From Victivallales bacterium (lineage in GTDB: Bacteria; Verrucomicrobiota; Lentisphaeria; Oligosphaerales; Oligosphaeraceae): 64,000 bases of DNA. The notes under the pieces are model-generated. The model was not told where the DNA came from. It saw only the letters and a list, made by a program, of their open reading frames with translations, and made no database searches. Where the stretch lies: the NCBI GenBank assembly GCA_017535315.1, contig JAFXUD010000049.1, positions 124,001-188,000 on the forward strand, written 5' to 3'. Below, piece by piece: positions 1 through 64,000 of this stretch; the first letter of the stretch is position 1; each line of letters starts with the position of its first letter. The position numbers and the translations under genes are program-made.

Positions 1-588
1 CATGAGCATATTCATGCTTTGATAGATTCTGGTTTTTTCTCTCAAAAAGCACTACGGAAAGTAGAAGAGGCTTTGAAGCATACTAGAACATATTTTAATT
101 GCTGTGGGAACACAATTAGAGGTAGTAAACATGACAAAAGAGTAAATGAGAAAAAACACTATAAGTCATATTATCGAACAGAAATGTTAATACGTGCATT
201 AACTTGGTTTGCATGTGTATATAGTGTTGATGAAAAAATACATGAGGAGGTACTTGCATATCTTAATAATGAGGATAAATTACATGAAATAGATCGAGAT
301 CCCAATGTATGGTTTGGATTTAAGAAGGATACTGACATATACGACACGAAGCTGGAGCAAGTGATTATGAAAAGAATCTCAAAACCATCATGGCTCATAA
401 AGCTCTTGCGAAGAATTGGCTTTGCTGACTTTGTTGAAGATAAAGACGATTGGTATATTAAATGGTATGACGAAACTTACAAGGGAAAAACACGTGAAGA
501 AATCCGAAGAGAAGCCCAAAAACGCCTAGAGGGGATACCGAGAAACGAACTTGTCAAAAGAAATCCAGAGGTTTTTGGAGAAATGTAG
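1..588 (+). CDS. Hypothetical protein, N-terminus cut by the window edge
   Basis: The reading frame is open from base 1 to a TAG at 586-588, so the gene probably begins left of the window; the first in-frame start codon inside is a TTG at 19 with no clear ribosome binding site. The visible part (about 195 residues) is charged and soluble-looking, with no signal peptide or membrane segment. Its C-terminal third has a segment beginning 'LEQVIMKRISKP' and ending 'LLRRIGFADF', which recurs in the next gene as 'LQDIIMKRFSHG' and 'LLRMIGFSDM', so the two are probably related. I recognise no family. The stretch is clearly richer in A and T than the genes from 1542 onward, which suggests acquired or accessory DNA. 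Confidence 0.6.
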   Translation, partial: HEHIHALIDSGFFSQKALRKVEEALKHTRTYFNCCGNTIRGSKHDKRVNEKKHYKSYYRTEMLIRALTWFACVYSVDEKIHEEVLAYLNNEDKLHEIDRDPNVWFGFKKDTDIYDTKLEQVIMKRISKPSWLIKLLRRIGFADFVEDKDDWYIKWYDETYKGKTREEIRREAQKRLEGIPRNELVKRNPEVFGEM

Positions 589-665
589 CGTTTTTTTATT
601 GATAAAAAATACCTGGATTTTCTTAATAAAATGAGAGAAAGCGGACATCCACTTAGTATATCTAG

Positions 666-968
666 ATGAATAATCCAACTTCTCCTCTACAAGACATTAT
701 TATGAAAAGGTTCTCTCATGGCATAGCTTCACGTCTCTTGCGTATGATAGGGTTTTCAGACATGGAAGCTCCCGTCGAGACAGGAACAAAATCAAGAGAA
801 GAACAGGAAGAAGAGGAAAGAATTAGAATATTAGTGGCCAAAAACGAAGAAGCGGAACAAAGAATGTGTGCATTCAAGGATCGTTTGCAAAATGATCTGG
901 ATTTTAGGGAAAAGTGGTTGAAAAAACATGAAGAATGGGTGAAAGAACATCCACGAAGATTTATGTGA
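666..968 (+). CDS. Small hypothetical protein, partial paralogue of the preceding gene
   Basis: This 100-residue ORF starts with ATG directly after an in-frame TAG, so the start cannot be further upstream. Residues about 8-35 repeat the 'IMKR.S' and 'LLR.IGF.D' motif of the gene ending at 588. Residues 40-95 are almost all charged and probably form a long helix or coiled coil. No known domain is recognised. The gene is followed 40 bases later by a strong intrinsic terminator, which supports a real transcribed unit. It could be a truncated copy of its neighbour. Confidence 0.5.
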   Translation: MNNPTSPLQDIIMKRFSHGIASRLLRMIGFSDMEAPVETGTKSREEQEEEERIRILVAKNEEAEQRMCAFKDRLQNDLDFREKWLKKHEEWVKEHPRRFM

Positions 969-1009
969 TATATAAGAACGTCTCCAGATAGTCCTTATCT
1001 GGTTTCCCG

Positions 1010-1046
1010 CCCCGTGGTCTGTTGGCGCAGACGGCGGGGCTTTTTT
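1010..1046 (+). terminator. Intrinsic terminator after the 100-aa gene
   Basis: CCCCG (1010-1014) pairs with CGGGG (1035-1039) and GTCTG (1017-1021) with CAGAC (1028-1032), with a two-base internal mismatch and a loop of six bases. A run of six T follows at 1041-1046. Confidence 0.85.
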
Positions 1047-1147
1047 GTGCCTGTGTGCGGGCGCGAGCTGTCGATGGACGCGGGACGCTAGCCCCTGTCC
1101 TTTGAATATCCTTTGACCTCCTTTCATCCCCTAGTCCATTTCCAAGC

Positions 1148-1173
1148 CCTGGTATCATCGCCAGGACTTTTTT
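1148..1173 (+). terminator. Possible second terminator
   Basis: CCTGG (1148-1152) and CCAGG (1161-1165) form a short stem followed by a T run at 1168-1173. The following bases 'ttttttgtgcc' match those after the terminator at 1046. The stem is short, so this may be a decayed duplicate. The rest of 969-1290 holds no gene that I can see. Confidence 0.45.
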
Positions 1174-1295
1174 GTGCCTTTTTTTATCCAACGGCCGTAC
1201 TCCCACGCATGGAAATTGGACAACTTTAGTACAACATTTGCTGTTATTTGCAACCTATCTCAAATGACATTTTGTGCTTAAAACGGCATTTTTAT

Positions 1296-1458
1296 AGACT
1301 TTTCTCCTGCTCGAAATGAATTGAAACCATAAGGCGGACTCCAGAGCTCCCTGCGATTTCGTCGCGCCCCACGTGGGCGCGTGAATTGGAACTCGCGCAC
1401 CGCCTGGATGCCGATGAGTCCGTTGAGTCGCGCCCCATGCGGGCGCGTGAATTGGAAT
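1296..1458. CRISPR. Remnant type I-C-like CRISPR array, no cas genes
   Basis: Two 32-bp repeats lie at 1361-1392 and 1427-1458, separated by a 34-bp spacer (1393-1426). Both have the I-C-type hairpin GCGCCC...GGGCGC and end in GTGAATTGGAA[C/T]. They differ at three positions: two in the loop (CACGTG versus CATGCG) and the last base. A decayed third repeat at 1296-1327 keeps only the 3' end 'tgaattgaaac' and leaves a 33-bp spacer (1328-1360). Repeat length, hairpin and 33-34-bp spacers fit type I-C arrays. No cas gene is found in the window, and no repeat follows 1458 at the expected distance, so this is a degraded or orphan array. Confidence 0.8.
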
Positions 1459-1541
1459 TTTGGGGGCATTTTTTCGGCGGCTCCGAGGGCCTGGCAACGT
1501 TCATCGCGCAAGACTTTAGCATTGTACAGATGGGGCAGAAA

Positions 1542-2360
1542 TCATTTCTGGCATTTGGGGCAGAAGGCTGACGAGCGTCCACCAAGCCTGATGCATTGAA
1601 TGGGGTGACCGCAGTGCGGGCAGGCTTCTCCAGTTTTGCCGTAGATTTGCAGACAAACTGCAAATTTGCCTTCACTGCCATCGACATGCTTGAAATCCGC
1701 GATTGTAGTGCCCCCCTGTTCAATAGCCGCGTTCAGGATGTGCCGTGACTGCTCGACCAGCTTTTCGCATTGCCTTCTGCTCAAGGTGCCTGCAGGTCGG
1801 CAGGGAGAGATGCCTGCTGCAAAGAGCGTTTCGGTGGCGTAAATGTTGCCGATGCCAGCCACCACTGCATTGTCCATCAGGAAGGTTTTGACTGGACATT
1901 TGAGATTCCGCGAACATTTGTACAGGTATTGCGCCGTGAATTGGTCAGAGAAAGGCTCTGGACCGAAGCACTGGAAAAACATGGGCAGGCCATTGGCAGC
2001 GAGGGGCAGAACTTCAAGATTGCCAAAGCGACGAATGTCTTCAAAGCGGAAGACGAAGCCATCATCCAAGTGCAGAAACACATGCTCGTGGGTACGCCGT
2101 GGCACGTCAGGCGATTCGATGCGGGCAACCCCCGTCATTCCGAAGTGCATCACCAGCGCCAAGGCATTGTCAAGAGGTGCAATGATATACCTGGCACGCC
2201 TGGTGATGGCAAGAATGCGTCGCCCAGTCAGCATTTCGGGCAACGGTGTCAGGGACGAACGTAGCTTCGGGGAAAACAGTTCAACACGCGTGATGGTTCG
2301 GCCTGTTAACGCAGGCGCCAATGCACGGCAAATGGTTTCGACTTCAGGCAATTCAGGCAT
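1542..2360 (-). CDS. mutM: Formamidopyrimidine-DNA glycosylase (MutM/Fpg)
   Basis: Base-excision repair glycosylase/AP lyase that removes oxidised purines such as 8-oxoguanine. The 272-residue protein has the family length. It begins MPELPEVETI, supplying the catalytic N-terminal Pro2 and Glu3. The helix-two-turn-helix region has 'GIGNIYATE', and the C-terminus is a C-x2-C-x16-C-x2-C zinc finger (Cys247, 250, 267, 270) containing the expected arginine. One oddity: the hairpin lysine at position 57 in E. coli Fpg (RRAKY) is arginine here (RRARY). It is a single gene between two unrelated neighbours, 28 bases downstream of one arm of an inverted repeat. Confidence 0.96.
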   Translation of the reverse strand: MPELPEVETICRALAPALTGRTITRVELFSPKLRSSLTPLPEMLTGRRILAITRRARYIIAPLDNALALVMHFGMTGVARIESPDVPRRTHEHVFLHLDDGFVFRFEDIRRFGNLEVLPLAANGLPMFFQCFGPEPFSDQFTAQYLYKCSRNLKCPVKTFLMDNAVVAGIGNIYATETLFAAGISPCRPAGTLSRRQCEKLVEQSRHILNAAIEQGGTTIADFKHVDGSEGKFAVCLQIYGKTGEACPHCGHPIQCIRLGGRSSAFCPKCQK

Positions 2361-2389
2361 GGTGGAAAAGAATGCTAAAAAAGTTTTTT

Positions 2390-2632
2390 ATGGGTATTAT
2401 ATACTTGAGTTTCCTGATGAGACTATCCCTCACTGGTCGATGGCCAGGATGCGCCTTGCCGCTTTGCTGCACTACGCGGCACAGCGCACGGGGACTGGTG
2501 GTCATCTGACCGTGGTTTTCGCTTCGCTGCTGTCGCGGCTTCGCTTCATCCACGGCTATGCGCCTGCCGCCGCTTACGCGGCTATTCTCTGTTGGTAACG
2601 TCTAATCGGCAACTAAAGTATATAATACCCAT
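2390..2632. repeat. 243-bp interval bounded by 17-bp perfect inverted repeats
   Basis: The 17-mer atgggtattatatactt (2390-2406) recurs exactly as its reverse complement at 2616-2632. The interval fills the gap between the WbsX-like gene and mutM and contains dispersed-repeat copy A. Each arm contains a TATAAT-like box on one strand, so the arms could be promoter -10 regions rather than transposon ends. No ORF of note lies inside. Confidence 0.6.
2506..2610 (+). repeat. Dispersed repeat, copy A
   Basis: About 105 bp starting 'tctgaccgtgg' and containing 'cgcggcttcgcttca', 'ccacggctat' and 'ccgccgcttacgcgg'. It matches the reverse complement of 63661-63765 closely over nearly its whole length, and more weakly 33155-33228. 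All three copies are intergenic. Confidence 0.8.
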
Positions 2633-2643
2633 TTTATTTCCTT

Positions 2644-3750
2644 TCATGGTGTGCCGAAGACCCGTTTGATGTCCTCTAGATAACCGTAACCATGTAGTGA
2701 ATCGGGTTCCAGGTAGCTTGTTTCCGTCCATTCATTCCAGCTGTTGATGGTGACAAGCGGGGCCTGTTTGGGGTGAGCGAGCACATAGTTCTTCGCCATG
2801 CGCAAGGCGTACTCGAATGCTTCGGGGGTATTCTCCTGGCAACGGTAGTCACGGAAGCGGCGGAAGCGCGGATTGTTGTCCCAGCCGATGGAGACGTGCG
2901 GGAAATAGGGCATGGGGTAGTTGGAGTCAATCCTTTCCCATTCGGCTTGGACATCTGCCAATATCTCTCGATATGGACGGTTCATGTTCGTGAAGTGTGC
3001 GAATTGGTAGTGGGTGATGCTGTCGAAGGCGAGGGCGTCGAACTGGGCGCGTGAGAGTCCGCCCTGCGCATCGACGCCGCTGAGGTTGGTGCCATTCTTG
3101 CGCCAGGCAGTCGCCTGCAGGTGAAGGCCTGGGAAGCCCGCTTTCACGGTTTCATCGCGGAACCAGTCAAGAGCCTTTCTGGCGGCTTCCGCACCACCCA
3201 GACCATCCAGCAGGTTGCCCAGCTCGTAAATCATGAAGACGGGCCTGCCGTCGATTTTGTAGTAGTTGGGCTGCGAGAAGTATTTTTCGATGACGCGGTG
3301 GCAGATGATTTCAAACTGCGTGCGGTTAACGGCACCACCCCAGATCACGGTCGAGCCATAATCGTCGGAGAGGTTGATGTTCCAGACGTTGTTGGCGTCG
3401 TGGTTGGCCCACATGAGGTAGAAGGAGAGCCTGGAGTTGTTCTTGGCCTTGAGGAAACCGTTGTCAAGACACTGCTCCAGAAAGGGGCGGTTGTCAAACC
3501 AGTACCAGTCGTAGATGAAGACGTTGACGCCATGATCCGCAGCAGCGTCAATCTCCATCTGCATCACATACGGGTCTGCCTCATTGACATATCCCCAGAG
3601 CGGAGTACGGTGCCAGTAGTCGGAGACGGCATTGAAGTTCTTGACGGACTGCCATTCGCCAATGCCTTCTGGCCAGAACATTCGCGAGCGCGGTTCGTCG
3701 CCTGTATAGGATGGCCATACAAAGGCCGCTACATCTATGGGGGTGGGCAT
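2644..3750 (-). CDS. WbsX/GH99-like glycan-active protein
   Basis: This is a 368-residue protein of the WbsX-like family, related in fold to GH99 endo-mannosidases (family knowledge; substrate unknown). Visible signatures are 'IYDWYW' (79-84), 'MWANHD' (113-118) and a C-terminal 'NSWNEWTETSYLEP' (about 336-349), whose acidic residues suit an (alpha/beta)8 active site. There is no signal peptide, so it is probably cytoplasmic. The ATG at 3750 was chosen because AAGGAG lies just upstream; the frame stays open into the repeat array behind it, but that part encodes only repeat-derived peptide. A second member lies at 53450-55063. Confidence 0.85.
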   Translation of the reverse strand: MPTPIDVAAFVWPSYTGDEPRSRMFWPEGIGEWQSVKNFNAVSDYWHRTPLWGYVNEADPYVMQMEIDAAADHGVNVFIYDWYWFDNRPFLEQCLDNGFLKAKNNSRLSFYLMWANHDANNVWNINLSDDYGSTVIWGGAVNRTQFEIICHRVIEKYFSQPNYYKIDGRPVFMIYELGNLLDGLGGAEAARKALDWFRDETVKAGFPGLHLQATAWRKNGTNLSGVDAQGGLSRAQFDALAFDSITHYQFAHFTNMNRPYREILADVQAEWERIDSNYPMPYFPHVSIGWDNNPRFRRFRDYRCQENTPEAFEYALRMAKNYVLAHPKQAPLVTINSWNEWTETSYLEPDSLHGYGYLEDIKRVFGTP

Positions 3751-3769
3751 GGTTTTCTCCTTTTTTGTC

Positions 3770-4371
3770 GCCGCGCTGAAGCGCTGCGCACAGGACAGGC
3801 CCTTAGGCCAAAGGACGGGGGGCTGGCGCCCCCCGCGCCCCCCTGTGTGGCAGGCTGAAGCGCTGCGCACAGGACTGGCCCTTAGGCCAAAGGACGGGGG
3901 GCTGGCGCCCCCCGCGCCCCCTGCCGCCGCGCTGAAGCGCTGCGCACAGGACAGGCCCTTAGGCCAAAGGACGGGGGGCTGGCGCCCCCCGCGCCCCTGC
4001 CGCCGCGCTGAAGCGCGGCGCACAGGACAGGCCCTTAGGCCAAAGGACGGGGGGCTGGCGCCCCCCGCGCCCCCTGCCGCCGCGCTGAAGCACTGCGCAT
4101 AGGACAGGTCTTTAGGCCAAAGGACGGGGGGCTGGCGCCCCCCGCGCCCCTTGCTGCCACGCTGAAGCGCGGCACACAGGACAGGCTTAGGGCAAAGGAC
4201 GGGGGCTGAGAGCCCCCGCGCCCCCTGCTGCCGCGCTGAAGCGCTGCGCACAGGGCAGGCCTTTAGGCGAAAGGACGGGTGGCTGCGCCCCCGCGCCCCC
4301 TGCTGCTGCGTAGAAGCGCGGCGCACAGAGCAGGCCCTTAGGACAACGGACGGGGCCTGATTCCCCTCGCT
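3770..4371. repeat. Tandem array of eight ~76-bp GC-rich palindromic units
   Basis: Unit starts are near 3770, 3848, 3926, 4002, 4079, 4156, 4230 and 4305; the last unit is degenerate. Each unit carries up to three self-complementary motifs: gcgctgaagcgc, ggcccttaggcc and ggggggctggcgcccccc. The array fills the whole gap between the DUF1343 stop (4373) and the ribosome binding site of the WbsX-like gene. The open frame across it on the minus strand is a by-product of the repeat. Confidence 0.95.
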
Positions 4372-4372
4372 C

Positions 4373-5494
4373 TTACTGGTGGTATAGCCAGTATTGCCTG
4401 GTTGCTTCTAGGAAGACAGTGGATTGGGTGTTGGCGCGGGCGATGAGTTGCTGGATGGTCTCTTGGTCTGCGCGGTAGGTGGTATCGCCGAGGAGCCTGT
4501 CAAGGGCGTTGTTCATTTTTATTTCAGGGTATTGCTGCCGAATGGCATCGAGGAGGTGGAGGCCTGCCTCGAAGGGGCGGAAGCTATTTTTATCAGTGAT
4601 GTGGAGCTGGATGCCGTGGCAAAGCTCGCCTTGGTGCTTGCTGAAGGTCGGGGTGAAGTGGACCGCGCGCCATAGAATACCTGGCAACTGGATGGCGTTC
4701 AGCTCTTTTGCGAGGCGGGTGGCGTCCAGCTGCGGGGCTCCGATGAGCTCAAAGGGATGGGTGGTTCCACGTCCTTCAGATAGGTCGGTCCCCTCGAAGA
4801 GGCAGGTGCCGATATAGACCAGTGCGCTCTCCAGCGTGGGGATGTTGGGGGAGGGCATAATCCACGGCAGGCCAGTTTCATCGTAAAGCATGGAACGATT
4901 CCAGCCAAGACAGGGGACGACGTTCAGTTCGCAACCGATGTGCTGCGTGTCGTTGATGTAGCGAGCAAACTCGCCGACTGTCAGCCCGTAGCGCGACGGA
5001 ATGGGGTATTCACCCACGAAGGAGTGGAGAACTGGATTCAGGAGGATGCCTTCGGTAGTATCGCCGCCAAGTGGATTCACCCTGTCGAGGATTGTCACAG
5101 GGATGCCAGCCTTCGTGCACTCCTCCATTGCATACGCGAGAGTATAGATGTAGGTGTAGAATCGAGCCCCCACATCCTGGATGTCATAGACCATCATCTC
5201 AATGCCGTCAAGCATCTCTGGCGTGGGACGGCGGGTCTTGCCGTAGAGGCTGAAGCAACGCACGCCAAGCTCCTCGTCGTATTCGGCTTGCTGGACACCG
5301 ATGCCAGCCTGCTGGTCACCGCGGATTCCATGCTCGGGGCCATAGACGGCGCAGAGGTCATAGTCGGCCTTCAGGATTTCCGCCGTGGAGCGGAGCATCG
5401 CGTTCATGCCCGTGGGATTCGTGATGAGGCCCAGTTTCTTGCCCTTCAGGATGGCGAGGGCTTCCGTGTTGTCAATTCCATTCAGCGTCTTCAT
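4373..5494 (-). CDS. DUF1343 protein, NamZ-like exo-N-acetylmuramidase
   Basis: This 373-residue member of the DUF1343 family (GH171) has characterised relatives (NamZ) that release N-acetylmuramic acid from peptidoglycan fragments. Conserved features are 'YGPEHGIRGD' (51-60), 'YDIQDVGARFYTYIYT' (103-118), 'DRVNPLGG' and 'MPSPNIPT'. There is no signal peptide, so a cytoplasmic recycling role is likely (inference). The ATG at 5494 is only two bases past the TGA of the upstream gene, which suggests translational coupling. A longer in-frame extension exists, but it would overlap the upstream gene by more than 150 bases. Confidence 0.88.
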   Translation of the reverse strand: MKTLNGIDNTEALAILKGKKLGLITNPTGMNAMLRSTAEILKADYDLCAVYGPEHGIRGDQQAGIGVQQAEYDEELGVRCFSLYGKTRRPTPEMLDGIEMMVYDIQDVGARFYTYIYTLAYAMEECTKAGIPVTILDRVNPLGGDTTEGILLNPVLHSFVGEYPIPSRYGLTVGEFARYINDTQHIGCELNVVPCLGWNRSMLYDETGLPWIMPSPNIPTLESALVYIGTCLFEGTDLSEGRGTTHPFELIGAPQLDATRLAKELNAIQLPGILWRAVHFTPTFSKHQGELCHGIQLHITDKNSFRPFEAGLHLLDAIRQQYPEIKMNNALDRLLGDTTYRADQETIQQLIARANTQSTVFLEATRQYWLYHQ

Positions 5495-5496
5495 GA

Positions 5497-6297
5497 TCAG
5501 CAGGTGATAGTGTCCAGTTTCTCGCGCATGGCGGAGATGCGGCAATGAGCTAGGCGTGGATAGAAGGGAAACTCGCCTGTTTCGCGCAGGAATTTGCCGT
5601 ATTTGTAGTTGAAAGTTTTGCGTGCGGTGATGAACTGTCCCCAGAAACCGTAGTGCCAACGGACCTCCTGGTTCTTCGGTCCCATGTTGTCAAGCCACTC
5701 TTGGGGGAACCACTCCAGCCAGCGCGGCATACAGTTTAGCCAGGAACTAGTGGCGATGGTGTCGGCCCCATAGGTGTACTCTGCACGGTCAAGCAGCATC
5801 TGGAAGCAGCCTTTCATGTAGGCGGGGTAGTCGAAGAAGGAGTATGGGGTGCAGAAATTGGCGATGTGGAAGCGCAGTGTTTTGGTGTTGAGGTCGAGGG
5901 CAAGCTCGTGGCGAAAGCATCCACAATGGTAACGGGATGCCTCACTGTTGTCGTTGGAGTCTCGTTGAACGCGTGCATCGATGGAGGGCTTGAAGACCTG
6001 AAAGGCCTGCTCCTCGAAGGCAGGCTCGTCATGCCGATTTTCCTGATAGATACGCTCGGCCTGCTGCTCCATTTCCTGCCATTCGGGGTACTCCCAGTGG
6101 AGAGTCTGCGGGTTGATGGTGCCGTTGTTGACATTCGTCTTGCGGTAGATGTCAACGCGCTCGCGGAGGACGTGCTGGAAGGACTCCTCGGGGTGCTTCT
6201 GAAGCCAGTGGTGAATGAACCACAGCATGAGCTTGACTGTGTCGTACAGGTAGGTCCTGTGCTCTTCTAGCGTTTTGGGAGTAAGGGGTGGATTCAT
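5497..6297 (-). CDS. Conserved-looking protein of unknown function, 266 aa
   Basis: I do not recognise the family. The 266-residue protein starts at an ATG with AAGGAA upstream and has no signal peptide or membrane segment. It is rich in aromatic residues, with notable motifs 'YHCGCFRHELALD', 'HIANFCTPYSFF' and 'SSWLNCMPRWLEWFP'. The clustered Cys and His could bind metal (inference). It lies in an operon-like run: amidohydrolase upstream, a 187-base GC-rich repeat gap, this gene, then DUF1343 two bases downstream. The context points to sugar or cell-wall fragment metabolism. Confidence 0.75.
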   Translation of the reverse strand: MNPPLTPKTLEEHRTYLYDTVKLMLWFIHHWLQKHPEESFQHVLRERVDIYRKTNVNNGTINPQTLHWEYPEWQEMEQQAERIYQENRHDEPAFEEQAFQVFKPSIDARVQRDSNDNSEASRYHCGCFRHELALDLNTKTLRFHIANFCTPYSFFDYPAYMKGCFQMLLDRAEYTYGADTIATSSWLNCMPRWLEWFPQEWLDNMGPKNQEVRWHYGFWGQFITARKTFNYKYGKFLRETGEFPFYPRLAHCRISAMREKLDTITC

Positions 6298-6343
6298 TTC
6301 TGGGTTCCTTCTGTTGTGGGGGCAGTGCAAGCACTGGGGCAGG

Positions 6344-6475
6344 CAAAGGACGGGGGGCATATCCCCCCGCGCCCGCCGCAGGATGGGGCGGTGTTGGTAG
6401 GGCACGGACGGGGCCTGCCCCCCGCAGGAAGGGGCGGTGCTGGCAGGGCAACGGACGGGGGCTACGCCCCCTGCG
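6344..6475. repeat. GC-rich palindromic repeat cluster, three short units
   Basis: Three copies of the module ggacgggg...cccc (starting near 6344, 6403 and 6450) carry short inverted repeats such as ggggggcatatcccccc. They match the third palindrome of the 3770-4371 array. As there, the cluster fills the gap between two minus-strand genes. Confidence 0.8.
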
Positions 6476-6484
6476 ATACGTAAG

Positions 6485-7363
6485 CTATTTATACTCTGTC
6501 AGGAGGCGTTCGGCGTTCTTGTGGTAGATCTTCTCAAGGATTTCCTGCGGGAGGTCGAGGGTCTTGATGAAATCCTGGTGCTGTGTGTCGAAGTAGTCTC
6601 TTGCGTAGCAGAACTTGTCCTGGAATTCGTCGATGAACTCTTTGGCGAAGACGGGGTCGCGTTTGAGGGCGCGGCAGCCTGAGCCAGCAGACCAGTCGCA
6701 GTAGAGGTTGGGGTATTTGCGGAGGAGTTCGGGGAGGCGTCCGCCTGGCAGGACTTTGCTGGGGACTGGCGGGTAGTTGGAGGTCTTGTAGAGGTCGTCG
6801 CCAGAGATGTGGATCCAGAAGCCAGGCGCATGGCCGAGGAAGATGGTTTCAGGGCAGGCCTGTAGGATGCGTTCGAGGGTGTCGATGTCGCCGCCCCACC
6901 ATTCGTGCCAGCCAGCGTCGCGGTCGCCGACTTCATCCTGCAGGTGGAGTGTGACGGGCATTTTCAGTTTGCCCGCACGGCGGAAGAGGCGGAGGTATTC
7001 ACGGTCGTCGAACATCATGCGGACTTTGCACTCGCCGCAGGTCTGCGCGCCGTAGATGTCGTGTGCGCCTTGAAGAAGTTCGCAGGCGTCGGGGCGTCGC
7101 GGATCTGGAGCGTAACCGAGGATGAAGCGTTCAGGTGCGCGTTCCTTGTAGCTGATGCAGCGCGAGAAGGGGATGGGACCAGTGGTGGAGCCAAGAATCT
7201 CCGCAGGGACCTTGCTGGCGTAGCTTTTGGAGTAGTCCGTGTAGGCGCATTCCCAGCTCAGAAGCCAGGTCTGTGAGATGTTGTTGGCATCCATGTTGGC
7301 AAGATACTTGTCCAGGTTATGGCCGTGCCAGTCGGGATGGTTGTGAACATCGATGATTTTCAT
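6485..7363 (-). CDS. Amidohydrolase family 2 metal-dependent hydrolase
   Basis: A 292-residue TIM-barrel hydrolase of the amidohydrolase superfamily (Amidohydro_2 type). It begins 'MKIIDVHNHPDWHGH', giving the HxH metal motif (His7, His9). Further candidate ligands are His140 ('VTLHLQDE'), His178 ('FLGHAPGFW') and Asp223 ('YCDWSAGSG'). No signal peptide is seen. The ATG at 7363 has AGAGGT upstream. The substrate cannot be read from the sequence; relatives hydrolyse lactones, amides or decarboxylate. The neighbouring solute-binding protein ends 13 bases upstream, so both may serve uptake and breakdown of the same compound. Confidence 0.85.
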   Translation of the reverse strand: MKIIDVHNHPDWHGHNLDKYLANMDANNISQTWLLSWECAYTDYSKSYASKVPAEILGSTTGPIPFSRCISYKERAPERFILGYAPDPRRPDACELLQGAHDIYGAQTCGECKVRMMFDDREYLRLFRRAGKLKMPVTLHLQDEVGDRDAGWHEWWGGDIDTLERILQACPETIFLGHAPGFWIHISGDDLYKTSNYPPVPSKVLPGGRLPELLRKYPNLYCDWSAGSGCRALKRDPVFAKEFIDEFQDKFCYARDYFDTQHQDFIKTLDLPQEILEKIYHKNAERLLTEYK

Positions 7364-7376
7364 GTTGCAATTACCT

Positions 7377-9002
7377 CTAATTGTTGATAGGTTGTGCTGC
7401 CAATTTGGCAGCCTGACGATAATTCTTTCGGAAGAAGTCACCCCATTCACGAAGGGTTTTGGTCTGTGTTTCTGGTGTGTAGAGGAGGGCAGCTGCCTCG
7501 GAGGCGTGCGCGTGGTCGTAGGGCATGGCCTCGAAGAACTGCATGGCCTGGGGGCATTTTTCAGGGCCGCCGTTCTTGACGATGGCGTTCCATGCCTCCT
7601 TCAGTTCCTCCTCGCAGTCGATGACCATGACTTTGATGGTGTTGCGAAGGAGATCAAAGAAGGGGCCAGTCCACTCGCCGTGGTAGGTGAAGGCGTTGGC
7701 CAACTCGAATGGGGCGGCTTCGGGTGCCGTCATGTTCTTGCGGTACTCGTCGGTGTAGAGGTCGTGACGGACGGGTAGGCGGTTCAGAGAGTACTTGATG
7801 GGGCCGCCCTTGCTGCCGAGACGGTTGTTCCAGAGCTGCTGACCCTCCTTGCTCATCACGAAGTCCATGAAGAGTTCGGCACGTTCACGGTGCGGGGCTC
7901 CACGGAAGATGCCGATGGGGTCGCAGGAGACAGAGGAGGAGGCGACGGGCGTGGTGTACATCATCGTCTTCCGTCCGACATGGTTCTCTTCCCATTCCGC
8001 CTGGGAGCGCCCATAGAAGTCGATGCACATGCCAGCGGCAATCTGCGCACTGGCGCAATCGACGGGGATTTTGCTGGCGGAGAAGGTCATGTAAAGCGAG
8101 TTTCCGCCAATGCGCTTGATCAGCGTCATGGCGTTTTGCCAGCCGCGATTGAGAGCATCCTGTTTAGATACGGCTCCGCTGTCAAGTTTTGGTTGAAGGG
8201 CGTCCATGGTGTCGAGCATCTCACGCTGGACGAGCATCTCGAAGCATTTGTTGATGGAGCCGCTTTTGGAGGGGTCGGCCACGGCGATGGCATTCAGGAG
8301 GCGCGTGTCGCCGAGGGCGCTCCATTTCGTGAAGAAGGTATCTGGGTCAAGTCCCAGCTTTTCCACCCTGTCGCGGTTGACGCAGATGCCGAAGGAAGAG
8401 AAACATGCGCCATAATAGCAGTCGTTTTTGTCATACCATATTTCGCCGCCGCGTTTTTCGACCAGGACAGGGTCGGCCCCCTCGAAGAGCTCAGGGTGGC
8501 GCGCGCGAAAGCCAGAGGGGACGATGGTTCCCATCTGCGCCTGCTTGTTGAAGTCGTACTGGCCACCGCCGAAGAAGATGTCGATGTCAATGCCCAGGTT
8601 GGATTCGAGGAAGGCTTTGCGGGCGGGGTGGTCGGCTGGTTTCATTTTGCGGTTCATAAAAGCGGCGGCGACCTCATCGCTCCAAGGCTGGTTCAACTCT
8701 TTTGTCCAATAAACCTTGAAGTTCGAGGTGAAGGCGCTGTTGATGTAGCGGACAATGTCGCTGGTGCCTCCTGTAGCACGCCAGTCGATGCTCACCTTGC
8801 GGCCCGTTTTCTCGTGGTAGAATTTGCGGAAGGCCTGCTCGAACTCGTACCGTATGGATTCGTTGTGCGGGGAGACGATGACAAGCTGGTCGGCTTCTGT
8901 GTCGATGGCCTCCGCAGGCTTCCTCATCGCCAGGGGGAAGGCGATGATAAGCACGATGGGGAGGAAGGAGAGAAGGAGTCGTCTGTTTGATTTATCCAGC
9001 AT
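7377..9002 (-). CDS. ABC transporter extracellular solute-binding protein
   Basis: The 541-residue protein has an N-terminal hydrophobic signal or anchor segment (about 9-26) followed by a type II periplasmic binding-protein fold ('LVIVSPHNESIRYEFEQAF'). 'DWRATGGTSDIVRYI' and 'DPSKSGS' resemble iron or sugar-binding family 1 proteins. Its ligand is unknown. No permease or ATPase gene lies next to it on either side, so it must work with components encoded elsewhere. It is followed after 13 bases by the amidohydrolase, with which it is probably cotranscribed. Confidence 0.87.
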   Translation of the reverse strand: MLDKSNRRLLLSFLPIVLIIAFPLAMRKPAEAIDTEADQLVIVSPHNESIRYEFEQAFRKFYHEKTGRKVSIDWRATGGTSDIVRYINSAFTSNFKVYWTKELNQPWSDEVAAAFMNRKMKPADHPARKAFLESNLGIDIDIFFGGGQYDFNKQAQMGTIVPSGFRARHPELFEGADPVLVEKRGGEIWYDKNDCYYGACFSSFGICVNRDRVEKLGLDPDTFFTKWSALGDTRLLNAIAVADPSKSGSINKCFEMLVQREMLDTMDALQPKLDSGAVSKQDALNRGWQNAMTLIKRIGGNSLYMTFSASKIPVDCASAQIAAGMCIDFYGRSQAEWEENHVGRKTMMYTTPVASSSVSCDPIGIFRGAPHRERAELFMDFVMSKEGQQLWNNRLGSKGGPIKYSLNRLPVRHDLYTDEYRKNMTAPEAAPFELANAFTYHGEWTGPFFDLLRNTIKVMVIDCEEELKEAWNAIVKNGGPEKCPQAMQFFEAMPYDHAHASEAAALLYTPETQTKTLREWGDFFRKNYRQAAKLAAQPINN

Positions 9003-9028
9003 AATGGTGTTGATAAGCGGCTAAAGTT

Positions 9029-9862
9029 TTATTTTTTGAGGTATTTCATGAGCTCCTGAAGGGTGTTCCATGCCTGGCGGCGTTCATTCGCAAATGCCTC
9101 GGGCATATTTGCATAGCGCATGATGAGAGAAGGACTTTGGATGACCACGGCAGGAATGCCAAGATAGCTTTGCCAGGTTCCCTTCAGGGAGGAAAAGCCC
9201 GTTTTCCCTGTGAGGCATTTGGTGGGTAGTGCACCCAGGAGGACAAGTGCGTCGGGGGCTATCAGTTCAATCTGGCGTTGCAGGATAGGGAGGCAAGCTT
9301 GTATATGCTGCTCTGTCTGCGGTGAATAGGGCCTGCATTTGAAGATGTTAACGACAGCAACAGCCTGGTTCCTGTCACTGCTTTCCCATGAAAACCCCAT
9401 TGCTCTTCCCATCTTGTAGAGCATGATGCCTGCATTGCCAGCAAAGGGGGTGCCTGTTTCATCCTCTTCAAGTGTGGGAAAGTCACCGACAAAGAGCAGC
9501 CGTGCTGATGCGGGACCCGCCGCAAAGAACCTGTGGTTGCAACTGGCGCAGAAACTGCAAGCACTGCAGTTGCCGCAGAGGTTCTTCAGTTCTTCCCAGG
9601 TGGCTTTTTGGATGGCAGTCAGCTGCTGTTGCATGTCTGGAGCGGGTGGTGCAAGCGGTTGGGGCGCGGGCTGAGGCGCGACAGGACGCGAGACAGGAGG
9701 TTGCTGCGGAATTGGCTGTGCTGTAGAAGTCTGCTGGGTATAAGTGCCAGGGCGCGTGGTGAGAGCCTTCACGTTTTCGGGTGAAAGCCAGACAAGCGTA
9801 TCGCCAGTGGCCCGCTTTTTGAGCAGGATGCGTGTGAGCTCTTGTTGGATGGTTCCAGGCAT
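9029..9862 (-). CDS. Family 4-like uracil-DNA glycosylase with divergent motifs
   Basis: This 277-residue protein has a low-complexity Pro/Gln-rich linker (about 42-76) and then a UDG-superfamily domain with a probable 4Fe-4S site: Cys96/Cys99 (or other cysteines of a five-Cys cluster at 96-108), Cys176 in 'FKCRP' and Cys190. Family 4 enzymes excise uracil from DNA. Two catalytic motifs are altered: motif A, usually GEAPG, is GDFPT (126-130), and motif B, usually HPS, reads QSPS (242-245), losing the histidine. Activity on uracil is therefore uncertain. The ATG at 9862 was chosen because upstream sequence is GC-rich repeat; no good ribosome binding site is seen. Confidence 0.82.
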   Translation of the reverse strand: MPGTIQQELTRILLKKRATGDTLVWLSPENVKALTTRPGTYTQQTSTAQPIPQQPPVSRPVAPQPAPQPLAPPAPDMQQQLTAIQKATWEELKNLCGNCSACSFCASCNHRFFAAGPASARLLFVGDFPTLEEDETGTPFAGNAGIMLYKMGRAMGFSWESSDRNQAVAVVNIFKCRPYSPQTEQHIQACLPILQRQIELIAPDALVLLGALPTKCLTGKTGFSSLKGTWQSYLGIPAVVIQSPSLIMRYANMPEAFANERRQAWNTLQELMKYLKK

Positions 9863-9880
9863 TGGTTTATTCTTTTTTTC

Positions 9881-10236
9881 CAAAGGACGGGGGGCTGACG
9901 CCCCCCGCGCCCCCCGCATGGCTGGTGCGCCTGTGGGAGGGCTGATGGGGAACTGAACTCGCTTTGGGGCTGCGCTCCCGCGCCCCCCCGCATGGTTGGC
10001 TGCGCCCCCGCGCCCCCCGCAGGGTTGGGTGCGCCTGTGGGAGGGCTGATGGGGAACTGAACTCGGTTGGGGAAAAGCGGTGCGCTTCGCGCTAAAGCCA
10101 ACGGACGGGGGGCTGACGCCCCCCGCGCCCCCCGCAGGGCTGGGTGCGCCTGTGGGAGGGATGATGGGAAACTGAACTCGCAGGGCTAGGTGCGCCGCAG
10201 GGCTAGTCTGTTCTGTGCCCAGCGCTTCAGTACTGG
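9881..10236. repeat. GC-rich repeat cluster between purM and the UDG-like gene
   Basis: The cluster mixes the ggacggggggctgacgcccccc palindrome (copies near 9885 and 10104) with a separate ~39-bp unit, 'gtgcgcctgtgggaggg' through 'aactgaactcg', repeated at about 9925, 10028 and 10143. Near 10210-10236 is an inverted copy of the module gctgaagcgct...gcacag seen in the 3770-4371 array. No gene is present in this 381-base gap. Confidence 0.85.
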
Positions 10237-10243
10237 GTAAAAA

Positions 10244-11296
10244 CTAGAGGTTGCAGACGACCTTCTTGTTGCCTGGGGTGACCTCGCCGATGACGGCGGC
10301 GGGAATTCCCTGGGCCTTCGAGATGGCGATGGCCTTGTCGGTGTCGGTGGGGGGAACGAACCAGACCATGCCGACACCCATGTTGAAGACTCGGTACATC
10401 TCGTGTGCTTCGATGCAGCCGAGCTTTTCAATGAGGCGGAAGATTGGAAGGACATCGATGGACTTGCAGTTGAAGGTGACACCGACATCGTCTGGAAGGA
10501 TGCGCGGGACATTGTCATAGAGACCACCGCCCGTGATGTGGGCGAGACCATCCAAGGCAATGCCTTCGTTAAGAGCAGCCTTAATGGCGGGCCAGTAACA
10601 GCGGTGCGGCTTCAGCAGGGCGGCCCCAAGGTTTTCGCCACCCAACTCTGCAGGTTTTGAATCAACGGTCAGCCCTGCCTTTTCGAAAAGCACCTTGCGG
10701 GCCAGCGAGAAGCCATTGGTGTGGAGTCCAACGGAGGAGAGGCCGATGGCGACATGACCAGGGCGGATTTTGGAACCGTCGATAATGCCGTCTTCCTCGA
10801 CGATGCCCGTGATGCATCCCACGAGGTCGAAGTCGTTGCCGTACATGCCAGGCATTTCAGCGGTTTCGCCGCCGATAAGCGTCATGTTCTGCGCTCTGCA
10901 GGCGTCGGCGATGCCGATGAGTACGTTTTCATAGAGGGGTGAACGGAGCTTGCCGATGCCGATGTAATCGACGAAATAGACAGGTTCGGCACCCTGGACG
11001 GCGATGTCGTTGACGCAGTGGTTGACGATGTCGTGGCCGACTGTCGTGAAATCGTTGGCCATGGCGGCGACCATAAGCTTCGTTCCGACGCCGTCGATGC
11101 TGGTGACCATCACAGGTTTTTTCCAGCGAGAGAGGTTAATGCGGTAAAGTCCTCCGAAACCTCCGATTGGCGCGAGGGCTTCGGGGGTGCGTGTGGAGGA
11201 AATCTTGCTTTTGACCTTGGAAAGCAAGGAGGTCGCAAGGTCGATATCGACGCCAGCCGCACGATAGGCTTCCGATTTTCCTGCTGTATTGCTCAT
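10244..11296 (-). CDS. purM: Phosphoribosylformylglycinamidine cyclo-ligase (AIR synthetase)
   Basis: Catalyses the ATP-dependent closure of the imidazole ring in purine synthesis. At 350 residues it is full length. Family signatures are 'GGFGGLYRI' near residue 50, 'DGVGTKL', 'GGETAEMPGMY' and 'HITGGGLYDNVPRIL'. The ATG at 11296 has an AGGAG ribosome binding site. It follows the dut gene by 29 bases on the same strand. No other purine genes are present in the window. Confidence 0.97.
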   Translation of the reverse strand: MSNTAGKSEAYRAAGVDIDLATSLLSKVKSKISSTRTPEALAPIGGFGGLYRINLSRWKKPVMVTSIDGVGTKLMVAAMANDFTTVGHDIVNHCVNDIAVQGAEPVYFVDYIGIGKLRSPLYENVLIGIADACRAQNMTLIGGETAEMPGMYGNDFDLVGCITGIVEEDGIIDGSKIRPGHVAIGLSSVGLHTNGFSLARKVLFEKAGLTVDSKPAELGGENLGAALLKPHRCYWPAIKAALNEGIALDGLAHITGGGLYDNVPRILPDDVGVTFNCKSIDVLPIFRLIEKLGCIEAHEMYRVFNMGVGMVWFVPPTDTDKAIAISKAQGIPAAVIGEVTPGNKKVVCNL

Positions 11297-11325
11297 GTTA
11301 TTCTCCTATATGATATGGTTTTATC

Positions 11326-11763
11326 TTACTTGCCTGTGCTGCCGAATCCGCCTGCGCCTCTAGCAGAGTCGTTGAGGGAGGAGACGGGGGTGAGGGTCAC
11401 GTCGGGGAGGGCCTGGATGACCATCTGGGCGATGCGGTCGCCACGCTTGACAGGGAAGGGGGTGTCGCCGTGGTTGATGAGGATGACCCCCACTTCACCG
11501 CGGTAGCCCGCATCGATGGTGCCAGGCGTATTCAGGACGGTGATGGAATGCTTCAGGGCAAGACCGCTGCGTGGACGCACCTGCGCCTCAAAACCCACGG
11601 GCAACTCTAGGAAGAGACCAGTGGGAACCAGGGCAGTCTTGTGCGGAGGAATTTCCAGATTAGCTCTAGATTTCAGGTCGAAAGCGGCATCATCGCTGTG
11701 GGCCTTTGCGGGCAGCAGATCCTGTGCGTCTTCGGCCATTGTGCATTTGATTTCTATGGACAT
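11326..11763 (-). CDS. dut: Deoxyuridine 5'-triphosphate nucleotidohydrolase
   Basis: Hydrolyses dUTP to dUMP, keeping uracil out of DNA. The 145-residue protein carries all five trimeric dUTPase motifs: 'AAFDLKS', 'RPRSGLA', 'GTIDAGYRGEV', 'RGDRIAQM' and the C-terminal 'RGAGGFGSTG'. The ATG at 11763 lies two bases after the stop of the rsmB-like gene, so coupling is likely. An extension upstream would overlap that gene. Its neighbour two genes on is a UDG-like protein, which also deals with uracil. Confidence 0.97.
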   Translation of the reverse strand: MSIEIKCTMAEDAQDLLPAKAHSDDAAFDLKSRANLEIPPHKTALVPTGLFLELPVGFEAQVRPRSGLALKHSITVLNTPGTIDAGYRGEVGVILINHGDTPFPVKRGDRIAQMVIQALPDVTLTPVSSLNDSARGAGGFGSTGK

Positions 11764-11765
11764 GG

Positions 11766-13130
11766 TCAACTCCTGTGGAACTTGGCGGCAAACATGGCAT
11801 CGCAGTCGGCCTCCCAAGGCCAGAACTGGCAGAAGCCTGGGGTTTCCTTGCCTGTGAGGGGGGAAGTGAAGGGGGCAAGAGCGAAATCGGGGTGATTGGC
11901 GAGGAACTCATCCACTACGACTTTATTTTCACGTGTGAACATGGAGCAGGTGGCATAGACGAGCGTGCCGCCATGCGCTACCGCTGATGAGGCGTTGGTG
12001 AGCAGTTGGAGTTGGAGAGCCGCCAACTTGTCGATGTCCTCGCGACGGGTTGTCCAGCGTGCGCCTGGATTTCTGCGCCAGGTGCCAGAGCAGGTGCAGG
12101 GTGCATCGACCAGCACGCCAGCGAAATGGTCGCGGAGGCGTGGTACCTCGATGCCAAGCCACTCCTTGCAGATGATGTTGGAGCGTCCGCAACGGGCCGC
12201 GCGCTTTTTCAGGTCGTCAAGTTTATAGACTCGGTTATCTGTTGCCTGGATTTTGCCTTTGCCGTTCATCAGCGTGGCGAGATGGAGGGTCTTGCCACCT
12301 GCACCTGCGCAGCAATCCCACCAGTTTTCACCTGGCTTGGGATCACAGATGATGGCGACGGCCTGCGATGCGGCATCCTGTATTTCGAACCTTCCTTCGG
12401 TGAAGGCAGGCATTTGGCGGAGGTTGATCCCTGCGAAGGTTGCCTTCAGGGCCTGTTTCATAAAGGGATGCCTGGCAAGCCTGACCCCTTCGTGGGAGAA
12501 CTCTCCGACGAGGCGGTCGAGGTCATTGGTCTGCGCACGGAGCCAGACGGGCGGGCGCTCCTGGAGCCATTCTACAAGCGTGAGCCAGTCCTGCGGGCAC
12601 TCCACCTCTTCCTTGCACCATTCTGGAAGCAGTTGCTCCATTGTCAGTTCTGGCATTCGCTTGTCTTGGAAGAAGGGGCGGAGGCAATGTCGGCGCTCCT
12701 GGATGGAGGCTCTCTGCGGCAGTGCGGGAAAATCCTGCTGATGAATAGACGACTGGCTCAGCCACCATTGTGCTGACGGCGGAAGCTCAGGCCTGCCTTC
12801 CAGCAACCAGGAGGCGGCAAAACAGGGGAACCATTCATCGGTCTCCACATTTTCTTCGTACTTGGCGCCATTCTCCAATGCTGTCGCAAATCTGCTTGGC
12901 GCAAGGTGCTTGAGCCATCCCCACCAGCGCAGGACGGAGAAGAGGGTCTCGCTGATGATGCGTCTGTCGCGGGCCCCGAGCTGATGGTGGGCTTTTAGAT
13001 GTGATGCGAGGGCATTGTCGGCAGGCAGGCCTTCCAGCAGCGCAAGTCGGAGGATATTCGCGACCGTGCTGGCGCACACACGGGAGTGCGGTTCGATGCG
13101 TTTGGAAGGTATGTCTGCGAAGGCGTTCAT
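11766..13130 (-). CDS. RsmB/NOP-family RNA (cytosine-5) methyltransferase
   Basis: The 454-residue protein has an N-terminal NusB-like RNA-binding region (about 15-110) and a C-terminal SAM-dependent domain. The SAM loop is 'DCCAGAGGKT' (272-281). The two family cysteines are Cys345 in 'DAPCTCSGTWRRNP' and Cys395 in 'YATCS', used for release and attack on C5. RsmB modifies C967 of 16S rRNA in E. coli; the exact target here is inferred. Its ATG overlaps the folD stop in a TAATG junction. Confidence 0.88.
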   Translation of the reverse strand: MNAFADIPSKRIEPHSRVCASTVANILRLALLEGLPADNALASHLKAHHQLGARDRRIISETLFSVLRWWGWLKHLAPSRFATALENGAKYEENVETDEWFPCFAASWLLEGRPELPPSAQWWLSQSSIHQQDFPALPQRASIQERRHCLRPFFQDKRMPELTMEQLLPEWCKEEVECPQDWLTLVEWLQERPPVWLRAQTNDLDRLVGEFSHEGVRLARHPFMKQALKATFAGINLRQMPAFTEGRFEIQDAASQAVAIICDPKPGENWWDCCAGAGGKTLHLATLMNGKGKIQATDNRVYKLDDLKKRAARCGRSNIICKEWLGIEVPRLRDHFAGVLVDAPCTCSGTWRRNPGARWTTRREDIDKLAALQLQLLTNASSAVAHGGTLVYATCSMFTRENKVVVDEFLANHPDFALAPFTSPLTGKETPGFCQFWPWEADCDAMFAAKFHRS

Positions 13131-14017
13131 TAACGTTTTGAAGCGATTTCGGCTGCCTCTACTGTGTTGTAGAGCAGCATGGTGATGGTCATGGGGCCGA
13201 CTCCGCCAGGGACTGGAGTGATGAAGGAGGCCTTCTCTTTGATGGCATCGAAATCGACATCGCCAACCAGCTTGTAGCCCTTCGGCTTTTCTGGCGCAGG
13301 AACCCTGTTCACGCCGACATCAATGACCACGGCACCTTCCTTGACCATGTCGGCGGTGATGGTTCCAGGGCGTCCAGCCGCGGCGACGAGGATGTCCGCC
13401 TGTCGTGTAAAGGAGGCGAGGTTGCGGGTGCGGGTGTGGCAGAGGGTAACGGTGGCGTTGCCCGTGGGGGCCTTCTGGATGAGCAGATTAGCAAGGGGTT
13501 TGCCGACGATGTTGCTTCGACCGACGATGACCACATGTGCTCCATCCAGCTTGATGCCGTTTCTGAGCAGGAGTTGCACTACGCCGTGCGGTGTGCAGGG
13601 CAGGTAGGCTTTTTGACCGATGACGAGTCTGCCGACGTTGACGGGGGTAAAGCCATCGACGTCCTTATCAGGGGAGATGGCGGTGATGACACGGTTCTCG
13701 TCAATATGCGTTGGCAGTGGTAGTTGAACGAGGATGCCATGTACGGCAGGATCCTGGTTCAGTTTGTGGATAAGGGCGATAAGCTCTTCTTCGGGCGTGT
13801 CTGCTGGCAGACGGTTGTCGAAGGAGTTGACACCGATATCCGCGCACGCCTTTTCCTTTGCAGTGACGTATGACTTGGAGGCTGGGTCTTCCCCGACCAG
13901 AATCACTGCCAGGCCAGGGACAACACCTGTCTCGGCCTTGAGTTTTGCAACTTTAGCCGCAAGTTCGCTGCGCATTTCTGCGGCGACCAGCTTTCCGTCT
14001 ATGATCTGTGCTGACAT
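13130..14017 (-). CDS. folD: Methylene-tetrahydrofolate dehydrogenase/cyclohydrolase
   Basis: Bifunctional enzyme interconverting 5,10-methylene-, methenyl- and 10-formyl-tetrahydrofolate. The 295-residue protein shows Tyr50 and the catalytic Lys54 in 'SYVTAKEKAC', 'GILVQLPLP', the NADP loop 'VGRSNIVGKP' and the C-terminal 'TPVPGGVGPMT'. The ATG at 14017 is four bases past the FKBP stop; a longer reading would lie almost wholly inside that gene. The stop overlaps the next start (TAATG). FolE occurs further upstream in the same strand run. Confidence 0.97.
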   Translation of the reverse strand: MSAQIIDGKLVAAEMRSELAAKVAKLKAETGVVPGLAVILVGEDPASKSYVTAKEKACADIGVNSFDNRLPADTPEEELIALIHKLNQDPAVHGILVQLPLPTHIDENRVITAISPDKDVDGFTPVNVGRLVIGQKAYLPCTPHGVVQLLLRNGIKLDGAHVVIVGRSNIVGKPLANLLIQKAPTGNATVTLCHTRTRNLASFTRQADILVAAAGRPGTITADMVKEGAVVIDVGVNRVPAPEKPKGYKLVGDVDFDAIKEKASFITPVPGGVGPMTITMLLYNTVEAAEIASKR

Positions 14018-14021
14018 TTCT

Positions 14022-14645
14022 TTATTCAATACCAAGAAGTTCGACTGTGAAGATGAGGGTGGAGAATGGTGGAATGGAGGCGACGCCGTGGGAACCATAG
14101 CCCAGTTCTGGTGGGATGACGAGGCGGAGTTTGGAGCCGACTTTTGCATAGCCGAGGCCTTCCGTCCAGCCCTTGATGACCTGGTTGAGCGGGAAGACGA
14201 TGGGTTGGTTGCGTTTGTAGGAGGAGTCAAAGACAGTGCCGTCAATCAAGGTGCCTTCGTAGTGGACCTTCACCTTGTCGGTGGGCTTGGGGGATTTGCC
14301 ACTGCCCTCCGTAAGTACTTCATACTGGAGGCCAGAGGCGGTGACGATGACCCCAGGCTTCTTGGCGTTTTCAGCGCGATAAGCATCGCCTGCCTCTTTG
14401 GATGCAGAACTGGTGCGCTCCCGTTCCTGTTTTTTCTTCTCTAGTTGCTTGAACAACTTGCCTAGGACAGCGTTGTATTCCTCGTTGGAGATGTCCTGTT
14501 TTTCATCGTTCATGATGGATTGAATAGCGGCAAGGAAGGCCTCCTTGTTGATTTCAACGTCGAGGGATTTGACTCTGGATGCCATGTCCAGACCCAGGCA
14601 GTAGCTGTATTTCTCGACTTCCGTTTTCTGGCTGCTGTACGACAT
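14022..14645 (-). CDS. FKBP-type peptidyl-prolyl cis-trans isomerase
   Basis: A 207-residue protein with an FkpA/FklB-style N-terminal dimerisation region (about 1-90: 'YCLGLDMASRVKSLDVEIN') and a C-terminal FKBP domain ('KVHYEGTLIDGTVFDSSY', 'PLNQVIKGWTEGL', 'IPPELGYG', 'IPPFSTLIFTVELL'). It catalyses proline isomerisation and often acts as a chaperone. No signal peptide is present, so it resembles cytoplasmic FklB. AAGGAA precedes the ATG. Confidence 0.93.
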   Translation of the reverse strand: MSYSSQKTEVEKYSYCLGLDMASRVKSLDVEINKEAFLAAIQSIMNDEKQDISNEEYNAVLGKLFKQLEKKKQERERTSSASKEAGDAYRAENAKKPGVIVTASGLQYEVLTEGSGKSPKPTDKVKVHYEGTLIDGTVFDSSYKRNQPIVFPLNQVIKGWTEGLGYAKVGSKLRLVIPPELGYGSHGVASIPPFSTLIFTVELLGIE

Positions 14646-14666
14646 GTTGGTTCCTTTTGTGGTCTA

Positions 14667-15185
14667 TTATTCTCTTAAAATTACTTTGGCTACGTTTGGG
14701 TGTGATGCGTGGATGCAGAGGACGCCGAGGTCGGTTTCGTCGAGCGTAGTGAATCCTTCTGCGTGGAGGAGGTGTGTCAGGAGGGATTTGTCAGCAAGTC
14801 CTTCAACGGCGATGTCAACGGCGCCGCCGAAAAGGTGGGATGAGATGAATCCCTCCTGGCGATTCTTCAAGATATCGTAGGTCTCCTCTGGAGTCAGTTT
14901 GCGTTGCAGTCGCTCCATGGCAGACTTCATGGTGCGGATGTAGTCTGGATAACCATTGCGGCAGTACATCCCTTCCAGTTGTTCGACGGTGAAGGCCGAC
15001 ATCAGGAAGGCCGTGTGTTTTAGAGTTCTTCTTGCAGATGTGACCATCAGACGAGTCCCTGTACGCCTGAGGTATTCTTGCGCGACTTTATTGAGTTTGT
15101 CAAGCACAATACCTTCCAGCGTGGCGATGCTTTCGCTGTCACATGAAAAGTCGAAAGGATAGCTTTGACGGGGTGTGCTAGGCAT
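14667..15185 (-). CDS. M15-like peptidase-fold protein, unknown substrate
   Basis: The 172-residue protein has the exact zinc-site pattern SxHxxGxAxD of D,D-carboxypeptidases of family M15 (Ser115, His117, Gly120, Ala122, Asp124) and later histidines (His159, His162) that could be the third ligand. 'TSARRT' at 49-54 fits the usual 'SGYR' position. There is no signal peptide, which is unusual for a cell-wall peptidase, and the usual E-x-W-H motif is not clear. It may be a cytoplasmic relative with altered function. It starts five bases after the NYN-LOTUS gene. Confidence 0.6.
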   Translation of the reverse strand: MPSTPRQSYPFDFSCDSESIATLEGIVLDKLNKVAQEYLRRTGTRLMVTSARRTLKHTAFLMSAFTVEQLEGMYCRNGYPDYIRTMKSAMERLQRKLTPEETYDILKNRQEGFISSHLFGGAVDIAVEGLADKSLLTHLLHAEGFTTLDETDLGVLCIHASHPNVAKVILRE

Positions 15186-15190
15186 TGGAC

Positions 15191-16414
15191 TCAGTGGCGT
15201 TCACTCATGCAGTTGAAGACGGTTTCAAAGAGCTGGATGTGACCATCCTCGTCCTCGGGGTGCATCAGTTCTGTCATGCTTTGGGGATTGATGTCCTGGC
15301 GTTCCAGGAAGGCCTTGTGGAAGAGGCTAGTGTAGTATCCGAGCATGAAGTCGTCCAGGGTTTGGATGTTCTTGTGCAGCTGGAGCCTGGCATAGTGCGA
15401 TGAATAATCACTGTCGTTCTTTTCCCAGAGGCAGTTTCCGCATACCAGCGAGTAGATGGTGCCCTGCCAGGCCTTGTCTTCCACATCCAGTCCTGCGCAG
15501 GCATCCTGTCGAAGCGCATCGCTGGACATCTGACGGTTGTTTTCCGAGAGGATGTCATAGATGTTGGTAAGCACATTTTCGCGAGTAGGGCCGTCTGCAA
15601 TGAACCATCTGGTCTGTTTCATATATTCGGCAAGCGGCAAGTTTTGGGTGTCGATGGAATTGGTGTCATTTTTGCTGAAGCGTGACTTAGTGGGCTGATG
15701 GAGATTCCAGTACACCATCGGTTCGTTGCCAGCTGTGGATTCGAGTCTGACGGAAGGGATAAGCGTTTCCAGGAAGGATTCAAAGTCGTTGCAGCCAAAG
15801 TAGTCAGGCGAGAAATCGGGGATTTCTTCCAACAGGTCGTTTTCAAGGTCGGTGAGATAGATTCCCGAATTACCGATAATGGCTTTGATGGTGCGGATGA
15901 CCATGCCCTTGTCAATCTGTGGCGCGACATTCTTGTGGAGACCGTCGTTGCCATAGAGAATGAAGTCGTCGCAGTTGGAGAGGAGTGCGCCAGAGACGGC
16001 ACCTTCCGTGCCCAAGCCGATGACGGTGCGTCCTGTTGATTTCAGGTGGCTGATAAGGGGTAGGAAGTCGGCGTCGCCTGTGCAGAGTACAAAGGTGTCG
16101 ATGGAGGGGTTGCGGATAAGGCAGTCCATAGCCTGGATAACCATATGGCTTTCCGCATAGCTTTTGTTGTAGTTGCCACGCACGATGTGGTACATTTCAA
16201 TGCCTGCGCGCACCATGTCCGACGTGTATTTGCGGAATTTGGTGTTGCTCCAGTCGGCGAAGGCCTTTCTGAACACGACGCGTCCATACTCTTTTTGCAG
16301 ATAGTCGATGATACCTTTTGCAGAGAAGATTCTCTTTTGGTCGGGGTCATTGTTTTCTATGCCTATGACCAGGTTTTCAAAGTCCATAAGCATTGCGATT
16401 TGCTTTGTTTCCAT
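15191..16414 (-). CDS. NYN-domain nuclease-like protein with LOTUS/OST-HTH domain
   Basis: Residues 1-160 form a NYN (PIN-like) domain of the LabA/DUF88 type: 'MLMDFENL' (Asp11), Asp97 in 'QAMDC' and 'CTGDADFLPLI' (Asp114, Asp116) supply the acidic metal-binding set, so RNase activity is plausible. Residues about 170-235 ('IRTIKAIIGNSGIYLTDLE') look like an OST-HTH/LOTUS RNA-binding domain, and a second may lie near 285-345. The role is probably RNA processing or surveillance (inference). It is 407 residues, soluble, and next to the M15-like and FKBP genes. Confidence 0.85.
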   Translation of the reverse strand: METKQIAMLMDFENLVIGIENNDPDQKRIFSAKGIIDYLQKEYGRVVFRKAFADWSNTKFRKYTSDMVRAGIEMYHIVRGNYNKSYAESHMVIQAMDCLIRNPSIDTFVLCTGDADFLPLISHLKSTGRTVIGLGTEGAVSGALLSNCDDFILYGNDGLHKNVAPQIDKGMVIRTIKAIIGNSGIYLTDLENDLLEEIPDFSPDYFGCNDFESFLETLIPSVRLESTAGNEPMVYWNLHQPTKSRFSKNDTNSIDTQNLPLAEYMKQTRWFIADGPTRENVLTNIYDILSENNRQMSSDALRQDACAGLDVEDKAWQGTIYSLVCGNCLWEKNDSDYSSHYARLQLHKNIQTLDDFMLGYYTSLFHKAFLERQDINPQSMTELMHPEDEDGHIQLFETVFNCMSERH

Positions 16415-16465
16415 AGCTGTCGTTGGTTTGTTTGTGGTTGAATAATTCCTTGATACTAAATATGC

Positions 16466-16620
16466 CGAGGTTATTTCAAAACTATCATCGAAATGTGCGT
16501 CGATCTAAACACATTGGCGTTGGCAACGCCTCTCGCCGCACGAAAGTGCGACTTTGAGCCGTTGCCTTAGCCACTGCGCCCATCCCTTAACGCATTTCGC
16601 GCGAGTTTTGAAATTACCTC
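16466..16620. repeat. 155-bp element with ~30-bp imperfect terminal inverted repeats
   Basis: The left end 'gaggttatttcaaaact' followed by 'cgaaatg' matches the reverse complement of the right end 'cgcatttcgcgcgagttttgaaattacctc'. The interior carries no gene. The same terminal sequence makes up the perfect palindrome at 19655-19699, so both seem to be members of one small mobile or structural element family. Confidence 0.65.
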
Positions 16621-16624
16621 TATG

Positions 16625-17266
16625 TCAAAAATGTAAAATCTCCAGAAGTTGGTTGAAGTGTTGGATGACGGCATCGGCGCGCTGGGTGTCTTGGATGCCG
16701 AAGCCATACGCACAGAAGCAGGCTTTCATGCCAGCGTTTTTTGCAGCGGCCATGTCGGTTCGATGGTCTCCGACGACCCATCCTCCCTCAAGGGTTGTGC
16801 CACAAAGGGAGGCTGCCAGCAGGAGGGGTTCCGCATCTGGCTTGAGTTTTTTGCAGCGTCCGCCTCCCACTGTCGCGGCAAAATGCTGGAAGACCTTGAG
16901 ATTCTGCAAAATGGCCTTCACTGCATCATCGTTCTTGTTGCTGACAACACATAGGTTGAATCTTTGTGCGAGAATCGGCAGGGTTTCCGCGACGCCAGGG
17001 TAGAGGATAGTCTTTGCCGTGAGACGCTTGGCGTAGCAGGCGGACATCTGGTGGCAGGCTGTTGTCAAGTCATCATCGTCCAGACCAGGGATGGCACGTT
17101 TCATCAGGTTTCGCTGGCCGTCCCCCACGTATGAAATCACCTGCTGGAGCGTGAGGGGCTGGAGACCGCGAAGCTGTCGGACCTCGTTGACAGCGTCTGT
17201 CAAATCGGCTCGCGAATCGATGAGCGTTCCGTCCAGGTCAAAAACGATGATGGGTTTTTCTGGCAT
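16625..17266 (-). CDS. gph: HAD-family phosphoglycolate phosphatase-like hydrolase
   Basis: The 213-residue haloacid dehalogenase-type phosphatase has motif I 'VFDLDGTLIDS' with Asp10 (nucleophile) and Asp12, motif II 'VVSNKND', a lysine in 'CKKLKPD' and motif III 'GDHRTDMAAAKNAG'. Its closest match by motif is Gph/PGP, which dephosphorylates 2-phosphoglycolate; other small phosphate esters are possible. The ATG at 17266 overlaps the stop of the upstream membrane transferase (TAATG). Confidence 0.88.
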   Translation of the reverse strand: MPEKPIIVFDLDGTLIDSRADLTDAVNEVRQLRGLQPLTLQQVISYVGDGQRNLMKRAIPGLDDDDLTTACHQMSACYAKRLTAKTILYPGVAETLPILAQRFNLCVVSNKNDDAVKAILQNLKVFQHFAATVGGGRCKKLKPDAEPLLLAASLCGTTLEGGWVVGDHRTDMAAAKNAGMKACFCAYGFGIQDTQRADAVIQHFNQLLEILHF

Positions 17267-18879
17267 TAGATTGTCTTGCTGTTGAGATTGGGGCGTGTCT
17301 TGGGGCGCGGGATGGGTTGCATTGGGAGAATATTCGGCACGTAGATGGCGCGTGCGCCGCACTTCGTGACGACCGTCATGCCGTTAGAACCATCGCTCCC
17401 CTTCTTGAGGAGTTCCTCGGCGGAGGCGATACCCGCGTGCGCGAACATGCGGGCGGCTGCCTCTGGGGTCTTGGCGACAGCCCAGATGCGTGGCTTTGGA
17501 CCTCGCCAATCGTTGAAGAAATTCTGCGGGACGGTGTTGAAGGAGTTGATTCCTCTGGGCTGTCCACCGAACATCCGCCAGTAGAAGTGGAGGGTGGGTT
17601 GGTCGTATTCATCGGTAAGGATGAGGCTGTTTCCCATCCATTGCTCTTTTGAGAAGAGCATGGCTGCGTCTCTGAGGTCGCTGTTGCCACGGTAGTATTG
17701 CTGTAGGAGATTGCTGGGGGAGATGCCTTTGGCGAGTGCTTTTTCCGTCAGGTGCGTGGAGATTTGCTCCCATAGGAGGCCATTGACAAGCACAAGAACC
17801 AGTACCAGCGGGAAGGAAAGTGTATTGGCGCCGCTCTTTCGAGAAATGAGCAGGATGGCTAATGTCGCAACAGGAAGAAAGACCAGAAAGACGCGCGGAT
17901 AGGGGGCGTGTCCTGCCTTGGAGAAGAGGAGCATGGTTACAATGACGAGTGCCGTCGAGAGGGAGAGTGCCAATGGCCAGCTTTTCAGCGGGTTGTGGAT
18001 GTCAGGCATCGGGAAGGCAAGAGGGGACGTTTCTTCTTGGGGCTCTTCGACGTGCGGAGGCTTGCGCACGAAAAGCAGGACTATAAGCACAAGAGCGTGT
18101 GCCAATAAAGCCAGGAGCAGATTGCCGATGACCAGCCAAAGAGAATCCCAACCTGCGGGTTCCTTGGCTGCCTTGAGAAACTGCGACCAAATCGTGAAGT
18201 AGTAGCTGATGCCCAGAAGACCGCAGACAAACGGTGGCAGGGCCATTTTCAGGCGTTCACGCATATTGTCACTGCTCAGGAAAATCACAAGGCAGAGGAC
18301 GGGAAGAAATAGGATGTTGCTGGGGATGACTAGCGGTAACAGTAGGCTGGTGGTGCAGGTCAGCGTCAGGCCAGATTTGGTTTTCCCATGGACCAACTCC
18401 AGGGCGCCCGAAAGAGCGGCGGTTGCCAGGAAGATACTTAACGAATAACCGCGTATCTGGTAGGCGTATGCGGTGAAGATGGGGCTGATGGCAAGGAGGA
18501 TGCCGCCGATGTTGGCGATTCGTCCACCCAGCCATTTGCGCCAATGGCACATGATGATGGCGATGGTGCCCGCTCCAAACAGGAGGGAGGGCAGGCGCAC
18601 CATCTGCTCGGCTCCTAGGTTGAAGTTCAGCACGCGCACCCAAATCCAATAAATGGCAGTGGAGAGGATGTGGTTGTTTGCGATGGGGTAGGTTCTGAAG
18701 ACGCTTCCCCAAAGCCCCTTGCCACGGGGATCCAGCACGAATTCGCCGAGTGTTAGGACCTCGTCATACCAGTATTCGGCGAGTGCCCATGGCATGATGC
18801 GCACAAGATAGACCGCGAGGGCGATGATCAACCACGCCCCAAGGGAGTTTTCGGAATATCCTGTGCCTTTGCGATCCAT
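17266..18879 (-). CDS. GT39/ArnT-like integral membrane glycosyltransferase
   Basis: The 537-residue protein has about ten or more hydrophobic segments. 'EYWYDEVLTL' (about 35-44) in the first external loop supplies the acidic catalytic residues typical of the dolichyl/undecaprenyl-phosphate sugar transferases (GT39/GT83 type). Such enzymes move a sugar from a lipid carrier to protein, lipid A or another acceptor at the outer face of the membrane. Donor and acceptor are unknown here. It sits between folE and gph with overlapping ends, so it is part of the same transcription unit. Confidence 0.82.
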   Translation of the reverse strand: MDRKGTGYSENSLGAWLIIALAVYLVRIMPWALAEYWYDEVLTLGEFVLDPRGKGLWGSVFRTYPIANNHILSTAIYWIWVRVLNFNLGAEQMVRLPSLLFGAGTIAIIMCHWRKWLGGRIANIGGILLAISPIFTAYAYQIRGYSLSIFLATAALSGALELVHGKTKSGLTLTCTTSLLLPLVIPSNILFLPVLCLVIFLSSDNMRERLKMALPPFVCGLLGISYYFTIWSQFLKAAKEPAGWDSLWLVIGNLLLALLAHALVLIVLLFVRKPPHVEEPQEETSPLAFPMPDIHNPLKSWPLALSLSTALVIVTMLLFSKAGHAPYPRVFLVFLPVATLAILLISRKSGANTLSFPLVLVLVLVNGLLWEQISTHLTEKALAKGISPSNLLQQYYRGNSDLRDAAMLFSKEQWMGNSLILTDEYDQPTLHFYWRMFGGQPRGINSFNTVPQNFFNDWRGPKPRIWAVAKTPEAAARMFAHAGIASAEELLKKGSDGSNGMTVVTKCGARAIYVPNILPMQPIPRPKTRPNLNSKTI

Positions 18880-18897
18880 TGTGAGCGTTTTTGTCCC

Positions 18898-19497
18898 TCA
18901 GAGGTTTTTGCGGTCAATGAGTTGCAGGAATTCGGTTCTGGTTGCCACTGACCTTCGGAAACTGCCGAGCATTGAGGAGGTGACCATGCAGGAGTTCTGC
19001 TTTTCAACTCCTCGCATCATCATGCAGAGGTGGTGGCACTCCATGACGACACCTACGCCTTCCGCGTTGATTTTGTCTTTGATGAAATGGGCAATCTGTT
19101 CGGTGAGGCGTTCTTGTATTTGGAGGCGGCGTGCAAAGCAATCGACGAGGCGGGCGATTTTGCTGACTCCATAGACCTTGCCCTTCGGGATGTACCCGAT
19201 ATGGCAACGCCCGAAAAAGGGAAGCAGGTGGTGTTCGCAGAGGCTGTACACCTCGATGTCCCGTACGATGACCATGTGGTTGCATTCTTCATTGAAGATG
19301 GCCTCGCCGACCACATCGTCGGGGTTCTGTGCGTAACCTTTTGTCAGGAACTCCAAGGCCTTTGCCATTCGCTCAGGTGTTTTGCGAAGTCCTTCACGGT
19401 CGGGGTTCTCGCCGATGTTCAACAGCATCTGGCGTATCAGGTTCTCATTTTCTTGTAGAGAACTCTCTTCCATAGAGATGGTGTTTTTTTCTTCCAT
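18898..19497 (-). CDS. folE: GTP cyclohydrolase I
   Basis: Converts GTP to 7,8-dihydroneopterin triphosphate, the first step of folate synthesis. At 199 residues it shows all hallmarks: zinc ligands Cys87 and His90 in '[12 protein letters not shown]' and Cys158 in '[10 protein letters not shown]', plus '[21 protein letters not shown]' (conserved block 99-119) and 'QERLTEQIA'. It is the first gene of a minus-strand run of folate, nucleotide and RNA genes down to purM. A 238-base AT-rich gap lies upstream, where its promoter should be. Confidence 0.97.
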
Positions 19498-19654
19498 AGA
19501 TATAGAGTTGGGATAGAATAAGGATTCTTAATAGCGATAACCTTTCAATGGTTTAATTCCAAAAAACTTTTCAGAAATCAACCAAAAATAATATAATACC
19601 TAAAGGGATTTTTTGAAATGAAAAAAACAAAAATGCTTTTTCTTCTCCCTTGGA

Positions 19655-19699
19655 GGTAATTTCAAGACTAGCGCAAATCGCGCTAGTCTTGAAATTACC
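19655..19699. repeat. Perfect 20-bp inverted repeat with 5-nt loop
   Basis: GGTAATTTCAAGACTAGCGC, loop AAATC, then the exact complement. It lies in the gap between the isomerase-like gene (stop 19736) and folE. No T run follows on either strand, so it is not a typical terminator. Its arms resemble the termini of the 16466-16620 element. Confidence 0.9.
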
Positions 19700-19735
19700 C
19701 TGTTGGACATTGGATTGCAAGACTGATGCAAGCGG

Positions 19736-20677
19736 TTACTCGGTCCAATCTCCGAAGTATTTCTTGAAGGTTTTCACCAGTATGGGAAGAGGCACCCTGC
19801 GATGGGTGGGAAGCACCTCTGATTGGAGGCATTGCAGACGTGGTGCCTGTTTTAGCAGCGGTATGATGTCGTTCCAAGGCAGCGTGCCATCGCCGACGTT
19901 GAGATGTTGGTCATCCAAGCCGTCGTTGTCATGCAGATGGCAGTTCACAATATGTGGCAGCATCTGTTTCAGGATTTGAATAGGGAGCGGCGTTGAGGTG
20001 TCTGCAGCCATGGCGCGTTGCGATGGGAGGTCGGATGACTGGTACAATTGCTTCACGAGGTTTGAGTGTCCAACGTCAAAGCAGAAGCCAAGTGCCTCGC
20101 TGGGGAAGCGCCGCTTGAGTTCCAGCAGGGCCTCTGGCGTCGTGCAGATATAGCGGACATTTTCAATGCAGATGGTCATTTCCAAGGATTCCGCGTATGG
20201 CACCAGTACCTTCAGCGCCTCCGTCGCATTGTCGATATGCTGTTCCCTGGTCATCTTGCTCATGGCCTCCAGCCAAGGGCTTGGCGGGTATTTGACAGTT
20301 GGCGACAAGCTGTTTCCGACATGGATTGTGATGGTTTTCACACCTAAAGATGCCGCAATTGCCATCGCATGGCAGTGCTGTGCAACCATTTCAGCACGGC
20401 GAGCGGGTTCGGGTTCATTCAAGTCCCACCAGGTGCCATAGATTGAATGTGCATCCACAAAATCCAGCCCCTCGCTTGCCAGGGCTTCCTTTAGTTTGTA
20501 TGACAGTCCCTTGTGGTACATCATTAGTGCCAGCAACGGGTCTGTAAGGGTGACATGACGTATCCCATAGTAGGAGAGCGTCTTCAATGTAAACGGCAAC
20601 AGTTTCGGCAATTCGCCATTGTTCCAGTCACCGCATTGGTCAAACTCAAAATAGTAGGTTAAAGGCTTTTTGTTCAT
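19736..20677 (-). CDS. Sugar phosphate isomerase/epimerase-like TIM barrel
   Basis: The 313-residue protein belongs to the xylose isomerase-like AP-endonuclease-2 superfamily. Likely metal ligands are Glu in 'ICIENVRY', Asp/His in 'CFDVGHSN', His in 'NCHLHDNDG' and Glu in 'QSEVLP'. 'TITIHVGNS' forms another conserved strand. Relatives isomerise or epimerise keto-sugars and inositols; the substrate cannot be told. No signal peptide or good ribosome binding site is seen at ATG 20677. It is downstream of the broken RhuM gene. Confidence 0.85.
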   Translation of the reverse strand: MNKKPLTYYFEFDQCGDWNNGELPKLLPFTLKTLSYYGIRHVTLTDPLLALMMYHKGLSYKLKEALASEGLDFVDAHSIYGTWWDLNEPEPARRAEMVAQHCHAMAIAASLGVKTITIHVGNSLSPTVKYPPSPWLEAMSKMTREQHIDNATEALKVLVPYAESLEMTICIENVRYICTTPEALLELKRRFPSEALGFCFDVGHSNLVKQLYQSSDLPSQRAMAADTSTPLPIQILKQMLPHIVNCHLHDNDGLDDQHLNVGDGTLPWNDIIPLLKQAPRLQCLQSEVLPTHRRVPLPILVKTFKKYFGDWTE

Positions 20678-20703
20678 GGTCTTTGATTTGTTAGTATTGA
20701 TTG

Positions 20704-21729
20704 TTATGCTCTTGCTTTAAGATTGGGGATTTCGCCAGAGTCCAATTTCGTGAAAGCAAAACATTTAATTCCAAGGTCTTTTAAGGATGCGCCGATAAGA
20801 TACAAAATGATGTTGTCAATGATGAGAAACCTGTCGTGGAAGTTTTTGCTTTCGCGGATGCTTAGACCACCGTATTGCACACTGAACATGGCTACATCAC
20901 TTGGTGAGAGTTTGTTGCCTTGGTGTGAGGTTATTATTTCCACTGTCACTCCATTCAGCTTTTTGGCCAGCAATTCAAGTGTCACAATGTCCACCTAACT
21001 GTCGATAAGAAGAATGGACTTTTTTGCGCTCAAGATATGTTTCGCCGCGAATACCTTTGCATCAAAGACTTGTCCATCGAAGAAAACACCCTGAACAGGA
21101 GGCATTGAAGTCTGAACAAAGAAATCGACCTTTTCCTTTAAGTTGTCAATTTCCTGGTCATGCTTTGCAAGCCTATGTTCAATCTCGTCCTCAAGTTGGT
21201 TCATACGTTGATTGAAAGCATATCCATGAAGCATATACTCTTTCAGAACGCGAGTTGCCCACTGTCGAAATTGAATACCGCGTTTGGTGTTGATGCGGTA
21301 ACCAAGTGAAATGATAGCATCAAGATTAAAGTATTCCAAATCACGAGAGACCTTTCGTCCAGACTCGGATTGAACTGTTCGAATTTTTTGAACAGTTGCT
21401 CTATAGTCGAGTTCCCCAGACCTATAGATATTTTTAAGATGATAGGAGACATTTGACTTCACAACACTGAACAGTTCGCATAATTGAGTTTGTGTCAACC
21501 AGACGGTTTCGTTTTCAAGACGCACGTTTAGCCGAAGTGTTTCATCTGGCTGATAAACGACGATAACATTGTCACTTGTTTCCAGTTTTTCTGTTTGACT
21601 TTTGTTATCATGCTTCGTCTCATCTGAAGATGGTTTTATCTCCATTTCATGGCCTGTTTTTTCCTTCATTGAACTTGCCGCGAAAACAAGTTCCTTCTTG
21701 GTCGAATCTTCAGTCTTTGTTATTCTCAT
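20704..21729 (-). pseudogene. RhuM-family protein interrupted by an in-frame TAG
   Basis: Codons from 21729 encode a RhuM-type N-terminal domain ('VWLTQTQLCELFSVVKSNVS', 'GYRINTKRGIQFRQWATRVL') and then the start of a phospholipase D-like region ('KKSILLIDS'). A TAG at 20995-20997 follows, and the same frame continues for 96 codons with the rest of that domain ('FHDRFLIIDN', 'IGASLKDLG'), ending in TAA. Intact relatives carry a residue such as Tyr at this point ('LIDNY'), so this is most simply a single nonsense mutation. A GTG after the TAG could restart translation. RhuM proteins are typical of accessory islands, and the region is AT-rich. Confidence 0.82.
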
Positions 21730-21840
21730 ATTTGCCTTTTGACTTCTTAAATAATTTCATGTTATTGCTTTTTTTGTTAAGATAAATGAACATTATAGAT
21801 TTTCAAATAGAGTTTAAAAAAGTTTTTTGGGGATTTGTTC

Positions 21841-23874
21841 CTACCGCAGTCGTCGGTTGTAATTGAAGAGGAATTGGTTGTTTTCGGGGGCGGGGATGGC
21901 ATCGTTGCCGTTGAGGTCCAGCACGAGTGCGGCGGCCTTGACGGCAGGGTTTCGAAGGTTTCGCCAGTCGAAGGGGCGCGTGGGGCGTAGGATGGTGAGC
22001 TCGCCTACGTGTTCTGGCTGGAGGGTGATGCCGCGTGTATCCGCGTAGGATGTTTCGGCAAAGAGCGTGGGTAGTTTGGCGCGAGTGGTCATCAGGGCAG
22101 GGCTGCCAAAGACGGTGATGGAGAGCGGAACGTCGGCTGCTGCGCACAAATCCTGAAGTTGGTTCTTGTCGATTTCCTGGCTGACGGAGACGAGGCGGCA
22201 GCCAAGCTGGAAGAGCTTGCGTGCCGCAAGGACGTTCAGGACGGCGAGGCCAGGGCCTGCCTCCATCGTGGCATGGCACTCGGTGGCAATCTGCCAGGTA
22301 TCCCAACTGTTGACTTCGATGGTATACCCTTTCTGAACCAGCTTTTCTACGAGGCGTTTCAAAGGGGCGATTTGGTACTCGTAGATGACCTGCGGCAGGG
22401 AGGCGATGGAGCAGGGGATGGCGCAGACGGCTTTTGCCTGCTTTTCAGCCTCTTCGAGAGTCTGAGGATTGCAATCACGTATTTGTAACAGGTTATCGGG
22501 TATGTCGATGTGCGCATTCCATGGGAGGCGCACCCGTGTGGGAGCACTGCCAAGTGGATGGTTGTTATGAAGGCATGGTGATGGTGTTGTCGAGAGAATG
22601 ACTTTCACTTCTGCTGGCAGTTCCAGACCGCGCGGCATCCCGTCATCCTCTTTTGAGAGCGAACGCAAGAAGGCACTGAATGCCTCGACAGCGTTGTTGA
22701 CGGCGTTGCGGGGAAGAAGTTTTGGGGCAAGTTCCTGCGGAAGAGTGCAGGATATGGGGGATTTCACGGAGGCTTGCATCGCGTCCACTGCCTCGGCGAT
22801 GGTGCTGGCGCGCCGTGGATTGGCGATGCGCTGCGGAGGTGTGCGGTAGGTGGTGCTCTTTTCGCCTAGGCTGAATTGCCATAGCGTGCCCTGCTTGTCG
22901 TCTTCACTGACGGTGATGGCGAGCGTCTCTTCCTGCTGTGGTTCTGCAACCTGGCAGGAGCATGTGGAGGCGACGCGCCCCGACACGGCGGTGAGGCCAT
23001 CGCGGTCACCGCGCAGGTATCCATCGGTCAGATCGCGTCCTGTGTAGTCGCCCAGGGAAAGGGCGTTCTGGCGGATGGCTTCGGGCGATTCCGTATGGTC
23101 CATAGCCTGACGGTAGAGAGCGACGGCCTTGGATACCCATGACGCTGATTTTAGCCGCCCTTCGATTTTCAGCGAATCAACCCCTGCCAAGGCAAGGGCA
23201 TCAACCCAGTCGGTGAGGGAGAGGTCGCGCATGGACATCGGGCGCGCCTCCACGCCATCTGCATTTGTCCACTGTACGCGGCAGGGGCTGGTGCAGGCTC
23301 CACGGTTTCCGCTGCGTCCGCCACCCCAGCTGGAGAGGAGGCAGCGTCCCGAACAGCAGAAGCACAACGCCCCCTGCACGAAAACCTCCGTTTCAATGCC
23401 TTCGATAGCGGCTGCGGCGCGTATTTCGTCGAAGGATAACTCGCGTGCCAAGACGACACGTTTAAGGCCTAATCTTTTTGCTGCTATCACGCCAGCGGAG
23501 CAACTGACTCCCGCCTGCGTGCTGAAGTGGAATTCCAGCTTCGGGAAGTACTCCTTCATGGACAGGAGGGCGGGGTCGCTGATAAGGACACCATCCACGC
23601 CGCACTCCTCGGCTAATGCCAGTGAGCGGGCGGCCAGTCCAAGTTCGCGCTGGCTGAGGGTCGTGTTCAGGGTTAGATAGACTCTCGCGTTTTTTGCGTG
23701 TGCGAGTTGCACAGCTTCGCGCAGTTCGTCGGGCAGGAAATTCTTTGCGCCGTTTCGGGCATTGAGATTCTTGAGCCCCAGGTAGAAAGCATCTGCGCCA
23801 GCTGTGAGGCCAGCCTTCAAGACTTCCATATTGCCTGCGGGGGCAAGAATTTCTGGTTTGATGGATGGGGTCAT
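21841..23874 (-). CDS. Peptidase U32 family protein with DUF3656-type region
   Basis: The 677-residue protein begins with a U32 domain: 'EILAPAGNMEVLKAGLTAGADAFYLG' pattern (8-33), 'FHFSTQAGVS', and the cysteine-rich 'CFCCSGRCLLSSWGGGRSGN' followed by 'GACTSPCR'. 'SLKIEGRLKSASWV' closes the domain. Family members such as RlhA and TrhP are linked to RNA hydroxylation, despite the peptidase name. The region after about 300 resembles DUF3656 and a second barrel half. It is probably cytoplasmic. The PL11 lyase gene ends 38 bases upstream on the same strand. Confidence 0.9.
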   Translation of the reverse strand: MTPSIKPEILAPAGNMEVLKAGLTAGADAFYLGLKNLNARNGAKNFLPDELREAVQLAHAKNARVYLTLNTTLSQRELGLAARSLALAEECGVDGVLISDPALLSMKEYFPKLEFHFSTQAGVSCSAGVIAAKRLGLKRVVLARELSFDEIRAAAAIEGIETEVFVQGALCFCCSGRCLLSSWGGGRSGNRGACTSPCRVQWTNADGVEARPMSMRDLSLTDWVDALALAGVDSLKIEGRLKSASWVSKAVALYRQAMDHTESPEAIRQNALSLGDYTGRDLTDGYLRGDRDGLTAVSGRVASTCSCQVAEPQQEETLAITVSEDDKQGTLWQFSLGEKSTTYRTPPQRIANPRRASTIAEAVDAMQASVKSPISCTLPQELAPKLLPRNAVNNAVEAFSAFLRSLSKEDDGMPRGLELPAEVKVILSTTPSPCLHNNHPLGSAPTRVRLPWNAHIDIPDNLLQIRDCNPQTLEEAEKQAKAVCAIPCSIASLPQVIYEYQIAPLKRLVEKLVQKGYTIEVNSWDTWQIATECHATMEAGPGLAVLNVLAARKLFQLGCRLVSVSQEIDKNQLQDLCAAADVPLSITVFGSPALMTTRAKLPTLFAETSYADTRGITLQPEHVGELTILRPTRPFDWRNLRNPAVKAAALVLDLNGNDAIPAPENNQFLFNYNRRLR

Positions 23875-23912
23875 GGGAGGTAAAGGGCGCGTTTCGCACG
23901 CCCCAGGAGGGG

Positions 23913-26900
23913 TTATTTTTCCGCCTTGACGAAGCCAAGGAAGTCGAGGTTCAAGCCCTTTCCGTCGGCGTTTTCGAGCAAGATGGTGTGTTTGCCAGCC
24001 TTTAGGGGGAGGGTGATGGGCTTGCCTTTAGCTGTGGGTGTGAAGATGGTCCAGTCGAAGGAGTGCTCGCCAAAACCACCACTGGGGGGAAAGAAGAAGG
24101 TGCCCAGTTCCTGTCCCTCGATTTTCAGTTTACGGGAAGCTCCATGCGGTGTGGAGTAGCGCACGATGAAGTTGTAGTTGCCGTCGGAGGGGATGGAAAC
24201 CTCCCAGGTCAGCGCATGGCCTACGTTGTCCCAGTGCGAGATGGCTTTGCCTTGGACACCCTTCTTGTCGTCACGAATGTGGGCATCGCCGCCTGTTTGT
24301 GCTGTGAAGGCTTCTGCCTCGGCGAAAAAGCCAGTCGGCATGATGCTTTGAGCCAGCCAGAGCAGCACTTGTCCTTTGAGAAGACGGCCGTCCGAACAGT
24401 GCAGAGTGAAGCGGACTGGACTGTTGGTGCTGTTTCTTGCTGTCAACGTGACGCGTTTTACCATGCGGTCGCCAGGCTTCAGATTGACATCAAAGGAGGT
24501 GATGTCGCCTTCGATACCTGTTGGAAAAGCGAAGGAGAGCGTTCCCTTCAGGGGCTCGTGCTTGGAGGCCACCACGACAAGCTGAAGGCAGTCAGGCGCC
24601 TTTCCTTTGCCGTCGATAAAGCTCCCGTTCAAGTTGGGGGCTTCTGATTCCAGGTCGTAAGGCAGCAGAGCTTCCGTGGGGTAGCCCATGGCGTTGGCGA
24701 CCATGCGCATACGGTAGTTGTGCTCCTGCATAAGGCAGGGGCGGCGATCCATTGCGGGTAAATCGGTCGTATAGACGCGGAACTCGCCAGGTATGGGCGA
24801 GGCGATGATCTCCTCGCGCCAGTCCCCGATGACATCCGCTATCAGAATCATGGTGTTGAAGATATGGCTTGAGACGGGACCGCCGTTGTGGTCGGTAATT
24901 CGCCTGGAGAAAATCTCCTTCTGCAAATCGGCATCCCAGTAGATGGTCCAACTGCCGTAGCGGTAGGTGGGCGTCGAGGTGTTCTCCAATTGTTCACCTG
25001 TTGAGGTCAGGAGCCAGCCTTTGACGAGGCCACGCTTGTTGGTGCCTGGTTCGAGCACATGCATGTCTGCTCCCGCGACTTCCGCGCCTGGATGAAGTGG
25101 GTCGATGTCCGCTACTTGGCCCTTGCCGTCAACATGGTTTGTCGGCTCGTCCAACTCCCAGTAGAGCTGGCCTGTTTTTGCATCGCCCATGCAAAGGCCG
25201 CCTTTTTTCTGGGAACGTTCGAGGTTCCAGGTGACCTGAAGGCCAGGCTTGTCAGGCATCAATTTTCCGAAATAGACACCGTCTGGATGGCCTTTGCCCG
25301 TGGACCACAATGGCATTCCATTGTCATCAATGACGGCGCTGCCGAGGACGATTTCGTCTCGTCCGTCGCCATCCACATCCAACGCATAGTTGGTATGGGC
25401 TCCTTGCCCCTGCCATTTGCGGGAGAGTTCCATATTGTCGTAGGTCCAGACGCGCTGGAGCTTGCCTCCGACAAGCTGCCAGGTCTCGATGGCCATGCTG
25501 TCGTAGGTACCGCGCAGGATGCAGATACAGGGGGTCTTGCCGTCCAGATAGGCGACGCACATCTGGTTGCGTGCGGCGAAATGGTAAGCGGCCTTGTCTT
25601 CATTACCGAAGAGGTTACGTGAAATCCAGGGGGCGCGGTCGATTTCCTTGCCTGTCATGCCGTTGAGCACGACAAAGAACTCCTCTCCTGAATAGACGTG
25701 TCCGTCCTCCACGCGGTGGTCGCCAGAGCTGATTTTCGTGATGACCTCGGCCTTGCCGTCGCCATCCAAATCATATACGCAGTAGGGGGAGTACCAGATT
25801 CCCTGCTCGATGTCCCATCCAAGGTCAACCGTCCAAAGGCGTGTGCCATTGCTGAGGAAGGCTTCCAGCTTGTAGGTGTCGGTTGATTTGGTCCAGACCA
25901 CATTCCATGGGTCGATGTTGGTGGCGGGGTGCTTGACAACGAAGTCGTAGGTGCCGTCGCCATCCAAATCGCCGATGCCGACTTTCTGGATTTTCGCCTT
26001 CGGGTTGCTCAGCTTGTAGGCCTTGTAGGCATGGTCTTTGTTAGAGTCGCGCTTCCAGACTGTCGCTTCGCCAGATTTGCCTCCATTGGTTTCACGGACG
26101 ATGTAGGTTGCGCCGTCAACGGAAGCAGTGTCAAGGAAGTCGCAGGTTTGTTGGATAGGCGTTTCATTGAGTTTAGTCTCTACGTTTCCAACTTTGCGGA
26201 ATATGTCGAAGGCGGTCTGTGGACCATCTTCCTTCAGCAGGCGCCAGGAAACATAGACGCCGTCGTCCGTCTCCTGGGCCACGACGCCTCGCCCGAATGT
26301 TTCCACGACACGCTTTGTCGCGTGGCCATTGACGAGTGGCTTCGGCGTCAAGGGTTTTGGGGTAAAAGGCTCAATGGCAATGCTATCGACATAGAAGTCT
26401 GTTTTGCCATCCCCGACAATGCGCAGAGAGATGGCGTCGATGTCGTCATCGACCTCAAAGAGCCCCTTGATGGGTTTCCATTTATCAGGGGAGACGGGGA
26501 AGTGGTGGCTGGCTGCTGCTTGCCAGGTGACGCGCTGGCCATTTTTATAACCGACGAGTTGCAACTGCGCCCTGGTGATGTTGCTGGCTTTGGTCCAGCA
26601 GTGGAAGATGTAGTTTTCCCCTGTTTTGACATTCATCCTATTGCTGTTTGCGACAGACCAGTCCTTGCCCTCTGGCGAGACGACATGGAGGGACTGGCGA
26701 CCTTCATGGTGTTCTTCGCTGACGGCTATGCCGCCCAGTTTATCGCGATGGAACCACCCCCATCCTGGCGGCATTTCACCTGGTTTCCCAATCTCGAAAT
26801 CGGGATTCATGACCCCATGTTGCACATCCGCTTGTCTGGTGACGGTGAAAAAATCAATGTATGCGGCGCCTGGGGAGAGCGGCGGCTGCGCCTTGTAGCA

Positions 26901-27317
26901 GTCGTCAAACCAGCAGTCGAAGAAGTTGTTGTCGATGCGGAGATTGCTGGCGATAGTGCCGCCGTTGAAACGTCGCCAGGTTTTCCCCTCGTCCAGCGAC
27001 AGTCCGATAGGGCGTATTGAACTGCTCATTTCGATGGAATAGATGCCTGGTTCTGGAAGCGGCAGGCGGATATGAAGGAAAGGGGCCCCTTCCTCATGCG
27101 TCGCGTGGTCCTCTTTAATGATGGGGCTGCGCACAACGACTTGCCCAGACCATGCCTTCTTGTTTGAGTCCGTTGACCAGATGCACCATTTGTCTGGGAG
27201 AAATTTCTCCTGGATGGTCACCTCACGGTTGACAATCACAGTTTCCGCCTCAAATACCATTTGGGCGCACAAAATCGTGGTCGCCGTCAAAAGTGTCAGT
27301 GCTATGGTCTTTTTCAT
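23913..27317 (-). CDS. Secreted PL11-type rhamnogalacturonan lyase with accessory domains
   Basis: The 1134-residue protein has a signal peptide (about 1-19). N-terminal modules include a carbohydrate-binding-like region (about 165-320: 'MNPDFEIGKPGEMPPGWGW'). Residues about 350-950 are a PL11 eight-bladed propeller with calcium loops 'DLDGDGTYDF', 'DLDGDGKAEV' and 'DVDGDGRDEI', plus 'DHNGGPVSSH', 'GDWREEII' and 'QEHNYRMR'. The C-terminus (about 1000-1134) looks like a CBM35/CBM6 domain. PL11 enzymes cleave the rhamnogalacturonan I backbone of pectin by beta-elimination. AAGGAA precedes the ATG. It acts outside the cytoplasm. Confidence 0.92.
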   Translation of the reverse strand: MKKTIALTLLTATTILCAQMVFEAETVIVNREVTIQEKFLPDKWCIWSTDSNKKAWSGQVVVRSPIIKEDHATHEEGAPFLHIRLPLPEPGIYSIEMSSSIRPIGLSLDEGKTWRRFNGGTIASNLRIDNNFFDCWFDDCYKAQPPLSPGAAYIDFFTVTRQADVQHGVMNPDFEIGKPGEMPPGWGWFHRDKLGGIAVSEEHHEGRQSLHVVSPEGKDWSVANSNRMNVKTGENYIFHCWTKASNITRAQLQLVGYKNGQRVTWQAAASHHFPVSPDKWKPIKGLFEVDDDIDAISLRIVGDGKTDFYVDSIAIEPFTPKPLTPKPLVNGHATKRVVETFGRGVVAQETDDGVYVSWRLLKEDGPQTAFDIFRKVGNVETKLNETPIQQTCDFLDTASVDGATYIVRETNGGKSGEATVWKRDSNKDHAYKAYKLSNPKAKIQKVGIGDLDGDGTYDFVVKHPATNIDPWNVVWTKSTDTYKLEAFLSNGTRLWTVDLGWDIEQGIWYSPYCVYDLDGDGKAEVITKISSGDHRVEDGHVYSGEEFFVVLNGMTGKEIDRAPWISRNLFGNEDKAAYHFAARNQMCVAYLDGKTPCICILRGTYDSMAIETWQLVGGKLQRVWTYDNMELSRKWQGQGAHTNYALDVDGDGRDEIVLGSAVIDDNGMPLWSTGKGHPDGVYFGKLMPDKPGLQVTWNLERSQKKGGLCMGDAKTGQLYWELDEPTNHVDGKGQVADIDPLHPGAEVAGADMHVLEPGTNKRGLVKGWLLTSTGEQLENTSTPTYRYGSWTIYWDADLQKEIFSRRITDHNGGPVSSHIFNTMILIADVIGDWREEIIASPIPGEFRVYTTDLPAMDRRPCLMQEHNYRMRMVANAMGYPTEALLPYDLESEAPNLNGSFIDGKGKAPDCLQLVVVASKHEPLKGTLSFAFPTGIEGDITSFDVNLKPGDRMVKRVTLTARNSTNSPVRFTLHCSDGRLLKGQVLLWLAQSIMPTGFFAEAEAFTAQTGGDAHIRDDKKGVQGKAISHWDNVGHALTWEVSIPSDGNYNFIVRYSTPHGASRKLKIEGQELGTFFFPPSGGFGEHSFDWTIFTPTAKGKPITLPLKAGKHTILLENADGKGLNLDFLGFVKAEK

Positions 27318-27341
27318 TAGTGAGTTCCTTGCAAAAAGATA

Positions 27342-28370
27342 TTATTTTCTCGAAAAGATAGGTTTTAGGATCATTATGGCAAAGAAAATGCCCAGGAAGA
27401 TGAATGGAATAGGAAAAAGAAAGACGAAGAACTGCGATCTCGGGATGGCTCTGGTGAGGACAGATTCTTCTGGATTGGCGGGATTGACGAGGCAAGTTGT
27501 CTTTTTGCCGACGGGGTTGTCGGTGACGACCTGCCACAAAGAGCTGTTTTGACCCGCATAGTTGTCCGAACGGAAAAAGTCATATTGTTTTCCATGGTAG
27601 AGATGTCCATCCACCTCATAGTCATAGCGGACATCAATTCTAGCTAGATGTGTGTCGGAATGGTCTTTATCCAGGTCGGAATAGACGATGACGGCTGGTG
27701 TGGAAAGCCATTGTCGGCTTTCATTCCACTTGGAGAGCGGTTTTATGCAGCATATCCATAGCGCAGAAAAGCCTGCTGCAAGGCATCCAAGGCAAATGAT
27801 TAATCCAAAGATTGTGAAGCCTGGAGATATCTGTTCAGGAGTGAGAGGTTCAGCTCCAATAAGCGGAAGATTAAGAAGCTCCGCCAGCATGCGCGCCTCT
27901 TCTAGCAGGGCTTTTTCGCTTCCGTGGTTAAGGATGTTGTGGCGGGAATCGTCATTGAGGACAACGTTGAGCTCGTAGCAGGGAAACCCCTTCCCTTTGG
28001 GATTATGGACGCTTTTGGCTACAATCTCCAACTGCCTGAAGGAGTTCAGGGGGACCGCCAGCTCGGGATGCTTCATTCCTTTGGGATAGAGTTGGCGAAG
28101 GGAGAGGTTGATGAGAGGGCGGGGTCTGAGAAGCTCACCAATGAAGATTGAGCATCCAAGCAGAAAGAAAACTCCACCGAATATTACACCTGGCCAGATT
28201 ATCCGCTGTTCAAGAAGGCAAGGAAACACCACGAAAAAAAGGCCGACAATCCCAAACAGGGACATGCAAAAAAGGTGACGCTTCGTCGGCTTGACGACAA
28301 TGAGGTTTCCACGTACAAGCAGCCTCTCGGAGTGGTAGTTGGAGCCGCCTTCTTTTATGGATGGGTTCAT
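27342..28370 (-). CDS. DUF3592-like membrane protein
   Basis: The 342-residue protein has hydrophobic segments at about 33-52, 58-76, 210-232 and 318-338. Between the last two is a DUF3592-like extracytoplasmic region ('STPAVIVYSDLD', 'RIDVRYDYEVDGHLYHGKQYDF', 'CLVNPANPEESVL'). Its function is unknown. The start at 28370 was chosen because the domain pattern begins soon after; no convincing ribosome binding site is visible, and an in-frame extension to 28484 would run through the 28431-28472 hairpin and past the dehydrogenase stop. Confidence 0.72.
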   Translation of the reverse strand: MNPSIKEGGSNYHSERLLVRGNLIVVKPTKRHLFCMSLFGIVGLFFVVFPCLLEQRIIWPGVIFGGVFFLLGCSIFIGELLRPRPLINLSLRQLYPKGMKHPELAVPLNSFRQLEIVAKSVHNPKGKGFPCYELNVVLNDDSRHNILNHGSEKALLEEARMLAELLNLPLIGAEPLTPEQISPGFTIFGLIICLGCLAAGFSALWICCIKPLSKWNESRQWLSTPAVIVYSDLDKDHSDTHLARIDVRYDYEVDGHLYHGKQYDFFRSDNYAGQNSSLWQVVTDNPVGKKTTCLVNPANPEESVLTRAIPRSQFFVFLFPIPFIFLGIFFAIMILKPIFSRK

Positions 28371-28430
28371 GGAAGCACTGTAGGGTTCGTTCTCTGGCAG
28401 GAGGTGAGCAGTTTTTTTGAGATAAATGAG

Positions 28431-28472
28431 CGCTCTGTGCGCACCACAGGGGGAAATGGTGCGCACAGAGCG
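28431..28472. terminator. 16-bp hairpin downstream of the dehydrogenase gene
   Basis: CGCTCTGTGCGCACCA and its exact complement enclose a 10-base loop. On the minus strand it lies just after the MDR dehydrogenase stop (28496), but there is no strong T run, so it is a stem-loop end signal or an RNA-stability element rather than a certain terminator. Its arm resembles the gcgctgcgcacagg module of the repeat family. Confidence 0.55.
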
Positions 28473-28495
28473 TTCTAGAAGCACCCCTGTCTATC

Positions 28496-29554
28496 TTAGT
28501 CGTAGAGCAGGATGGTGCCGAGGGTGGAGTTGGGTTGCTCGATGTGCGCGGAGACCGCAACGTCGATCTGGTCGAGCGGGAGGCGGTGCGAGGTGAGGCA
28601 CTTCACATTGAGCTTGCCTTCGGACATGTAGCGGAGGGCGAGCTCCATATTGGTGCGGGTCGTCCAGCGCATGAATACCTCGGGGTACTCGTGATCGCCG
28701 ATTTCCCAGCCGTCGTCGTGGTAGCCCGCGCCTGTCCGGGCGCAGCAGCGGAGGTCGAGGTTGCCGAGAGCGGCGCCCCAACCGCAGAGGGTCTTGAGGC
28801 CGCCGACCATGGAGAGGCGTCCCATCTGGTGGGTGTCGGGGCTGACCTTCATCACGTTCTTGACCATTTCAAGGGCGCTGTCGCCATTGCCACCGAAGGC
28901 CATGACCGCCAGATCAAAGCCCTTGCCGCGGGTGAATTCCTTGGCGACGGCCTTGTAGTCTTCGACCTTGCCGACCTGCATGGTGGCGTCGATGCCCCAC
29001 TTCTTGGCGATGTCGAGGCGGAAATCGCACATGTCCCAGCCCATCACATAGCACCCTGCAATCTGGCCGAGGCGGCAGGCCATCTGGCCCACCAGGCCCA
29101 TGCCAACGACGACCATGTATTCGCCGAAGACGGGCTCCGCACGGCGGACTGCGTGCATCGAGGTGATGGCGAGGTGCGCGTATGCGCCTTCTTCATAGCT
29201 GACGTTGTCGGGCAGGAGGCAGCAGAGGTTCTGCGGGACGACGGCGTAGTCGGAGTGCTGGGCGTATCCACCGCCCATGCAGGCGACCCTGTCGCCGACC
29301 TTGAACTGTGTCACGCTGGGGTCAACCTCGATGATTTCGCCTGCGTTCTGGTAGCCGAAGGGCTTGGGTGTGCCTGCTTCCGTTTTGCCTTCCTTGCGGG
29401 CGGTCTTGGCGCCGTTCAGCTCGGTCCCAGGGCTGATGAGGGATGCGTGGACTTTCACAAGCACCTTGCCCTTGGTGACTTCAGGAATGTCCTGGGTGAT
29501 GACGCAGCCGTGGCCTGTGCCGTCCAATGCGCCGATTCTTCTCTGTCCTTTCAT
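28496..29554 (-). CDS. Medium-chain (MDR) alcohol dehydrogenase-like oxidoreductase
   Basis: The 352-residue protein has a GroES-like N-terminus ('GKVLVKVHASLISPGTELNG') and a Rossmann fold with 'VVGMGLVGQMACRL' (about 150-163). The usual catalytic zinc cysteine of alcohol dehydrogenases is replaced in 'SLISPGTE', as in zinc-free MDR groups that act on sugars or bacteriochlorophyll intermediates. The substrate is unknown; the context of glycan genes suggests a sugar or polyol. AAGGAG precedes the ATG at 29554. Confidence 0.85.
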   Translation of the reverse strand: MKGQRRIGALDGTGHGCVITQDIPEVTKGKVLVKVHASLISPGTELNGAKTARKEGKTEAGTPKPFGYQNAGEIIEVDPSVTQFKVGDRVACMGGGYAQHSDYAVVPQNLCCLLPDNVSYEEGAYAHLAITSMHAVRRAEPVFGEYMVVVGMGLVGQMACRLGQIAGCYVMGWDMCDFRLDIAKKWGIDATMQVGKVEDYKAVAKEFTRGKGFDLAVMAFGGNGDSALEMVKNVMKVSPDTHQMGRLSMVGGLKTLCGWGAALGNLDLRCCARTGAGYHDDGWEIGDHEYPEVFMRWTTRTNMELALRYMSEGKLNVKCLTSHRLPLDQIDVAVSAHIEQPNSTLGTILLYD

Positions 29555-29628
29555 GATTGCTCCTTGTTGTTTGGATTGTTGGGTGTATGTAAAGATAGAA
29601 AAAAGGTAAAAGTTGACTGTGCGGGGGT

Positions 29629-29748
29629 GGATGTTGCGCCCTTGCGGGCGCTAAATCTAGAGAGTGTAGCCGCCCCACGCTGCGCGCCCTTGCGGGCGCT
29701 TGCGTGGGGTTATGCATGGTTGCGCCCTAACGGGCGCTACCACTTCGT
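29629..29748. repeat. GC-rich hairpin cluster between co-directional genes
   Basis: The motif gcgcccttgcgggcgct occurs near 29637 and 29684, and gcgccctaacgggcgct near 29723. The middle copy is nested in CCCCACGC...GCGTGGGG (29673-29709), giving an extended stem. The cluster lies between the 1113-aa gene and the dehydrogenase gene. Confidence 0.8.
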
Positions 29749-29760
29749 GGCTATAATTCT

Positions 29761-29795
29761 TAACGACTAACGACTAACCACTAACCACTAACCAC
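29761..29795. repeat. Heptamer array, 2 + 3 copies
   Basis: Two copies of taacgac are followed by three of taaccac, 35 bp in all, starting three bases beyond the stop codon of the 1113-aa gene. The unit length is 7, as in the arrays at 34500, 35407 and 35494. Confidence 0.9.
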
Positions 29796-29797
29796 TC

Positions 29798-32700
29798 CTA
29801 TTTGATTCTAACAATCGTATAGGCGGTCAGAAGGTCTTTGGGTAAGGTGGCGGTGATGGTGCCGTCCTGGTTCTGGGTAAAGGCGAGTTTGCGTTCGCCA
29901 GCGAAATCGGGGCTGTAGGCACAGACGCTTTGGCAGGCGGGCGCGGGAATGGTGAAGACAACATCCTCAGCGAGTTGCGGGAAGGCTGGCTCGGGAGCTG
30001 TGTTCTTCATCGTCTCTCCAAATTTGATGTTGGTGCCCGTGGCGTTGAGGAAGTGGATGACCTGGCAGCCGTTCGCCTCGCGCCAGATGGCGGTATAGAC
30101 CTTGTCGGGCAGAGTAACCTGCCAGTAGGAGGCGGGCTTAAGCAGGGTGGCGACGCGTTGGCGGAAATAGGTCTCAAGCAGTGGGTCGGCATTGTATGCC
30201 CACGTCCCGCCAGCGGAGGTTTCGTGTGCGTTGAACTTGGCGGCGAAGGGAACGGCACGGTAGAAGAAACGGCCCTTCCCGTATGGCTTCTCGACACCCA
30301 GCGGGTCGATGGCATATTTTGCGGGGACGAAACTGGCCATGGGTGCTTCGAGCTTTACGACGCCGTTGCCCGTGTCGATGGAGTCAGTCTTCGGCATTGC
30401 ACTGCTGTGCTGCGTGGAGAAGCCCATGATGTCCGCGAAGGGCCAATTGTCGCGTTTCTTGCCGAATTCGTCGAAGTAGCCCGCGACGGTACTCATTTGG
30501 ACGATGCCTCCGCGCTCAGCAAAATCGCGAATTACCTTGATTTCTGCGTCGGAGAGGCAGCCTGAGGCGCATACCATCAGCGCCTTGTACTTGGATAGCT
30601 GCTCAGGAGTTACACTCATGTCGCCGATGAACTCGTAGGGGATGTGGAGGGCTTCAAGTGCCTGCGCAAGCCCGAAGAGCTCGTTGTCGAAGCCGATGAG
30701 CGAGTTCCAGTCGCGGCTGGTGGCAGAGAAAAGGAGGGCAACCTCTGCAATTTGCGTGGCTCCTTGCTTGTTCATGTTGTACGGCGAAGCACCGAACTGC
30801 TCGAACTTGGGCATTTCGGGTGGCTCGTCAACAGTGGAGAGCAGGGCGGCCTGCCCCGTCATGTTACCGACGCACCAGGAGAAGTAGTTGGTCTGCCAAT
30901 CCGAGCAGTAATACCATCCCCAGATGGGGGCCTTATAGGCAATGGAGAGGAGGTTTTTCATCTTGCGGAGAGGCAGGAGCGGGCGCGATGACTGCATCAC
31001 ATTGCGTGTCATCACCTCGGTGCCGAAGAAGTTCATTGCACGCCCGTTCTCAATGAGGCTGGAGCTGGCTTTGTGGCGCGGTAGGGAGCGTGTGAAGCCC
31101 CAGTGGGTGGTGTAGTTGCAGAGCACCAGGTCGGGCTTGACGTCCTCCAGGCGGCGACGCAGTTCAACGAACCAGTTGGTGATCGTGGCGATGTGCCAGT
31201 CGAACCAGCGCTTCATCAGCTCGGAGTCGGGGTTGTTCAAATTCTTGTCCAGTTCGTTGAGAGGGAGTGTCCAGCCAGTGTCGCGGTGGAAGGCCTCTCT
31301 GCAGAACTGGCATGAGCAACCGTGCGACCAGAAGCAGAGTTCGTCGATCTGGAAGCCATCGACGCCCGCTTCGACAAGGCGACGCAGGTAGGCGTAATAT
31401 GTTTCATTGAAGGTGGGATTGCTGGGGCAGAGCTGGAAGGAGGGGAGGTTGTCATTCAGGGCCTTGCCGAGTTCGGGGAGACGTTCTGCGAGTGTGCGGA
31501 GGCCTGCATCGACATTCCATAGTAGGGTGGAGTCGTGGTGGTCGATAAGTTTCATGCCACGTGAATGAGCCTCCTGGGCGATCTTTCCGATGGCGTTGAT
31601 ACCGCGGTCAATGTGGTTGAAATAGGTGTGGCGGCTGTGCATGCCCGAGACCATCATGGCGTTGTAGTTTTTGCCAGCCAGTTCTTGGTCGAGATAGGCT
31701 TTGCGCACCTGCGCGTCTTCCAGTTCACCAAGTGTGGCGGAGTTGGAGAGAACACGGTATATCTGCGCGTTTTTCAGCCAGGCGAGGCTGGGTTGATTTG
31801 GGTCGGGGAGCTTGACGGGGCGTGGCGGTGCCTTGGGAGTGCCGCTGGTTTCAGTGCCTGGCACGGGCATGTCGTAGTTCTCCTTGAAGATTCGGAGGAG
31901 GGCCTGGCGGTCATAGTCGCAGCTTCTGTAGATGTTGGCTGGCTCGTAGCCTCGGCTCACCCAGAAGCCGCGCTGGATGAAGAAGTCCTCGCCATCGCCC
32001 ATAAGCGGCTGCACGCCGATGACGGAAAGAATGTATGACCCCTTGAAGTGGAACTCCGCCTTGCCGCCCGTGATACGGATGGCACGCGAGGAATAAAAGA
32101 CCTTGCGTGGACCGATGGCGGTTTCGGGGGCAAGCTCCACGCCGTTCACATCGACACTGAAGCGGTTGGGGGCGCCCGTGTAGTTGCCCGCACCGACGGT
32201 CAGCACGTAAAAGCCGTCCTGGAAGCCCGTGATGGTGTAGGTGGCATCTGTTCCTGTGACGTTGCTGTAGAGCGCACCCTCATCATAGCCTTTCTGAATG
32301 GTCTGCGTGCCGCTGGTCCAGCCGTATCCGTTTTTCTCGTTGAATGGAAGGTTGCCGTTGGCGTACTGTTTGCCTGTCTTGTCTGCGCCGAAGGCGAGGA
32401 GGCGCGAGGGGAAGAGGTGCTGCGAGTAGGAGTATCGGTCGATGAGGTGGTATTTGCCGTAGTCGGCGAAGGTGCCTTCGCGAATGACCACCTTGCCCCC
32501 CGTAAAACCACCGTAGTTTTTCATCGAGGAGCCTGCCGTGAGAACGTATTTGCCGCCCTCTGCGGGGGTGATGTTCCACACGCCCTTGACGGCACCCGCG
32601 CCGTATCCGCTGCAATAGTCGGTCGCACCGAACGGGTTGAAGTCGAAGATAAGACCATCGGCGGTGAACCAGCGGTAGTTGCCGCCCTTGTAGGCGGTGT

Positions 32701-33139
32701 CGCAGATGCCGTTTACGTGCGTATATTTGCGACCATTTCCCTCCAGTGCATCGAAGGGCTTGCCGTTGAGGACGCCTTGGGGCACAGTGAGGTGAATCAG
32801 GCGCGTCATATAGGGATTCAACGCCTCCATTTCGCCTGTCATGGAGATTTCGACCGCGCCGTCCATACGCTGTGCAACCTCAATGCGATAGCGTGTCTGC
32901 CTCTCTTCGCTCCACTCGTTCCAGACTTTAGTGCCATCAGGGAGGACCTGCTTGTTCTGCTTGATATTCGTTGGCGTGGTGGTGGCAAGGTCGATGGCGA
33001 TGGATTCAATCAGGGGCTTTCCGTCACGTAGGACGCGGAGAGAGGAGCCTTCGCCTTCGACGGTGAGGCCAGCCTTCAGGGGAGTTGCGGTGAGAAGTGT
33101 CATGAATAATGTAGCGAGGTAGATGATGCGTTTTGTCAT
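29798..33139 (-). CDS. Large secreted glycosidase-like protein, GH42-like layout
   Basis: The 1113-residue protein has a signal peptide (about 1-23: 'IIYLATLFMTLLTATPLKAG') and beta-rich N-terminal domains to about 430. A TIM-barrel-like region (about 470-790) includes 'MKLIDHHDSTLLWNVD', 'GVDGFQIDELCFWSHGC' and 'CQFCREAF'. Then comes a Rossmann-like region (about 830-990: 'LSKYKALMVCASGCLS', 'FAERGGIVQMSTV'), as in beta-galactosidase trimerisation domains of GH42. The likely role is hydrolysis of plant or host glycans; the exact family is not assigned. It ends in TAG, and AAGGA precedes the start. Confidence 0.75.
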   Translation of the reverse strand: MTKRIIYLATLFMTLLTATPLKAGLTVEGEGSSLRVLRDGKPLIESIAIDLATTTPTNIKQNKQVLPDGTKVWNEWSEERQTRYRIEVAQRMDGAVEISMTGEMEALNPYMTRLIHLTVPQGVLNGKPFDALEGNGRKYTHVNGICDTAYKGGNYRWFTADGLIFDFNPFGATDYCSGYGAGAVKGVWNITPAEGGKYVLTAGSSMKNYGGFTGGKVVIREGTFADYGKYHLIDRYSYSQHLFPSRLLAFGADKTGKQYANGNLPFNEKNGYGWTSGTQTIQKGYDEGALYSNVTGTDATYTITGFQDGFYVLTVGAGNYTGAPNRFSVDVNGVELAPETAIGPRKVFYSSRAIRITGGKAEFHFKGSYILSVIGVQPLMGDGEDFFIQRGFWVSRGYEPANIYRSCDYDRQALLRIFKENYDMPVPGTETSGTPKAPPRPVKLPDPNQPSLAWLKNAQIYRVLSNSATLGELEDAQVRKAYLDQELAGKNYNAMMVSGMHSRHTYFNHIDRGINAIGKIAQEAHSRGMKLIDHHDSTLLWNVDAGLRTLAERLPELGKALNDNLPSFQLCPSNPTFNETYYAYLRRLVEAGVDGFQIDELCFWSHGCSCQFCREAFHRDTGWTLPLNELDKNLNNPDSELMKRWFDWHIATITNWFVELRRRLEDVKPDLVLCNYTTHWGFTRSLPRHKASSSLIENGRAMNFFGTEVMTRNVMQSSRPLLPLRKMKNLLSIAYKAPIWGWYYCSDWQTNYFSWCVGNMTGQAALLSTVDEPPEMPKFEQFGASPYNMNKQGATQIAEVALLFSATSRDWNSLIGFDNELFGLAQALEALHIPYEFIGDMSVTPEQLSKYKALMVCASGCLSDAEIKVIRDFAERGGIVQMSTVAGYFDEFGKKRDNWPFADIMGFSTQHSSAMPKTDSIDTGNGVVKLEAPMASFVPAKYAIDPLGVEKPYGKGRFFYRAVPFAAKFNAHETSAGGTWAYNADPLLETYFRQRVATLLKPASYWQVTLPDKVYTAIWREANGCQVIHFLNATGTNIKFGETMKNTAPEPAFPQLAEDVVFTIPAPACQSVCAYSPDFAGERKLAFTQNQDGTITATLPKDLLTAYTIVRIK

Positions 33140-33154
33140 GTCAAACGTCCTTAT

Positions 33155-33228
33155 GTGGTTTTCGCTCGCCGCTAACGCGGCTTCGCTTCACCCACGGCTA
33201 TGTTCTTATCGCCGCTAACGCGGCTTAT
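33155..33228 (+). repeat. Dispersed repeat, copy B (shorter)
   Basis: 'ggttttcgctcgccgctaac', 'gcggcttcgcttcacccac' and 'ggctatgttcttatcgccgc' match copies A (2506-2610) and C (63661-63765) in the same order, with an internal deletion. It lies upstream of the 1113-aa gene start, in the gap after the DUF362 gene. Confidence 0.7.
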
Positions 33229-33251
33229 ATCAATCGCTGAGTAATTACCTC

Positions 33252-34364
33252 TTATTTCATCTCAATCAGTTCGTATTCGCGCGTGCCCATGCCGCATTTG
33301 GCGGCGTGGTCGAGCTGGATGGTCCAATTGGTGGTGGGGGTGATGTCCGTGAAATGGTCGTGATGGGTGTGCTTGCGCTCGGCGAGGATGCTGTTCTGAA
33401 GAACGGGCTGCCTGTTGACGGCGTCTGCGCATGCCTGGTCGAGGGCGACGGCGTCAAAGGAGGCGAACATGCCGACGTCGGGGATGACGGGCGCGTCATT
33501 TTCGGGGTGGCAGTCGCAGAAGGGCGATACGTCCATGACGAGGCTGATATGGAACTGCGGACGATCGTTGACGATGGCGGCTGCGTATTCGGCCATCTTC
33601 TTGTCCAGCATGCCTGGCTCCTTGTTACCAAAAGAGCCGATGGCGTCCTTGGGGCAGATGGAGATGCACTGGCCGCAACCGACGCATTTGTCCTGGTTAA
33701 TGACAGCCTTGCCTGTGCTGTAGTCGTGCGCGCCATGAGCGCATACCTTGCGGCAGAGCTTGCAGTTGACGCACTTGTCGGGATTGACCTTTGGTTTGCT
33801 GTCGCTGTGCTGCTCCATCTTGCCCGCGCGTGAACCGCCGCCCATGCCGAGGTTCTTGATGGCGCCGCCGAAGCCCGTCATCTCATGGCCCTTGAAGTGG
33901 TTAAGGGAGATGATGATGTCGGCGTCCATAAGGGCGCGCCCGACCTTGGCCTGCTTGAGGATTTCACCGTTGGGGACCGGCACCAGCACCTCGTCGTTGC
34001 CCTTGAGACCGTCGGCGATGATGATGTGGCATCCCGTGGTGTAGGGGGTGAAGCCGTTGATGTAGGCGGTCTCGATGTGGTCGAGAGCATTCTTACGTGA
34101 GCCGACGTAGAGGGTGTTGCAGTCGGTCAGGAAGGGTTTTCCACCAAGACGTTTGATTTCATCGACAACTCCGCGCGCGAAATTGGGGCGCAGGAACGCA
34201 AGGTTGCCAAGCTCGCCGAAGTGAATTTTGATGGCGACGAACTTGCCCTGGAAGTCGATCTGCTCGAAGCCTGCGAGACGAATCAGGGCAGTTAGCTTTC
34301 CGACTAGGCCAGATGCAAACGCTTTCGTGCGCATGCTCGTGAAATAGACTTTGGATTTTTGCAT
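33252..34364 (-). CDS. DUF362 protein with two 4Fe-4S ferredoxin motifs
   Basis: The 370-residue protein combines a DUF362 domain ('VAIKIHFGELGN', 'ISLNHFKGHEMTGFGGAIKN', 'DAVALDQACADAVN') with an inserted two-cluster ferredoxin domain: 'CVNCKLCRKVCAHGA' and 'CVGCGQCISICPKDAIG'. It is probably an anaerobic redox protein in the cytoplasm; the reaction is unknown. AGGGAA precedes the ATG at 34364, which is preferred over an upstream in-frame ATG. Its stop is followed downstream by dispersed-repeat copy B. Confidence 0.88.
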   Translation of the reverse strand: MQKSKVYFTSMRTKAFASGLVGKLTALIRLAGFEQIDFQGKFVAIKIHFGELGNLAFLRPNFARGVVDEIKRLGGKPFLTDCNTLYVGSRKNALDHIETAYINGFTPYTTGCHIIIADGLKGNDEVLVPVPNGEILKQAKVGRALMDADIIISLNHFKGHEMTGFGGAIKNLGMGGGSRAGKMEQHSDSKPKVNPDKCVNCKLCRKVCAHGAHDYSTGKAVINQDKCVGCGQCISICPKDAIGSFGNKEPGMLDKKMAEYAAAIVNDRPQFHISLVMDVSPFCDCHPENDAPVIPDVGMFASFDAVALDQACADAVNRQPVLQNSILAERKHTHHDHFTDITPTTNWTIQLDHAAKCGMGTREYELIEMK

Positions 34365-34499
34365 GGCTTTTCCCTGTGTGGTGGTCAAAGTGCTGAATGA
34401 AAAATAATCTACAATATAATATAGCGCTGGCGGTAATTCAAATGGAAGTGAGAAGATGCGTTGCCAGTTATGGCCATTTGGTGCAACTGGTCAACCCCA

Positions 34500-34660
34500 T
34501 CTCCCGTGTCCAATGTCCCGTGTCCAATGTCCCGCGTCCGATGTTCCGCGTCCAATGTCCCGTGTCCAATGTCCCGCGTCCGATGTCCCGCGTCCGATGT
34601 CCCGCGTCCGATGTCCCGCGTCCAATGTCCCGCGTCCAATGTCCCACGTCCGATGTCCCG
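34500..34660. repeat. Array of 23 degenerate heptamers with GTCC core
   Basis: The 161-bp tract is built from 7-mers such as tgtcccg, tgtccaa, cgtccga and cgtccaa, mostly alternating to give a 14-bp period (11.5 copies). It fills the gap between the DUF362 start and the histidine phosphatase stop (34677). Seven is not a multiple of three and all frames give low-complexity peptides, so it is non-coding. Confidence 0.95.
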
Positions 34661-34676
34661 CATCTCCGCTTGCCAC

Positions 34677-35384
34677 TTAATAGTAGAAACGATTGCAGTA
34701 TTTGGTGGGAAGGTGTTCCGCATGGAGGTGGGAGATGTCGTTCATGGCCAGGACAGTGGGGGCCGTCCAGCCGTCATCGGTGTTTTGGAACTGGAAAATG
34801 GTGACGCCAGTGTGCGTAAATGAGAAACCTGCCCAGAAAATGTGCGGGGGAATGGAGAGCAGGAAGGGAAACCAGACCATGGAGAAACCTTCGTGGCAAA
34901 ACAGGGCGACACGGTCATCGTTGGGACGCACTGCCTTATAGATGTTGCCGACACGTTCGTATCCCTGGCGGGCCAGAAAGTCGTCGGAGCACTCCTGGAT
35001 ACGCTTGTAGGGCGTCTTGAAGTCATGTCCTTCAAATACATCGCATTTGTCCCAGTCTGTGGTGCGGTTTCGGTTTTCCTCGGTCAGGAAACAGGTGTTT
35101 GGCTTGTTATAGACCCAGCGTTTTCTTCCGTCGGGGAAATCCATGGTGAAGTCGTGCCAGGTATATGATTCGCTAGTCCAGTCTTCGATTTGGACTGGGA
35201 GACCAAGCAGTTCGGCGGCAGGCTGGGCGGTCTGCTGGGCACGGACGAGAGGCGAGGAGTAGATTCTGTCGAGACCATGTGCGGCGAGGCGTCTGCCCAC
35301 TGCCTCCGCCTGGCGATGACCCAACGGCGTGAGGGCATCTGGACTATAGGTGGGAACACCGTGGCGAATGACGTATAAAAGCAT
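34677..35384 (-). CDS. Histidine phosphatase family protein
   Basis: The 235-residue protein carries the 'VIRHG' motif (Arg7, His8, Gly9; His8 would be phosphorylated), 'LTPLGHRQAEAVGRRL', 'SSPLVRAQQTA' and the second histidine in 'LFCHEGFSMVWF'. Relatives are phosphoglycerate mutases or phosphatases of small metabolites and sugar phosphates; specificity is not readable. No signal peptide. AGGAT precedes the ATG at 35384. It is the first gene of the leftward run, with two heptamer arrays upstream. Confidence 0.88.
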   Translation of the reverse strand: MLLYVIRHGVPTYSPDALTPLGHRQAEAVGRRLAAHGLDRIYSSPLVRAQQTAQPAAELLGLPVQIEDWTSESYTWHDFTMDFPDGRKRWVYNKPNTCFLTEENRNRTTDWDKCDVFEGHDFKTPYKRIQECSDDFLARQGYERVGNIYKAVRPNDDRVALFCHEGFSMVWFPFLLSIPPHIFWAGFSFTHTGVTIFQFQNTDDGWTAPTVLAMNDISHLHAEHLPTKYCNRFYY

Positions 35385-35406
35385 ATTTTTATCCTATTCT
35401 GAATTG

Positions 35407-35441
35407 ACTTATCACTTATCAATTAGCAATTAGCAATTAGC
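35407..35441. repeat. Heptamer array, 2 + 3 copies
   Basis: Two copies of acttatc are followed by three of aattagc, 35 bp in all. The 2 + 3 arrangement and total length equal those of the array at 29761-29795 although the sequence differs. Confidence 0.88.
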
Positions 35442-35493
35442 AGTGGGGAAAAAGGAGTAAAGCTGTTTCCCATAGGTGAATAGTTCCAATTGT

Positions 35494-35521
35494 CAATTGC
35501 TAATTACTAATTGCTAATTCA
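35494..35521. repeat. Four degenerate heptamers in inverted orientation
   Basis: caattgc, taattac, taattgc and taattca are near-complements of the aattagc heptamers 60 bases to the left, so the two arrays could pair as an imperfect stem. Confidence 0.7.
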
Positions 35522-35567
35522 ATTGGTATAATATACCTGTTCAGAGCGAAAAAAACGACAAAGCTAC

Positions 35568-35595
35568 TTGCAAAATTAACCATCTCCGCTATATT
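35568..35595 (+). promoter_or_regulatory. Probable promoter of tRNA-Glu
   Basis: TTGCAA (35568-35573) and TATATT (35590-35595) are 16 bases apart and lie about 20 bases before the tRNA. Confidence 0.55.
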
Positions 35596-35615
35596 AATGG
35601 CATAATCAGTTAAAA

Positions 35616-35691
35616 GTCTCCATCGTCTAGTGGCCTAGGACAACGGGTTCTCATCCCGTCAACACCAGTTCGACTCTGGTTGGAGATGCCA
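35616..35691 (+). tRNA. tRNA-Glu (anticodon CTC)
   Basis: 76-nt cloverleaf. The acceptor stem GTCTCCA pairs with TGGAGAT, with a G-T pair at the end. The anticodon stem ACGGG/CCCGT encloses loop TTCTCAT with anticodon CTC, the T loop is TTCGACT, and 3' CCA is encoded. A terminator follows. Confidence 0.95.
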
Positions 35692-35700
35692 TATTTTTAT

Positions 35701-35729
35701 GCGGAAATCGTGAGGTTTCCGCTTTTTTT
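35701..35729 (+). terminator. Terminator after tRNA-Glu
   Basis: GCGGAAA and TTTCCGC form a 7-bp stem with loop tcgtgagg, followed by seven T. Confidence 0.93.
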
Positions 35730-35741
35730 ATCTCCTGTTCC

Positions 35742-35770
35742 TTGCATTTTTGACGAAGACTGTGTATAAT
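35742..35770 (+). promoter_or_regulatory. Promoter of the prepilin-like gene cluster
   Basis: TTGCAT (35742-35747) and TATAAT (35765-35770) are separated by 17 bases. A 12-bp direct repeat, aatgtatagcat, lies just downstream (about 35768-35793) and could be a regulator site. The first gene starts at 35834. Confidence 0.7.
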
Positions 35771-35833
35771 GTATAGCATAATGTATAGCATATAATTATG
35801 TTCGTTGTCAACAGAAATAGGGAATCATGCAAC

Positions 35834-36571
35834 ATGAGAAAGTGTTTTACTCTGATTGAGCTGTTGGTTGTCATCGCCATCATTGCAATATTGGCCGCAA
35901 TGCTGCTGCCTGCATTGGCCAAGGCACGTGAGAAGGCGCGCGCCATCAACTGCACGAACAACCTCAAACAGTGTGCGACTGCCCACATTCTTTATATTGA
36001 CGACTATCAGGGCATACTCTGCGAATCATACGCATCGCAGACGCTTTGGACGCGCCCCCTTTCCTACAATGGATACCTTTCCACCAGCGACAAGCAGACC
36101 ACCTACAGCAACGGCAAGGAGACTGTATGCCCATCCAACGACCCATTTGGCCCTGGTGTCAGCGTTCAATACGTCTATGGCTCGCCGCAGAAATGCGACC
36201 GCCCGTCCAATGACTACTACAAGACGGCACGCCCCAGTGCCTATCCAGGTGCCAATCCCGAATACTGGGACTACTTCCTGCCGACGCTCATTGTCAAGGC
36301 CCCTGCCAGTTTTTTCATGCTGGGTGACACCTGGCATACGACACGCAACAACCAGTGGCTGGGCTGCCGTCCTATTACATCCACTGACAATGGCTTTGAC
36401 ACAACTGCACATGGCAACCACGGCAACGCCATGCTACTGGACGGGCATGTCCAGTCCATCAAGTCTATTGGCGAGTTCTATGACCTCTGGTCAGTTGAAT
36501 ACACCGCCTGCGGCAAGGGGAAACCATCCCCCTTCCGCGTCGTCAAAAACCGTGTCATGATTTCCAAGTAG
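35834..36571 (+). CDS. Prepilin-type pseudopilin-like protein 1
   Basis: The 245-residue protein begins '[20 protein letters not shown]', a class III prepilin signal whose Glu5-equivalent and hydrophobic helix would be processed by a prepilin peptidase. The C-terminal region ends with '[14 protein letters not shown]', the H-x9-DG motif common in PVC pseudopilins (DUF1559-like). It is predicted to be an envelope or type II secretion-related protein; the actual role is unknown. The ATG at 35834 sets the leader at the very N-terminus and is preferred over one 36 bases upstream. The stop is TAG. Two paralogues follow directly. Confidence 0.9.
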
Positions 36572-36618
36572 TCAAGTATTTCATAGCATATTGTTTTTTA
36601 GGAGTTGGAGAAAGCAAA

Positions 36619-37305
36619 ATGAAAAAGAGATTTACCCTCATCGAACTTCTCGTCGTCATCGCCATTATCGCCATTCTGGCAGCGATGTTGCTGCCCGCAC
36701 TGGCCAAGGCGCGGGAGAAGGCACGTGCTATCTCCTGCACAAGCAATCTCAAGCAGTTGGGGCTTGGATTCCAGATGTACTCGCAGGACAACGCTGACAT
36801 GCTTCCTGGACTTTACATCGATGCCGTTTACAAATCCGACACGGAGCTTCTGCCTGGCGATTCCAAATGGCGTTTGGCCTCCGACGGCAAGTACTACAAG
36901 TGCTGGGCCTATCACATTTACGAGTACGTTGGTGACAAGAAGATGTATATCTGTGCATCGAACACCAAGACCTCTGGCGGTGTGAACTATGGTGCCCCTC
37001 GTGGCTGTTCTGCTGCGGGTTACATTCTGAACAGCCCTCGTTCCCTTGGTACTATCAAGCGGGTTTCCGACTTCATGTGCCTGGGGGACAAGATGTGCAA
37101 CGGCGGTGGTGTGGCGTATGTTCTTAGCGAGCAGTACTATGAGATGACAGGACCGCACGGCGACATGGCAAACCATGTCCAGGCGGACGGACATGTTGGA
37201 AGCGCCAAGGTTTTTGAGGGCCCGTTGGGTCATGGCTGGCCAGCCCCCGACTCAAACTACAAGAAGTACATTAACTACGATGTCTGGGGAAAGTGGAACA
37301 ACTAA
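36619..37305 (+). CDS. Prepilin-type pseudopilin-like protein 2
   Basis: The 228-residue protein begins '[20 protein letters not shown]' and has a mature region with '[20 protein letters not shown]', two cysteines and a C-terminal '[13 protein letters not shown]'. It is much closer to protein 3 than to protein 1. A GGAG box lies upstream of the ATG. Its gap from protein 1 is 47 bases and from protein 3 is 40, so the three are probably one operon. Predicted to be membrane-anchored until processed. Confidence 0.93.
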
Positions 37306-37345
37306 GCATCGTTTACTGGAGAATAACGGAGACGGGAGAATAATA

Positions 37346-38041
37346 ATGAAAAAGAGATTTACCTTGATAGAACTGTTGGTTGTCATCGCCATCATCGCGA
37401 TTCTTGCGGCGATGCTGCTGCCAGCGCTGGCCAAGGCGCGGGAAAAGGCGCGCACCATTTCCTGTGCGAGCAATCTTAAGCAGTTGGGTCTTGGTTTTGC
37501 GATGTACTCGCAGGACTACAACGACATGTTGCCAGGTCTGATTCAGACGGATTATGCTCATACCAAGAAGGAGGACCCGCTGATTCCTGGCAACACCACG
37601 TGGTGCTATGCCTCCGACGGCATGTACTACTATGACTGGGCGCAGCAGGTTTACGAGCAGGTCGGTGACCTTAAGCTCTTCATCTGCGCTTCCAATCCCA
37701 AAATCCATGAGGGGATGACATACGGTGCGCCGATGCAAAAGACATCCTCCGACTGGATGCTTCGTTTCCCGCGCTCTCTGAGCACCATCAAGCGCGTCTC
37801 CGACTTCACCTGTGTGAGTGAGAAGAGGGGTAATGGCGGTGGCGTCCATTATATCCTCCAGGGGCAGTACTATGAGATGATTGGCCCACACAGCGACACC
37901 GCCAATTATGTCCAGGCCGACGGCCATGTCGGCAACGGCAAGGTCTTCACAGGCAATATTGGACATGGCTGGTCAGATGCCTACAGCACCAGCTACAATA
38001 TGTACCTGAACTACGATGTCTGGGGCCACTGGAACGATTGA
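37346..38041 (+). CDS. Prepilin-type pseudopilin-like protein 3
   Basis: The 231-residue protein has the same leader as protein 2 and aligns along its whole length ('[20 protein letters not shown]', '[10 protein letters not shown]', '[14 protein letters not shown]', '[12 protein letters not shown]'), so the pair arose by recent duplication. The ATG at 37346 has GGGAG upstream; the frame is open further left but would overlap gene 2. A strong terminator 50 bases after the stop ends the cluster. Confidence 0.93.
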
Positions 38042-38080
38042 TATCTAGATTGTCTAGATGCCATCTAGATGTCCTAGTTT
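38042..38080. repeat. ctagat-rich repeat, left member
   Basis: tctagattgtctagatgcca and a further ctagatgtcctag form a short imperfect repeat complementary to the ctagacaat repeats at 38208-38239. Both flank the terminator. Confidence 0.65.
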
Positions 38081-38093
38081 AGAGGCTTATTCC

Positions 38094-38125
38094 CCCCGAT
38101 TTTTCATCAAAAATCGGGGTTTTTT
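38094..38125 (+). terminator. Terminator of the prepilin-like cluster
   Basis: CCCCGATTTTT and AAAAATCGGGG form an 11-bp stem with loop CATC, followed by six T. Confidence 0.95.
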
Positions 38126-38207
38126 GCTATATATTTCAGGTTATGAGTGGAAATAATAGGACGTTTATGCCATATTACTCTAAAAGAAAAAAAAGCTATT
38201 TCAGTTT

Positions 38208-38239
38208 TCTAGACAATCTAGACAATCTAGACAATCTAG
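38208..38239. repeat. 9-bp repeat ctagacaat, 3.5 copies
   Basis: Period-9 direct repeat upstream of the Bax-inhibitor-1 gene. A related, decayed run (cctagacaatctagaaaatc) occurs at 57211-57237 before tRNA-Thr. Confidence 0.85.
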
Positions 38240-38265
38240 TTTTTTTCTAACGATGGAGGAAGACA

Positions 38266-38958
38266 ATGGATTACGAAAATGGTGGATCACGCGGTATGGT
38301 GAACAGCAGCATCGGTGCTGCGTTCCAAGAGATTAGTTTTATCAACAAAGTGTTTGGGCTCATGACATTGGGGCTGCTGGTGACGGCGTTCACGGCGGGG
38401 TATTTTGCGACGCATGTTCCGCCGCAGACCATTGTTTCGCTGTGGCTGCCTGTGGTCATTGCGGAGTTTGTGCTGGTGCTGGTTCTTTCTGCACTGGCGA
38501 TGAAGATGCCGCCCTTCTTGGCGCTTGTCAGTTTCATCGGCTATGCTGTGCTGAACGGCATTACGCTTTCCAGTGTATTCTTCGCCTATCAGCTTGGTTC
38601 CGTGGGCAGAATCTTCTTCATTACGGCGGGAACCTTTGGTTGCATGGCCCTGATTGGGGCGACCACAAAGAAGGACTTGACAGGGCTGGGCAGCCTGTGC
38701 GGGATGGTGCTTCTGGGCATCATCATCGCATCCCTCGTCAACATCTTCCTGAAATCGACGGGGCTGGAGTTTGCGATGAGCATCCTGGGCGTGCTGGTCT
38801 TTGTCGGACTGATAGCCTACGACACGCAGAAACTGAAGCAGATCAACGCGGCTGGCTTCAACCATACAGGCATGGCTGTGCTGGGGGCGCTTTCCCTCTA
38901 TCTTGATTTCATCAATCTGTTCCTCTATCTGCTGCGTCTTTTCGGCAGGAGAAAGTAG
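38266..38958 (+). CDS. Bax inhibitor-1/YccA family membrane protein
   Basis: The 230-residue protein has seven predicted membrane segments and the BI-1 signatures 'FINKVFGLMTLGLLVTAF', 'VLNGITLSSVFFAY', 'AYDTQKLKQI' and 'LGALSLYLDFINLFLYLLRL'. Bacterial members (YccA, YbhL) sit in the inner membrane and are linked to FtsH control or to calcium and proton leak. GGAGGA precedes the ATG. It stands between the prepilin terminator and the first heparinase-like gene, 24 bases before the latter. Confidence 0.94.
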   Translation: MDYENGGSRGMVNSSIGAAFQEISFINKVFGLMTLGLLVTAFTAGYFATHVPPQTIVSLWLPVVIAEFVLVLVLSALAMKMPPFLALVSFIGYAVLNGITLSSVFFAYQLGSVGRIFFITAGTFGCMALIGATTKKDLTGLGSLCGMVLLGIIIASLVNIFLKSTGLEFAMSILGVLVFVGLIAYDTQKLKQINAAGFNHTGMAVLGALSLYLDFINLFLYLLRLFGRRK

Positions 38959-38982
38959 TGTTTTGAGATGCATGGTGATTGA

Positions 38983-41900
38983 ATGACAACCAAAGGGCAT
39001 ATTTGCATTTTTATTACCTTGTTGGGGGCATTGTTGCCGTGCATCTGGGGCGACGGGCTTGCCTATCGTGACCCATCGGATTTCAGCAGTTGGGAGCAGT
39101 TTCGTACGCAGGTACAGCATCCTGCGGGCATCTACCGTGCGGAGGATGTCGCCAGGTTGCGCCAGGCTGTGCAACGCGATGAGAAGGCAGCCAGTCAAGC
39201 CCAAAAACTGACGAAAGAGGGGGATGATATACTTGAGCAGATTACGCCAGAATATCTGGAGGAGTGGATTTGTTTTCAGAAGGGCTTTGGAAACTCGGCC
39301 CCTTGTCCTGCCTGCCGTGACAAAGGGCTTGCCTGGCATCCAGGTGGTACCTGGAGCTGGTCGAGGAGCAATCCCGACCAGTTGATTTGCACGACCTGCA
39401 AGACAGTCTATCCCAACGAGCAGTATCCTGAGAGCATTCGTTTCCGTAGCCAATGGGATCCGCGCCAGGAGTTCAGTTATGTGGGAGGGGAGCCGCAGAA
39501 GTGCTTTGGCTTTCTCTGCCGCCTCTCCTACAGCAGCGTCATACGGACGCGGAAGATGCAATCCACCTTCGCGCTTATGGACACGCTGAACAGGGCCTAT
39601 ATGTTTACGGGGGATGCGAAGTATGCGGATGGCGTGCGGCGGATTCTTCTTCGCTTTGCGGAGGTGGTGCCGCACTATCTTTTTGGCAACAATGTTTACG
39701 CCGAGGTGGCGGATTGCGACCCTCATGTCGCCGTGAAAAAACCTTTCCAACTGCCGACAGATGAAATCACGCCTCCACCCAACAAACCCGACCGCAGAAT
39801 CCATACGGGCTACTGGAGTGGGAACCGCCTTGGCACCTCGGGGCAGGATGGGGGGATGACTACCTCCTTTGCCTTGGCGTATGATGTCACCTGCACGGCG
39901 GCCTGGCCCGATGGACGCCCTGTCTATTCCGAGGCGGAACGCTACAAGATAGAGAAGGATTTGCTTCTGGAGATGTGCTTGCAGTTCATCTATGACAAGG
40001 GTATCAACAACAAATCAGTTGGCGGGAGGGCAGCCTGCGCAGTGGTTGGCTGCGTGACGGGACATCCCGATTTGGTGCGATATGGCCTGGAGGGGCTCTA
40101 CAAAACTGTCAACGGCTGGTTCCTCCCTGACTACACCACGCCCGAATCGGGTAGCTATCTCTCCATGGTCTTTTCGAACATCCGTGCATTCCCGTGGTGG
40201 TTCCGTGATTATTCGGAGCCAAACGGCTATGAACCACCCGATGGCAGTGAGCGTCTGCATCACTTCAATGTCTTCAAGGACACCGAGTTCGGAATATGCT
40301 GCCAGAACGCCATCGATACTTTACAGGGTGATTTGATCTATCCGCCGATTGCGGATACGCATCCAAAGGGCAGCAAGATTAACCCGCATATTGTCAATGT
40401 GCTTCCAATCAGTTGTCCAACACCCCGCAATCTCTCCTTTTTCAAAGCCAACAATAAGGGGAGAATCACCAATGCGATCGCCGATTTGATGTTCGGCGGG
40501 GCGATTGACTTGACGGGTGTGAAGGAGTTCACGCTTTCAGATTGCGTGTATCCCTATTTACAGCAGGGTTTTCTGCGCTATGGACCGCATGGGCGGGATG
40601 GGCTGGCGCACTTGAACGCAAGCGATTTCGGTGGCCATCACCATTGGGACAGCCTTGGACTCTACCTGTGGCACAAGCAGGAGGTACTGAGTGACTTGGG
40701 CTATTTGTGGGACCATCCCGACAAAATCTACACTGTGCGTACGGACGCGCACAACCTCGTGATGGTAGATTGGCAGAACCAGTGCAGGGCAGGGCGTGGC
40801 GGCAGCTTCAGCCTATTTGAGACGGCAGGTCCTGTCAAGGCGATGCGGGCTTCGTCCAAGGCGTACCCGCAGGCAACAACCTACGAGCGCACTGTGCTTC
40901 AAGTTGATCATGGCGAGGCGGGCTTCTACTGGCTGGACTTGTTCAAGGTACAGGGTGGCAGGCAGCGGGACTACGTGTTCCACGGCGTCAACCACGACTT
41001 TACCTTGGAAGGGGCGAAGAAGCCTCTTTCGATGGAGGTGGACAAGATGCCTACCGTGCGCTTCTGCATTGAGTTGCAGCTCCATCAGCTCGGCACCTGG
41101 GAGTTCTCCGATGTGGAGCTTTACCAGATTGACGCCAAGGGAAAAGCGGTGACGGAAAACATCGCGGTCGAGTTTCCCGCCGCGGGAGCGAAGGGCAGCA
41201 AGACCTGCAAGGGCTGGGGCCGCTACACGGGCAACGGCAACTCCAGCTGGGAGCCTTGCGAGGGCAAGAATGGCCGTGGCGTGCGATACAGCACCCTGAC
41301 CATCGAGGAAAATGGCAAATGGGTCAACCAGGCGCTGGTGATTGGGCAGTGCGATGGCTACAGGGGACCAGACGCCCTTCTTGGGAAGGTGGGTTCCACC
41401 TACCGTTTCCGTTTCTACGCACGTGGGGATGAAGGTACCTTTGCATCAAGGCTGCTGGCGTTCCATCCTGGAGAGGAGCTTGTTGGGGACGGACGAAGCT
41501 TTATGCAATTCCCTTTGAATGATAACCAGTTGGGAACTGATTGGAAGTTGTATGAGGGAACTTTCACGCTTGCTTTGAAGGAACGTTCCCAACGGTTGAT
41601 CTTGTTCCCTGCTGTTCTTCAAAAAAGCGAACGAGGCGCGTGGAAGGCTGTCTGGAAACTGAAGGACAACCATCACTTTGCTGCATTTTCACCATACACG
41701 GATGGTGAGGAACTCCTTTATGGCGATGATTGGGGCCAGCGCTTTTACAACAACAGCGACAGGGGGGCAACCTTACCTTATTTCTCGCGCCGTCGCAAGG
41801 GTGACCAGCTGGACAACTTTGTCACGGTGTTCCATTCGTACTTTGGCGACACACCCCTCGTAAAGGATGTCTTCGTGACCGAACGTCCAGAGGGGGTGGT

Positions 41901-42363
41901 TGCGGTCGTTCAGACGGGTATTGGGGAGGATATCTTCCTTTTCGCAGACAATGGACAGCGCATCTCCAGTGGGGAGGTGGAGAGCGACGCGAAGATAGCC
42001 GTCGTTTGCAAGCAAGGTGAGAAGCCACGAGCCATCTCTATGTTCCAAGGCACGAATATGCGCTGTGGAGACCAAAGGCTTTCTTGCGCCAATGCATGTT
42101 TTGCTGGTTCTGTGAAAGAGGTTGTGAATCGCAAGGACGAGGCTTATTTCGTGCTGGAGGGAGAGTGCCCGAAGCAAGGCGACTGGAAGGGGCACACGTT
42201 GGTTGTGACGGACAAGGACGGCATCGGACGCCCCTATCAGATTCAGAAGTCAGAGTGGGTGGATAGTGCATTCCGCGCCTATACCCGCGTGGATGGCATG
42301 GGGTTGCCTGCGCGCGAGGGCAAGAGCTGGCTGCTCCCCAATCGCGCCTGTGCCGAGTTCTGA
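38983..42363 (+). CDS. Secreted heparinase II/III-like polysaccharide lyase, copy 1
   Basis: The 1126-residue protein has a signal peptide (about 1-24). An alpha-helical toroid region (about 25-520) contains an unusual Cys4 pair: 'CPACRDKGLAWHPGGTW' and 'CTTCKTVYPNE'. The heparinase II/III-type domain (about 530-700) shows 'HLNASDFGGHHHWDSLGLYL', 'DLGYLWDHP' and 'DAHNLVMVDW'. A long beta-rich C-terminus follows. Family enzymes cleave uronic-acid polysaccharides (heparin, alginate and similar) by beta-elimination; the substrate here is unknown. Its paralogue follows after a repeat-containing gap of 93 bases. Confidence 0.83.
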   Translation: MTTKGHICIFITLLGALLPCIWGDGLAYRDPSDFSSWEQFRTQVQHPAGIYRAEDVARLRQAVQRDEKAASQAQKLTKEGDDILEQITPEYLEEWICFQKGFGNSAPCPACRDKGLAWHPGGTWSWSRSNPDQLICTTCKTVYPNEQYPESIRFRSQWDPRQEFSYVGGEPQKCFGFLCRLSYSSVIRTRKMQSTFALMDTLNRAYMFTGDAKYADGVRRILLRFAEVVPHYLFGNNVYAEVADCDPHVAVKKPFQLPTDEITPPPNKPDRRIHTGYWSGNRLGTSGQDGGMTTSFALAYDVTCTAAWPDGRPVYSEAERYKIEKDLLLEMCLQFIYDKGINNKSVGGRAACAVVGCVTGHPDLVRYGLEGLYKTVNGWFLPDYTTPESGSYLSMVFSNIRAFPWWFRDYSEPNGYEPPDGSERLHHFNVFKDTEFGICCQNAIDTLQGDLIYPPIADTHPKGSKINPHIVNVLPISCPTPRNLSFFKANNKGRITNAIADLMFGGAIDLTGVKEFTLSDCVYPYLQQGFLRYGPHGRDGLAHLNASDFGGHHHWDSLGLYLWHKQEVLSDLGYLWDHPDKIYTVRTDAHNLVMVDWQNQCRAGRGGSFSLFETAGPVKAMRASSKAYPQATTYERTVLQVDHGEAGFYWLDLFKVQGGRQRDYVFHGVNHDFTLEGAKKPLSMEVDKMPTVRFCIELQLHQLGTWEFSDVELYQIDAKGKAVTENIAVEFPAAGAKGSKTCKGWGRYTGNGNSSWEPCEGKNGRGVRYSTLTIEENGKWVNQALVIGQCDGYRGPDALLGKVGSTYRFRFYARGDEGTFASRLLAFHPGEELVGDGRSFMQFPLNDNQLGTDWKLYEGTFTLALKERSQRLILFPAVLQKSERGAWKAVWKLKDNHHFAAFSPYTDGEELLYGDDWGQRFYNNSDRGATLPYFSRRRKGDQLDNFVTVFHSYFGDTPLVKDVFVTERPEGVVAVVQTGIGEDIFLFADNGQRISSGEVESDAKIAVVCKQGEKPRAISMFQGTNMRCGDQRLSCANACFAGSVKEVVNRKDEAYFVLEGECPKQGDWKGHTLVVTDKDGIGRPYQIQKSEWVDSAFRAYTRVDGMGLPAREGKSWLLPNRACAEF

Positions 42364-42368
42364 CCTTC

Positions 42369-42433
42369 TCGCCGCGCTAAAGCGCGACGCATAGAACAGG
42401 GGACCTGTTCTGTGCCTGGCGATTTAGCACCAG
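42369..42433. repeat. Palindromic repeat element between the heparinase-like genes
   Basis: 'gccgcgctaaagcgcg' and 'agaacaggggacctgttct' are strong inverted repeats, and the outer gctaaa pairs with tttagc, so the element folds as one long hairpin. It holds the gctgaagcgc...gcacaggacagg module of the 3770-4371 array in both orientations. Confidence 0.75.
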
Positions 42434-42456
42434 AAGAAACATATAGGAGACTATAG

Positions 42457-45400
42457 ATGAAGAAAATGCGATGGCTTGTAGTGGCTGTTCTGGCATGTGG
42501 TGTATGGGTTTCCCGTGGGGAGGGCGTCTCCTATCGGGAGCCGACGGACTTCAGCGGTTGGGAACGTCTGCGCACCAGTATTCAGCATCCCTGTGGCATC
42601 TATCGCCAGGCAGATATTGACAGAGTGCGGAAGAAGATAGAGGAGGATTCAGAGGCACAGGTTATTGCCAGAAACGTAATTAGGCGGGCCGACAACATTC
42701 TGACGGAAATCACGCCCGAATACCTTGAAGAGTGGATCCCGACGCAGAAAGGCTTTGGAACCTACGGTCCATGCCCTGCCTGTCGGGACAAAGGGCTGCG
42801 CTGGCATCCGAATGGCACCTGGAGCTGGACCAAGAAGGAGCCTGAACAGGTGGTTTGCACAACCTGCAAGACGATCTTCCCTAACGAGAAATACCCCGAG
42901 ACGATTCACATCCGCAGCAAATGGGATCCGAACCAGGTGTTCAGCTACTGTGGAGGCGAGGCATTCAAGATGTACGGAGTACTCTGCCGACCCTCCTTCA
43001 GCGGGATGATACGCGTCCGTAAACTGCATTCGACCTTTTCGTTTCTAGATGGCCTGGCCTACGCCTACATCTACAGCGGCGAGGCAAAGTACGCAGACGG
43101 TGTCAGGCGAATGCTTCTGCGCTATGCGGAGGTGCTGCCGCACTATATGTTCGGCGCCTCCATCTACAACGAGATAGCGGACTGCGATCCGCACATCGCC
43201 AGCCAGGACCCCTTGCATCTTCCTGTTGACGAGATTGCAACACCCCCAAACAGGCCCGACCGTAAAATTCAAATGGGCTATTGGATGGGCAACCGCTTTG
43301 GTTCAAGCGGCCAGGACAGCAGCATGGCGGTTGCCTTTGCCTTGGCGTATGATGTGACCTGTGCTGCGAAATGGCATGACGGCAAGCCTGTGTTCACGGA
43401 GGAGGAACGCTATCGCATCGAGAAAGATGCCCTGCTGGAGCTCGCCTATCATCTCATGTGCGACAAGAGTATCAACAACAAATCGGTCGGCGGACGCGCC
43501 GCGTGCGCGGCGGTCGGCAGCGTCGTGGGGCATCCCGACCTGACGCGCTTTGGTCTGGACGGCTTCTACAAGACTATCTATGGCTGGTTTCTGCCTGATT
43601 TCACCACCTCCGAATCGGGTGGATACCTGACCATGACGATGAACAACATCCGTGCCTTTGCACTATGGTTCCGCGACTACTCCGACCCAGACGGCTACGA
43701 GCCACCTGGGGGTGAAAAGCCTTTGAAGCACTTCAATGTTTTCCGTGACACGGACTATGGTATCTGCTGGCAGAATGCCATCGATACTCTCCAGGGAGAC
43801 CTGAGATATCCCCCCATAGCGGATACCCTGCCAGACAAAGGCCATTTTCCCACGGCCTTGAGCGATCTGCTTCCCATCTGCTATCCATCGCGGAGGAATC
43901 TCTCGTTCTTCGCCTTGCTCAATGAAAAGAAGATCAAAAACCAATATCACAACATGATGTTCGGGCATCCCATCGACTACGAGGAAGTTCCCGAGTTCAG
44001 CCTTGGAGATGCCGTGTATCCTTATTTGCAGCAGGGCTTCCTGCGCTATGGTGCGAATGGGCGGGAGGGACTGGCGCACCTGAACGCGAGTGACCATGGC
44101 ATCCATCACCACATTGACAGTCTTGGACTCTACCTATGGCACAAGAAGGAACTGCTGTGCGATCTGGGCTACCTCTGGGACCATCCCGACAAACCCTACA
44201 CCAGCCGCACAGTCGCCCATAACCTCGTTGTCGTTGACAACCAGTCGCAGAGGAGCCGCGGGCGTGGCGGTAGTTTTGACCTGTTTGAGACGGCGGGGCC
44301 CATCAAGGTTATGCGCGCCTCCTCGAATGCTTACAAGGATGCCAGCACTTACGAGCGGACGCTGCTGCAGGTGGATCACGGTCACCACGGCTTCTACTGG
44401 CTTGATTTGTTCCGTGTGCAGGGCGGGGAAAACCGCGACTACATCTTCCATGGCGTCAACAACGACTTCACAGTGGAGGGGGCAGAACTCCCTGGCAAGG
44501 ATAATCAGAAGCAACAGGCGACGCGCGCGAGCCGTTTCTGCTTGATGTTGAGCATGGGTCAGTTGGGAACCTGGGAGTTTTCTGACGTGGAGCTCTACAA
44601 GGTGGATTCGAAAGGGAACGACATTTCTGGAAACATGGCCTCCCTCTTCCCCGAAAAAGGCGCGAAGCCCAACAATATCTATGATGGTTGGGGAATGTAC
44701 AAGGGGAATGGGACAGCCTCCTGGGAGCCCTGCGATGGCAAAAACAGCCGCGGCGTGCGCTATAGTGCATTGAGCACAGCCAAGGGAGTCAACGTCGTCA
44801 ACCACTCGCTTGTAATTGGGAAATGCGATGGCTTCACGGGAAGAGAGGCGTTTCTTGGCAAGCCTGGTGAACGCTACCGTTTCCGCTTCTATGCACGCGG
44901 AGACAAGGGATCGATGACGCCTCGTCTGCTTCAGTTCCGCCCAGGCGAGGAGAACAGTCAGAATGGCCGCACGCACGACAGTGTTGTCATCAACAACAAT
45001 CTGCTTGGACCTGAATGGACGCTTTACGAAGGGAGCTTCTCCTTGCAGAAGGTGGAGCGCATGACCCTTCTGAAATCAACGCCTGCTGTGCTTCACAGCG
45101 GCAAGACAGGGGCCTGGAAGGCCGTATGGAAAATCAGCGAAAGCCAGCAGTTTGCGGTCTTCTCGCCGTATGTCGAAGGCGAAAAACTGGAGTATGCCGA
45201 TGACTGGGGGCAGCGCTTCTTCAACAACCGCGACAGGGGACAGACGCTTCCCTATTTCCTTCGTCGTCGCACGGGTAAGCAGCTGGACAGTTTTATATCC
45301 GTCTTCCATTCCTATTTCGATGACGCTCCGTTGGTGCAGGACGTCTGCGTAAAAGAGGTTCCCGAAGGGTGCATCACTACTGTCAAGACCACCCTCGGCG

Positions 45401-45837
45401 AGGACGTTTTCCTCTTTGCCAGGGACGGCAAGTTGTTGGCATCTGGAGAGGCAAGCAGCGACGCTGAAATTGCCGTCTGTCTGGCGAATGGGGAGGGCAG
45501 GGGGAGCGCATCCATGTTTTTGGGCACCACGCTGAACTGCGGTGGACACCATTTGAATGCTCTGAAGAAAAACTTTAGCGGCCAGGTTGTGAAAGCCGTC
45601 AACCGCAAGGATGAGGCCTATTTTGTGCTGGAAGGGGACATCCCAAAAGAGGCCGATTGGAAAGGCCACACACTGATTGTGACGGGGGATGACGGCTTTA
45701 AACGCCCTTACCAGCTCCTGAAGTGTACTGTTGTTGAGAGTGAATACAGAGCATATACGCGCATCGACGGCATCGGTCTTCCCGTTCACGAAACGAAAAA
45801 CTGGGTGATGCCAAACAGCGTAGCCATCGACTTCTGA
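42457..45837 (+). CDS. Secreted heparinase II/III-like polysaccharide lyase, copy 2
   Basis: This paralogue has the same length (1126 residues) and domain order as the gene at 38983: signal peptide (about 1-21), Cys4 pair ('CPACRDKGLRWHPNGTW', 'CTTCKTIFPNEKYPE'), catalytic-type region 'HLNASDHGIHHHIDSLGLYL', 'DLGYLWDHPDKPYTSRT', 'VAHNLVVVDN', and a beta-rich C-terminus. The histidine triplet and adjacent Asp are kept, but local residues differ (FGGHHHW versus HGIHHHI), so the substrates may differ. TAGGAG precedes the ATG. Confidence 0.83.
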   Translation: MKKMRWLVVAVLACGVWVSRGEGVSYREPTDFSGWERLRTSIQHPCGIYRQADIDRVRKKIEEDSEAQVIARNVIRRADNILTEITPEYLEEWIPTQKGFGTYGPCPACRDKGLRWHPNGTWSWTKKEPEQVVCTTCKTIFPNEKYPETIHIRSKWDPNQVFSYCGGEAFKMYGVLCRPSFSGMIRVRKLHSTFSFLDGLAYAYIYSGEAKYADGVRRMLLRYAEVLPHYMFGASIYNEIADCDPHIASQDPLHLPVDEIATPPNRPDRKIQMGYWMGNRFGSSGQDSSMAVAFALAYDVTCAAKWHDGKPVFTEEERYRIEKDALLELAYHLMCDKSINNKSVGGRAACAAVGSVVGHPDLTRFGLDGFYKTIYGWFLPDFTTSESGGYLTMTMNNIRAFALWFRDYSDPDGYEPPGGEKPLKHFNVFRDTDYGICWQNAIDTLQGDLRYPPIADTLPDKGHFPTALSDLLPICYPSRRNLSFFALLNEKKIKNQYHNMMFGHPIDYEEVPEFSLGDAVYPYLQQGFLRYGANGREGLAHLNASDHGIHHHIDSLGLYLWHKKELLCDLGYLWDHPDKPYTSRTVAHNLVVVDNQSQRSRGRGGSFDLFETAGPIKVMRASSNAYKDASTYERTLLQVDHGHHGFYWLDLFRVQGGENRDYIFHGVNNDFTVEGAELPGKDNQKQQATRASRFCLMLSMGQLGTWEFSDVELYKVDSKGNDISGNMASLFPEKGAKPNNIYDGWGMYKGNGTASWEPCDGKNSRGVRYSALSTAKGVNVVNHSLVIGKCDGFTGREAFLGKPGERYRFRFYARGDKGSMTPRLLQFRPGEENSQNGRTHDSVVINNNLLGPEWTLYEGSFSLQKVERMTLLKSTPAVLHSGKTGAWKAVWKISESQQFAVFSPYVEGEKLEYADDWGQRFFNNRDRGQTLPYFLRRRTGKQLDSFISVFHSYFDDAPLVQDVCVKEVPEGCITTVKTTLGEDVFLFARDGKLLASGEASSDAEIAVCLANGEGRGSASMFLGTTLNCGGHHLNALKKNFSGQVVKAVNRKDEAYFVLEGDIPKEADWKGHTLIVTGDDGFKRPYQLLKCTVVESEYRAYTRIDGIGLPVHETKNWVMPNSVAIDF

Positions 45838-45968
45838 TAAACATGTCTGATGTTCTAGGTTGTTTCTCGCAAGAAGCCACTTTATCGAAAACAGCCTCTA
45901 ATATATATGGGTGAAAATTATATTCCCCGAGGATAGGAATCTGCGTTGCCTGCACGTTGTCACATCAA

Positions 45969-46063
45969 CTAGACAAGTGGCGTAGTCTAGGGAAGGAATT
46001 AGTGTTTTCAAGTCCCTTGAAAAACACTGGGGACATGGATTGTCGGCTACACTTGCCCATGTC
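45969..46063. other. Three consecutive hairpins between convergent genes
   Basis: CTAGAC/GTCTAG (45969-45990), GTGTTTTCAAG/CTTGAAAAACAC (46002-46027, one bulge) and GACATGG/CCATGTC (46032-46063) follow each other. None has a T run. The 312-base gap 45838-46149 has no gene I can support; the hairpins may be a small RNA, a decayed element, or 3' ends of the two convergent transcripts. Confidence 0.4.
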
Positions 46064-46149
46064 TATACTCTGCTGCTCTTAAGGGGTTTGAAATGCTTTA
46101 AGGATCGCTACATCCTACGTTATCATTCTCCCATTGTGTCGTAACGCAA

Positions 46150-49100
46150 CTATTTTTTCAGCAGATATTTAAATGTTTCTTGGGTGATGTGGAGGGCGAG
46201 TTGGCCGTTGGTGACGGGGAGGAGGGCGGTGTCGAGCAGCTTGCCGTCGCGGGCGTAGCGTTCCACGGTGACGTTCGGAGCGTTGATGGCAAGGTCAAGG
46301 CTTACAGTCTCCTCTGTCTTGAAGGGGGCGGGGGTCAGCTCGAAAATGTTGTCAGGAAGCCTCTTAAGCAAGTAAGCACCTTTGGCCTGAAGGAGTGGAT
46401 TGGCGGGGGCGTTGTCGATGTAGAGGAAACCGTCTTGCTTGCACAAACACATATCGACACGTTGTCCATCTTGCAGGGCAGAGCAGGCGAGGTTATTCTG
46501 GTCTGCAGTCACGGCGGCGAAGCCGTCTGGGGGCAGTTCAAACGGCATCCCGTTCAGTGTCACACTCATGGTTTCTGTTTCATTCAGGTTGGAGGCCACT
46601 TCCAGTCCATTTTCATAGACGAGCTTCACCTGATTGCGGGAAAGCGTCCCTGCCTTGGCGGCGGCCCCGAAGAGCAGATACTGTCCATCCACGTTGTAGA
46701 GAATCTCCTTTATCTTGATGCCCGCGAAGTGCTTCTGCATTGGCTGGATGAGGAAATAGCTGGCTATCATGGCAGGTGAGACGGGGACGATTGGTGCACC
46801 TGAATAGCAGTCGGCGATGTGACCGATGCTGCCGTAGGCGTATTCGTAGGCGAGCAGTTTGTGGGCAAATTGCTTGCCTCCATCTATTGCCTTCTTGGCG
46901 ACCAGCGTTAGCTCATAGCCGCAGTCGTTGCAGAGCGGATGGATTTTGCGAAGGTTGAATTCGGGGATGACGTTCATTGCCATCCGCTGCGGCTGCGCGT
47001 AGCTGTCGCAGAGCCCCGCGAAGAAAAGATGCGTTTTTCCTTCGGAGAGCACGGGGCCGAAGTCCTTGCGCTCCTGGCGCAGGCTCTCTACGAAAACACG
47101 CCAGGCCGCCGAGAACTTTGCAGCCTCGGGGGCGCGTGCGTCGTAGTCGGTATAGCGCCAGCAGGGCGGGCAGGTGATTTGGTCCAGGTAGGCGCAGTTC
47201 GGGGCAAACTGCTTTGCATAGAGCGCATTCCACTTTTTCTGGAGGGAAACCAGCCTTGAGGTTTTGGTCTGGTTGGTGTTGCCGCTGCTGTAGATCCAGG
47301 CGCCGTTGGGATCCTGGTTCATCATATTCTCGTCCCAGGCGTCGAAGGATAGCTCGCTGAGGAGCATGTGGTCGGTGTAGAGTCCGATGCGGTAGCCGAG
47401 TTGTTTGACGCCTTTGCAGAAGGTGGCGAGGGCCTCGTCGCCGCCGATTACAGGTGTCGTAAACGGGGTGATGAAGGTGGTCGGCTCGGAAAGTCGGACA
47501 GGCCAGTACATGCGGTTGATGTTGCCGTGGAGGCGTATGTTCAGGTGCTCCATGCCGTAGTCCCTGCACGACTGCCACATCGCAAGCTCCTGCGAGAAGT
47601 AGTCGGGTGTGGGGGCACTGATGTACCACATGCGCGTGGCCCAGACGTCGTTCCGTGTGAGCGGAATGTCGGGATTCGGGTTGTGCGGGATGCTTGGGAG
47701 GACGTTGGCCAGCTTATCTGCAACAGTGAGCATCAGGCGTTCTCTTGCTGGATTGCGGCGGCCCGCCGTGGTGGGCCAGTAGAAGCTGCCGCCATTGATG
47801 ACGGAGTAGTCGCGGATGGTGTTGGTCGGGTCCGATGCATTGTCATCGGGTACCCAGCGGTGATCGGCGGTTGAGGAGTTTAGCTCGAAATGCCCGCCAG
47901 GCGTGGCGCTGGAGGCTCCAAACAGCCCAGATGCATCGGAGTTGTACCAGTCGAGCATGGCAAAGACGCAGCAATTGTCCGTGACAAAGATGCCTGGTGG
48001 GTTGCTTGGATGGAACCATCGTCCCCAGGTCAGATAGGGTAGCTCTACCACTTTGCCTGAGATGCCCGACATGCCGCCAAACTGGAACTCGCCCACGTTG
48101 CCGTCTTTTTCGCCCAAGTCGCTGGCGAGGTCGATGATGAGCGTGTTGCCTTTGAGTGACAGTATCCACTTTGCCGTGCGGCGCACTGAATTGTCAATCA
48201 AGTAATTCCAGGTCAGGGTAAGGGTGTTGTCGGTGATGGAGGAGTTGCCCAGGGTTGCGGTGATGCGGGGGGATGCGGGAGCTAGCAGTGATTCCTCCTT
48301 GACGGGATAGGCTGTATCCGTTGCCCAATGGAAGCCACCGCCCTGCATGGGAGTGAAGGTTTGTCCATTCCAGGTAGCCTGGATGTCGCTCAGGGTGCCT
48401 GTCGCGGGGCGTATGTCATAGCAGAGTTCTTGACCAGAGGGTGTGCCGATGGCGGTGAATCGCCAGTGATTTGGTGCGATGGTTTCAAGCGTGACAGTTG
48501 TTGGTTCTGTGGCTGTCGGCAGGATGGTTTCCTGGCGAATAGGAAGCCCTAGTTCCTCATATGTGGGGATGCGCGCATCCGTCAGCGGGGCTTTGCTACG
48601 CTCGTAGAAGATGAGGTTGTCGAGATAAATGAGGCGTCTAGGCTCGTTGAAGCCCGTGAAGGTGATGGAGACAAACTCGGAGCCAGCCTTCATCGTTTCC
48701 TTCAATGGGACCATTTTCAGGCCCCAGCCCACCTCCAGCATCCCGCCCAGTTTGCCTGAATCGTGGAGTTTGCCAGTTGTATCACGCCATTGGACGGAGA
48801 AACGCAGGGCAGGGCGCGGCATTCCGTAGCTGGTGGCATAACGCCATATTGCAACGGCATCGAAATCATTGGGAATACGAATGGGGGCTGGAGGCTCCAG
48901 TACCACCTGCGTGTCGGGATTCGGGGCATACCCCTCCTTAAACTCCGCGCACAGAACGTATTCGCCCCAGAGGGTGAACGTTTTGCTGCGGCGGAAGGAA
49001 GGGATTACCTCGCCAGAAACATAGCTCATCTTCCAGCCTTCCAGATTTTCGAAATCAACCAGGGGCTTTTTCCGTTCATGGCGACCTTCGAAGTGGCGGC

Positions 49101-49800
49101 TGCGACCGTAGTGATGAATGTCTTTCACGACGTTGTTCAGGGGTACCGTGATTCTCTTTCCGAAATCCGCTGGCTTGTTTTTTTCATTTGGGTCGTTGAA
49201 GCGGTGGTCTTCGTCCAGCAGGAGGGCAGGGTAGGATGGTAGCGGTTTCTGCGCTTGGAGAAGCTCGTGGTGGGAGGCGACTTCTGCGGGTGTCAAGGGG
49301 CGGTTGTAGATGCGAATGAGGGCGACATTGCCGACAAAGTTCTTGTGATGCCAGCCGATGCTGTAGCCGATATAGAGTGGGGTGGCTGGGATATAGTTGG
49401 GGATGCCGTTGCCTTTTTTTGTTTGCAGCAGCTTGCCGTCGCGATAGTGGCAGATTTGCTCTGGCGTACCCGTCATGACGTAGTGGTGGAACTTGCCCAG
49501 TTCAAGCGGCAGTTTGAAATAGCCAGAGGACTCTGTGCCATCCGCCCGTTTCAAGTAGGCGCCGTAACCTTCTTCTCCAGTTAGTTTTGGGAGGCCGAAT
49601 GCGCCGCGCATCACGACTGCGTAGCCGCAGTCCGCCTCGTCTGGGCGGCACCATACCTCTGCCGTAAACCCATCCTTTCCCCAGTTCGGGATTTCGTCGA
49701 GCATGACGTGCTTCTTATTCTGCGTTGGGAAGTTCCAGCCTGTTGCAAAGAGTATGGATGAAACCAGGAGGGCAAGTGCAAATGCGTTTTTTTTGTTCAT
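46150..49800 (-). CDS. Secreted LamG-domain glycosidase-like protein
   Basis: The 1216-residue protein has a signal peptide (about 1-20). A LamG/concanavalin A-like domain (about 25-190: 'GFTAEVWCRPDEADCGYAV', 'FVGNVALIRIYNRPLTPAEV') is followed by a jelly-roll binding-type region (about 240-410) and a beta-sandwich (about 430-690). A TIM-barrel-like catalytic region (about 700-1040) contains 'MEHLNIRLHGNINRMYWPVR', 'GYRIGLYTDHML', 'NCAYLDQITC' and 'PVLSEGKTHLFFAGLCDSY'; acidic residues in the last two blocks could be catalytic. The family is not assigned. It follows the 281-aa gene after 18 bases. Confidence 0.75.
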   Translation of the reverse strand: MNKKNAFALALLVSSILFATGWNFPTQNKKHVMLDEIPNWGKDGFTAEVWCRPDEADCGYAVVMRGAFGLPKLTGEEGYGAYLKRADGTESSGYFKLPLELGKFHHYVMTGTPEQICHYRDGKLLQTKKGNGIPNYIPATPLYIGYSIGWHHKNFVGNVALIRIYNRPLTPAEVASHHELLQAQKPLPSYPALLLDEDHRFNDPNEKNKPADFGKRITVPLNNVVKDIHHYGRSRHFEGRHERKKPLVDFENLEGWKMSYVSGEVIPSFRRSKTFTLWGEYVLCAEFKEGYAPNPDTQVVLEPPAPIRIPNDFDAVAIWRYATSYGMPRPALRFSVQWRDTTGKLHDSGKLGGMLEVGWGLKMVPLKETMKAGSEFVSITFTGFNEPRRLIYLDNLIFYERSKAPLTDARIPTYEELGLPIRQETILPTATEPTTVTLETIAPNHWRFTAIGTPSGQELCYDIRPATGTLSDIQATWNGQTFTPMQGGGFHWATDTAYPVKEESLLAPASPRITATLGNSSITDNTLTLTWNYLIDNSVRRTAKWILSLKGNTLIIDLASDLGEKDGNVGEFQFGGMSGISGKVVELPYLTWGRWFHPSNPPGIFVTDNCCVFAMLDWYNSDASGLFGASSATPGGHFELNSSTADHRWVPDDNASDPTNTIRDYSVINGGSFYWPTTAGRRNPARERLMLTVADKLANVLPSIPHNPNPDIPLTRNDVWATRMWYISAPTPDYFSQELAMWQSCRDYGMEHLNIRLHGNINRMYWPVRLSEPTTFITPFTTPVIGGDEALATFCKGVKQLGYRIGLYTDHMLLSELSFDAWDENMMNQDPNGAWIYSSGNTNQTKTSRLVSLQKKWNALYAKQFAPNCAYLDQITCPPCWRYTDYDARAPEAAKFSAAWRVFVESLRQERKDFGPVLSEGKTHLFFAGLCDSYAQPQRMAMNVIPEFNLRKIHPLCNDCGYELTLVAKKAIDGGKQFAHKLLAYEYAYGSIGHIADCYSGAPIVPVSPAMIASYFLIQPMQKHFAGIKIKEILYNVDGQYLLFGAAAKAGTLSRNQVKLVYENGLEVASNLNETETMSVTLNGMPFELPPDGFAAVTADQNNLACSALQDGQRVDMCLCKQDGFLYIDNAPANPLLQAKGAYLLKRLPDNIFELTPAPFKTEETVSLDLAINAPNVTVERYARDGKLLDTALLPVTNGQLALHITQETFKYLLKK

Positions 49801-49818
49801 ATGAAAAGGTGGAGATGG

Positions 49819-50664
49819 TTATCCCAGAACTCTGCGGACGATTTCCGCGTTGCCGCGTGCCTGGTCGCTGTCGCGCTGGAAGACGCCGACGCACGCCACG
49901 TCGCCTGGCTTGATGTTCTCGTAGGTCTCCTTGATGAACGCCTCGGCGACCTTGGGGTATTCCGATGGATCGTGACCGCTGAAAATCTGTCCGCCTGCGA
50001 AAATCTTGTAGGCGATGAAGGGCTTTTTCACCTGCTGGACGACCTTGTAGGATTCAAAGCGGTCATTGGCGTTGAAGATAAGACCAGCCTTGGTCTTGCC
50101 CGTGATGAAACCACTGTCCTCGCCACGGCGGTTGCGGCGTGCGTTGTACATGCAGAAGGTGTAGAAATCCGCACCCCAGTTCTCCCTTTCCGCCCGCAGC
50201 ACGGTTTCGGGAACATGGGTGCCGATTCCGAACTTGACACCAGAGTTTTTCAGAAGCTCCAGGTTGGAGAAGAAGGTCTTCATGTCGCCTGTTTCGTTGT
50301 AGAAGTCGGTTTTAGTGCCTTGGTGGTAGATGCCCAGCGGCTCCAGCTCCAGCATCATCGGCAGCATTTCCTCCAGCGGAATGGCGGTGTAGGGCTGGAA
50401 GATGATATTCAGCTTTCCGCCTTCCTTGCGGAACTTCTTGAGAATCTCAAGGTTTTGGGGGGTGGAGAGCGGCATGATGGTGTTGTAGCCTGCATCTTGG
50501 ATTACGAATAGCGTTTCCAGTATCTTTTCAGGCGTATAGAACGCCTTCATCTCATCCCCTGTAATCCTATCGACGATGTACGAATGGCCCGTCTGAGGGT
50601 TGTCCCCCACGATCATTCGAGTGACAGTTTTGCCGAGAAAAGTAGTAGTTGGTAGAAGGTTCAT
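49819..50664 (-). CDS. Unknown protein, possible TIM barrel, 281 aa
   Basis: I do not recognise the family with certainty. The 281-residue protein has no signal peptide and shows alternating helix/strand patterns: 'RMIVGDNPQTGHSYI', 'ILETLFVIQDAGYNTIMPL', 'GVKFGIGTHVPETVL', 'KKPFIAYKIFAGGQIF', 'GDVACVGVFQRDSDQARGN'. These suit a TIM barrel, perhaps distantly like aldo-keto reductase-type folds. The ATG at 50664 has AAAGGA upstream, and a good promoter lies at 50714-50742. It is the first gene of a two-gene operon with the LamG protein, which suggests a part in handling its products. Confidence 0.75.
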   Translation of the reverse strand: MNLLPTTTFLGKTVTRMIVGDNPQTGHSYIVDRITGDEMKAFYTPEKILETLFVIQDAGYNTIMPLSTPQNLEILKKFRKEGGKLNIIFQPYTAIPLEEMLPMMLELEPLGIYHQGTKTDFYNETGDMKTFFSNLELLKNSGVKFGIGTHVPETVLRAERENWGADFYTFCMYNARRNRRGEDSGFITGKTKAGLIFNANDRFESYKVVQQVKKPFIAYKIFAGGQIFSGHDPSEYPKVAEAFIKETYENIKPGDVACVGVFQRDSDQARGNAEIVRRVLG

Positions 50665-50713
50665 GGTTGAAAATCCTTTAGTATGTATGCAGGTGGAATA
50701 CAAACAGTGAAAG

Positions 50714-50742
50714 AATGTAACCTGATTTTACGCTCTTGTCAA
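50714..50742 (-). promoter_or_regulatory. Promoter of the 281-aa gene/LamG operon
   Basis: On the minus strand TTGACA (50742-50737) and TACATT (50719-50714) are spaced by 17 bases, about 50 bases before the start codon. Confidence 0.75.
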
Positions 50743-50803
50743 GCAAATAAAGCGATAAAAGCGATGGATGCGATGGATGCGATGGAAAAAGCTTAATTCC
50801 CTT

Positions 50804-50832
50804 TTGACTTTTGGTAGGACCACCATATATTA
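50804..50832 (+). promoter_or_regulatory. Rightward promoter before the glycyl radical enzyme
   Basis: TTGACT (50804-50809) and TATATT (50827-50832) are spaced by 17 bases. It now precedes the degraded nuclease-like remnant and, further on, the glycyl radical enzyme. A gcgatggat repeat (about 50761-50785) lies just left of it. Confidence 0.65.
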
Positions 50833-50844
50833 GTGTTGCATTGA

Positions 50845-51044
50845 TGGATCCGAACGAGTTGCTTCTGCCAAGTCATATTGGACTGATAGGGAAGGCATTT
50901 GAGCGTCGCCGCGACCTTGTCAGGCTGTTTGTCTGCAAGTGAGGGCAAGAGACCTGCTATGCGATTCTTGCCATTGAGGAGCAGACAAAGCCCGACTACA
51001 GAAAGCCCGTTTGGTCGATGACGTATGATGACCTTCTACAATAG
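50845..51044 (+). pseudogene. Degraded fragment resembling Rpn/PD-(D/E)XK transposase-like nuclease
   Basis: An ATG frame gives about 13 codons and then stops; after a frame change the sequence reads 'LIGKAFERRRDLVRLFVCK', a TGA (50940-50942), then 'CYAILAIEEQTKPDY' and 'VWSMTYDDLLQ' to a TAG. The 'IEEQTKPDY...MTYD' pattern is like the 'IENQ..VDY.MP.R.M.YD' core of Rpn-family recombination-promoting nucleases. With one frameshift and one internal stop it is a relic. It was found by translating the gap and is too short and broken to be called by ORF length. Confidence 0.5.
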
Positions 51045-51088
51045 CCAGGTTCAGACGATATAGTATATAGGCAGATACAGGAAGCGTG

Positions 51089-53275
51089 ATGATGTCAGTT
51101 ATTCGATTGAATCCCTTGGTTGAAGATATTCCGCACCGTTTATGTGCGGAAACTTGTGCCTTGGCGAGGCGTTATTTGGCTGGGATGTATCAGTCACGCT
51201 TGCAGCCCTGTGGTTTTTCCTTGTCAGAGCTGAATTTACCTGATGGGACACCTCCTGAAACGGTACATGGAAAAATGACCTTGCTTAATGCACAGAGGTG
51301 CTGCTTGAACATACTGCCAGAGGAACTGCTGGCAGGAGATGCCCCGAACATCGAAAGTCGTGGGCACCGCATTCCTGGTTATCCACAAAACAAGGCCTGG
51401 GGTGGATATGGCAGTTCGATTTCACATGTTACAGCTGACTTTGGCAACGCAATCCGTCTTGGATTGTCTGGATTGGAACGCGAGATTCGGGACCACAAAA
51501 AAACTGCCACATCGCAACAGGTCGTTTTCTACGATGCCCTGCTTGATGTTATTGAGGCAATGCGCATTTGGACTAGGCGCTATATTGCGGCGTATGAAGA
51601 GCTTTTGAGTGACCCTGCAATGAAGAAGCACAAAGGCACTATCCGCAGAATCATTGCCCATCTACGAAATGTGCCTGAATATCCGCCACGGACATTTCCT
51701 GAAGCCGTACAGTCACTTTGGAGTTTCTGGGAGTTTCAGCGTCTTTGTGGCAATTGGTCTGGCCTTGGCAGGATTGACGAGTACCTTGGACCATATTTAA
51801 AAAAAGATCTTGATGCAGGAAAAATCACACTTGACGAGGCAAGAGAGTACTTGGCTCATTTCTGGATAAAAGGGACGGAATGGTGCTTTGGCCTATGTAA
51901 GAACAGCCAGTTTACGCCTGGTTCGGGCGATGCTCAGAACTACCAGAACATCATCCTATCGGGCGTTGATGCCAATGGAAATCAAATTGAGAATGAAGTG
52001 ACGTTTCTAGTGTTGGACATCATCGAGGAACTGCACATTAGCGATTATCCTGTCACGGTACGGCTCAACCAGTACACCTCCGACAAGTTATTCCGCCGAA
52101 TTGCGGATGTCCAGTTGCTGGGCGGGGGAATCGTTTCTGTTTACAACGAACCTGTGATACTTAAAGGATTGCTTGAGCTTGGAATCGGAGAGAGGGAGGC
52201 TCGTCGATTCACAAATGATGGCTGCTGGGAAATACAAATCCCAGGTCAAACACGGTTTGGATACATGCCAAAGGATGTATTGTTGCCTCTTCAGGAGGTG
52301 CTTTTCGACACTCCTGAACCACCGACAAGTTTTGAATCCCTCTACCAGGCATACTTGACACGGTTTAGGATTCTTCGCGACAGATGGCGAGAGGCTATTG
52401 AAAAGAGTTGTATTCCTGGCAAGCGAAAACCGTCGGATTATCCTGAAAACTATGGATTTGCCGATGTTACGCTGTCTCTTGTGATGCCGACCTGTCGTGA
52501 ATACGGCTGTTCCTACACGCTTGATGGCGTGAAATATCGGGTGATTTCGCCGCACATGATGGGATTGCCTGATGTGGCGAACAGTCTTTACGCCATCAAG
52601 AAATTGGTGTTTGAACAGAAACTCGTTGCTCTTTCGGAGCTGGTGAAGATCTTGCGGGATGACTGGAAGGAACATGAGGATCTTAGGCGGCGTTTTGCCA
52701 ATTCCCTCCACTACTACGGCAATGACAACCCAGAAATGGATTCACTGATTAAGCGGCTTTTCGATGATTGTACGGGTATTCTTCATGAACTCGATCCCGT
52801 TGGGTATATTCGTACTCCAGTGGGAGTCAGCACGTTCGGACGGGAGATTTCCTGTGCGCCAAATCGCTATGCAACGGCATTTGGCAAGCACGCTCATGAA
52901 TATCTTGCGCCAAATCTTAGTCCCACGCCTGGAACGGACAAAAGTCCTCTAACTTCTGTTTTGAACTCCTATTGCCGAATGGACTTTACTAGGACACCGA
53001 ACGGCTGTCCCTTGGATTTGCGGCTTTCGGCAGGTTTTCGGAAACTGGCGAATGCGAGTGGTATCCTGGCAGCCGTTCTGAAAAGCTTTTTGCAGCAGGG
53101 AGGCCTTTATCTGCAGATTGATACCGTTGATCCAGAGATGTTGCGGGCCGCGCAAAAGGAGCCAGACCGATATCCAAACTTGGTCGTGCGCATTTCTGGC
53201 TGGTCAGCCCGTTTTGCGTCCCTGAATGAGGAGTGGCAGAACATGATTATCAATAGAACCGCATTGGAGTGTTAA
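51089..53275 (+). CDS. Glycyl radical enzyme of unassigned subgroup
   Basis: The 728-residue PFL-like protein has the active-site Cys379 and Glu381 in 'NDGCWEIQIPG' and the C-terminal glycyl radical site Gly704 in 'VVRISGWSARF'. The usual tyrosine after the radical glycine is tryptophan. CxE is typical of dehydratase or lyase types (diol/choline/proline) rather than PFL itself, which has Cys-Cys (family knowledge). It needs a radical SAM activase, which is absent from the window. Start choice among GTG 51086, ATG 51089 and ATG 51092 is uncertain; AGGAA lies at 51079-51083. Its TAA stop lies at the left end of the 53275-53433 fold-back element. Confidence 0.9.
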   Translation: MMSVIRLNPLVEDIPHRLCAETCALARRYLAGMYQSRLQPCGFSLSELNLPDGTPPETVHGKMTLLNAQRCCLNILPEELLAGDAPNIESRGHRIPGYPQNKAWGGYGSSISHVTADFGNAIRLGLSGLEREIRDHKKTATSQQVVFYDALLDVIEAMRIWTRRYIAAYEELLSDPAMKKHKGTIRRIIAHLRNVPEYPPRTFPEAVQSLWSFWEFQRLCGNWSGLGRIDEYLGPYLKKDLDAGKITLDEAREYLAHFWIKGTEWCFGLCKNSQFTPGSGDAQNYQNIILSGVDANGNQIENEVTFLVLDIIEELHISDYPVTVRLNQYTSDKLFRRIADVQLLGGGIVSVYNEPVILKGLLELGIGEREARRFTNDGCWEIQIPGQTRFGYMPKDVLLPLQEVLFDTPEPPTSFESLYQAYLTRFRILRDRWREAIEKSCIPGKRKPSDYPENYGFADVTLSLVMPTCREYGCSYTLDGVKYRVISPHMMGLPDVANSLYAIKKLVFEQKLVALSELVKILRDDWKEHEDLRRRFANSLHYYGNDNPEMDSLIKRLFDDCTGILHELDPVGYIRTPVGVSTFGREISCAPNRYATAFGKHAHEYLAPNLSPTPGTDKSPLTSVLNSYCRMDFTRTPNGCPLDLRLSAGFRKLANASGILAAVLKSFLQQGGLYLQIDTVDPEMLRAAQKEPDRYPNLVVRISGWSARFASLNEEWQNMIINRTALEC

Positions 53276-53433
53276 TTCCAATTATTGTTCAAATTGATGC
53301 TATTCCAGCTTCATGATGGCTGCCTTTTGTCGTGCAAATCTTGCTGTTATTTCAATAACAGCGGCGATTTGCGCGGCAAAATCCAGCTCACCCTGAAACT
53401 GGACTAAACATCAATTTGAACAATAATTGGAAT
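53275..53433. repeat. 159-bp fold-back element with 25-bp perfect terminal inverted repeats
   Basis: The left arm 53275-53299 (attccaattattgttcaaat then tgatg) is exactly complementary to 53409-53433. The interior is also an imperfect palindrome, centred on gctgttatttcaataacagc, so the whole element can fold into one hairpin. It carries no ORF. The last base of the upstream stop codon is its first base, and the next gene's ribosome binding site lies just outside it. Confidence 0.9.
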
Positions 53434-53449
53434 AAGAGGAGTTTCATCT

Positions 53450-55063
53450 ATGACAACAAAAGGATATGTTCCTGAACCGAAGCCGATGAAGGGGCCGATT
53501 GAAGTGTCAGCATTCTATTATCCAGGCACGGAGCAGATGGCTGAATGGGACCAGGTGGAGCAGGTGTACCCCCATATCAAGCCGCTTCTTGGCTGGTATG
53601 ACGAGGGTAATCCAGAGGTCATCGACTGGCAGATCAAGTGGGCTGTCGAGCACGGCATATCGAGCTTCTGTGTCGATTGGTACTGGAACAATGGCGTGCA
53701 ACGGCTTGACCATTGGGTGAAGGGATTTTACAAGGCGCGTTACAGAAAGTACTTGAAGTGGTTTGTCATGTGGGCGAACCACAACGAGCCAGGCGCACAT
53801 TCGACGCAGGACCAGATCAACGTGACGCAGTTCTGGCTGGACAACTATTTCAAGACGCCTGAATATTACACGATTGACGGCAAGCCAGCGGTGGTCGTCT
53901 ATGCGCAGGAAAACCTGGACCGCGATTTCATTGCGGAGGCCGCCGCTAAAGGTGAAACGCTGCAAAAAGGCGAGGGGGTGAAGCGGGCCTTGGAGCTGTC
54001 GGACCGCATGGTGAAAGAGGCAGGTCTGCCAGGCATTTACTTCATCGACATGAATCTCCGCAGGACAGTTGACCAGGCGGCGATTGATGCAGACAAGGCG
54101 GCAGGATATAAGGCACAGGTGGTTTACAGTTTCGACAGGCGCGCCTATAGTCTGGCACCTGACCTGCGGAAACCTGGCGATACGGAGAAACGATGTTCCT
54201 ATGAGCAGGTCGTTGAGACTGTCCCACGTTGGTGGAAAATGACAACCATTGACCCTTCTTTCCCGTTCTGGCCGATTATCCCGACTGGCTGGGACGACAC
54301 TCCGCGCTCGTTCCAGTTGGCTCATGTCATCTATGGAAGGACGCCCGAGCTTTTCGGGAAGGCGTGCAAAGCGTGCCGAGCCTTCTGTGAGGAGACGGGT
54401 GCCAAAAGGGTGATTGTCGCGCCGATAAACGAATGGCAGGAAGGTAGTTATATTGAGCCGAACGCAGAGTTTGGCTTTGGGATGCTTGATGCGCTACGTG
54501 ACGCCTTCTGCGACCGCCCCGCAGACGGATGGCCAGCGAATGTCACCCCACAGGAGCTTGGGCTTGGCCCGTATGATTATCCGCCGATGGAGCATCTGGC
54601 TAAAACGTCATGGGATTTCAGTAGAGACATGCAGGGGTGGTATCGCAACCCATACGGGACAGCCTACATAAAGATTGTTGATGGTGCCATGCACTTCTTC
54701 CGTTCCAACAGCAACCGCTTTGCCGTCCGCACACGAGTTGCGCCGTTCGATGCCTCGCGTTTCAAGGCGTTCAAGGTTAGGATGCGCGTGACACAGAATC
54801 CGCATGGACTGTTTCCCGCGGCGGGAAAGGAGGAGTTGGCGTTAATCTGGGGGACGCCAGAGTTGCCGATCTTCTCAAAGGAGTTTGTCATATCGGACAA
54901 ACCAGTGTGTCGGCTTCCTGTGAAAATCGACGGCGAATGGCACGAGTATGTGCTGCCCGTCGCCGAGAACCCCTATTGGCGTGGAATGGTGGATGAGCTG
55001 TGGTTTGACCCTGCGAATCTATCCATGGCATATGTTGATATCGCCTCAATGGAGTTGGTGTAA
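53450..55063 (+). CDS. WbsX/GH99-like protein with C-terminal beta domain
   Basis: The 537-residue protein has a WbsX-like domain over residues 1-360: 'VSAFYYPG', 'SFCVDWYWNNGVQRLDHW', 'MWANHNEP', 'IPTGWDDTPR' and 'PINEWQEGSYIEP', parallel to the motifs of the gene at 2644-3750. Residues about 380-537 form an added beta-sandwich-like region, possibly carbohydrate binding ('KTSWDFSRDMQGWYRN'). No signal peptide. GAGGAG lies 12 bases before the ATG. The function is glycan handling in the cytoplasm (inference); true glycosidase activity of this family is little tested. Confidence 0.85.
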   Translation: MTTKGYVPEPKPMKGPIEVSAFYYPGTEQMAEWDQVEQVYPHIKPLLGWYDEGNPEVIDWQIKWAVEHGISSFCVDWYWNNGVQRLDHWVKGFYKARYRKYLKWFVMWANHNEPGAHSTQDQINVTQFWLDNYFKTPEYYTIDGKPAVVVYAQENLDRDFIAEAAAKGETLQKGEGVKRALELSDRMVKEAGLPGIYFIDMNLRRTVDQAAIDADKAAGYKAQVVYSFDRRAYSLAPDLRKPGDTEKRCSYEQVVETVPRWWKMTTIDPSFPFWPIIPTGWDDTPRSFQLAHVIYGRTPELFGKACKACRAFCEETGAKRVIVAPINEWQEGSYIEPNAEFGFGMLDALRDAFCDRPADGWPANVTPQELGLGPYDYPPMEHLAKTSWDFSRDMQGWYRNPYGTAYIKIVDGAMHFFRSNSNRFAVRTRVAPFDASRFKAFKVRMRVTQNPHGLFPAAGKEELALIWGTPELPIFSKEFVISDKPVCRLPVKIDGEWHEYVLPVAENPYWRGMVDELWFDPANLSMAYVDIASMELV

Positions 55064-55085
55064 GGTGTAAAGGAGTAAATTAATA

Positions 55086-57200
55086 ATGAGTGACAGAAAG
55101 CTATTGGTTGGGGCTTCGGTGCCCTGTGGTCTTCAGGCAATTAAGGAGTTCGAGGCGTTGAAACTCGGTGAAATTGCCCTCATCTCGCTGCCCGACGATG
55201 CAACGGAGGCCAAGGAGGTCATGCGGTATTGTCGCCAGAAGGGTATCTATGTCATCTTGCATGAAATCGTACACAGAGGCTGCGACAAACGCTGGATTTG
55301 CCCGTCCATCAGCAAAGAGCAGTTCAATGAAATCCTTGCAGAAGGGGGTGAGTACTATCTCGGGCGATATACCATCGGCGAGGCGGGCGGTGTCATGTAT
55401 TGGACGAAGGAGTACACGATCGGGCGTGCCGTTGACAACTACGAGAATCTTCCTCCTGCAAAGGACGTCATCGATGCCCGTGATAAATACCTCGCCTACT
55501 TGAAGCCATACGTGGAGCGTGAGGAACGCGACATCGCCAAGGGACCGCTCTTCAATGTTGATTCGTCGATGCTGCTCAAATACCAGCTTATGACGGGTGT
55601 CGATCACCTGGGGCTTGAGTTGCTGCCAGGAAGTCCGCTTAGGATGCTGCCCTGCATCCGCGGGACGGCGCGCGCCTTCGGCGACTGCTTCTGGGGCGTC
55701 CATATCGCCTTCGGCTGGTATGGAGGCTTTGACTACGATGCTTTCTGGCTGGCTCGCGCAAGGCAGACCCTCTACCTCTGCTATCTCAGCGGAGCCGAGT
55801 ACATCTTCCCTGAATCGGGGTATTACGCCATCACCTATGCAGGCTACAACTTCCCGTTCAAGCATCCGCAGATGATTGCCATACGAAAATACCTACGCGA
55901 GTTCTACCGCTTCCACAAAATCCACGCACGCCCTGGCAACAAGCCGCGCGTCAAACTGGCAGTCATCAACGGAAACTGCGATGGCGCACCTGGCCTTTGG
56001 AACAAATATGCCTGGGGACAGTACAACAACGGCGACCAGTGGAAGGAATCGGACGCGGAACGCTCATGGAACATGACCAATCTTCTTACCACTCGCGAAA
56101 TGCCGTACAGCGAGTTCTATACAAAGAGATTTGCCTCCTCTGGACAGCCCCCATGCGGTCAGTACGACATCGTTCCTGCTGAAGCTCCATTGGAGGTGCT
56201 TCAGCAGTACAGCGACCTCGTCTTCCTAGGCTATAACCTGATGGACAAGCCCCTCTATGACAAGTTGGTTGCCTACGTCAAAAACGGTGGCAACCTGCTG
56301 ATGTGGCTGCCGCATCTGAACGCCTGTCCCGATCGTGCGGCTGACATCCAGCTTTTCAACGGTGGCGACTTTACCGAGCTCTTCGGAGTCAAGGTGACAA
56401 GTTGCCGTCCTGCAGATGTTACGGGGACGAAGAACCTTCCTGGTACCAGGTTGCCGCTGCCTGTTCGTCCCCTCAATCGCGACCCCATGACCATCGGCGA
56501 TATTCATGGGGCAAATGTGGAGGTCGTGTCGCAGGATATTGTTGTCGGTGCGGTCTTCACGGGCACCCATCACGAACCGATGGAAGCGCTGCTGAAGCGT
56601 CCTGCGCTTATTGAGCATCATTTGGGCAAGGGGAACGCTCGGCTGGTACCCGCCTTCGACTACCCTGCTTCTGCGGGTATGCGCGAGTTTGCTGAACTTC
56701 TGTTGCGGACCGTCTCCGCCGACGCGCAGGATGAACTGCGTCTGGTGGCTGCGGATTCCGTCCGCTACGCCGTCTATGATGCAGGGGAGTATCAGGTGCT
56801 TTACGCGCTCAACACGGAGTTCGAGGTGTCGCAGAGCGTCAAAGTATGTATTGGTGAACGCATGACAGAAGAGGTGCTCATACTGCCATCCACCATGACC
56901 TATTTTGCCATCCGCAACGGGGTGGTTTCCCATCCGCGGTACATCGAAACAGCGATTGAGAGCTGGACGGATGAAGAGTGCCGCCTTGCCAGCCCCTTCG
57001 AGCAGGAGATTACGTTCTGGAATCTGGGCGATGAGCCAGTGAAGCTTGCCGTCAACAGCCAAACGATAACGATACCTGCCGAAGGCACAACGAATGTCAC
57101 ATTGCCACGCACCCAGGGGAATATTCCTGCCGAGTTCTTCGCGAAGGACTACTTGGAGGAACCCGATATTGATGTGACCAACTGCGCCCTGCCGTATTGA
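55086..57200 (+). CDS. Glycosidase-like barrel protein with GATase-like domain, 704 aa
   Basis: The 704-residue soluble protein has a TIM-barrel-like N-terminal half (about 1-290: 'ALISLPDDATEAKEVMRYCR', 'YYLGRYTIGEAGGVMYW', 'GAEYIFPESGYYA'). A Rossmann/trimerisation-like domain follows (about 360-470: 'YSDLVFLGYNLMDKPLYDKLVAYV', 'KNGGNLLMWLPHLNA'), then a beta-rich tail. The order resembles GH42-like enzymes, with Glu96 or Glu235 region acids as candidates for catalysis. The exact family is not recognised. It starts 22 bases after the WbsX-like gene with AAGGAG upstream, so the two are co-expressed. Confidence 0.7.
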   Translation: MSDRKLLVGASVPCGLQAIKEFEALKLGEIALISLPDDATEAKEVMRYCRQKGIYVILHEIVHRGCDKRWICPSISKEQFNEILAEGGEYYLGRYTIGEAGGVMYWTKEYTIGRAVDNYENLPPAKDVIDARDKYLAYLKPYVEREERDIAKGPLFNVDSSMLLKYQLMTGVDHLGLELLPGSPLRMLPCIRGTARAFGDCFWGVHIAFGWYGGFDYDAFWLARARQTLYLCYLSGAEYIFPESGYYAITYAGYNFPFKHPQMIAIRKYLREFYRFHKIHARPGNKPRVKLAVINGNCDGAPGLWNKYAWGQYNNGDQWKESDAERSWNMTNLLTTREMPYSEFYTKRFASSGQPPCGQYDIVPAEAPLEVLQQYSDLVFLGYNLMDKPLYDKLVAYVKNGGNLLMWLPHLNACPDRAADIQLFNGGDFTELFGVKVTSCRPADVTGTKNLPGTRLPLPVRPLNRDPMTIGDIHGANVEVVSQDIVVGAVFTGTHHEPMEALLKRPALIEHHLGKGNARLVPAFDYPASAGMREFAELLLRTVSADAQDELRLVAADSVRYAVYDAGEYQVLYALNTEFEVSQSVKVCIGERMTEEVLILPSTMTYFAIRNGVVSHPRYIETAIESWTDEECRLASPFEQEITFWNLGDEPVKLAVNSQTITIPAEGTTNVTLPRTQGNIPAEFFAKDYLEEPDIDVTNCALPY

Positions 57201-57295
57201 GGCCTCATAGCCTAGACAATCTAGAAAATCTAGAAAAACTAAGGAAGGCGATTTGTATATTTTGATAGGTTGGTTATATTATATTTATACATAAA

Positions 57296-57370
57296 GCCAG
57301 TGTAGCTCAGTGGTAGAGCAGCTCACTCGTAATGAGCAGGCCATCGGTTCAATCCCGATCTCTGGCTCCA
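57296..57370 (+). tRNA. tRNA-Thr (anticodon CGT)
   Basis: 75-nt cloverleaf. The anticodon stem GCTCA/TGAGC encloses loop CTCGTAA (anticodon CGT), the T arm is ATCGG/CCGAT with loop TTCAATC, and the 3' CCA is encoded. The acceptor stem GCCAGTG/CTCTGGC has one T-T mismatch at the sixth pair. Confidence 0.93.
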
Positions 57371-57378
57371 GTTTTCAA

Positions 57379-57407
57379 AGCCTGCTGATTCATCAGCAGG
57401 CTTTTTT
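57379..57407 (+). terminator. Terminator after tRNA-Thr
   Basis: AGCCTGCTGA and TCAGCAGGCT form a 10-bp stem with loop ttca and a T run (57402-57407). Confidence 0.95.
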
Positions 57408-57436
57408 AGTCAAAGGAAACAATCACCTGAAGTCGC

Positions 57437-59368
57437 ATGGAGATACGCAACATCGGCATATTTGCGCACGTGGATGCGGGGAAGACCACCTTGACGGAGC
57501 GGATGCTCGTGCATTCGGGAGTGCTTCAGCAAGCGGGAAGCGTCGATAACGGCACGGCGCATACCGACAGCCTGCCCATAGAGCGGCGGCGTGGCATTTC
57601 CGTGAAGGCCAGCTGCGTCTCCTTTTGCTGGAACAACGTTCAGATAAACCTCATAGACACGCCTGGACACACGGATTTTTCTGCGGAAATCGAGCGTTCC
57701 CTCTGGGCTTTGGATGGGGCCATCCTGTTGATGGATGCCGTAGATGGCGTGCAGCCGCAGACGGAGGTGCTTTTCCAGGCATTGTCTCAGCAACACATCC
57801 CCATGTTGTTTTTTGTGAATAAGACGGATCGCGAGGGCGCGGATTTGCTTTATACACTGGCTCAAATTAGTCGCCACCTTACAAAGAATTGTGTATATAC
57901 CGCCTACAAAGAGGAAGTTGAGGCGTATGTTTGTGGCACAGACGATGGGCTTCTGGAGGATTATGTGGAGGGAAGGCCAATATCGCAGGAACGGGTGTTA
58001 GCACAGTTGCGAGAACTGGTGTGTTCATGCAAGACCTACCCCATCTATTCTGGCTCGGCTCTTAAGGATGCGGGCGTGCTTGAGCTGATGGATGCCATCG
58101 TGGATCTGCTGCCCTCGCCAGAATCCAATGGCGAGGCATTGAGCGGCGTGGGTTTTGCCCTGATGCAAGACCGCATTATGGGCCGTGGACTGCTGGTTCG
58201 CCTCTATGGAGGCCACCTTGAGAACCGTCTGTCGCTGGAAATAGAGACTGGCGTGGATTTCCTGACTGGAACACCGAAGAGTATTTCGCGAAAGATCACA
58301 CAGATACGGGATGTGGGAGGGCATGACCTTGGCAAGCTGGGGGCAGGGGAGATCGGCGTGGTCTATGGCCTGGGAGAACTGGACATCGGCCACGTCTTTG
58401 GCGATAGGGAACGCCTGCCACGCACGGTGGAGCCAGGCCAGTTGCGGACGCCTCTCATCAATGTGCGGCTTCTCCCCGAGAAGCCCGATGGAATGCGTGC
58501 TTTGCGGGAAGCGTGTAAAAAGCTATCAGAAGAGGATCCGCTTCTCAATGCCACCTATATTTCATCGCTGAACCAACTGCATCTCCATGTGATGGGAACT
58601 GTCCAACTGGAGATATTGGCGGAGGAACTTCAAACTCGCTTTGGCCTCAAGGCGACCTTCACGGAGCCGAGCGTCATCTTCAAGGAGACAATCCGCAAAA
58701 TTGCTTACGGTTTTGTCGATTACACGATGCCGAAGCCCTGCTGGGCTATCCTCAAGTTCCTTATCGAGCCAGCACCGCGCGGCAGCGGTGTGAGCTTCTC
58801 ATCGCAGGTACCTGTGAAGGACATCATGGCACGCTACCAGCATCAGGTGGAGCAGGCGTTGCCTCATGCCTTGAAGCAGGGGAGGCTTGGATGGGAGGTG
58901 ACGGACGTGAAAATCACGCTGGTCGGCGGAGAGCATCATCTTGTTCATACGCATCCACTGGATTTCATCGTCGCCACCCCGATGGCCATTCAGGATGGCC
59001 TCGCCAATGGTGGCAGTACATTGTTGGAGCCCATTCTTCTGGCGCATTTCAAACTGCCCTCCGACTGTATCGGACGTGTCATCAGTGATGTGAATATGAT
59101 GGAGGGTGAGGTGTTGGAAACTGCCTCTGACAGCAACCGTGTTGCATTGAAGGCTCTTCTGCCTGTTCGCACCAGCATGAACTATCCTACGACTCTGGCC
59201 ATGATTACGAGCGGGCGCGGAGCGATGAACGTCAAGCTGCACAGCTATCGCGAGTGTCCTGTCACGCCAGAGCGCATCGCGCCCAGACGTGGAATCGATC
59301 CGCTGGACAAGGCAAAGTACATCTTGGCTGTCAGAAATGCCCTCGATGGTGGGATTTTTGACGAATGA
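57437..59368 (+). CDS. TetM/TetO-like ribosomal protection-type translational GTPase
   Basis: The 643-residue protein has the length and order of tetracycline ribosomal protection proteins (EF-G relatives). GTPase motifs are 'AHVDAGKTT' (10-18), 'DTPGHTDF' (74-81) and 'NKTD' (128-131); 'SVDNGTAHTDSLPIERRRGI' is the switch region. EF-G-like domains IV and V complete it ('MVPTCREY'-type sequence is absent, 'RTSMNYPTTLAMITSGRGAM' is present). RPPs remove tetracycline from the ribosome; some relatives have other roles, so resistance is only inferred. No mobile-element genes adjoin. The ribosome binding site is weak. Confidence 0.85.
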   Translation: MEIRNIGIFAHVDAGKTTLTERMLVHSGVLQQAGSVDNGTAHTDSLPIERRRGISVKASCVSFCWNNVQINLIDTPGHTDFSAEIERSLWALDGAILLMDAVDGVQPQTEVLFQALSQQHIPMLFFVNKTDREGADLLYTLAQISRHLTKNCVYTAYKEEVEAYVCGTDDGLLEDYVEGRPISQERVLAQLRELVCSCKTYPIYSGSALKDAGVLELMDAIVDLLPSPESNGEALSGVGFALMQDRIMGRGLLVRLYGGHLENRLSLEIETGVDFLTGTPKSISRKITQIRDVGGHDLGKLGAGEIGVVYGLGELDIGHVFGDRERLPRTVEPGQLRTPLINVRLLPEKPDGMRALREACKKLSEEDPLLNATYISSLNQLHLHVMGTVQLEILAEELQTRFGLKATFTEPSVIFKETIRKIAYGFVDYTMPKPCWAILKFLIEPAPRGSGVSFSSQVPVKDIMARYQHQVEQALPHALKQGRLGWEVTDVKITLVGGEHHLVHTHPLDFIVATPMAIQDGLANGGSTLLEPILLAHFKLPSDCIGRVISDVNMMEGEVLETASDSNRVALKALLPVRTSMNYPTTLAMITSGRGAMNVKLHSYRECPVTPERIAPRRGIDPLDKAKYILAVRNALDGGIFDE

Positions 59369-59446
59369 CACCGTGCAATATCTGATTTCTGTGGTAAATT
59401 AGGGGATGAATAACAAACCAACCTATTCATCCAAACGGAGCCGACC

Positions 59447-61690
59447 ATGATGCATTGTTATTTTTTCAGCCGCGAGTATCCACTGCCCCATCAGCATGAG
59501 GGCACGATGTTGGGGAATGGCTATCTGGGACTATATGCCTGGGGTGAGGGGCGTACTTTGAACATCTCTATCGGCTGTTCCGAACTCTGGGACCACCGTG
59601 GCGGCATGAGCTGGACAGAACGCCAGAACTATCGCGACATCAAAGCCGCACTTGAAGCTGGTGACGAGCAGGCCATCAAGCGCATCTTTGCGACGGATGA
59701 CGCGCAGAAGCCAGGCATCCCCTCCCGTCCCTCACTCATCCCTGTGGGGCGCATTGTCTTTGAGCTGGATGGCGAGCTTCTGCGCAACGAGCTGGACAGG
59801 TCAACGGGAAAACTGGCCGTCATTTACAGCAAGAATGGCGTAGAGTATGTGGGCGAGCTACGGCTGGACATGAGCCAGAAGGGATGCTTTGCCTTCAAAT
59901 GCAAGGGTGTGCTATCCTATCAGGTTTTGGATTCTTATTCGCTCAGCGGCAACGCACTTAAGGAGCGCTCGTTTGTGCCGCCAGAGATCCTTTCCCGCGA
60001 CGACCTGAAGGGCTTTGTGCAGCCTATGCCTGCTGACAAGGCGTTCAGCCTGGCGGTCGTGGAGTCCGACGGCCTCTACACGGCAAACTTCCGCCGCAGC
60101 ACGAATGTCGAACAGTTGAAGATGGACATGGAGGGCTCTGGCGTCAAGGAATCAATGGAGATGACAGCCTTCGCGTATGATGCACTTTCACGGATGCTCC
60201 CAGGCCTCACGCCGCTGGACTGGGACAAGCTGGCCGCGGATAACGAGGCATGGTGGAAGGCTTTCTGGGCAAAGACGCCGCAGGTTGAGACGGGTTCCGC
60301 AACGATGGATGAAATCTACTACGATGGCCTCTTCAAGTTTGCCTCCATGACCACGCCCGACGGCTACCCTGCTGGCCTACAAGGACCCTGGTTGGAGGAC
60401 AATAGTCTGCCACCGTGGTCAGGCGACTACCACTTCAACATCAATGTCGAGATGATGTACTGGCCAGCTTATCGCGCCAACTGTCTGGAGAACCTCCGCA
60501 AGATTTTGGATTTGGTCTGGTCCTGGCGCGAGCAACTTCGCCAGAACGCCCGCAACTATATCGGCATCGATAATGGTTACATGCTGCCGCACGCCGTCGA
60601 TGACCGCTGCACCTGCATGGGGGCGTTCTGGACGGGCACCATCGACCACGCCTGCACAGCATGGATGTCGCAGATGATGGTCGATTATGCCGACTACAGC
60701 GGCGACATGGACTACCTTCGCAACGTGGCGTTTGAGTTTATGCGCGGGACGATGGCCGTCTTCCAGGCGATGCTGGAGAAGCGGGACGGCAAGTTTGTGT
60801 TGCCGCTATCAGTCTCCCCCGAGTACCGCGGTGCCGCGATGAACGCCTGGGGCGAAAACGCCTCTTTCCAACTGGCTGCCATCCACCGCCTTGCACGAAA
60901 CCTTATTGCCACTGCTAATACGCTTGGCGAAAAGCAGAATCCCGCCTGGAAGGAAATCGTTGATAAGCTGCCCATGGCTGCCTTCGTGAAAGGTGCGGAC
61001 GGCAGCGAGGAAATCGGCCTGTGGGATGGCCTTTTGCTGGAGGAGAGCCACCGCCACCACTCCCATTTGGCGGCTCTCTGCCCCTTTGATACAATTGACC
61101 CAGAAGACCCGCAATGGAGCGGCATTGTGGCTCGAAGCATTCGCCGCTGGCTTTATCACGGCATGGGGCTTTGGTCGGGCTGGTGCATTCCCTGGGCGGC
61201 CATGATTCAGAATCGCCTAGGCAATGCCGAAGCCGCCGAACTTCTGCTCGACATCTGGAAGCGCGAATACAACAACTGCGGTGGTGGTTCCCTTCACGAC
61301 ACCTACTTCAAGGGATGCTCACTCATGTCCTCGCGTCCGCAAGTGATGCAGATGGATGGCGCCATGGGGGCGCTGACCGCTGTACAGGATATGATGTTGC
61401 ATAGCCGCCAGGGTGTCCTGCATCTTTTTGCGGGCTCGCCGCTGCGCCATCGGAACGTGCGTTTTACGAACATGCCTGCGCCAGGCGGTTTCCGCGTTTC
61501 GGCCAGCCGCACCCTCCGCGAAGCAAACGTAGAGGTTGTCGCGGGGCGCGACAACACCTTGCGCCTCAAATGCCACGGCAACGGCTTCTCGCATGTTACT
61601 GTCAACGGGCGGGAAGGCGTGCTCGATGCGAACGGCCTCCTGCAACTCCCCATGAAAGCAGGCGAAAACATTCAATTGTACTTCAGTTAA
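59447..61690 (+). CDS. GH95-like glycoside hydrolase, cytoplasmic
   Basis: The 747-residue protein has no signal peptide and follows the GH95-like order: beta-rich N-terminus ('HEGTMLGNGYLGLYAWGEG'), (alpha/alpha)6 toroid with 'WSGDYHFNINVEMMYWPAYR', 'LPLSVSPEYRG', 'ESHRHHSHLAALCPF' and 'QVMQMDGAMGALTAVQDMML', and a small beta C-terminus. GH95 enzymes release alpha-L-fucose or L-galactose; the fine specificity is uncertain because the GH95 'DGNFG' motif reads DGAMG. GGAG lies before the paired ATG-ATG start. The esterase-like gene follows after 23 bases. Confidence 0.82.
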   Translation: MMHCYFFSREYPLPHQHEGTMLGNGYLGLYAWGEGRTLNISIGCSELWDHRGGMSWTERQNYRDIKAALEAGDEQAIKRIFATDDAQKPGIPSRPSLIPVGRIVFELDGELLRNELDRSTGKLAVIYSKNGVEYVGELRLDMSQKGCFAFKCKGVLSYQVLDSYSLSGNALKERSFVPPEILSRDDLKGFVQPMPADKAFSLAVVESDGLYTANFRRSTNVEQLKMDMEGSGVKESMEMTAFAYDALSRMLPGLTPLDWDKLAADNEAWWKAFWAKTPQVETGSATMDEIYYDGLFKFASMTTPDGYPAGLQGPWLEDNSLPPWSGDYHFNINVEMMYWPAYRANCLENLRKILDLVWSWREQLRQNARNYIGIDNGYMLPHAVDDRCTCMGAFWTGTIDHACTAWMSQMMVDYADYSGDMDYLRNVAFEFMRGTMAVFQAMLEKRDGKFVLPLSVSPEYRGAAMNAWGENASFQLAAIHRLARNLIATANTLGEKQNPAWKEIVDKLPMAAFVKGADGSEEIGLWDGLLLEESHRHHSHLAALCPFDTIDPEDPQWSGIVARSIRRWLYHGMGLWSGWCIPWAAMIQNRLGNAEAAELLLDIWKREYNNCGGGSLHDTYFKGCSLMSSRPQVMQMDGAMGALTAVQDMMLHSRQGVLHLFAGSPLRHRNVRFTNMPAPGGFRVSASRTLREANVEVVAGRDNTLRLKCHGNGFSHVTVNGREGVLDANGLLQLPMKAGENIQLYFS

Positions 61691-61713
61691 AATGCGTTAA
61701 AAGGGCCCTTTCC

Positions 61714-63531
61714 ATGGCACATCATTCATCTCAATCTCGTTTCATCAAGCGTGCATTGAACTCGTTAGGGGTTCTGGTTTCCTTCACGGTGATGGGTGGC
61801 TTGTCGCAACTGACTGGCGAATGTCGCAACGGTCAGGTTTTCCTTCAATGGCAGGAGGAGGGCCTGCCCTCGTCTGCGCGATTAGCCGTCTATGGAAGCC
61901 GCGAGAAAATCTCGTTGGCGAATCTTGAGCAGGCGGAGGAGTTGGCTTCCCTGCTGAATGTTGGCAGTGCAAGGGACTGGTGGTTGGATGTCAACATGTT
62001 CCTCGTCAACAGGAGCCAGGAGGTGCGCAAGGAGGAGAACTTCGCGGGAAATGTTGCGGATTTGGGTGAGGGCAGGGCAGAGCAGCCTGGCTTTGCCATC
62101 ACGGACAACGGCGCACCTATCTCCCCGACAGGTGGTCTGCATGTCCACACGCCGACGCTTGACCAGACGGGCAAGAGGTACTTCGCCGTGGTCTGTCGCG
62201 ACGCAGGCAAGATAGTTGGCTTTGCGGCGACGGAGGCTTCCATTGAGGTTGTGGCCTCGCCAATCCAGCCCATTCGACTGGGCACAAAAGAATGGGGGCG
62301 TGGTTCCTGTAAAGGGTTGCCGCTGGTCGTCTCGCTTCATGGGCGTGGGGGCGGCGTGGGCGTTGACAAGGAGGGCAAGCCTGTCGGCACACATCTGTTG
62401 TTTGCTGATCGTTCCGTAGCCTGGCGCGAAGGCATCCCCTTTAAGTTCAGCCTCTTTCGCAATAGTAGATTTGTGGAGATGCGCCTCAATGACCGCGTCT
62501 GGATAGGGCGCGTGATGGGGACTGATGAGTTTTCGGACAGTCGTGACGAGGTCCCTGCCATCGCCACCTTCTGGTATGGCTATAGCCCCACCATTGCCAC
62601 CTCTATTCGTGGACCGAAGTTCCTCTGCGACAACTACACAGAGCGTCTGATACTGAAGCTCGTCCACTGGGCGCAAGATTATCTGGAGACAGACCGCAAC
62701 AGGACCTATCTGACGGGCGGCTCCATGGGTGGTACGGGAAGCATCCAGTTGGCAACGCACTACCCGCAGGAGTTTGCTGCCATCTTCGCGCATGTTCCCA
62801 TCTACAGCTACACCTTCAAGAAGTCGAAGGTTAACGGCAACACCTCCGTATCCCGCATCATCTGCACGACGGGGCGCTTCACGGCGAAAGACACGCCGAC
62901 CCTTCCCGATGGCACGCCGCTATTGGATGCTTTGGACGGTGCAAGGAACATTGCGCACCCTGAAATCGACTTTCCGCCCATCCTCGCCACCAACGGGCGT
63001 ATGGACGGTTCCATGCCTTGGGAAAACAATCCGCCTTTCTACAAGGCGGCGCAGGAGGCGCGCCAGGCTTTTAGGGTGGCATGGAACAACGGCGACCACA
63101 GTTCATGCGGCAGAATGCTTCCGCCAGACTTGAAATACACCAATGATGAGGCCCTACTGCGTTATCGCCTGAATGAATGCTATCCCGCTTTCTCCAACAG
63201 TAGTACTGACAAGAACTACGGCAACGGCGATCCCGCTGATGGCGACATCGAAGGCTGGCTCAGCCGAGGTTACAAGTGGAATCTCAAGCAGGACACGCCA
63301 AACCGACTGGAGATGGAGTTAACAGTTTTCTTCCCTGGTATCATCTATCCCGTCAAAACCGACATCACATTCCGTCGTCGCCAGCAATTTAAGCCTGCTG
63401 CAAACGAGACCATCACCGCACAAATAGGCGATGAAAAACGTTCCATTGCCTTAGACTCCAATGGCCTTTTGACCGTTACTGGCATTGTTTTTCCCGATGA
63501 CAAGCCACTGGATATAGTTTTCAGCAAGTAA
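61714..63531 (+). CDS. Secreted alpha/beta-hydrolase (esterase-like) with N-terminal beta domain
   Basis: The 605-residue protein has a hydrophobic N-terminal signal-like stretch (about 14-32). A fibronectin type III-like region (about 33-190) starts 'LTGECRNGQVFLQWQ'. An esterase domain (about 200-480) has nucleophile motif 'TGGSMGGTGSIQLA', and a likely catalytic histidine in 'NNGDHSSCG'. It resembles PHB-depolymerase/feruloyl-esterase-type hydrolases, so it may remove acyl groups from polysaccharides (inference). The ATG at 61714 was chosen because it comes after the stop of the GH95-like gene and sets the signal; the frame is open further upstream inside that gene. Confidence 0.78.
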   Translation: MAHHSSQSRFIKRALNSLGVLVSFTVMGGLSQLTGECRNGQVFLQWQEEGLPSSARLAVYGSREKISLANLEQAEELASLLNVGSARDWWLDVNMFLVNRSQEVRKEENFAGNVADLGEGRAEQPGFAITDNGAPISPTGGLHVHTPTLDQTGKRYFAVVCRDAGKIVGFAATEASIEVVASPIQPIRLGTKEWGRGSCKGLPLVVSLHGRGGGVGVDKEGKPVGTHLLFADRSVAWREGIPFKFSLFRNSRFVEMRLNDRVWIGRVMGTDEFSDSRDEVPAIATFWYGYSPTIATSIRGPKFLCDNYTERLILKLVHWAQDYLETDRNRTYLTGGSMGGTGSIQLATHYPQEFAAIFAHVPIYSYTFKKSKVNGNTSVSRIICTTGRFTAKDTPTLPDGTPLLDALDGARNIAHPEIDFPPILATNGRMDGSMPWENNPPFYKAAQEARQAFRVAWNNGDHSSCGRMLPPDLKYTNDEALLRYRLNECYPAFSNSSTDKNYGNGDPADGDIEGWLSRGYKWNLKQDTPNRLEMELTVFFPGIIYPVKTDITFRRRQQFKPAANETITAQIGDEKRSIALDSNGLLTVTGIVFPDDKPLDIVFSK

Positions 63532-63660
63532 CCAGCTAGTTCTGCGCCTGTTTGCAACGGTCTTTATCGTTTTACTCTGTTTCACCTGAGGGTAGTTCTC
63601 TGCTTTTTGTTTGGTTGAAGTGACAACATGCGATCAACGAAGGCAAACGACCCTTCTAGT

Positions 63661-63765
63661 ACTTATTGGACTTTACCAACAGAGAAGAGCCGCGTAAGCG
63701 GCGGCAAGAGGATAGCCGTGGGTGGAGCGAAGCCGCGACAGCGGCGAGGCGAAACCCACGGTCAG
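63661..63765 (-). repeat. Dispersed repeat, copy C
   Basis: The reverse complement of this stretch matches copy A (2506-2610) over about 100 bp, from 'ctgaccgtgg' to 'ctctgttggtaa'. The 264-base gap 63532-63795 holds nothing else that I can identify. Confidence 0.85.
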
Positions 63766-63795
63766 AATTTTAGGGCTTACTAACCACTTGCAGTA

Positions 63796-64000
63796 CTACA
63801 ATACCGTGAGAGTGAGACCTGCGATGATGAGTGCGCAGCCGATGAACTTGATGGCCGCGCACTTTTCTTTTAGGATGAGAATACCCGCCAGCATACCAAA
63901 GGGGAGGCCCAGCTGACGGAATACCTGCACGTAGGAGACATTCGTGACGTAGTGCATGGAGAGGAGCACCAGCATGTAGGTGGCGGAGGCGCAAGCACCC
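63796..64000 (-). CDS. DMT/EamA-family transporter, C-terminal part only
   Basis: The minus strand from the window edge to a TAG at 63798-63796 encodes 67 residues of hydrophobic sequence, including 'MHYVTNVSYVQVFRQLGLPF', 'GMLAGILILKEKCAAIKFIG' and 'CALIIAGLTLTVL'. This is the last two to three membrane helices of a drug/metabolite transporter, with the typical 'KEK' between helices and 'IGCALIIAGL' at the end. The rest lies beyond the window. Substrate unknown. It is convergent with the esterase-like gene. Confidence 0.8.
   Translation of the reverse strand, partial: GACASATYMLVLLSMHYVTNVSYVQVFRQLGLPFGMLAGILILKEKCAAIKFIGCALIIAGLTLTVL

Follow-up and report, generated by a model that had tools for sequence, protein, structure and literature searches.

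An eight-copy tandem array lies between two minus-strand genes of a Victivallales (Lentisphaerota) bacterium. The window analysed here comprises 64,000 nucleotides (C88:124001-188000) of a genome of 4.9 Mb in 96 contigs. In gene sense, the array is preceded by a NamZ (DUF1343) gene, whose best match among named genomes is found in a Victivallales MAG from goat rumen (52% identity), and followed by a WbsX-like gene. The NamZ stop codon TAA occupies positions 4375-4373, and the array begins immediately 3′ of it and extends to about 3768, where AAAAAAGGAG (3766-3757) and the ATG of WbsX (3750-3748) follow directly. The gap between the two genes measures 622 nt and is filled from stop codon to ribosome binding site, just as a sequence-only reading of this DNA had described. 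All features are listed in Table 1.

Table 1. Features of the NamZ-WbsX gap and its surroundings (positions in the window).
Feature	Position	Strand	Basis
WbsX-like gene, downstream of the array (PF14307, E 4e-41)	2644..3750	(-)	ORF and domain match
Ribosome binding site AAAAAAGGAG of the WbsX-like gene, immediately past the array	3757..3766	(-)	sequence
Tandem array, eight A-B-C composite units of about 77 bp	3769..4371	(-), direction of flanking genes	TRF, patterns, sequence
Module A of unit 1, tag CTGTCCTGTGC and hairpin, loop TTCA	3768..3798	(-)	
Further A copies of the array	ends at 3877, 3954, 4030, 4107, 4184, 4258, 4333	(-)	
Palindrome B of unit 1, GGCCCTTAGGCC; repeated in other units, degraded in some	3798..3809	none	
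Module C of unit 1, GC hairpin, gene-sense end GTCCTTTGG	3808..3841	(-)	
Further C copies	3887-3920, 3964-3997, 4040-4073, 4117-4150, 4193-4224, 4270-4299	(-)	
Decayed C copy	near 4345-4366	(-)	
NamZ / DUF1343 gene, upstream of the array (PF07075, PF20732)	4373..5503	(-)	ORF and domain match
Next upstream gap, with C-type palindromes	6346..6475	(-)	repeat and module search
purM-to-UDG gap: C modules, repeats of about 115 bp, one A element (10208-10238, + strand)	9880..10238	(-)	

A scan of the minus strand between 3600 and 6600 displays neither promoter-like nor terminator-like sites, and no room for a promoter is left between the array and the ribosome binding site of WbsX. WbsX is therefore probably transcribed by read-through across the array, which argues against the strong block of transcription that had been considered as one of its effects.

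Across the WbsX gene from the array, at 2440-2600, the window holds a dispersed element of about 160 bp with at least 40 copies in the genome (88-91% identity). By eye this element resembles the palindromes that surround one Y1 transposase gene, located at C78:90597 (L099), and because of this likeness it is perhaps a RAYT-linked REPIN. A minisatellite of 14 bp (TCCCGCGTCCAATG) is present in 11.4 copies at 34502-34661 (TRF).

Units and modules of the array

TRF analysis yields 7.7 copies with a period of 77 and 88% matches (3769-4355). Patterns for the parts A, B and C of the unit match seven times each in the window at up to 3 mismatches and about zero times in dinucleotide shuffles, which together with the TRF result confirms the array as first described. 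In the case of C, five of the seven matches lie within the array and two elsewhere in the window. A CRISPR array was rejected because the units are contiguous and have no unique spacers, a known structured RNA because only two tRNAs match Rfam in the whole window, and an intrinsic terminator because no T run follows the hairpins of the array and 3600-6600 shows no such site on the minus strand.

Individual units are 74-79 bp long, contiguous and, unit 8 excepted, 82-97% alike, with units 3 and 4 sharing 97% identity. Unit 8, which adjoins the NamZ stop codon, shares 62-68% with the others, and as the most diverged unit it suggests that the NamZ end may be the oldest part of the array. Intact units carry the palindromes CGCCGCGCTGAAGCGCGGCG (A), GGCCCTTAGGCC (B) and GGGGGGCTGGCGCCCCCC (C), where A shows one mismatched pair in several units. 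Of the up to three inverted repeats per unit originally described, all three are present in intact units, whereas the palindromes are degraded in units 6-8.

Module A opens with the 11-nt tag CTGTYCTGTGC, behind which comes a hairpin with 7-8 bp in its stem and TTYA as its loop, and module C reads GGGGCGC-GGGGGGC-loop-GCCCCCC-GTCCTTTG in gene sense. All eight A and C modules of the array share one orientation. The two are dispersed in many gene gaps of the genome and each also occurs alone, and A directly followed by C recurs at C33:84957-85128. Judged by its sequence, the unit is a mosaic of two families that are dispersed in the genome (A and C) with B at the junction, where B looks like the joint of the C end and the A tag.

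The RNA fold of the 622-nt gap has a free energy of -400.7 kcal/mol (z = -6.3 versus shuffles), and in a single intact unit A and C each form a hairpin, with B closing the structure. The minimum-energy fold of the gap differs from the plain chain of up to two dozen hairpins that had been predicted, in that some A modules pair across units.

Distribution, covariation and turnover of module A

The exact tag is present in 38 copies in 1.2 Mb, of which 35 are intergenic; seven permuted tags yield 0, 0, 0, 0, 1, 1 and 4 matches in 1.2 Mb, all of them in genes. In-gene matches of a loose tag search (2 mismatches) equalled the control background, and stricter criteria were used for this reason. A pattern fixing the tag and three loop letters only, with pairing left free, retrieves 65 A copies in this genome and 61 in the sister species G002, while the reversed control retrieves 0. 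Strict A elements number 58 in this genome, 62 in G002, 1 in G001, a further member of the genus, and 0 in 57 other genomes (family to class), and are confined to this genus among the 60 genomes examined. Module A is therewith a high-copy element (58-65 strict copies here, about 60 in G002, more by relaxed count), at a strict count below the more than 100 copies that are usual for REPs. The statistics were computed over about 1.6 Mb from this genome and 0.39 Mb from G002; the G002 contigs were picked for carrying A, and copy density there is not a sample.

The 106 distinct A stems from the two species show 79.6% Watson-Crick pairs at seven core positions, as compared to 51.6 +/- 1.4% in column shuffles, which ignore relatedness among copies, and 19-38% in shifted registers. 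All seven core pairs are formed in 53 of the 106 stems. The stems are highly varied beside a constant tag and loop, and this variation is compensatory. With symmetric filters, G-T outnumbers A-C by 64 to 41 (p = 0.03 overall; antisense elements 21 versus 16, not significant). The conservation of the A hairpins could equally reflect an RNA function or a constraint at the DNA level.

Gaps with A elements amount to 98 in the two species: 81 codirectional, 14 convergent and 3 divergent, as called by a simple gene finder, where 14.6 divergent gaps are expected (p = 1.4e-4). An A element lies at most 15 nt from the upstream stop codon in 39 of the 81 codirectional gaps. These gaps hold A in gene sense only (44), in antisense only (19) or in both orientations (18; p = 0.002), and the orientation of A shows no trend with GC skew. 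When the two modules were pooled in a first analysis of 1.2 Mb, 26 codirectional, 4 convergent and 0 divergent gaps held A or C, and of 80 A/C module matches 67 lie in gaps, 12 at contig ends and 1 partly in a gene. Like REPs, module A is predominantly extragenic and located between codirectional or convergent genes near their 3′ ends. A random location of the family, which was to have counted against the RNA roles proposed for the array, is not what these gaps show: A is tied to gene 3′ ends and avoids divergent gaps.

Among A neighbours, head-to-tail tandem pairs dominate (47 of 69). A-tag tandem arrays are common in the genus, with units of 35-77 bp in this genome and 27-43 bp in G002. Some A-type elements are found in coding sequences: dnaX (DNA polymerase III gamma/tau) of G002 carries six tandem in-frame A-type elements, which encode TCSVPAASAAGEA-like linker repeats (L170:2191-2436), and a gene for 1222 amino acids holds two in-frame A elements (L113:16520-16588, corresponding to C82:136520-136588) between a SIS-type N-terminal domain and DUF6259.

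Among 40 gaps that are orthologous in this genome and in G002, 12 hold A in at least one species. By a strict criterion, 11 of them hold it in one species only and 1 in both. At C78:47158 and C82:78345, both among the 11, A-like copies are kept in the other species as judged by eye; since at least two of the 11 keep such copies, the true single-species fraction is estimated to be somewhat below 11/12. A clean case is C82:132796, where two A elements follow right after the stop codon in G002 and none is present in this genome. In the purM-UDG gap, G002 has a different array of three copies of an 81-bp unit, between genes that are 81-88% identical. Gap contents thus turn over fast while the gaps persist, and because of this turnover a finely evolved setting for the NamZ/WbsX gene pair appears unlikely. 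An orthologue of the NamZ-WbsX gap was not found in G001 or G002, nor was an empty site for the array: the only orthologous contig, from G002, ends before it, at window position ~7697.

Further repeats were observed in the same genome. C29:52233-52582 and C33:1-363 are C-type palindrome arrays with 66-bp units at contig ends; since the two are 89% alike and both end contigs, such arrays probably break the assembly. A MITE-like element with the ends GAGGTAATTTCAAAAC.../...TAGTTTTGAAATTACCTC is located at C78:25015-25309, 30780-31087 and 131863-132118, plus shorter forms; it is present in this genome and absent from the orthologous G002 gaps. C78:216422-218126 contains a CRISPR-like array with the repeat CTCAAACAGCACCCTTTAACCGAAAGGTGATTGAGAC and spacers of about 38-40 bp.

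Relation to known REP and BIME systems

Most described REPs are tagged with GTAG or CGTC and are located close to 3′ ends, in gaps of unidirectional and convergent genes; the CGTC families have no linked transposase (PMC3733652). With GTAG REPs, module A shares the small tagged hairpin, the mostly intergenic location close to 3′ ends in codirectional or convergent gaps, the compensatory variation of the stem and the occurrence as singles, dimers and clusters (PMC3733652, PMC8266576). However, its tag CTGTYCTGTGC, with TGTG as the last unpaired bases, departs from the GTAG superfamily motif (GTAG, GTRG/GYAG), and the tandem head-to-tail pairs that dominate in A are rare or absent in most GTAG families (PMC3733652). 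GTAG REPs also have a dedicated RAYT gene that the repeats flank. No Y1 transposase gene flanked by A was found at 7 Y1_Tnp loci of three genomes of the genus (two of them 78-85% complete), where only tag-like matches lacking the hairpin occur, and no transposase or other mobiliser was found linked to A or C.

CGTC REPs resemble module A in having no linked transposase, in their placement, and in their hairpin of 8-9 bp with a loop of 4-5 nt, but their stems start with A-T pairs and carry CGTC at one end, and module A differs in both (PMC3733652). Module C has GTCC at the 3′ foot of its hairpin, whereas CGTC REPs carry a 5′ tag. The palindromes of A (30 nt with the tag) and C (about 33 nt) are within the range of about 20-50 nt that characterizes REPs. 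This genome contains three Y1 transposase genes, and other palindromes surround at least two of them. These GTGGGT... families are intergenic hairpin repeats of the same bacterium, as are A and C, but unlike these two modules they flank the Y1 genes, and by eye they have no sequence in common with A or C.

The array as a whole resembles a BIME, being a mosaic of different palindromic units arranged in tandem in a transcribed intergenic gap. BIMEs combine a REP with an inverted REP (PMC8266576), whereas the eight units described here have a single orientation; the array is also unrelated to BIMEs in sequence and joins two different hairpin families. A literature search for the tag string returned unrelated matches, and the main text of the RepRanger paper (PMC12306157) makes no mention of Lentisphaerota or Verrucomicrobia. 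Module A looks like an undescribed REP-type family with its own 11-letter tag, and the best reading of its sequence may be that of a REP-like element with a new type of tag, outside the GTAG and CGTC superfamilies.

Origin and possible effects of the array

We regard it as probable, though by no means certain, that a composite REP-type element built from the dispersed A and C hairpins was amplified in tandem into a BIME-like array, including the spread and the RNA effects suggested here. The A and C elements would multiply by a copying process, in which an enzyme might recognise the tag together with the hairpin in single-strand DNA. At the NamZ-WbsX gap, the array would have grown by slippage or unequal exchange, with its oldest part at the NamZ end, and its site may be tolerated because it is presumably transcribed but untranslated. 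As attributed to REPs, its hairpins in the mRNA would protect the NamZ cistron against exonucleases at its 3′ end and would lower the amount of transcript that reaches WbsX. Such effects on NamZ and WbsX would be a by-product more than a tuned switch. A more far-reaching version is put forward tentatively and is rather doubtful at present. Here module A, with its tag, TTYA loop and freely varying stem, would represent a third superfamily of tagged REPs; an enzyme so far not linked to A would copy it within one Victivallales genus by reading tag plus hairpin as single-strand DNA, and the A-B-C composite would be multiplied in tandem as a single element.

Self-copying hairpins might also settle at tolerated sites after stop codons and expand by slippage as selfish or neutral DNA, with no effect on expression that matters. 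The fast turnover, the avoidance of promoters and coding sequence, and the gradient of decay along the array are in line with this explanation; however, from what is generally known of REPs, a transcript with some 19 units' worth of GC hairpins is unlikely to be unaffected by them, and the preference for gene sense is unexpected of strand-blind insertion, even if copying linked to transcription or replication could yield it. We consider this account unlikely on balance. That preference for gene sense, on the other hand, would suit a tuned regulatory leader, in which the eight units set the ratio of NamZ to WbsX via attenuation or differential mRNA stability and selection adjusts the copy number, as would an RNA fold far more stable than shuffles and the exact fit of the array into the gap, up to a good ribosome binding site. 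Yet filling from stop codon to ribosome binding site is equally expected of a tolerated insertion, the same element families are present in many unrelated gaps, orthologous gap contents change between genes that are 80-90% identical, and unit 8 is badly decayed, so that a tuned leader appears improbable.

Strong GC hairpins might instead act as an array of terminators between two transcription units, and T runs do follow 17 of 167 A elements elsewhere, one of them in the convergent gap at C82:114899. In the array itself they are absent, as are terminator-like sites on the minus strand; WbsX would be left without room for a promoter of its own, and A is antisense in about 30% of the codirectional gaps with a single orientation. 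This function, of which a Rho-dependent variant may also be conceived, is therefore very improbable. Least credible of all is a coding array, which would lengthen the WbsX protein in frame at its N-terminus. An open frame does begin at a GTG at 4326, crosses the array and continues into WbsX, and in-frame A elements exist inside some genes of the genus, but GC-rich, stop-poor repeats are open by composition, a good ribosome binding site and an ATG follow directly after the array, and the WbsX domain match begins after the ATG at 3750. Moreover, the unit lengths of 74-79 bp are not divisible by three, so that the reading frame shifts among the encoded repeats.

Arrays of this kind constitute a hazard for annotation, as gene finders extend proteins into them. 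The open frame 3751-4326 passes through the array in frame with WbsX, and a simple gene finder placed the start of WbsX at 3870. With an 11-nt tag unlike GTAG or CGTC, strongly covarying stems, frequent gain and loss between sister species and no linked RAYT, the genus-specific A family offers a way to test how elements of this kind spread and how a long hairpin array, when transcribed, affects the genes next to it.
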